In this document: piece by piece, positions 1 to 22,280 of the stretch
How the letters are laid out: each line of letters begins with the position of its first letter
Position numbering within the stretch: position 1 is the stretch's first letter
From: a virus
IMG/VR virus record: IMGVR_UViG_3300038397_000168
Span: 1 to 22,280 of that record
Length of the DNA stretch: 22,280 bases
Direction: 5' to 3' (one strand)
Notes under the pieces: generated by a model
Database searches by the model: none
Seen by the model: the letters and a program-made list of their open reading frames with translations, nothing else
What the model was told of the DNA's origin: nothing
Position numbers and translations under genes: made by a program

Positions 1-1700
1 GGGTCTATGGGTGGGGCGACAGGCGCATTCACCCGATAAATGGATAGATCAATTGCAACAGCCGCCAGGGTTTCCCCTTCGTTATCTTGAATGTTGATGT
101 TGAGCGTCTGGGCTTCTTGGACTGCCGGCTGCTCCGGTGACGGCGGTGCTTCTTCCTGGGCGGTGACCAGTTCGACTGTCTGGCCGGCGTCGAGTTCGAT
201 CTTGACCGCCAGGGAGCCGATGGCGATAGCAACCGTTGCTTCTTCGATGTCGGCGATAGCGACGGACTCTTTGGAGAAGCCAATGAGAGAAACCTCTTCC
301 GGTTCCTCCACCGCTGGCTCGCCCGGGTCTGGTTCGACCTCTTCGACGATGGACGCTTCGATCTGGACGGACTTCTCTTCGTTGAGCAGAAGCAGGGAGA
401 ACTTCTGGGTAGGCTCCTCTTGTTCCTGCTCTGGCGGAGCCTTTGGGTCCCCTGCGGGGGTCGCGTCGGTGTTCACGGCCGCCGGGGCGGGAACGTCAAT
501 CTCTTCAACGTCGGCGGTGAACGTCTCCACGCCAGGCGGCAGGAAGACGAGCACCGGGTCGGCGGTGCTGGTCCCTGAGATCAGGTACCGGTAGGTCGAT
601 CCCTCGATCTCGTTGACGAACTCCCCGTCGTAGTAGCCGAGCCTGTCGCCAGATTCGGTTTCAATCTTGAGAGCCATCTGCTTGTCGCCGGTTGAGGCGA
701 CTGTGAGCAGCGTTCCCGATTTGACTTGGGTGTCGCTGGGGCAGAATCCACACGAGAACGGCCCGGAGCGGGAGCGCATGGGGGTGAGTTCCATCGTCCC
801 GATTCCGCCACCCCACGCTGAGGCTTCCTCGGTGGGGTTCGTCGCTGCTAGGGCGTAGGACCAGCCGTCTGCGTCTACGTCAATCCAGCGTTCAGAAGTA
901 GGCCAGTTTGAGTCGTAAATGTAGATTCGGTAACCGTTCGCGGTTTCCTCAACCCGGTAAGGGGTAATGGCGTGGCCGCCCTGGTCTGAGTAAATGCCGA
1001 CGGTGTAACCAGTGGAGGGTTTCCCTTCCTCTGTGGCGGCGAAGTCCTTGAGGAGAATCTCCGCCAACTGGAGAGGGTGCATCTCCAGGTAGGCGGACGC
1101 CTCCTGCTGGACCTCCACCGCGAACTGGGTGACGTACCAGTAGGCCAACTCGGACAGAAGGGCTGGGTCTTCCTTGACTAACGCTGAAACTTCATCGACG
1201 TTCTGGAACGACGCCAACGTGATCGGGTCGTTAGCGAGCCTGAGTGACAGGACGGTGAGGCCTTCACACAACCCACCCTGCATCGACCGGTTGGCCTGCC
1301 GGATGAGTTGTAGGATCACCGGGTAGGGGGTGCATTGGTTGTCGGTTACGTCGGAGCAGACCTGTGTGTCGCCGTAGAGGCGACGCGCCATGTTCACGGT
1401 GAGGTCGGCAGGTGCGGTTCCCCCTCCAAAGTTCTCGAAAGCGAATGCGTCTAATGCCGGGTTGTAGTCCAGCGAATGGTCGGCCAGGGCGACAAGGGTG
1501 GTGCTGGTGGGGACCACCGTCGTGGCACTGGGGACCACCGTGCTGCCGGGGGGAGGGACGGTCGTGGTGGTCGCGACCGTGGTACTGGCGACCGTGGTAG
1601 TTGTCGGGGGGAATAGGTCCCCGGCTATCTCTTGTTTACCGCCTGAGCAACCGGCCGCTATTAGCGTCCCGGCCACCAGGGCGGCCAGGAGGCGCTTCAC
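1..1700 (-). CDS. Secreted lipoprotein with papain-like cysteine peptidase signature (C-terminus beyond window)
   Basis: A leftward reading frame stays open for about 566 codons from a GTG at 1700 to the left edge, so the C-terminus is missing. Residues 1-20 are a lipoprotein signal peptide: two basic residues, a hydrophobic stretch and the lipobox AAGC, with the lipidated cysteine at residue 18. A Thr/Pro/Val-rich linker follows (about 31-70). The folded part carries three spaced motifs matching papain-like C39-type peptidases as I know them: GGLCEG (Cys145), GGHAITPY (His243) and YDSNWP (Asp263/Asn265). A CGFC motif lies near 317-320. The remainder is acidic and Pro-rich with alternating beta-like segments. 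The GTG overlaps the upstream stop (GTGA), so translation is probably coupled. It is expected outside the membrane. Peptidase activity is inferred; a role at the host surface, for example superinfection exclusion, is only a guess. Confidence 0.8.
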   Translation of the reverse strand, partial: MKRLLAALVAGTLIAAGCSGGKQEIAGDLFPPTTTTVASTTVATTTTVPPPGSTVVPSATTVVPTSTTLVALADHSLDYNPALDAFAFENFGGGTAPADLTVNMARRLYGDTQVCSDVTDNQCTPYPVILQLIRQANRSMQGGLCEGLTVLSLRLANDPITLASFQNVDEVSALVKEDPALLSELAYWYVTQFAVEVQQEASAYLEMHPLQLAEILLKDFAATEEGKPSTGYTVGIYSDQGGHAITPYRVEETANGYRIYIYDSNWPTSERWIDVDADGWSYALAATNPTEEASAWGGGIGTMELTPMRSRSGPFSCGFCPSDTQVKSGTLLTVASTGDKQMALKIETESGDRLGYYDGEFVNEIEGSTYRYLISGTSTADPVLVFLPPGVETFTADVEEIDVPAPAAVNTDATPAGDPKAPPEQEQEEPTQKFSLLLLNEEKSVQIEASIVEEVEPDPGEPAVEEPEEVSLIGFSKESVAIADIEEATVAIAIGSLAVKIELDAGQTVELVTAQEEAPPSPEQPAVQEAQTLNINIQDNEGETLAAVAIDLSIYRVNAPVAPPID

Positions 1701-2137
1701 CGCCGTCTACGTCGCCTCGACTGATACCAGATCAGCGCGCCGATGAATACGGCAAGCGCTATGCCCCCGAGGATGACTGTTGTCGATCCTCCGGGCGCAC
1801 CGGTCATGTCGAGCGAGAAGTTCTTGGTGCCACCGCCGAGGAGGTCTCCTTCGGCCTTGAGTTCAGCGACTGCTTCCTCAAGTTGGGCAACCTGGTAAGT
1901 AAGGGCGGCTTCATCGCCGCTGGAGTCCCATAGGAACCCAAATGACCCCGCAAAGGCAGCGGGGAGGCCGAGGACCCACGCAATGTTGTCTTTGGCCTTA
2001 TCGAAGATGGAGAGGGAACGGTCAACGGAGGTTTTCACCCGACCGGCGATCTTGTCTCCGGCGGTTTCGATGGCGCGTTGGATTTGGTTGATTGTCTCCA
2101 GGAGTATCTGGTCATCCTCTTGCGAGTTCATGTTCAC
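1697..2137 (-). CDS. Small membrane protein, C-terminal TM helix and poly-Arg tail
   Basis: This 146-residue protein has an N-terminal amphipathic, helix-forming part (residues 1-45), a moderately hydrophobic segment near 52-70, a short coiled-coil-like stretch (about 80-97) and one clear transmembrane helix near 118-139, followed at once by a run of six arginines at the C-terminus. This suggests a tail-anchored inner-membrane protein with a cytoplasmic N-domain, or a small two-helix protein. I do not recognise a family. The start shown is GTG; an in-frame ATG six bases downstream is equally possible. Its stop overlaps the GTG of the lipoprotein gene by two bases, so the two are likely co-translated and may act together at the envelope. 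Confidence 0.75.
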   Translation of the reverse strand: MNMNSQEDDQILLETINQIQRAIETAGDKIAGRVKTSVDRSLSIFDKAKDNIAWVLGLPAAFAGSFGFLWDSSGDEAALTYQVAQLEEAVAELKAEGDLLGGGTKNFSLDMTGAPGGSTTVILGGIALAVFIGALIWYQSRRRRRR

Positions 2138-2252
2138 TCTCGTCCACGATGACCGCTCGAAGGTCCTCTAGTTGATCGTCTACAAATGCGAGCGCGGCGG
2201 CGATGCCGTCCAGGATTGCCTGTCTCTGTTCCCAGAACTCCGCGTTGTCCAT
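2112..2252 (-). CDS. Small acidic protein of unknown function
   Basis: A 46-residue acidic, mostly helical protein begins at ATG 2252 (MDNAEFWEQR...). It is the first gene of the leftward operon and overlaps the start of the next gene by 26 bases. Longer versions starting at ATG 2285 or GTG 2333 are possible, but the latter would run into the first codons of the divergent gene. I chose 2252 because it leaves about 74 bases for divergent promoters. No family is recognised and no membrane segment is present. Confidence 0.5.
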   Translation of the reverse strand: MDNAEFWEQRQAILDGIAAALAFVDDQLEDLRAVIVDESEHELARG

Positions 2253-2326
2253 AACCGAGTTTCCCAAAGAAGAGCGAATAGGCATCCGAGGGTGGAACGC
2301 CGTCAGGTGCTGGTAGACTTCCGGGT
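2253..2326. promoter_or_regulatory. Divergent intergenic region with leaderless-type rightward promoter
   Basis: This 74-base gap separates the leftward lipoprotein operon from all the rightward genes. On the plus strand TAGACT (2314-2319) ends seven bases before the ATG at 2327, placing transcription start at or next to the start codon, and there is no ribosome-binding site. No convincing -35 or leftward -10 could be assigned. Confidence 0.5.
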
Positions 2327-2542
2327 ATGGCACAACGACCGAAAGCAGGCCAGGGTCTCCGCAAGGACACCGTCTACAGGTGCTTCACCTGCGGGTGGTA
2401 CATCGGGGGTGTACTTCTGGACGAGGACCATTACGATGGGGCCTGTCCGAACTGCGACTACGAAGTAGACATCTCCTTCATCCCCAAACCAGAAGACCTG
2501 AGAGAACTCAACAAGCGGCTCCAAGCCGGGAGGAAGACATGA
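2327..2542 (+). CDS. Small zinc-ribbon protein
   Basis: This 71-residue protein has two CxxC knuckles (Cys19/Cys22 and Cys40/Cys43), 17 residues apart, the spacing of a single zinc ribbon, followed by a charged helical tail. It probably binds zinc and may contact nucleic acid or protein; the exact role is unknown. The ATG is preceded by a TAGACT box and no Shine-Dalgarno, so it is probably translated from a leaderless mRNA as the first gene of the rightward operon. Its stop codon overlaps the next ATG (ATGA). Confidence 0.75.
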   Translation: MAQRPKAGQGLRKDTVYRCFTCGWYIGGVLLDEDHYDGACPNCDYEVDISFIPKPEDLRELNKRLQAGRKT

Positions 2543-2724
2543 GCGGAAACACGCTTAGCCACGAGACCGAGACCTCCAGGACCTACAGCACATCCATGGG
2601 TGACGTGACGGTCTACTTCAAGGACGAACCCGGGCCGACGGGCCGCAAGGCCGGTACCACCAAGATGGTCTACAAGGACCCGCCCCCTCGCCGCTGGAAG
2701 TTGAAGAAGAAGTACCGCGGATGA
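2539..2724 (+). CDS. Small hypothetical phage protein, basic C-terminus
   Basis: This 61-residue protein starts at ATG 2539, which overlaps the preceding stop (ATGA). An in-frame start further upstream would lie entirely inside the zinc-ribbon gene and is rejected. The middle looks beta-rich (GDVTVYFKDE) and the C-terminus is strongly basic (RRWKLKKKYRG), suggesting nucleic-acid or acidic-partner binding. No family is recognised. Its stop overlaps the next ATG by four bases, continuing the coupled operon. Confidence 0.65.
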   Translation: MSGNTLSHETETSRTYSTSMGDVTVYFKDEPGPTGRKAGTTKMVYKDPPPRRWKLKKKYRG

Positions 2725-2999
2725 GGCCCGTAGCGCCCTTCGAGGTCGCTCAGATACTGCAACTCGCCGCCGAGAAGGGTTACACGACCGTTCCCTGGCC
2801 TGACCACCAGGAGCAGGGCGGGCTAGTCGGCGGGTGGACCATTTCCGACGCCGACTGGATAGCGACAGTACGAACCCTTGACGACCAGTGGACCGTCCTT
2901 CTCAGTGACTCCGAAGGGACCTCGATGTCCGCTCCCAAGGCGTTCTACGAACTGATGGCAGACGGATGGCTGGAAGATGCAGGTGCTTCTAATGAGTGA
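2721..2999 (+). CDS. Hypothetical protein
   Basis: This 92-residue acidic protein starts at an ATG overlapping the previous stop codon (ATGA). It has an N-terminal helix (EVAQILQLAAEKG), a Trp-rich middle consistent with a small alpha/beta fold, and a helical end. No signal peptide, membrane helix or catalytic motif is visible, and I recognise no family. It is translationally coupled to both neighbours. Confidence 0.65.
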   Translation: MRPVAPFEVAQILQLAAEKGYTTVPWPDHQEQGGLVGGWTISDADWIATVRTLDDQWTVLLSDSEGTSMSAPKAFYELMADGWLEDAGASNE

Positions 3000-3306
3000 C
3001 CGAGAAAGCGAGTGGTGGGACGACCTCGCTGAACTGAATCCCGAGTGCGTCATCTTCGATGGCCCAGGTGCCAAGAACCAGTTTGATGACTGCATCGTCG
3101 GGTATGCCACACGCATGAGCGAGCCGGCCCTTATCGTCTACGACGAAGACCTCATGGTCGAGACGATGATGAACGAGGGTATGGACTACACCGATGCCAT
3201 CGAGTACCTGTCGTTCAACACTTGGGGAGCGTGGCTAGGGGATCACACGCCGCTGATCCTTCGGAGGTACACAGATGGTCGAACGCCGAGTCTGGATCAA
3301 GCCTGA
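2992..3306 (+). CDS. Conserved phage protein of unknown function
   Basis: The preferred start is ATG 2992, overlapping the previous stop by eight bases and giving 104 residues. ATG 2977 would add five residues. The C-terminal half contains MDYTDAIEYLSFNTWGAWLG, a pattern I have seen repeatedly in uncharacterised proteins of actinobacterial and other phages (x-G-M-x-Y-x-x-A-x-E-Y-x-x-F-N, then GA-x-x-G-x-x-TP). The function of that group is unknown to me. Its end overlaps the start of the whiB-like gene by 32 bases. Confidence 0.7.
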   Translation: MSDRESEWWDDLAELNPECVIFDGPGAKNQFDDCIVGYATRMSEPALIVYDEDLMVETMMNEGMDYTDAIEYLSFNTWGAWLGDHTPLILRRYTDGRTPSLDQA

Positions 3307-3580
3307 CTCGGAACTACAAACAGATTGGATGATTCATGCAGAATGTAGGGGGATGGCGACAGCGACGTTCTTCTCGGACGACCACGCCGGCTGTGAAGCC
3401 CAAGAGTCCGCAGCCAGGCGTATCTGCTCCGGTTGCAGCGTCCGCGCCGAGTGCCTGGATTACGCGATTGAAGCCCCAATGGATTACGGGGTATGGGGTG
3501 GTCTCACCTGGGCGGAGCGTCGAAGGCTCGCCCAGGCCCGACGATCAGGTCGCCACTTCGCGAAACCGCCCTCACCGTGA
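3275..3580 (+). CDS. whiB: WhiB-family Fe-S transcriptional regulator
   Basis: This 101-residue protein has the four WhiB cysteines in the standard order: Cys24, then Cys51-x2-Cys54-x5-Cys60, expected to bind a 4Fe-4S cluster. The family signature GVWGG lies at residues 72-76, followed by a basic C-terminal segment for DNA or sigma-factor contact. Cys40 is an extra cysteine inside the first spacer. WhiB proteins act with the primary sigma factor to change promoter choice and are confined to actinobacteria and their phages, which is the main evidence for the host. A GGAGG sits about seven bases before the ATG. The stop lies inside a strong hairpin. Confidence 0.93.
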   Translation: MVERRVWIKPDSELQTDWMIHAECRGMATATFFSDDHAGCEAQESAARRICSGCSVRAECLDYAIEAPMDYGVWGGLTWAERRRLAQARRSGRHFAKPPSP

Positions 3581-3598
3581 CCGGCAGAGGGCGGTTTC
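3562..3598 (+). terminator. Perfect 12-bp hairpin, probable terminator
   Basis: Arms GAAACCGCCCTC (3562-3573) and GAGGGCGGTTTC (3587-3598) are exact reverse complements around a 13-base loop. The first arm begins within the last codons of the whiB gene. Only a short run of Ts ends the second arm, so it may be a weak intrinsic terminator or an mRNA-stabilising hairpin. It separates the early small-gene operon from the following genes. Confidence 0.7.
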
Positions 3599-3641
3599 TC
3601 ACTTGCCACCACCTCCTTTGATTGACGGTAAGACCCGTGCC

Positions 3642-3692
3642 ATGTCCGAGATGGATTATGTCTCTTTCATGATCTCACCAAAGGTCGTCTAG
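3642..3692 (+). CDS. Possible 16-residue leader peptide
   Basis: A 16-codon frame (ATG 3642, MSEMDYVSFMISPKVV) ends six bases before the next gene. It fills most of the roughly 117-base gap after the hairpin. No good Shine-Dalgarno is visible. It could be a leader peptide or chance. Confidence 0.2.
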   Translation: MSEMDYVSFMISPKVV

Positions 3693-3697
3693 GCCAA

Positions 3698-3931
3698 ATG
3701 GCCCGGCGAAGGCGTTCCCCCGCAGCGAAGAAGCCCAAGAGGAAGAGGGTCCAGGTTGAGGGCAAGTCCCGCAAGATGACCTTCCAGGGTGGGGAGATTG
3801 ACGGCTACTGGGAGTTCATAGCGACCCCGGTGCCGAAGAACATCAAGATGAACATGGGTCGCGACAACTACTTTCTGTCAACGAACGACCCGTCGATTTA
3901 CGAGTACGACCCTGAGAGGGAGTGGATGTGA
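3698..3931 (+). CDS. Small basic protein
   Basis: This 77-residue protein begins with a very basic tail (residues 2-20 contain runs of Arg and Lys) and ends in an acidic, Tyr-rich segment. The middle could be a small beta fold (GYWEFIATPVP). The basic tail suggests DNA or RNA binding. No family is recognised. A TAGGCC sequence lies two bases before the ATG and no clear ribosome-binding site is visible. Its stop overlaps the GTG of the oxidoreductase gene (GTGA), so the two are probably coupled. Confidence 0.6.
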   Translation: MARRRRSPAAKKPKRKRVQVEGKSRKMTFQGGEIDGYWEFIATPVPKNIKMNMGRDNYFLSTNDPSIYEYDPEREWM

Positions 3932-4704
3932 GCGTTATCGGTCTGGTTTCACCCGGGAGCATGGGGTCCGCTATCGCGGCCTGTGCCCAATCCAAAGGTC
4001 ACGAGATCATCTGGGCCTCCGATGGGCGGTCACCCAGGACGGTGGACAACGCGACCCGACACGGGTTCACTGACATTGAGAACCTTCTCGATGTCGCCGA
4101 CCGTGCCGACGTGATCCTGTGCGTGGGGGCCGGTTGGGGTGACTGGCAGAACGAGGTGGCTCATGTGATCTGCGTAGAGGGCGACTTCGAGGGCACCTAC
4201 GTGGACGCCAACTCGCTGCCCGAAGCCGAAACGGAGGCCATCCAGAAGATCGTCCATTCCGGTGGAGCCACGTTCGTGGAGGGTGTCCTTCTGGGCAGCC
4301 CCCCTGTCGATCCTCAGATGTCCATTCGTGGCTACCTGAATGGTCCTGGCGCTCAAGAGTTCGCTGACCTGTTCAACGACCCGGACATCCCTGCCATGTT
4401 GGACGCCAACGTGATCGGCACCCACGATAGGGCCGGCTACATGGCGGATCGACGCCCCAGGAGGGAACGCGGCTACTTGGGGCGCGCCGACCTGTTCGAG
4501 TGGGTCGTCATGGACGGTTCCCCGGGCGTTCTCAAGATGCTGTTTACTGCTTATTCGGCAGCCGCCCATGGGGCTGTTGTTATGGCTAACAGGGCCGCCA
4601 GGGCCTATGGCGTCGAGGAAGAACTGTTTTACGAGTTGACCAATGGTTTCCCAGTTGATCCAACTCAGGATGGGAGCATCCGCGGCTTGTTTGCGGGTTG
4701 GTAG
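3928..4704 (+). CDS. NAD(P)-dependent oxidoreductase, 6PGDH-like N-domain plus DUF1932-like C-domain
   Basis: About 258 residues. The N-terminus is a Rossmann dinucleotide-binding loop of the 6-phosphogluconate / 3-hydroxyisobutyrate dehydrogenase type (IGLVSPGSMGSAIA). It is followed by DADVIL-like and D-x-NS segments and by FVEGVLLGSPP, which matches the 'fVDg-x-xxG-xPp' block of this superfamily. The C-terminal helix block GSPGVLKMLFTAY with downstream RAYGVEEEL resembles DUF1932, whose lysine is the usual catalytic candidate. An Arg-rich stretch near 172-182 looks like an insertion. The start chosen is GTG 3928, overlapping the previous stop; GTG 3922 adds two residues. Substrate is unknown. 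A metabolic dehydrogenase just upstream of a portal gene is unusual and may be an auxiliary metabolic gene. Confidence 0.8.
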   Translation: MSVIGLVSPGSMGSAIAACAQSKGHEIIWASDGRSPRTVDNATRHGFTDIENLLDVADRADVILCVGAGWGDWQNEVAHVICVEGDFEGTYVDANSLPEAETEAIQKIVHSGGATFVEGVLLGSPPVDPQMSIRGYLNGPGAQEFADLFNDPDIPAMLDANVIGTHDRAGYMADRRPRRERGYLGRADLFEWVVMDGSPGVLKMLFTAYSAAAHGAVVMANRAARAYGVEEELFYELTNGFPVDPTQDGSIRGLFAGW

Positions 4705-4713
4705 GTCCTACCA
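4699..4713. repeat. 15-bp palindrome at gene end
   Basis: TGGTAGG-T-CCTACCA is a perfect palindrome with a single central base, containing the stop codon of the oxidoreductase gene and lying 22 bases upstream of a -10 box. It is the right size for a dimeric repressor site, but that is inference. Confidence 0.4.
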
Positions 4714-4734
4714 CGGCCAGAAGGTTAGGAAGCG

Positions 4735-4746
4735 TAGGCTGAGGAG
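4735..4746 (+). promoter_or_regulatory. Leaderless-type promoter (-10 TAGGCT)
   Basis: TAGGCT (4735-4740) followed by six bases then ATG. The 11-base string AAGCGTAGGCT at the same distance from an ATG recurs at 14298-14308, which argues that it is functional. Confidence 0.5.
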
Positions 4747-4977
4747 ATGTCGACCATTCCAGCGATAGTGGTCTGGGCAGGGCTCAGCGGTCTGGCAGCA
4801 GTGGGGGTGCTCTTTCTCCGAGGTACGAACCTCAAGGAGCGTATTTCCGCCGTTGCCCTGGTGTCTGGCGTCTCTGCTGCTCTTACAGGCGGCTTCACTG
4901 TCAACACCACAGTTGGGTTAGGAACGGCGGCAGTGGTTCTAATCTTCGTTTCTATCTTGATGGGCTATGAGGGCTGA
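4747..4977 (+). CDS. Small membrane protein with three predicted TM helices
   Basis: This 76-residue protein is almost entirely hydrophobic, with likely membrane helices at about 4-24, 33-52 and 54-74, and a single charged loop (RGTNLKER) between the first two. The size would fit a holin, but its position directly before the portal is not a typical lysis cassette, so the function is left open. A TAGGCT box lies six bases before the ATG; GAGGAG touching the ATG is too close for a normal ribosome-binding site. The stop is two bases before the portal start. Confidence 0.7.
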   Translation: MSTIPAIVVWAGLSGLAAVGVLFLRGTNLKERISAVALVSGVSAALTGGFTVNTTVGLGTAAVVLIFVSILMGYEG

Positions 4978-4979
4978 TA

Positions 4980-6443
4980 ATGGGTTTTCTTGACAAGTTC
5001 AAGTTCACTGGTCACGACCGCGAAGGCTTTCAACGGGCCGCCGCGCCACAGTCCGAGAAGGCGTTCTATTACAACCAGAACATGGCCCGCAGTGTTGGGA
5101 TTGACAAAGAGCGGGCCTACAAGGACGACTGGGACGTTGATCGTGCCGTTACCGAGGGTAACGACCGCGTTACCTGGGTCTTCAAGTCTGTTTTTGCTAT
5201 CGCGTCGAATTCTGCGCGTCTCCCAATTGAGATTCACAACGAAGCGGGTGATCCTCAGGACCACTCGCTGTTGCCCATCCTGAACAGGAAGGCAAATCCA
5301 CACCACGACGCGTACAACTTCCGGTTCCAACTTTCTTCCCAGGTGCTCCTGTCGAAGAGGGGTGCGTTCGTTGAGGTCGTCAAGGATCGTCTCGACAACG
5401 TTGTGGGTCTTTATCTCCTGCCGCCGCAGTGGACGTTCCCGATTCCCCATCCAAAGAAGTTCGTTGCCGGCTACTCCGTCCAGGTTCCAAACAACAAAGA
5501 GCGGATCGTCAAGCCCGAGGACGTTGTCTGGGTGAGAATCCCTCACCCCACCGACCCTTACCGCGGGCAGTCGCCCCTGGAGTCATGCGGGCTGGCAATC
5601 GACATTGACTACTACTCGCGTATCTACAACCGGAACTTCATGGTCAACGATGGCCGCCCTGGTGGCATCTTGATGGTGAGTGGTGAGTTGGATGACGACG
5701 CCGCCGATGAACTTCGTCGCCGGTTCGTCGGCAACACCGGCACCGCTATGGGTGGTGCCGGCCGCATGACGATCATGGAGGCCGAGCAGGTCAAGTGGAT
5801 TGACACGTCGCTGGGGCAGCGTGATTCCCAGTACACGGAATCGAAGCAACTCGCCAAAGAGGAAATCCTCATGGCGTTCGGTGTCCCCGAGTCGGTCATC
5901 GGTAACGCCTCGGAGCGGACGTTTGCTAATGCCGACACGGAACTCGAAGTGTTCTGGCGTGAGACGATGCTTCCTCACCTCATGTTGATCGAACGTGCGT
6001 TCGACCGCCTGGACGGGTCTGAGGAACTGACAGTCAAGTTCAACCTTGACGATGTGGCGATTCTGTCTCGTGATGAGCGGGAGCGGGCCTCGTTCCATTT
6101 GGAAGAACTCAAGGTCGGCGCTATTTCCATTGACGAGTACCGGGTGAAGATCGGTCGTGATCCGGTTGGCTCTGATCTCCTGTACATCAAGGCTGGCCAC
6201 ATGGCGGTCGGGCAGGCAGTCGCTAAGGGGGAATCACCCTCGTCTGATTTCGAGGCGCCGACGTTTGAGATCGCCCCGTCGGGGCCGCCCACGCAGGCTC
6301 CGGGTGCTCCTACGTTCTCTCCTGTTGACGAGCCACAAGCCACGGTTCCAGAGGCGGCGTCGCTAAACGGTTCGGAGGACAGGAAGTCGGACCCTTTACT
6401 ACTGGTGACCTCTGGGGATTTCAGTACGGAGAACTCTGGATAG
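4980..6443 (+). CDS. Phage portal protein, HK97 family
   Basis: This 487-residue protein matches the HK97-type portal family: the N-terminal block with VTWVFKSVFAIASNSARLP, the segment LLSKRGAFVEVVKDRLDNV...LYLLPP, the site YRGQSPLESCGLAIDID, and the late motif KEEILMAFGVPESVIG. Portals form the dodecameric DNA-translocation ring at the unique capsid vertex. The last 65 or so residues are a Pro/Ser-rich extension, probably disordered. It starts two bases after the preceding stop. No terminase gene precedes it in this window, which is unusual for this head type. Confidence 0.93.
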   Translation: MGFLDKFKFTGHDREGFQRAAAPQSEKAFYYNQNMARSVGIDKERAYKDDWDVDRAVTEGNDRVTWVFKSVFAIASNSARLPIEIHNEAGDPQDHSLLPILNRKANPHHDAYNFRFQLSSQVLLSKRGAFVEVVKDRLDNVVGLYLLPPQWTFPIPHPKKFVAGYSVQVPNNKERIVKPEDVVWVRIPHPTDPYRGQSPLESCGLAIDIDYYSRIYNRNFMVNDGRPGGILMVSGELDDDAADELRRRFVGNTGTAMGGAGRMTIMEAEQVKWIDTSLGQRDSQYTESKQLAKEEILMAFGVPESVIGNASERTFANADTELEVFWRETMLPHLMLIERAFDRLDGSEELTVKFNLDDVAILSRDERERASFHLEELKVGAISIDEYRVKIGRDPVGSDLLYIKAGHMAVGQAVAKGESPSSDFEAPTFEIAPSGPPTQAPGAPTFSPVDEPQATVPEAASLNGSEDRKSDPLLLVTSGDFSTENSG

Positions 6444-6463
6444 ACAGCAAGGCTGCTGACACC

Positions 6464-7258
6464 ATGCGTCGGCAGCAGGACCAGCAGATGGATCGTCTGT
6501 CTAACTCGATGGCGCTCCAGATGGTCTCCTATTTCCAAAGGCAACGCCGCGTTGTCCTGGAGAAGTGGCAGTCGGCTCGTATCCGCGAGAAGGTCAACAA
6601 GGGCATCCATGTGTCCGTGAACGACATTCTGGACATTCCGACGTGGGATAAGCAGTTGCTCGCCGACGCTAAGACATGGCTGACTGCTGTCATGGTGGAT
6701 GGACGCCACAGCGTCACTCAGATCACCGGGACGAAGGACCACGAGGAAGACGACGACGACGAAGCCGTCCTGTTGCTTTCCAGGTCCCTGATGGCCGGGC
6801 TGGCGAGGTTCACTGAGATCAACAGAACTACCCGACGCCAGATCGAGAAACAGATCGAGAAGGGCATGGCTGCCGGCAAGTCGGTGGATGACATCGCCGA
6901 GGGAATCGAGAAGGTCTTCTCAGACGCTGTGAAGGTACGAGCGAAGATGATCGCCAACAACACGGTGGTGTTTGGGGTCAATGAAGGCCAGATGATTGGC
7001 GCCAGCAAGGAGGGTTACCGGTACAAGGTGTGGCTCTCCATGGAGGACGCGAAGGTCCGGCCTACACATGTCCAGACTGATGGTCAGGCCAGGCCGCTTC
7101 CTGAGCCGTTCCTGGTGGGTGGCTATCGGATGATGCACCCCGGGGACCCTGCTGGGTCGATCAAGGAGACAGCGAACTGCCGCTGCACCATGTTATTTAC
7201 CAATGAACCCAACCAGGCAGGGCTATTGGAGTACGGAATCCCACAAACTGTTGTATAG
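6464..7258 (+). CDS. MuF-like head morphogenesis protein
   Basis: This 264-residue protein sits between portal and protease, the usual place for a Mu gpF-like minor head protein. The C-terminal part carries the family pattern: ANNTVVFGVNEG (164-175), W190 with the D-x-x-V-R-P-x-H block (195-202), and ETANCRC (235-241). The N-terminal half is helical and basic, with an acidic run at about 92-100 (EEDDDDE). MuF proteins are packaged near the portal and help early assembly. Start at ATG 6464, 20 bases after the portal stop, with an AAGG sequence about eight bases upstream. Confidence 0.88.
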   Translation: MRRQQDQQMDRLSNSMALQMVSYFQRQRRVVLEKWQSARIREKVNKGIHVSVNDILDIPTWDKQLLADAKTWLTAVMVDGRHSVTQITGTKDHEEDDDDEAVLLLSRSLMAGLARFTEINRTTRRQIEKQIEKGMAAGKSVDDIAEGIEKVFSDAVKVRAKMIANNTVVFGVNEGQMIGASKEGYRYKVWLSMEDAKVRPTHVQTDGQARPLPEPFLVGGYRMMHPGDPAGSIKETANCRCTMLFTNEPNQAGLLEYGIPQTVV

Positions 7259-7297
7259 GTATCCTGAACGCTCCACCCTCGGCCGGCTATGAGGGCT

Positions 7298-7324
7298 AAT
7301 CTGGTTGAAGAGCCGTCTAGGAGG
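7298..7324 (+). promoter_or_regulatory. Promoter -10 box and Shine-Dalgarno of protease gene
   Basis: TAATCT (7298-7303) is a plausible -10; AGGAGG (7319-7324) lies four bases before the GTG at 7329. The strong Shine-Dalgarno decides for GTG 7329 over the TTG at 7305. Confidence 0.5.
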
Positions 7325-7328
7325 CGTT

Positions 7329-8864
7329 GTGGAACTGGAATCAAAACAGGCCCGCGTGGAGGCCAAGGCAATCGACGACGCCGAGGGCACGGTCCAGGCT
7401 GTCGTTTCTGTTACGAACATTGTCGACAACGTCAATGACGTGATTGAGCCTGGCGCTTACAAGGAGACTCTGAGCAAACGCATCCCGAAGGGGGTCTGGT
7501 CCCACGACACGACCATCCCCATTGCCAAGACACTTGCCGCCATCGAACTCCCCCCTGGTGATGCACGCTTGCCGGCGCATTTGCGCGAGGTGGACGCCGG
7601 CGGCGTCCTGGTCAAGATGAAGTTCAACCTGAACACCACCCGTGGCCGTGAGGCTTATGAGGACATCAAGTTCTTCGGCGGGGAACAGGAGTGGTCGATC
7701 GGCTATTCGGTCCCTGAGGGCGGGTCAGAGATGAAGGAAGACACGGGGATTCGCTACATCAAGCAACTTGAGTGGTACGAGTATTCTCCGGTGCTGTTTG
7801 GTGCCGCCCCTGGCACCCGCACCGTCTCCGTGAAGGAAGCCCCCGACATGAAAGACGATGGGGCCACTGAAACTTCCGAGGGCGAGTTCGAGGATGTGAA
7901 GGGCCCGACAGCCAGGCACAAGACGGGCGTCAAGGCCGAAGACTGGTACGACAAGACCGCTTACAGGAACATGCGTTCCCCCGCAGATAAGGCGTATTTC
8001 AGCAAGATTTTCGCTTTCCATATCGACGGGGAAGACCCCAAGATGAAGACGAACTACACGTTCGTCCACCACTTTGTCGGTAGCGACGGTCGGCCAGGGC
8101 CGGCAGCATTGTCTGCGCTACAGAACACATTCGGCCTTCTCAACGGCGCCCGCAAGGGGACAAAGTTGAGGGGGAGCGACCGTAAGGGTGTGTACAACCA
8201 CATCGCCGGCCATTACAGGGACGACGGCAAAAAGCCGCCGGAACTAAAGGCCGACGAGTATGTAAACGCCGTTATGGAACTCAAAGAAAGGCTCCCAGAG
8301 TCTTTCTGCGATGAAGTAGATGCTCTCATTGAAAAGGGGGCCGAACTATTCGAGATAAAGTCCAGTTTGGAGGACACCATGGCTGACGAAGCCGAAATCA
8401 CCGAGACGACTGAGGTCGAGGTCGAGTCCAATGGACCGACAGCGCAGTCAGTTATCAACGAGGCCATCACGGCCCTGAACACCCTGTCGGAGCAGTTGAG
8501 TGAACTAGAGGAAAAGGGCGGCGACGCTCCTGGCTTCTCGAACACTGCCCCCGACTCATCAGAGCGCGTCGAAGGTGCAGGCGAGGCGGCCCCAGAGGTC
8601 GTCGCAGACCTGTCGCACGGCGGGACACTGACACCAGAACAGATGGCCGTCGAAGGCTCCCCGGCAGGCGGAGATTCACCCGCGCCGAAGGCAAAGGCCC
8701 CCAAGGCCAAGGTCCCGGAGCCTGATGATTCCGAGAAGGCCGAGAAGGCCGCCGAGGAAGAGGCTTCCGATCAGTCAGACTGTGGCGGTCTTCTGGGTGA
8801 ACTGGACCTCAAGGAAATCCGTGAGTTCCATGACCTCATCACCTATTCCGACCTGGGCGAATAA
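7329..8864 (+). CDS. HK97-type prohead protease with C-terminal scaffold region
   Basis: This 511-residue protein starts at GTG 7329, four bases after a perfect AGGAGG. Residues 1-170 are the HK97 (S78/U35) prohead protease: GVWSHD (His59), EWSIGY (Ser123) and EYSPVLFGAAPGT (Glu151 region), matching the known catalytic His and Ser and the conserved end of the fold. Residues about 195-340 form a second domain (DWYDKTAY, then NYTFVHHFVG, then GVYNHIAGHYRDDGK) that I believe is often appended to such proteases; its role is unknown to me. From residue 351 the protein is acidic with a predicted coiled coil, then a Pro/Ala/Lys-rich linker and a conserved-looking end. That last part has its own start site and is probably also made separately as scaffold. 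Confidence 0.92.
   Translation: MELESKQARVEAKAIDDAEGTVQAVVSVTNIVDNVNDVIEPGAYKETLSKRIPKGVWSHDTTIPIAKTLAAIELPPGDARLPAHLREVDAGGVLVKMKFNLNTTRGREAYEDIKFFGGEQEWSIGYSVPEGGSEMKEDTGIRYIKQLEWYEYSPVLFGAAPGTRTVSVKEAPDMKDDGATETSEGEFEDVKGPTARHKTGVKAEDWYDKTAYRNMRSPADKAYFSKIFAFHIDGEDPKMKTNYTFVHHFVGSDGRPGPAALSALQNTFGLLNGARKGTKLRGSDRKGVYNHIAGHYRDDGKKPPELKADEYVNAVMELKERLPESFCDEVDALIEKGAELFEIKSSLEDTMADEAEITETTEVEVESNGPTAQSVINEAITALNTLSEQLSELEEKGGDAPGFSNTAPDSSERVEGAGEAAPEVVADLSHGGTLTPEQMAVEGSPAGGDSPAPKAKAPKAKVPEPDDSEKAEKAAEEEASDQSDCGGLLGELDLKEIREFHDLITYSDLGE
8379..8864 (+). CDS. Probable nested scaffolding protein (internal start within protease gene)
   Basis: An in-frame ATG at codon 351 of the protease gene has GGAGG (8369-8373) with a five-base spacer, as good as any ribosome-binding site in the window. 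It would give a 161-residue acidic protein: a helical coiled-coil segment (SVINEAITALNTLSEQLSELEEK), a Pro/Gly/Ala-rich linker, and a C-terminal LGELDLKEIREFHDL helix. This is the layout of phage scaffolds, and mirrors lambda, where scaffold Nu3 is made from an internal start in protease gene C. No other scaffold gene precedes the capsid gene. Confidence 0.6.
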   Translation: MADEAEITETTEVEVESNGPTAQSVINEAITALNTLSEQLSELEEKGGDAPGFSNTAPDSSERVEGAGEAAPEVVADLSHGGTLTPEQMAVEGSPAGGDSPAPKAKAPKAKVPEPDDSEKAEKAAEEEASDQSDCGGLLGELDLKEIREFHDLITYSDLGE

Positions 8865-8876
8865 CAGGGCTCCGCG

Positions 8877-8903
8877 GCCGGTGAGCCGGCTGTGGATTAG
8901 ACT
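8877..8903 (+). promoter_or_regulatory. Short hairpin followed by -10 box
   Basis: GCCGG-tgag-CCGGC (8877-8890) is a compact hairpin without a T-tract just after the protease stop. TAGACT (8898-8903) follows and resembles the -10 boxes elsewhere in the window. Together they may end the head-assembly message and restart transcription for the next genes. Confidence 0.35.
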
Positions 8904-8935
8904 GGGGGGGTAGCCGGTGACGACTGGGGACCCCT

Positions 8936-9163
8936 TTGGACCTATATGCGGAAATGCAGGGTGCTGGTAGGCGAATCCAGCGCTTTCGTTTGGAAATCAT
9001 TCTCGCGGAATTGCCCGAGGATGAGGCTGAACAGGTTCTTGTCGCTCTCCACGACCCGAACGTCCTGACCAGCAAGATTGCTCAGGTTCTCTGCAAGCAC
9101 GGCCATTCCATTTCGTCTAATGCCGTGAGTAACTACCGCCAACAGAGGTGTGTTGAGTCGTGA
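8936..9163 (+). CDS. Small DNA-binding-like (HTH) protein
   Basis: This protein is 75 residues from TTG 8936, or 69 from the in-frame ATG at 8954; the start is uncertain. The sequence is helical with the pattern ALHDPNVLTSKIAQVL then SISSNAVSNYRQQRC, which reads as a small helix-turn-helix in which the S-S-N-A-V-x-x-Y-R segment is the recognition helix. I have seen such small HTH proteins in actinobacteriophages, next to a phosphoesterase as here. Its stop overlaps the next start. It could be a DNA-end or cos-site binding protein, or a regulator; the sequence does not decide. Confidence 0.65.
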   Translation: MDLYAEMQGAGRRIQRFRLEIILAELPEDEAEQVLVALHDPNVLTSKIAQVLCKHGHSISSNAVSNYRQQRCVES

Positions 9164-10332
9164 TGAAGGGTGACCTCCAAAAGGAGTTGGCCAAATCACG
9201 ACTCGGTAAGATCGCCGACCTTCTGGAGCGTTCAGGGATCGACGCCGAAGAGATCGGGACCATTGAGAAGGTCCGTATCTCCGAGTGGCAGGGCATCACC
9301 AAGAACGAAGAGGGCGAAGCCGAGATACACGATCTCGGTGGCATATCGGTCGTTATCGCACCGGCGTGGGCTGACGGCCCCGAGTGGCCTGTCGTTCAGC
9401 AGGCCCGGCCTCTTACGATCAAGCCGACGCCGCGGCAGCCGAAACCTAAGTCGAAGTACAAGACGTGTGTCGTTCTCCCCGATCCTCAGATTGGGTACCG
9501 CATGTACGAAGACGGCACCATGGACGAGTTCCATCATGAACCGTCGATGGAAGTCTCTATGCAAATCACCCGAGAGTTGGACCCTGATCTTGTAGTGAAC
9601 CTTGGTGATTTCCTTGATTTCGCGGAGTTCGGCAAGTTTGAGCAGGAGCCGGCATTTGCTAAGACCACCCAGGCGGCGATTGACCGCGGTTACAAGTTCC
9701 TTATGCAGCAGAGGGCGAATGCACCCGATGCTCACATGGTGCTCCTGGAGGGCAACCATGACCGTCGCCTCCAGAAGGCGATTACGAACAACTCGGCTAG
9801 CGCTCTGCACTTGAAGCGTGCGGACCGTCCCGACGACTGGCCCGTAATGTCGGTTCCGTTCCTGCTGCGTCTCCAGGATGACCCGTTGAATGTCGAGTAT
9901 GTCGGCGGTTACCCGGCGGGCATTTACTGGGTCAACCAGAACCTCGCTTGCATCCACGGTCACATCACCAGGAGCCGTGGTTCAACGGTCGCTGCGGTGG
10001 TGGACGATGAACGAACGTCTGTGATCCACGGTCACATCCACCGCATCGAGTTGCAGCATAAGACCCGGCGCACATTTGAGGGGCCGAAGCGGAGTCTTGC
10101 GGCTTCACCTGGGTGTCTTTGCCGCACCGACGGTGCGGTACCATCCACCAAGGGGTCGACAGACCCTCATGGCCGCCCTGTAAACGCAGTGGAAGACTGG
10201 CAACAGGGCATGGCGGTGGTCACTTACGAGGAAGGCGATGGAAACTTCGATGTCGAACTCATCCCCATCTCCCGAGGGGAAGCCATCTTTAGAGGTACCT
10301 ACTACGCAGCAACCCCCGCGGCCAGCAGTTGA
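9160..10332 (+). CDS. Calcineurin-like metallophosphoesterase
   Basis: This 390-residue protein has all the metallophosphoesterase motifs in order: LPDPQIG (Asp108, with Gln110 where most members have His), NLGDFLD (Asp150), EGNHDRR (Asn199-His200), CIHGH (His266) and VIHGHIHR (His290/292/294). These bind a two-metal centre that hydrolyses phosphate esters, possibly nucleic acid. The first 95 residues form a separate domain with the strings IDAEEIGTIEKVRISEWQ and ISVVIAPAW followed by a Pro/Lys linker, possibly for DNA or partner binding. The start is GTG 9160 overlapping the previous stop, or ATG 9163. It lies between the scaffold and capsid genes, an odd place for an enzyme. Confidence 0.88.
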   Translation: MMKGDLQKELAKSRLGKIADLLERSGIDAEEIGTIEKVRISEWQGITKNEEGEAEIHDLGGISVVIAPAWADGPEWPVVQQARPLTIKPTPRQPKPKSKYKTCVVLPDPQIGYRMYEDGTMDEFHHEPSMEVSMQITRELDPDLVVNLGDFLDFAEFGKFEQEPAFAKTTQAAIDRGYKFLMQQRANAPDAHMVLLEGNHDRRLQKAITNNSASALHLKRADRPDDWPVMSVPFLLRLQDDPLNVEYVGGYPAGIYWVNQNLACIHGHITRSRGSTVAAVVDDERTSVIHGHIHRIELQHKTRRTFEGPKRSLAASPGCLCRTDGAVPSTKGSTDPHGRPVNAVEDWQQGMAVVTYEEGDGNFDVELIPISRGEAIFRGTYYAATPAASS

Positions 10333-10612
10333 GTTCACTTTCGATGACGACATCCCGCAGGCGAGGCATTTCCCGATAATCACGATCGTCCTCTCGTTGG
10401 ATGATCCAGGGGAACCAAACCACGTTGATTTGGGGTCCGTTCCTCCCCAGATTGCCGCCGCGGCCCTGGAGGGCATTGCCCGTCAGTTGGCGAGGCTGTC
10501 GTGGCCGAGCCGAGTCACCTATGCCGGCCAAACCATCTTCGACCCTGCACAAATGTTCCCCGATGTGGATGACGACAACGACGAGGACGACGAACCGTTC
10601 ATCGGCGATTGA
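10238..10612 (+). CDS. Acidic hypothetical phage protein
   Basis: This 124-residue protein starts at ATG 10238 or ATG 10250, overlapping the phosphoesterase end by up to 95 bases; GGAAGG lies just upstream. It has a Ser/Pro-rich N-terminus, a compact middle (PIITIVLSLDD, then DLGSVPPQIAAAALEGIARQL) and an extremely acidic tail (DVDDDNDEDDE). The strand-helix arrangement resembles small uncharacterised phage proteins, but no function can be assigned. Since it is the only frame filling 10333-10612, it is likely real. Confidence 0.6.
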   Translation: METSMSNSSPSPEGKPSLEVPTTQQPPRPAVEFTFDDDIPQARHFPIITIVLSLDDPGEPNHVDLGSVPPQIAAAALEGIARQLARLSWPSRVTYAGQTIFDPAQMFPDVDDDNDEDDEPFIGD

Positions 10613-10623
10613 CCCCTGCCACT

Positions 10624-10645
10624 GTTACATGGCCAGGTGTGTAAC
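10624..10645. repeat. Inverted repeat upstream of capsid gene
   Basis: GTTACA (10624-10629) and TGTAAC (10640-10645) form a 6-bp inverted repeat around ten bases, in the 97-base gap before the capsid gene. CATTAT directly after it could be a -10. This may be an operator or part of the capsid promoter; evidence is weak. Confidence 0.3.
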
Positions 10646-10665
10646 CATTATCTGAACGGGGTGCT

Positions 10666-10703
10666 TACCTCGTGTACACCTATTCATCTACATACACGAG
10701 GTA
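10666..10703 (+). promoter_or_regulatory. Hairpin enclosing the capsid Shine-Dalgarno
   Basis: TACCTCGTGTA (10666-10676) and TACACGAGGTA (10693-10703) are perfect 11-base inverted repeats around a 16-base loop. The capsid Shine-Dalgarno GAGG (10698-10701), eight bases before the ATG, is entirely inside the right arm. In RNA the stem would hide the ribosome-binding site unless it is opened. Confidence 0.65.
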
Positions 10704-10709
10704 GACCTG

Positions 10710-11984
10710 ATGACAGTCACGGATTCCCACCTACGGGAACTCAAGGCTGCTCTCCGCGACACGCTGAGCGAGAACGACGCAATTGTCGATCACGCTGAGG
10801 CCGGTCGTGAAGAGGGCGGTCCAGACATTCAGGTCGACGCGAAGCATATCCAGGGCTTCCGCGCCAATCTCACCAAGGCACGCGATCTGCGCGATCAGAT
10901 CGAAGCCTTGGAGGGCCAGAAGGAAATGCAGGACTGGGCTTCTGCATCAACCGAACAGCCTGAGATTATCGCTGAATCCAAGGAAGCAACACTGCCTTCC
11001 AGCGTCGGCCAGGGATTCGTCGATTCCGACGAGTTCAAGTACCTGAACGGTGGGACCAACGGTCTCACCATGCACATCCCATATTCCGTCAAGGGCGACC
11101 TTGGTGGCATGTGGCAGCGCAAGGACGTTTACACGACCCTCCCCAGTGGGACACCGGCTCAGTTCGGTACCCCGCAGCGGGATGCGATCGTGGAGCGTGC
11201 CCACCGTGCTGCTCGTGTGCGTGACCTGTTCAACGTACAGCAGACCTCAACCAACCTGGTTGAGTACTTCCGGGTCACCGGCTTCACGAACAACTCCGCC
11301 ACCACGTCGGAGCGTTCGGGAACACCCGAGACCTTCACCGCATACCCGCAGTCGACGCTGACCATCGTTGGCGCGCAGGCTCCGGTTCGCAACATCGGTC
11401 ACTACGAGGTTGCTCACCGGAACGTGCTTGCTGATGAGCCCGCTATGCGGGGCATCGTCGACAACGAGTTGCTGTACGGCCTCCGTCTCACCGAGGATGA
11501 CCAAATCCTCAACGGTGACGGCACCGGCACCAACCTCACGGGTATCACCGCTACCAGCGGCATTTCCACTCAGGCGCTGGGTTCGGACACACGGATCGAC
11601 GCGATCCGTAAGGCGATCACCAAGATTGCTCTCGCTTACTACGAGGCAACTGGCATGGTCGTCCACCCAAGTGACCTGGAGCAGATCGAACTTGAGAAGG
11701 ATGGCGACAACCGCCACATGCTTGTCGCTTCGATCGCTGTTGGTATGGAGGCGCGAATCTGGCGCCTTCCGGTTGTTGAGACCGCTGCGATCACTGAGGG
11801 AACCGCTCTTATCGGTTCCTTCGGCATCGGTGCGACTCTCTATGACCGCATGGAAGGCAGCATCCGCATCTCCGAGAACCACTCGGACTTCTTCGTGAGG
11901 AACGCTATTGCGATCCTCGCTGAGGAGCGGATCGCTCTGGCCGTCAAGCGGCCCGAGTCTTTCTGCACGGTTACCAGCATCTAG
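10710..11984 (+). CDS. Major capsid protein, HK97 fold
   Basis: This 424-residue protein has the HK97 capsid architecture. An N-terminal helical, charged region (about 1-95) is the likely delta domain removed by the prohead protease. The mature shell protein includes ARVRDLF, the E-loop region, the alternating strands with PETFTAYPQSTLTIV, the motif GDGTGTNLTGI, the helix ATGMVVHPSDLEQIE, and the end FFVRNAIAILAEERIALAVKRPESF. It is expected to be the most abundant virion protein. A good GAGG lies eight bases upstream but inside a hairpin. A strong terminator follows. Confidence 0.96.
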   Translation: MTVTDSHLRELKAALRDTLSENDAIVDHAEAGREEGGPDIQVDAKHIQGFRANLTKARDLRDQIEALEGQKEMQDWASASTEQPEIIAESKEATLPSSVGQGFVDSDEFKYLNGGTNGLTMHIPYSVKGDLGGMWQRKDVYTTLPSGTPAQFGTPQRDAIVERAHRAARVRDLFNVQQTSTNLVEYFRVTGFTNNSATTSERSGTPETFTAYPQSTLTIVGAQAPVRNIGHYEVAHRNVLADEPAMRGIVDNELLYGLRLTEDDQILNGDGTGTNLTGITATSGISTQALGSDTRIDAIRKAITKIALAYYEATGMVVHPSDLEQIELEKDGDNRHMLVASIAVGMEARIWRLPVVETAAITEGTALIGSFGIGATLYDRMEGSIRISENHSDFFVRNAIAILAEERIALAVKRPESFCTVTSI

Positions 11985-12010
11985 CCACCACAGCCTTCGG
12001 GCACTGAACG

Positions 12011-12046
12011 GGACCGGGCACCTTTGCCCGGTCCTGTTTGGTTTTT
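12011..12046 (+). terminator. Intrinsic terminator after capsid gene
   Basis: GGACCGGGCA (12011-12020), loop cctt and TGCCCGGTCC (12025-12034) form a perfect 10-bp GC-rich stem followed by TGTTTGGTTTTT. This is the strongest intrinsic terminator in the window and isolates the capsid message from downstream genes. Confidence 0.9.
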
Positions 12047-12048
12047 GC

Positions 12049-12060
12049 TATCCTGTCGTT
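12049..12060 (+). promoter_or_regulatory. Leaderless-type promoter (-10 TATCCT)
   Basis: TATCCT (12049-12054) directly follows the terminator T-run and ends six bases before the ATG at 12061, with no ribosome-binding site between. Transcription would restart at the start codon. Confidence 0.55.
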
Positions 12061-12324
12061 ATGGATACCGAGAACAAGATGACTGAACGCAGGACTGTCG
12101 TTCTGGATCGTGACCTCTACGAGGAAGCGAAAGACGGGACGAAGTTCCTCGTAGCGCGCAAGGGTGACAGAATCACCCCCAGTCTTGCGCGCCGGCACAA
12201 GGTGTTGCCGATTGAGTCCGCCCCCGGGCCGGCCCTGGAATCAAAGGTCACGATCCCGCAGGAGAAGCAGGTCGTTAGTAACGACAACATCCAGCGGAAG
12301 TTCGGCTGGAGCGTCAGGGCCTAA
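12061..12324 (+). CDS. Small hypothetical protein downstream of capsid
   Basis: This 87-residue protein starts at ATG 12061; the in-frame extension upstream crosses the terminator and is rejected. It contains LYEEAKDGTKFLVARKGDRITPSLARRHKVL, a layout (Lys-x-Gly, then strand, then G-D-x-I and a helix ending in hydrophobic residues) similar to small proteins often found after phage capsid genes. Function unknown. It is probably a separate transcription unit from its own promoter. Its last bases overlap the end of the leftward gene at 12314. Confidence 0.7.
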   Translation: MDTENKMTERRTVVLDRDLYEEAKDGTKFLVARKGDRITPSLARRHKVLPIESAPGPALESKVTIPQEKQVVSNDNIQRKFGWSVRA

Positions 12325-12499
12325 TCGGCCTCCTCTGAATCAGGGCCTCCACCTCCGCTGAGTGATTCCGTGAAAGCGTTTCTGTAAGGGCAACTGCCCT
12401 CGTGATCTTCCATCTAAAGCGAGCCGCGTACACGATTGCCGACCCAAGGACGGCGACCACAACGACGATGACCGCTAGGAGGTATTCAATGATGCCCAC
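12314..12499 (-). CDS. Leftward single-TM small protein
   Basis: A 61-residue leftward frame from GTG 12499 fills the only substantial rightward-gene gap (12325-12514). It has one very hydrophobic helix at residues 3-26 (EYLLAVIVVVVAVLGSAIVY), then basic residues (RFRWK) and a hydrophilic helix, fitting an N-out/C-in membrane protein. TACACT (12511-12506 on the minus strand) ends six bases before the GTG, the same leaderless spacing as elsewhere. It converges with the preceding gene and diverges from the HNH gene. Function is unknown; a lone opposite-strand membrane gene in a late module suggests an accessory gene. Confidence 0.55.
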   Translation of the reverse strand: MGIIEYLLAVIVVVVAVLGSAIVYAARFRWKITRAVALTETLSRNHSAEVEALIQRRPIRP

Positions 12500-12505
12500 A
12501 GAACG

Positions 12506-12511
12506 AGTGTA
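12506..12511 (-). promoter_or_regulatory. Leftward -10 box TACACT
   Basis: TACACT on the minus strand (12511-12506) ends six bases before GTG 12499, so the message for the leftward membrane gene would be leaderless. It overlaps the upstream region of the HNH gene. Confidence 0.4.
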
Positions 12512-12514
12512 TCT

Positions 12515-12847
12515 GTGAAGCGCTCTGGACCACCAAAGCGCAAGACCCGCCTCAACGCTATGAGTAGCGTGCGGAGAGCCGAACTCAGTATGCGTAAACG
12601 GGTCAGAGAAGAAGTTCTCGAAAGGGATGCGTACAAGTGTGTTGCTAAACACCTGGTAGGGGATGTAGAGTGTTGGGGTCCTCTAGATGTAGATGAACTA
12701 CTTCCCAGAGGACGAGGGGGGGACTGGTTAGACCCTGGCAACTGTCAGGTCCTATGTCGGGCCCACCACGATTGGAAACACTTACATCCACGTGAGGCAG
12801 TTTCTCTAGGCCTCACCAGAAGCCGAAAGAGTTACAACGACCCGTGA
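12515..12847 (+). CDS. HNH endonuclease-like protein
   Basis: This 110-residue protein has a basic N-terminus and a compact HNH fold: Cys42 and Cys53 as the first zinc pair, LDVDELLPRGRGG (58-69), the Asn at 76 in DPGNCQVLC, Cys77/Cys81 as possible further ligands, and HHDWKH (84-89). The first His of HNH is replaced: the position reads Asp60-Glu61. HNH nucleases in phages usually sit beside terminase and assist packaging; here it is among lysis and regulatory genes. The start is GTG 12515, with no strong ribosome-binding site. The stop overlaps the next GTG (GTGA). Confidence 0.82.
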   Translation: MKRSGPPKRKTRLNAMSSVRRAELSMRKRVREEVLERDAYKCVAKHLVGDVECWGPLDVDELLPRGRGGDWLDPGNCQVLCRAHHDWKHLHPREAVSLGLTRSRKSYNDP

Positions 12848-13746
12848 AGGAGACTCAGTGGTTACCGCGCATTATGGTTGGACTGATTGGGTCGGCGGTG
12901 ATGATCCTGTTCGCAGGAACCCACACCGCATCTCAAGGGACTGACTTCTCAGAAGCCACACGGGATGTCGGTTATTATCAACCAGGGGGTGGTACAGGTC
13001 TCGACCTGAGGAAAAGCCGTACATCGGAGCCTCAGGGACAGGGGTTCGATTCCCCTCACCTCCACCAGGTTGGCGTCGGGGCTGTCGTCGTTATAGTCCC
13101 CTCCACCTCGGCCGTTCCGGCGCCGACCACTACAACGATGGCCACATTCACCCGAGTGCAAACGGATGCGGTTGCACTGCCCCCACCGAGGTCCACCAAC
13201 TCCATGACCGGCCAAGAGTACCGGTATTTCGAGCGGTCTCAAGATGTCATCACCCTCCAGGTGGAACTTGGAATGCGGTCCGTTGACGGCATCTACGGGC
13301 CGCAGACACGCAAGGCGCACGTTGATGCGCTCGGTGGTCCGCACGCCGTCCTCTACCGAAACTACCCGGAGATCGGACAGACACCGATCCCCTGCTCTCA
13401 CGGTTGCCTGCCAGGTGACGAACATTACGAACTTCCGACCCTTGGGACACTCATCGACGAGTATTTCAAGCCCGAGGACAGGGCGCTGGCACGCATGATC
13501 GCCTTCTGTGAATCAAGCGGCCAGACCCATAACATCGGGTCGGACGTGGTGTCCGATGCTCTCGCCGTCGGCTGGTTCCAACACTTGGCCAAATACTGGG
13601 TTGAGCGCTCCACAAAGGCCGGCTTCAAGGACCACGACCCGTTCAACGGGCGAGCCAACGTCGGTGTCGCTGCGTGGTTGTTCTACACCAGTGGGAAACA
13701 CCACTGGAATCCAAGCAAAGCCTGTTGGGGGGATGTCGATGCCTGA
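12844..13746 (+). CDS. Exported peptidoglycan-binding / SLT-type lysozyme
   Basis: A 300-residue ORF starting with GTG overlapping the HNH stop. Residues 8-30 form a signal or membrane anchor. Residues 85-115 are a Thr/Pro-rich linker. Residues 130-160 match the PG_binding_1 repeat (DVITLQVELG then VDGIYGPQTRKA). Residues 216-300 are a lysozyme-like SLT domain: AFCESSG (catalytic candidate Glu223), VGWFQHLAKYW (242-252), NVGVAAWLF and a final HWNPSKACW. It should cleave the host wall in lysis or entry. Codons 48-75 coincide with a tmRNA-like sequence, so the reading frame runs through an RNA gene. ATG 13138 (codon 99) is an alternative start giving a product without the export signal. Confidence 0.82.
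   Translation: MKETQWLPRIMVGLIGSAVMILFAGTHTASQGTDFSEATRDVGYYQPGGGTGLDLRKSRTSEPQGQGFDSPHLHQVGVGAVVVIVPSTSAVPAPTTTTMATFTRVQTDAVALPPPRSTNSMTGQEYRYFERSQDVITLQVELGMRSVDGIYGPQTRKAHVDALGGPHAVLYRNYPEIGQTPIPCSHGCLPGDEHYELPTLGTLIDEYFKPEDRALARMIAFCESSGQTHNIGSDVVSDALAVGWFQHLAKYWVERSTKAGFKDHDPFNGRANVGVAAWLFYTSGKHHWNPSKACWGDVDA
12973..12978 (+). promoter_or_regulatory. -10 box of the tmRNA-like RNA (TATTAT)
   Basis: TATTAT ends six bases before G12985, the first acceptor-stem base of the RNA, so transcription from it would begin at the mature 5' end. No clear -35 is visible. Confidence 0.5.
12985..13067 (+). ncRNA. tmRNA tRNA-like-domain RNA without messenger domain (83 nt)
   Basis: 5' acceptor strand GGGGGTG (12985-12991) pairs with CACCTCC (13057-13063). 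The only non-Watson-Crick pair is G3-U70, the alanine identity element; base 73 is A and CCA is encoded (13065-13067). Bases 12997-13005 read GGTCTCGAC, one mismatch from the GGTTTCGAC of tmRNA D-loops as I know them. CCTGAGG (13005-13011) and CCTCAGG (13030-13036) make a 7-bp helix in the P2 position, with CCG/CGG inside. The T-arm is perfect: AGGGG, loop TTCGATT, CCCCT (13040-13056). There is no anticodon arm, tag ORF or pseudoknot; bacterial tmRNAs are about 350 nt. Alternatives: a degenerate ssrA fragment acquired at an attachment site, or an odd tRNA, which fits poorly. Confidence 0.72.
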
Positions 13747-13912
13747 ACACGAAACAACTGACCATTACAAGAGCCACGCGGTCTACTTCACGATCGAAGA
13801 CTTGGCAGAGATACTCGATGTCCCTGTTGACAAACTGATGGTCAATCACGTCGACACTGCCCCCAACAAACCCGAGATGGCGGTAAGGGTCAACTTGCGG
13901 CAAGGGTTCTAA
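13739..13912 (+). CDS. Small hypothetical protein
   Basis: This 57-residue protein starts at ATG 13739, overlapping the lysozyme stop by eight bases, with a G-rich stretch upstream as a possible ribosome-binding site. It contains FTIEDLAEILDVPVDKLMV, which looks like a short helix-turn-helix or lid-like helix pair, followed by a beta-like end (EMAVRVNL). No family is recognised. It is the last gene of the HNH-lysozyme unit. Confidence 0.6.
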   Translation: MPEHETTDHYKSHAVYFTIEDLAEILDVPVDKLMVNHVDTAPNKPEMAVRVNLRQGF

Positions 13913-13932
13913 ACCCCGGCTTACACAAAATC

Positions 13933-13960
13933 CCATGTGATAATGGTGGGTGTCACATGG
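13933..13960. promoter_or_regulatory. whiB promoter with 8-bp inverted-repeat operator
   Basis: CCATGTGA (13933-13940) and TCACATGG (13953-13960) are perfect inverted repeats around 12 bases. They enclose the -10 box GATAAT (13939-13944) and the GTG start at 13950. A dimeric protein bound here would block the promoter and start codon. Confidence 0.55.
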
Positions 13961-14279
13961 CGGCGAAATCTCAATGCCCAGAGCGGAATCCGCTGGTTGG
14001 GATAACCCCGAACGGGTACTCGCCATCGAACGTCCTGGCTGGCAAACCGACAGTTTGTGCAGGGGCTCTGATACCCCTGAAATCTTCTTTCCGTCGCCTG
14101 GCGATACGGAGGCCCTCAAGGCCGCCAAGGCAACCTGCGGTCAGTGCCCGGTAGTCCAGGACTGCTTGAGATATGCCCTTGATAACAACGAACGGTATGG
14201 TATCTGGGGTGGGAAGAGCACCCGTGAGCGTTTGCTTATTCTCCGGGCAAAGAGGATGATTGAGAAGGGCGAAGCCTAA
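13950..14279 (+). CDS. whiB: Second WhiB-family Fe-S transcriptional regulator
   Basis: 109 residues from GTG 13950, five bases after a GATAAT box; ATG 13974 is the alternative start. The four cluster cysteines are Cys37, then Cys63-x2-Cys66-x5-Cys72, and the signature GIWGG is at 84-88, followed by a basic C-terminus (RAKRMIEKG). It is clearly paralogous in architecture to the WhiB at 3275 but differs in most positions, so the two were probably acquired separately or diverged long ago. It lies immediately before the head-tail connection genes and may time late expression. The operator-like repeat suggests autoregulation or repression. Confidence 0.92.
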   Translation: MSHGGEISMPRAESAGWDNPERVLAIERPGWQTDSLCRGSDTPEIFFPSPGDTEALKAAKATCGQCPVVQDCLRYALDNNERYGIWGGKSTRERLLILRAKRMIEKGEA

Positions 14280-14302
14280 TCGTCCGCGTCTCAGGGAAAG
14301 CG

Positions 14303-14314
14303 TAGGCTAGGGCC
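14303..14314 (+). promoter_or_regulatory. Leaderless-type promoter (-10 TAGGCT)
   Basis: TAGGCT (14303-14308) and six bases precede the ATG at 14315. The string AAGCGTAGGCT also precedes the gene at 4747 at the same distance. It would start the head-tail connection operon. Confidence 0.55.
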
Positions 14315-14875
14315 ATGGCCATTATCACCTACCAGGACCTGGCCACCTACATGAACCGCACGTTCACGTCTGGTGAGCAGGCCTCGGCGAACCACATGAT
14401 CGGCGGTTTGGAGCGGGAGTTGTCCCGAATTCTGGGCCGGTCCCTGGCCGGCACCACGATCGCCAGTGAAGCGCACATCCTCAAGAGGAATCAGCGGCAG
14501 ATTTTCCTCAAGGAATACCCTGTCATTTCAGTCACCACGTTGATGATCGGCGATCTCGGCTCTGAGGTCGCGCAAACTCTCACCGATTTCGACATCCACA
14601 AGTGGGGGATCGACGGCATTCTTGCCAGAGCCACGGGCACATCAGCCCTGGTGTCCTACACGGCCGGCATGTCGTCCTCGGACCAGCAGCAGTTGGAGAT
14701 GCTGATGATGCGAGTTGGAGCCCGTGAGATGTCACAGGTTCTCGCCGACGCCCAGGGGCTGTCGAAACTGACAGCCGAGGGCATGAGCATGACCTTTGCT
14801 AACAACGGCATGGGAGGGTTCACCGACGAAGACCTCAAATGGGTCAGGAGACTCCGCCGTAGAGGGGTGTACTAA
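14315..14875 (+). CDS. Head-tail adaptor (connector) protein
   Basis: 186 residues. The N-terminus ITYQDLATYMNRTFTSGEQASANHMIGGLERELSRILGRSL is the helical start typical of phage head-tail adaptors, followed by a beta part (FLKEYPVISVTTLMIGD, then ALVSYTAGM) and a C-terminal helical section. These proteins form a ring beneath the portal. It has a TAGGCT promoter and no ribosome-binding site, and starts the five-gene connection operon; the next gene starts on its stop codon (TAATG). Confidence 0.82.
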   Translation: MAIITYQDLATYMNRTFTSGEQASANHMIGGLERELSRILGRSLAGTTIASEAHILKRNQRQIFLKEYPVISVTTLMIGDLGSEVAQTLTDFDIHKWGIDGILARATGTSALVSYTAGMSSSDQQQLEMLMMRVGAREMSQVLADAQGLSKLTAEGMSMTFANNGMGGFTDEDLKWVRRLRRRGVY

Positions 14876-15192
14876 TGCGCGGTGCAGCCCATGCGCTTAC
14901 GATCCGCTCCCGCTCGGCAACGGTAACCGCCGAAGGTCAGGTGACGTACTTCAACTCCGATACGGCTGTACAGGGTCGGATCAGCCAGGGCGGCACGAAC
15001 GAACTGTCGGACGGTAAGGAGACGTACCAGGCTGACGCCATCGCCTGGGTGCCCCTGGCAACGACGATCACCGGCGACGACCAGGTTGTTGTCACTGGGC
15101 AGAACTCGCACCTGAACGGCACTTACGACATCCAGGGGATTCAGCACACCCCCACCCACCTGAGAGTGATGCTGTCAGGGGTCAACGTATGA
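14875..15192 (+). CDS. Head-tail stopper-like protein
   Basis: This 105-residue, beta-rich protein is encoded second in the connection operon, where phages of this type encode the head-closure or stopper protein. Features consistent with that are the strands TIRSRSATVTAEG, AIAWVPLATTITGDDQVVV and the NGTYDIQGIQHTPTHLRVML end, similar to the 'nG-x-Y-x-V-x-x-v' end of stopper proteins. Identity rests mostly on position and size. The first ATG overlaps the previous stop by one base, and its stop overlaps the next ATG (ATGA). Confidence 0.7.
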   Translation: MRGAAHALTIRSRSATVTAEGQVTYFNSDTAVQGRISQGGTNELSDGKETYQADAIAWVPLATTITGDDQVVVTGQNSHLNGTYDIQGIQHTPTHLRVMLSGVNV

Positions 15193-15812
15193 GCGCGACG
15201 ATGACGCTTACGGCGCCTATCAAAATCGTCCCTGGGCAGCCGTACCCGAAGACCCTTATGCAGATAATCCTGCATAACGCCCTATATGTATACAACCAGG
15301 GGGCCAGGTACGGCCTTCCGGCCGCCGGCGCCAGGATCGGTGACCTTTGGAAGGCGCGTATCCAGGAGTTGTACTCCAATGCCGGTTCCTACAGGACGTA
15401 CTGGCACCCGCGCTTGAATGTGACCGGCGCGTGGACCATGTCGTCCCAGCCTGGAACCCCACCTGCGTACCAGACCGGCGATCTGCATAACAGCGTCGAG
15501 TTCTACATCGCTAAACTCCCCTCCCGTGGCCCTGGGGGTCGCTTCATGGCGGGGTTCGGCAAGACAGCGATCCAGATTTACACACGGAATCCCTACGCCT
15601 ACGACCAGGAGTTCGGTATTAGCACTGGGGTTTCACGCCCGGCGTGGCAGATCGCCAACGTCCAGCCCGAGGGTCGGCGCATTATTAGGGAAATCACCTG
15701 GGCTGCGTTCGTCAAAGCCGAAATCAGGGCTGCGGCGAGAGCATCGGCTGGTGTACCGGTGACGATCTTGATGGTGACCAAGGGCCGTGAACCGTTCCGA
15801 GGTAGGCCGTAA
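15189..15812 (+). CDS. HK97 gp10-like neck/tail component
   Basis: 207 residues. The central motif TGDLHNSVEFYI, then AYDQEFG and RPAWQIA, match the arrangement of the HK97 gp10-like family (L-x-x-S-I/V after a G-D-L, later Y-x-x-x-x-E-FG-T). These proteins join the neck between stopper and tail tube. The N-terminal segment is hydrophobic and Tyr-rich. It starts by an ATGA overlap, and its stop overlaps the next ATG (TAATG). The last codons contain an 18-base string repeated before the fibre gene at 16823. Confidence 0.75.
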   Translation: MSATMTLTAPIKIVPGQPYPKTLMQIILHNALYVYNQGARYGLPAAGARIGDLWKARIQELYSNAGSYRTYWHPRLNVTGAWTMSSQPGTPPAYQTGDLHNSVEFYIAKLPSRGPGGRFMAGFGKTAIQIYTRNPYAYDQEFGISTGVSRPAWQIANVQPEGRRIIREITWAAFVKAEIRAAARASAGVPVTILMVTKGREPFRGRP

Positions 15813-16201
15813 TGGCCTCCGTTGCTTCTGCCGTAAGAACGGCCATCGTGAATGCGAACATCTCTGGTGTGACCACGAAGGTTTTCCGGGATCAGGCTCC
15901 CGATTCGACGGCTTACCCGTTTGTGACCCTCGACGACGACGTTTCACGGAACCCCGTCCTGGAGGGCGACGCGGCTGTGATCGCCAGGCAGAAGGTCATG
16001 TTCGTCAACCTTTGGCAGGTGACTTCGGCCGAAGACGTTGACTTGATCGAAGACCTTCTCGCCGCTATCGACGGGGCTACCCTTACGGGGGCCAACAAGA
16101 CCATCCTGAAATGCAAGGTGCAAGACGTGAGCCGCGCTACTGACCCATCCGAACAAGTCTGTCGCTCCTGGCTGACAGTCAACATCACCCACTCGAACTA
16201 A
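15812..16201 (+). CDS. Tail terminator-like protein
   Basis: This 129-residue protein has an N-terminal helix (VASAVRTAIVNANI) followed by beta strands around FVTLDDDVSRNPV and KVMFVNLWQV, then a helix (VDLIEDLLAAID) and a final strand, the profile of tail-terminator (Gp17/GpU-like) proteins, and it is fourth in the connection operon where that gene belongs. The ring caps the tail tube at the neck. The next ATG overlaps its stop by one base. Confidence 0.68.
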   Translation: MASVASAVRTAIVNANISGVTTKVFRDQAPDSTAYPFVTLDDDVSRNPVLEGDAAVIARQKVMFVNLWQVTSAEDVDLIEDLLAAIDGATLTGANKTILKCKVQDVSRATDPSEQVCRSWLTVNITHSN

Positions 16202-16788
16202 TGGCATTCACCACGATCGCTATAACCGGCACCTTCTATGAGGCCGATGGGAGCACCCTGGCTTCGGGGAACGTCACGTTCATCGCCTCGACGACCATGA
16301 ACGACTCGGCTACCAACGCGATCGTTACCGCGACTCTCGCCACGGCGACGCTGGCTTCTGGGGTTATTTCGTTGAACCTCACCGCTACGACAGACCCGAC
16401 GACCCAGCCCACGGGGGTGACCTACGAGGTCACGGAGAACATCGACGGGGCGGGTCAGAACAAGTACAGCATCGAAGTCCCGCACAATTCGCCCAATGCC
16501 ACCCTGGACCTGGCGGACATCACACCAGCGATAACTCCTGTAACGACCTACTCGTATGCCACCCAGCAGTACCTGAATGACCAACTCCTGACTGGGACGA
16601 CGTTCTCGTTCAACCAGGAATCACCCACGGCTACATGGTCGATCACGCACAATCTGGGGTACAAGCCGGCTGTCTCCGTGGTGGACACGTCTGACACGGT
16701 CGTGGTCGGAGATATTGACTATACGGACCTCAACGTGTTGGTCGTTACCTTCGCACAGTCCTTCGCCGGGAAGGCGTATCTTAGTTAG
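16201..16788 (+). CDS. Fibre- or baseplate-type protein with C-terminal beta domain
   Basis: 195 residues. The first 100 resemble a beta-sandwich (GTFYEADGSTLASGNVTF, then ISLNLTATTD). The C-terminal portion FSFNQESPTATWSITHNLGYKPAVSVVD and LVVTFAQSFAGKAYLS is a domain I know from tail fibres, often written as W-x-I-x-HNLG-x-x-P. A related ITHN block ends the next gene. It takes the place where a major tail tube gene would be expected, but it does not look like one. Start overlaps the previous stop. Confidence 0.7.
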   Translation: MAFTTIAITGTFYEADGSTLASGNVTFIASTTMNDSATNAIVTATLATATLASGVISLNLTATTDPTTQPTGVTYEVTENIDGAGQNKYSIEVPHNSPNATLDLADITPAITPVTTYSYATQQYLNDQLLTGTTFSFNQESPTATWSITHNLGYKPAVSVVDTSDTVVVGDIDYTDLNVLVVTFAQSFAGKAYLS

Positions 16789-16804
16789 AAGGACGATCGT
16801 TTAC

Positions 16805-16822
16805 CGCTGGAGGTAGGCCGTA
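16805..16822 (+). promoter_or_regulatory. Translation start region of fibre gene with repeated 18-base string
   Basis: GGAGGTAGGCCGTA precedes ATG 16823. The 18-base string beginning GAGGTAGGCC and running into the ATGGC also occurs at about 15799-15816, across the start of the tail terminator gene. The GGAGG spacing (nine bases) is workable. Confidence 0.35.
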
Positions 16823-17962
16823 ATGGCGAAGTATCTGGTCAATCTTGACCTAAACCAGAACCAACTGGTGAAGGCTCGTATAGAGAACCTAGCCAGTGCT
16901 CCTGGCTCCCCCGTATCAGGCCAGATTTACTACAACACATCTGGTAACACGCTCAACTTCTACAACGGAAGCGCTTGGGTCAACCTCGCCGAAGGCGACG
17001 TGACCGCGGTTCTGGCGGGAACTGGACTTTCAGGAGGGGGCAGCAGCGGGGACATCACCCTGAATCTTGCCAACACATCGGTGACGGCGGCTGCGTATGG
17101 CTCCGCTAGCGCTGTTGGCACGTTTACCGTTGACGCCCAGGGCCGCCTAACGGCCGCCGCCTCGGCCACAATCGCCATCCCCTCAACGGCTGTTACCGAC
17201 TTCACCGAAGCCGCCCAGGACGTTGCCGGCGCCCTTATCTCCGGCACAGCCAACGAGATCACCGTCACCTACGACGACTCCGCCGGCACGCTGGTTCTGT
17301 CCCAGCCGACTGATGTAACGATCGGGAACGACCTGGTCGTCACCGGTGACCTGACCGTCAACGGCACAACCACGACGGTCAACTCCACCACGATGACCGT
17401 GGACGACAAGAACCTGGAACTGGGTTCCGTCGCCGTGCCCTCAGATACCACTGCCAACGGTGGCGGTATCACACTCAAGGGTGCCACCGACAAGACGATC
17501 GTCTGGACAAACGCGACTGACACCTGGGACTTCAACCAGAGCGTCAACGTCGCTTCTGGCACCGATTTCAAGGTCAATGGGGTCTCGACCCTCAGCGCTA
17601 CCGCTTTGGGGGCGGCTGTTGTCGGTTCATCTCTAACCTCCGTAGGCACGCTCACTTCGGGCACATGGGCGGCAACCGACGTTGCCGTTCTCCACGGTGG
17701 TACCGGCGCCTCGACCGCATCGGCTGCCAGGGCCAACCTGGGGGTCATCGAGAAGGTCGTTGCCACCATCGGTGACAACTCCGCCACATCGTTCGCAATC
17801 ACCCACAACCGCACTACTACGGATGTGATGGTTGAGGTTTATGACGCCAGCACAAACGACACAGTTATCGCCAACGTGACTCGGAACTCCACCAGCCAGG
17901 TGACAGTCTCGTTCGCTTCGGCACCAGCGACCAACGCTTACAAGGTTGTTGTAATCGGCTAA
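16823..17962 (+). CDS. Tail fibre protein
   Basis: 379 residues, beta-rich and repetitive. The N-terminus (LVNLDLNQNQLVKARIENL, then GQIYYNTSGNTLNFYNGSAW) is the usual fibre attachment-type segment. Then follow AYGSASAVGTFTVDAQGRLT, a copy of the repeat found in the large fibre, the module DLTVNGTTTTVNSTTMTVDD, GGTGASTASAARANLG (a common fibre motif) and a C-terminal ITHN domain. It probably trimerises and contributes to host recognition. Strong similarity to parts of the gene at 18469 shows the two arose by duplication or domain exchange. Confidence 0.85.
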   Translation: MAKYLVNLDLNQNQLVKARIENLASAPGSPVSGQIYYNTSGNTLNFYNGSAWVNLAEGDVTAVLAGTGLSGGGSSGDITLNLANTSVTAAAYGSASAVGTFTVDAQGRLTAAASATIAIPSTAVTDFTEAAQDVAGALISGTANEITVTYDDSAGTLVLSQPTDVTIGNDLVVTGDLTVNGTTTTVNSTTMTVDDKNLELGSVAVPSDTTANGGGITLKGATDKTIVWTNATDTWDFNQSVNVASGTDFKVNGVSTLSATALGAAVVGSSLTSVGTLTSGTWAATDVAVLHGGTGASTASAARANLGVIEKVVATIGDNSATSFAITHNRTTTDVMVEVYDASTNDTVIANVTRNSTSQVTVSFASAPATNAYKVVVIG

Positions 17963-18022
17963 ACAGATTCTCAACCCCCACTTGAGGGTGAAGGTTGGGA
18001 CCTATAAGGGGTAGTTGAGGCT

Positions 18023-18460
18023 ATGCCAACATTCGTAGAGCGCCTGTCGGCGCAGAAGTTCTCTTCGGCAGCATCGACCGCTTTCGACATCTTTGTGTCC
18101 GGTGACTCAAATGCCCGCATAGCCGTTGACGCTGGCGGCAAGATGACCTGGGGCCCCGGTGATGGGGCTGGCGATGTCACCCTGTACCGGTCCGCTGCGA
18201 ACGCCCTCAAGACCGACGACACTTTCCAGGCCGCTGCTGGTCTCCTCACCCTCACCACCTCTGGGGCCCCGTCGACCGCTTTGGCTGACGGCGCACTGGC
18301 GATTGACACGAGCAACAACAAGATGTATTTCAGGTCGTCGTCAGCCTGGGTGGACGCAACAGCACACGGCATTTCCACAACCAGCGCTGACGGTGGGAAC
18401 GCCGACGCGTATGTCCGGTATCACGTAAACGCCGACGGTGGCGGCGCCACCGCTAACTAG
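18023..18460 (+). CDS. Short fibre-type protein
   Basis: 145 residues, containing IAVDAGGKMTWGPGDGAGDVTLYRSAANALKTDD and GALAIDTSNNKMYFRSSSAW, both common fibre segments. There is no known enzymatic motif. It probably forms an accessory fibre or fibre tip between the two larger fibre genes. TATAAG at 18003-18008 may be a -10 box, and GAGG is close before the ATG. The 60-base gap after the previous gene has no strong hairpin. Confidence 0.65.
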   Translation: MPTFVERLSAQKFSSAASTAFDIFVSGDSNARIAVDAGGKMTWGPGDGAGDVTLYRSAANALKTDDTFQAAAGLLTLTTSGAPSTALADGALAIDTSNNKMYFRSSSAWVDATAHGISTTSADGGNADAYVRYHVNADGGGATAN

Positions 18461-18468
18461 GGGCAACC

Positions 18469-21400
18469 ATGGCAGCAATCATCCAGTTCCGCAGAGACAC
18501 CTACGCCAACTGGCAGTCGAATAACCCGACACTCGCCGACGGTGAGATCGGTCTTGAGACCGACATTGGCAACTACAAGATCGGTAATGGGGTCACTGCC
18601 TGGACCTCCCTGGCCTACGGCGGCTTGGGGGACATCCACAAGACCCTGATCGAGGCCAAGGGCGATCTGATTGTCGGCACGGCCGACGACACGGCGGGCA
18701 TTCTCACCGCCGGCGCGAACGGCGCTGTTCTGACGATCGACACTTCCACATCCTCAGGCCTCGCCTGGGGGGTTGCTGACAGTATCGTCAACTGGCACGA
18801 GGCGGTGAAGTTGGCGACGACCGCTGCTCTGGGGACGGCGACGTATAGCAACGGGACCGCAGGCGTTGGTGCCACCCTGACTCACAACCCGGCTAGTACC
18901 CCGAGTGGGTACGCCCGCCTGTCTATCGACGGGTCGAACGCCACAACCGGCGACAGGGTCCTCATCCAGGACCAGGCGGCTGGGCTCCAGAACGGCTACT
19001 ACGACGTAACCGCTCAGGGCGTCAACGGTACGTCGGCGTGGGTATTGACCCGAGCGGTGGACCTTGACGGAAGCCCTGTTGGCCAGATCAAGTCTGGCGA
19101 ATCCGTCTACGTCCTGTCGGGTTCTACCAACAGCGGCCAGGGCTTTGTGGTCACATCCACAAGCGACCCGCACACCGTCGGCACCCATGCGATCACGTTT
19201 ACCCAGTTCACTGGTACGCAGGCGTTCACCGCCGGTACATACCTGACGATCACCGGCAACACCATCGATCATGATGCCTCTGGAGTTTCGGCGGCTTCTT
19301 ATGGAAGCGCCACTCAGGTTCCCGGGTACACCGTTGACGCTCAGGGTCATTTGACTGCCGCGTCAAACACAACGATTGCCATTCCGTCAACCGCAGTAAC
19401 GGACTTCACCGAGGCCGTCCAAGACGTGGCTGGGGCTCAGGTGGCTACCAATGGCTCCCACACGGGCATAGCGGCCACCTACGACGATGCTGGCGATGGA
19501 GCCGTAGATTTGACCCTTACAGTTTCTGGGGTTTCTGCTGCTTCCTATGGAAGTGCGACTCAGGTACCCGGCTACACGGTTGATACTTATGGCCGGTTGA
19601 CAGCAGCATCTAACACAACGATCGCTGTTCCTTCTACAGCGGTCACAGACTTCACTGAGGCAACTCAGGACGTTGCGGGCGCTCAGGTAGCCACTAACGG
19701 TTCGCATACAGGGATCGCTGCCACTTATGATGATGCTGGCGATGGCGCTATCGACTTGACGCTCACTGTTTCGGGGGTTTCAGCAGCGGCGTATGGCAGT
19801 GCTACACAGGTTCCCGGTTACACGGTTGACACCTATGGCCGTCTGACTGTTGCTGCTAACACGACAATCGCCATTCCCTCTACAGCAGTCACAGACTTCA
19901 CTGAGGCTGTTCAGGATGTATCTGGCGCACAACTCGCTACCAATGGCACCCACACTGGCATCACTGCTGCTTACGATGATGCTGGTGATGGTGCTATCGA
20001 CTTGGCTCTCGTTACGGAAAATGTCCAAGACATCACTGGTGCCCAGATTGCAACGAACGGCACACACGTTGGCCTAACAGCCGCCTATGATGATGCCGGT
20101 GATGGTGCTGTAGACCTGACGGTCGCAGCAACCCTTGGGACTCATACCTCTGGCAACTACATTGCCACTGTTGCCGGTACCGCCAATGAGGTTGAGGTTT
20201 CTGGCTCCGGTTCAGAGACAGCAGCCGTGACTGTTGGTCTTCCCAGCGATGTCACTATTGGGAACGATCTCGCAGTTACCGAAGACATCACCGCTAAGAC
20301 TCTTGCGTTGTCCTCTTCCGCCACTGCGCTTCTGAATATAACTAGCACAGACACCACCGTTACTAATTATGGACCAACTATAGAATTGTGTCGTGACGGC
20401 ACTCATGACGATGACTCCCCTATAGGACGCATCCTGTTCACTGGCGATGACGAGAACGATGCGAAGCAAACGTATGGCCAGATCAACGTCAACATCGAAG
20501 AGAAGGGTGAGGATGCATTCGGTGACATGGAGTTCTGGATTGGCTATGCCGGTAGTGCCAGGATTCAGCGGAACATGGTCATTGACGACTACTTCACATC
20601 ATTCTCTCATGACATAAGGATAGGCGACGGGTCAACTCTGACCCAAGGATACGGGGCTTTAGCCAATGAGAGGATTTACACCGGTTATTGGGCAGAACTT
20701 GGGCATGACGGCAACAATGATCTTACTGCTGACAGAATTTTCTTCTTTCCGGATGCGAGCGGAACCCTTATAACCACAGGGAATGCCGAACTACTCTTCG
20801 ATGGGACTACGGCAGCAACGCAGGCGGCTAACGACAGCACGGCAAAGGTCGCCACCACAGCGTTCGTGATGACAGAGGTAGGCGACTACCTGCTAACTGC
20901 TACGGCAGCCAGCACTTATGCTCCGATAGCCTCACCAACCCTCACTGGTGTACCTGCTGCCCCAACGGCTGCGGCAGATACCAATACCACCCAGATCGCC
21001 ACCACCGCTTATGTACAGACTGAGTTGGGCGCTCTGAGCAGCGATTCGATTACTGATGCTGATGCCAACACGAAGATTCAGGTTGAGGAATCAGCCGACG
21101 AAAACATCATCCGCTTCGATACCGCTGGTGTGGAGAGGATGTCGATTGGTGCCACTGGCACCGTAACCATCGTTGGGGACCTCACGGTCAACGGAACCAC
21201 CACAACGGTCAACTCCACAACCCTGACCGTCGATGACAAGAACATCGAAATCGGCTCCGTTGCTACCCCATCGAACACCACCGCCGACGGTGGCGGAATC
21301 ACCCTCAAGGGCGCAACTGACAAGACCTGGAACTGGGTCAACTCAACGAGCGCCTGGACCTCGTCTGAGCACATCGCCCTGGCCACCGGCAAGAGCGTCT

Positions 21401-22029
21401 ACATCGACGGTGTTCTCCAACTGTCCAAGAATGCGCTTGCAGCCACCGTTGTCCTCGCAGATGGTGTTATTGGGACAACTCAGTCAGCAAGCGACAACTC
21501 CACGAAGGTCGCCACTACTGCCTATGTCGATACAGGATTGGGCGCTCTTAGCAGCGACTCGATTACTGACGCTGACAGCGACACGAAGATTCAGGTCGAA
21601 GAGTCCTCGGATGAGGACAAGATCAGGTTCGACACTGGCGGTACCGAGCGGGCCGTTCTCGATAGCACCGGCTTGGACTTGTCGGGCAATGTCCTGTTCA
21701 ATGCCGAACTCAAAGAGGTCAATGCGTCTTCGGGCACGACGTACACCTTCATCCTCGCCGACAGGGGCAAGATTCTCCGTGTCGGTGATGAGGCCAACAA
21801 CAACTCGGCTCAGACCATCACAATCCCAACCAACGCTGCCGTGGCTTACCCGATCGGAACCCAGGTTCAGGTTGTCCAGATGGGCAGCGGTCTAGTCACC
21901 ATGGCCACCGCCGGCACTCCAACTTTGCGGTATTCACCCGGTCTCTATCTCCGGGCGCAGTATTCTTCTGTGACATGCTTGAAGATCGCAACAGACGAAT
22001 GGCTGTTGGTCGGGGACCTGGACGACTAG
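18469..22029 (+). CDS. Large modular tail fibre with tandem repeats
   Basis: 1186 residues. The N-terminus (IQFRRDTYANW, then ADGEIGLETDIGNYKIGNG) matches the Mtd-like fibre attachment domain. After a shared spacer and the DRVLIQDQ domain (to about 260) come three 82-residue repeats (274-519) plus a partial fourth (520-550). Residues about 600-780 are a separate module (CRDGTHDDDS, then FWIGYAGSARIQRN, RIFFFPDASG). Then come the DLTVNGTTTTVNSTTLTV module shared with the first fibre, two 47-residue copies around ALSSDSITDAD, and a C-terminal domain (about 1090-1186, YTFILADRGKILRVGD...) known from fibres. It likely binds the host surface. AGGGG sits five bases before the ATG. Confidence 0.88.
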   Translation: MAAIIQFRRDTYANWQSNNPTLADGEIGLETDIGNYKIGNGVTAWTSLAYGGLGDIHKTLIEAKGDLIVGTADDTAGILTAGANGAVLTIDTSTSSGLAWGVADSIVNWHEAVKLATTAALGTATYSNGTAGVGATLTHNPASTPSGYARLSIDGSNATTGDRVLIQDQAAGLQNGYYDVTAQGVNGTSAWVLTRAVDLDGSPVGQIKSGESVYVLSGSTNSGQGFVVTSTSDPHTVGTHAITFTQFTGTQAFTAGTYLTITGNTIDHDASGVSAASYGSATQVPGYTVDAQGHLTAASNTTIAIPSTAVTDFTEAVQDVAGAQVATNGSHTGIAATYDDAGDGAVDLTLTVSGVSAASYGSATQVPGYTVDTYGRLTAASNTTIAVPSTAVTDFTEATQDVAGAQVATNGSHTGIAATYDDAGDGAIDLTLTVSGVSAAAYGSATQVPGYTVDTYGRLTVAANTTIAIPSTAVTDFTEAVQDVSGAQLATNGTHTGITAAYDDAGDGAIDLALVTENVQDITGAQIATNGTHVGLTAAYDDAGDGAVDLTVAATLGTHTSGNYIATVAGTANEVEVSGSGSETAAVTVGLPSDVTIGNDLAVTEDITAKTLALSSSATALLNITSTDTTVTNYGPTIELCRDGTHDDDSPIGRILFTGDDENDAKQTYGQINVNIEEKGEDAFGDMEFWIGYAGSARIQRNMVIDDYFTSFSHDIRIGDGSTLTQGYGALANERIYTGYWAELGHDGNNDLTADRIFFFPDASGTLITTGNAELLFDGTTAATQAANDSTAKVATTAFVMTEVGDYLLTATAASTYAPIASPTLTGVPAAPTAAADTNTTQIATTAYVQTELGALSSDSITDADANTKIQVEESADENIIRFDTAGVERMSIGATGTVTIVGDLTVNGTTTTVNSTTLTVDDKNIEIGSVATPSNTTADGGGITLKGATDKTWNWVNSTSAWTSSEHIALATGKSVYIDGVLQLSKNALAATVVLADGVIGTTQSASDNSTKVATTAYVDTGLGALSSDSITDADSDTKIQVEESSDEDKIRFDTGGTERAVLDSTGLDLSGNVLFNAELKEVNASSGTTYTFILADRGKILRVGDEANNNSAQTITIPTNAAVAYPIGTQVQVVQMGSGLVTMATAGTPTLRYSPGLYLRAQYSSVTCLKIATDEWLLVGDLDD
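19288..20120 (+). repeat. Tandem 246-base coding repeats
   Basis: Three in-frame units of 246 bases begin at 19288, 19534 and 19780; a fourth, truncated unit begins at 20026 in register with the middle of the repeat. Proteins of units 1 and 2 differ at only six positions, while many third bases differ, so selection is on the protein. Each carries YGSATQVPGYTVD, AIPSTAVTDFTEA and YDDAGDGA. Confidence 0.9.
20998..21651 (+). repeat. Pair of 47-codon repeats in large fibre
   Basis: Copies at 20998-21138 and 21511-21651, both 141 bases, encode ATTAYVxTxLGALSSDSITDAD and IQVEESxDExxIRFDTxGxER. They bracket the shared DLTVNG module, which suggests a duplicated module boundary. Confidence 0.8.
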
Positions 22030-22045
22030 CCGAGGGGTTTGAGAA

Positions 22046-22280
22046 ATGGCAATAGAACCCAGGGACCAGGGTCCAAGGAAAGACAACGTCCCCAACCTCG
22101 TTGGGCAAACGAACACTAACGCCGCGGCTCAGATCACGGCCGCTGGGTTCGACATAGGCACGGCCTCCACGACCCCTGCCACTGGTGCTCAGGTCCTAGG
22201 CCAGGTCATTTCCCAGAGTCCGCTGGCGAACGATGTCGAGGCGTTGTCAACGAACATCGACTATCTCTACTACTCTCCGT
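22046..22280 (+). CDS. PASTA-domain protein, N-terminal part
   Basis: The frame from ATG 22046 is open to the right edge (78 codons seen). Residues 16-61 form a PASTA domain: VPNLVGQTNTNAAAQITAAG, then GTASTTPATGAQVLGQVISQSP, with the typical VP-x-LVG start and V-x-SQSP end. PASTA domains bind peptidoglycan or act as spacer modules in phage tail proteins and lysins. Preceding genes encode fibres, so a role in wall recognition is a reasonable guess. A GAGG is about ten bases upstream. Confidence 0.8.
   Translation, partial: MAIEPRDQGPRKDNVPNLVGQTNTNAAAQITAAGFDIGTASTTPATGAQVLGQVISQSPLANDVEALSTNIDYLYYSP

Follow-up and report, generated by a model that had tools for sequence, protein, structure and literature searches.

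A tagless tmRNA carried in frame within a phage protein gene belongs to a large class of phage RNAs

Background

Trans-translation is present in nearly all bacteria. In the tmRNA of E. coli, contacts with SmpB involve A15, U17, C18, G19, and A334, the last of which lines the SmpB Trp122 pocket; the mutation G19C abolishes SmpB binding, and G3-U70 is stated to be the AlaRS determinant of tmRNA (PMC8363625). Tagless versions of this molecule are already known from one phage and from organelles. Mycobacteriophage DS6A has a tmRNA listed as "TLD only" (tRNA-like domain; tmID 11587; PMC4131195 Table 2; PMC11915505), and a tRNA-like domain without a tag frame likewise makes up the tagless tmRNAs of Mallomonadaceae plastids, where they measure ~65 bp, and of oomycete mitochondria (PMC11915505). 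PMC4131195 and PMC11915505 report from Mao et al. (2009) that a DS6A-like molecule is a strong inhibitor of tmRNA in E. coli whether or not it can be charged, perhaps by titrating SmpB. Other phages (GodonK, S-CAM1, DLP6, Melnitz) also carry ssrA, one-piece or permuted and often near tRNAs, but as full-length genes with a messenger domain that ARAGORN and Rfam find complete.

Here, we analyze a 22,280-nt stretch of viral DNA (IMG/VR record IMGVR_UViG_3300038397_000168, positions 1 to 22,280; "the window") holding an 83-nt RNA that, like the tagless molecules above, lacks the tag frame. The preliminary description of this RNA had taken tagless tmRNAs to be not known from phages, which the DS6A entry corrects. 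DS6A is nonetheless one listed case, likened to ours by description, whereas the class reported here spans many lineages and includes long, short, and D-loop-divergent forms. Within the literature searched, mostly papers outside subscription, what appears to be new is the breadth of the class and its divergent subgroup, its covariation-backed structure with a conserved apical module, an alanine determinant that was tested against alternatives, and a copy, that of the window, embedded in frame in a protein gene.

Results

An 83-nt tmRNA without a messenger domain

The Rfam tmRNA model (RF00023) aligned end to end with the element in a cmscan search (65.7 bits against a cut-off of 47, E = 7.5e-24), spanning model positions 1-374 without truncation, with 16 nt standing for 308 skipped positions. 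The messenger domain—resume codon, tag frame, stop, and pseudoknots—is absent, as the preliminary description had proposed, and only two hairpins fit. With bacterial one-piece tmRNA the element shares the G3-U70 acceptor, the UCGAC D-loop, GGAC, the T arm, and the C21-G pair, whereas its length is 83 nt rather than ~370. A canonical tRNA is not the better fit: ARAGORN called no tRNA or tmRNA in the window, although it does recognize phage tRNA-Ala genes bearing this acceptor, and the element has neither the anticodon arm nor the D stem of tRNA-Ala. Resemblance to the tRNA-like mascRNA/menRNA family is weak (RF01684, 23.1 bits against a cut-off of 42.5), and those RNAs are eukaryotic and without the tmRNA D-loop. 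Phage-encoded and with little beyond the tRNA-like domain, the element is almost certainly a tmRNA cut down to that domain and a member of a wider phage class.

All parts first read by eye are present (Table 1), including the acceptor, in which 7/7 positions pair and the sole wobble is 3-70 (G12987-U13061), A73, the encoded CCA, and a D-loop, GGAC, and T arm of tmRNA type; numbering matches that of E. coli tmRNA through the D-loop motif and at A334. The P2-like helix also stood as described, but the hairpin that caps it (CCG-TACAT-CGG, 13017-13027) had been overlooked, as had the reading frame running through the RNA; most class copies have a conserved extra hairpin here. From base frequencies, the class consensus of the apical module is AAARCCG-CAYG-CGGA, strictly kept among Streptomyces phages. 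The folding z-score (-2.05) is modest by itself, whereas homology and covariation together are strong evidence. A class model, R1, gave the element 90.8 bits, the element itself being among its seven seeds.

Table 1. Features of the window at and around the tagless tmRNA
Feature	Coordinates	Strand	Basis or remark
HNH endonuclease gene, upstream of RNA	12515..12847	+	Stop overlaps start of ORF 12844-13746
300-aa ORF: signal/TM N-terminus, variable linker, conserved C-terminal domain	12844..13746	+	RNA in frame inside linker
Block without any difference from L044	12976..13091	+	L044 otherwise 87% identical over 6.6 kb
Tagless tmRNA: tRNA-like domain and one arm, encoded CCA	12985..13067	+	RF00023, 83 nt
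Acceptor 5' strand GGGGGTG, G3 = 12987	12985..12991	+	Paired in 72/72 aligned sequences
D-loop UCGAC = U17 C18 G19 A20 C21 (E. coli tmRNA numbering)	13001..13005	+	Within GG..TCTCGAC
P2-like helix 5' strand CCTGAGG	13005..13011	+	7/8 model pairs change on both sides
Apical module AAAAG-CCG-TACAT-CGG-AG replacing messenger domain	13012..13029	+	Base frequencies
P2-like helix 3' strand CCTCAGG	13030..13036	+	Covariance alignment
GA = G333 A334 of E. coli tmRNA	13037..13038	+	A (13038) in 72/72
T arm AGGGG-TTCGATT-CCCCT	13040..13056	+	Paired in all 72 sequences; both sides changed at 3 pairs
Acceptor 3' strand CACCTCC, U70 = 13061	13057..13063	+	Covariance alignment
A73 (13064) and encoded CCA (13065-13067)	13064..13067	+	Sequence

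A large class of defined size

A first class pattern, which fixed UCGAC together with the T arm and the 5' acceptor, allowed a gap of 12-42 nt, and left out the 3' acceptor, matched at least 119 viral loci. Nearly all of the matches listed end in CANCTCCA, though the 3' acceptor was absent from the pattern. With a gap of 43-73 nt, a full scan returned only 18 matches, and the class thus has a defined size. From a sample of IMG/VR, we recovered at least 102 distinct TCGAC-type copies of up to 82 nt, from at least 144 loci and falling into at least 45 clusters at 80% identity; most were found with patterns fixing UCGAC, and these totals are lower bounds. Lengths to A73 peak at 78-80 nt (a long form with an inner hairpin) and at ~63 nt (a short form with a single hairpin). 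The encoded CCA is optional (55 of 160 elements), and A73 is present in 159 of 160. Further unannotated copies were found by blastn in cultured Streptomyces phages and one Stenotrophomonas phage. As judged by sequence, the window element is one of a large class across many phage lineages rather than an isolated oddity.

Covariation and an invariant alanine determinant

Because the acceptor came out misplaced when 39 copies were simply aligned with MAFFT, we built a covariance model from equal-length copies (n = 7) and used it to align 72 distinct sequences. Helix cells were paired in 95.7% of cases (68.5 in shuffled data), double-change cells numbered 450 (144 shuffled), and the covariation score was 0.654, compared with 0.128 after shuffling and no more than 0.089 when partners were slid; an alignment fitted to a model favors pairing, but the contrast with slid versions is nonetheless very large. 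Compensatory changes, with both sides altered, occur at 16/23 pairs, so the paired bases are conserved in relatives, which the preliminary description had named as a point on which its reading could fail.

Amid this variation, position 3-70 is G-U in all 72 aligned sequences, while many versions of 5-68 and 6-67 and three of 4-69 occur, bearing out the alanine identity pair first noted in the window copy; across the class, G3-U70 is found in 159/160 elements. Some search patterns fixed G3, hence we ran separate scans with G3 unfixed. A pattern free at 3-70 and across the whole 5' strand yielded at least 28 new, perfectly paired copies, all with G3-U70, and a scan of the whole collection for a G3-C70 version of the element found none. 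Matches to an A3-U70 variant numbered 37, none of them genuine; five were G3-U70 copies with A4-U69 read one base out of register. Acceptors of cultured phages vary at 4-69 (U-A in LuckySocke and BRock), 5-68, 6-67, and 7-66 (U-A in Jojan60), with G3-U70 constant. The class RNAs are, on this comparative evidence, under strong structural (purifying) selection.

SmpB-contact bases and D-loop-divergent RNAs

The equivalent of A334, a position specified by no search pattern, is A in 72/72 sequences; conservation of UCGAC, by contrast, is not independent evidence, because the motif was built into most patterns. The comparison with actinobacterial ssrA suggested in the preliminary description showed UCGAC and GGAC in all 31 tmRNAs read, and these also have the acceptor with G3-U70, the T arm, and the C21-G pair. 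The idea that the arm arose when part of a host tmRNA was deleted found no support, the longest exact stretch in common being 10 nt.

A pattern that left the D-loop free returned at least 44 tRNA genes, nearly all tRNA-Ala, and at least 32 additional RNAs that have no anticodon arm and pair at 7/7 acceptor positions. A few of these RNAs have D-loops one base off (UUGAC, UAGAC, UCGAU), others are without the motif, and some still pass RF00023. Among the matches listed, AC precedes the T stem in 28 of 34 D-loop-divergent copies, compared with 1 of 42 tRNA-Ala genes. RNAs of this kind (L365, L366, L378, L380, L384, L403, L434, L436, L439, and others; 73-98 nt) keep G3-U70 and often an AAAGCC..GGA hairpin, without the tmRNA UCGAC D-loop. 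They possibly constitute a separate class, and since some anticodon-less alanine-type RNAs have lost UCGAC, use of SmpB may not extend to every member of the wider group.

Phage specificity

Among 119 rows returned by a similar pattern from GTDB genomes, two copies were genuine, the rest being mainly tRNA-Ser or chance; both genuine copies sit in MAGs with a full tmRNA on another contig. Most of 148 Actinomycetes genomes had a full tmRNA, and two had an extra over-cut-off match of ~80 nt. A second over-cut-off match, of 81 nt (G063:C13:64027-64107), lies in an actinobacterial genome that has a full tmRNA as well. In 45 phage records, over-cut-off tmRNA matches are ~80 nt, with no full-length tmRNA besides the element (0/45) and no phage-encoded SmpB (0/45, in a search positive in 10/14 control genomes). 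The phage class differs here from the organellar tagless tmRNAs, which are reduced forms of an ancestral bacterial gene accompanied, in oomycetes, by a nucleus-encoded SmpB.

A structured RNA in frame within a protein gene

The window copy lies within an ORF of 300 codons to which neither PHROGs nor Pfam gave a name. Its neighbors are the HNH gene, WhiB, and structural genes, with no adjacent integrase. In four relatives (L044, L061, L478, L481), an RNA at this position has hardly changed although its surroundings diverge, and the frame runs open through it; the ORF is open in five relatives, where either side of the RNA has both synonymous and nonsynonymous changes. Across the window, L044, and L061, 27/27 RNA codons are identical, while both flanks show synonymous and nonsynonymous changes. 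For L044, 87% identical over 6.6 kb, the chance of 116 nt (12976-13091) without change would be ~1e-7 under uniform 13% divergence. Four other relatives (L472, L474, L475, L479), with capsid proteins 89-91% identical (L475 over 90 residues only), share the HNH gene and encode this protein too, but its linker is a different one and the stretch compared contains no RNA. The RNA is thus an accessory gene for which a variable linker makes room without loss of the reading frame. The HNH gene was considered as a mobility partner of the RNA and rejected, as relatives without the RNA have it too.

Elsewhere in the window, the WhiB-like regulator gene (13950-14279), situated among head-tail genes, points to an actinobacterial host. 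Immediately following the major capsid gene, a strong hairpin of ~18 bp (12003-12044), weakly matching a plastid 3' UTR family, is likely a terminator or processing hairpin.

Genomic settings and exchange

Neighbors of the class RNAs vary by lineage, with arrangements including terminase large subunit (TerL)-RNA-portal, protease-RNA-major capsid (MCP), exonuclease-RNA, and tRNA arrays, the last in Streptomyces phages LuckySocke, BRock, Shaeky, GiJojo, pSt2308, and Alone3; the copy of Stenotrophomonas virus Jojan60 also lies among tRNAs. The element is on its neighbors' strand in 77/96 and 64/90 cases. The RNA of LuckySocke (17977-18057 of its record) is identical to that of GiJojo though the flanks differ, while it differs from that of Alone3 although the flanks are near-identical, which argues that the RNA is exchanged as a unit. 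The Alone3 copy (L468:1487-1566) has a broken T stem, falls below the cut-off, and looks like a recombinant of two copies.

No RNA annotation covers the cultured-phage copies. Gene 44 of GiJojo ("hypothetical protein," L471:1490-1732) is annotated over a tagless tmRNA and is probably spurious, and the Jojan60 CDS UPU15879.1 (L466:581-721) overlaps the start of one at 693-775. On one viral contig, a type II hammerhead ribozyme (L393:974-1038, minus strand; 44.1 bits, cut-off 37) and a tagless tmRNA lie ~1.3 kb apart.

Discussion

The breadth of the class, together with an alanine determinant that is invariant amid covarying neighbors, suggests that phages repeatedly need an alanylated tmRNA mimic. 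The class makes it testable whether trans-translation is an antiviral pathway and would supply natural inhibitors of a drug target; phage annotation based on ARAGORN misses it, and the window copy adds the case of a structured RNA gene living in frame within the linker of a protein gene.

We propose, at about a 50% probability, that the RNA acts as an alanine-charged, SmpB-binding decoy that is dominant negative on host trans-translation. The RNA would be cut out of the late transcript, charged with alanine by host AlaRS via G3-U70, and bound by host SmpB at its D-loop and variable-loop bases and by EF-Tu-GTP at its acceptor and T arms; as the preliminary description anticipated, alanylation and recognition by both proteins are probable from the sequence determinants. 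The complex would compete with host tmRNA for SmpB and enter stalled ribosomes, where, the RNA having no resume codon, the ribosome would therefore not switch to a tag template. The net effect would be to disable host trans-translation and any SmpB-tmRNA-dependent defense, to the presumed benefit of the phage. Speculatively, one reason to carry such bait might lie in the CoCoNuTs, predicted RNA-targeting defense systems, some of which have SmpB-like domains with a predicted affinity for tmRNA (PMC11090510). A broader proposition—that tagless alanine-charged tmRNA mimics are a widespread anti-rescue weapon of phages, swappable cassettes with an apical recognition module that shut down trans-translation or bait SmpB-like defense domains—we advance tentatively, somewhat short of even odds.

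Because G3-U70 is invariant even though uncharged RNA also inhibits in the accounts of the DS6A-like molecule, charging appears to matter beyond titration. A need for charging fits ribosome jamming and, equally, tagless rescue, in which the RNA, with host SmpB and EF-Tu, would enter stalled ribosomes, take the nascent chain onto its alanine, and leave as peptidyl-RNA for hydrolysis, freeing ribosomes and sparing phage proteins the tag, as proposed for organellar tagless tmRNAs. Such rescue would account for the alanine determinant better than passive titration, and in the mitochondria of oomycetes tagless tmRNAs do occur together with an imported SmpB (PMC4131195, PMC11915505). We consider it unlikely, however, given that those papers report the DS6A-like RNA as an inhibitor in E. 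coli and that the cycle has no known ending without a messenger domain and stop codon. Slightly less likely again is a role outside trans-translation, whether as an AlaRS/EF-Tu decoy, an alanine donor, or bait for RNA-targeting defense. The D-loop-divergent RNAs, which keep the T arm as well as G3-U70, would suit this explanation, as would the sequence conservation of the apical module, a hairpin left unexplained by the SmpB-binding decoy model; yet the window RNA and all UCGAC-type copies keep a tmRNA-specific D-loop and A334 that are absent from tRNA-Ala.

The position of the RNA in structural-gene operons of several lineages, mostly on the neighbors' strand, is what would be expected of a mascRNA-like processing element, at which RNase P and 3'-end enzymes cut a late polycistronic mRNA and release a functionless RNA. 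That explanation is improbable, since processing has no need for G3-U70, A73, A334, or the apical module, and many copies lie in tRNA arrays. Least credible, and in our view very nearly dismissed, is a functionless attachment-site or ssrA remnant, an option raised in the preliminary description that we have dropped. Phages do integrate in ssrA, and Mycobacterium phages Milly (L465:1501-1531) and Shandong1 (L323:2501-2546) carry a 3' segment of the tRNA-like domain just upstream of a tyrosine integrase, probably the attP for ssrA. These genuine remnants look different from the window element, holding the 3' segment only (with no RF00023 match at the Milly locus), whereas in the window element both halves covary, no integrase is adjacent, and the arm has no more than 10 nt in common with bacterial tmRNA loci; covariation and frozen synonymous sites refute the remnant reading.

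Full tmRNA genes of permuted or cyanobacterial type were also seen in several cultured phages with no tmRNA among their listed features (L462, L463, L467, L470, L325, L327, L324), namely Acinetobacter phage BUCT628, Alcaligenes phage QDWS595, Stenotrophomonas phage DLP_6, Xanthomonas phage XacN1, Pseudomonas phage PaMx31, Ruegeria phage RpAliso, and Synechococcus phage S-CAM1.
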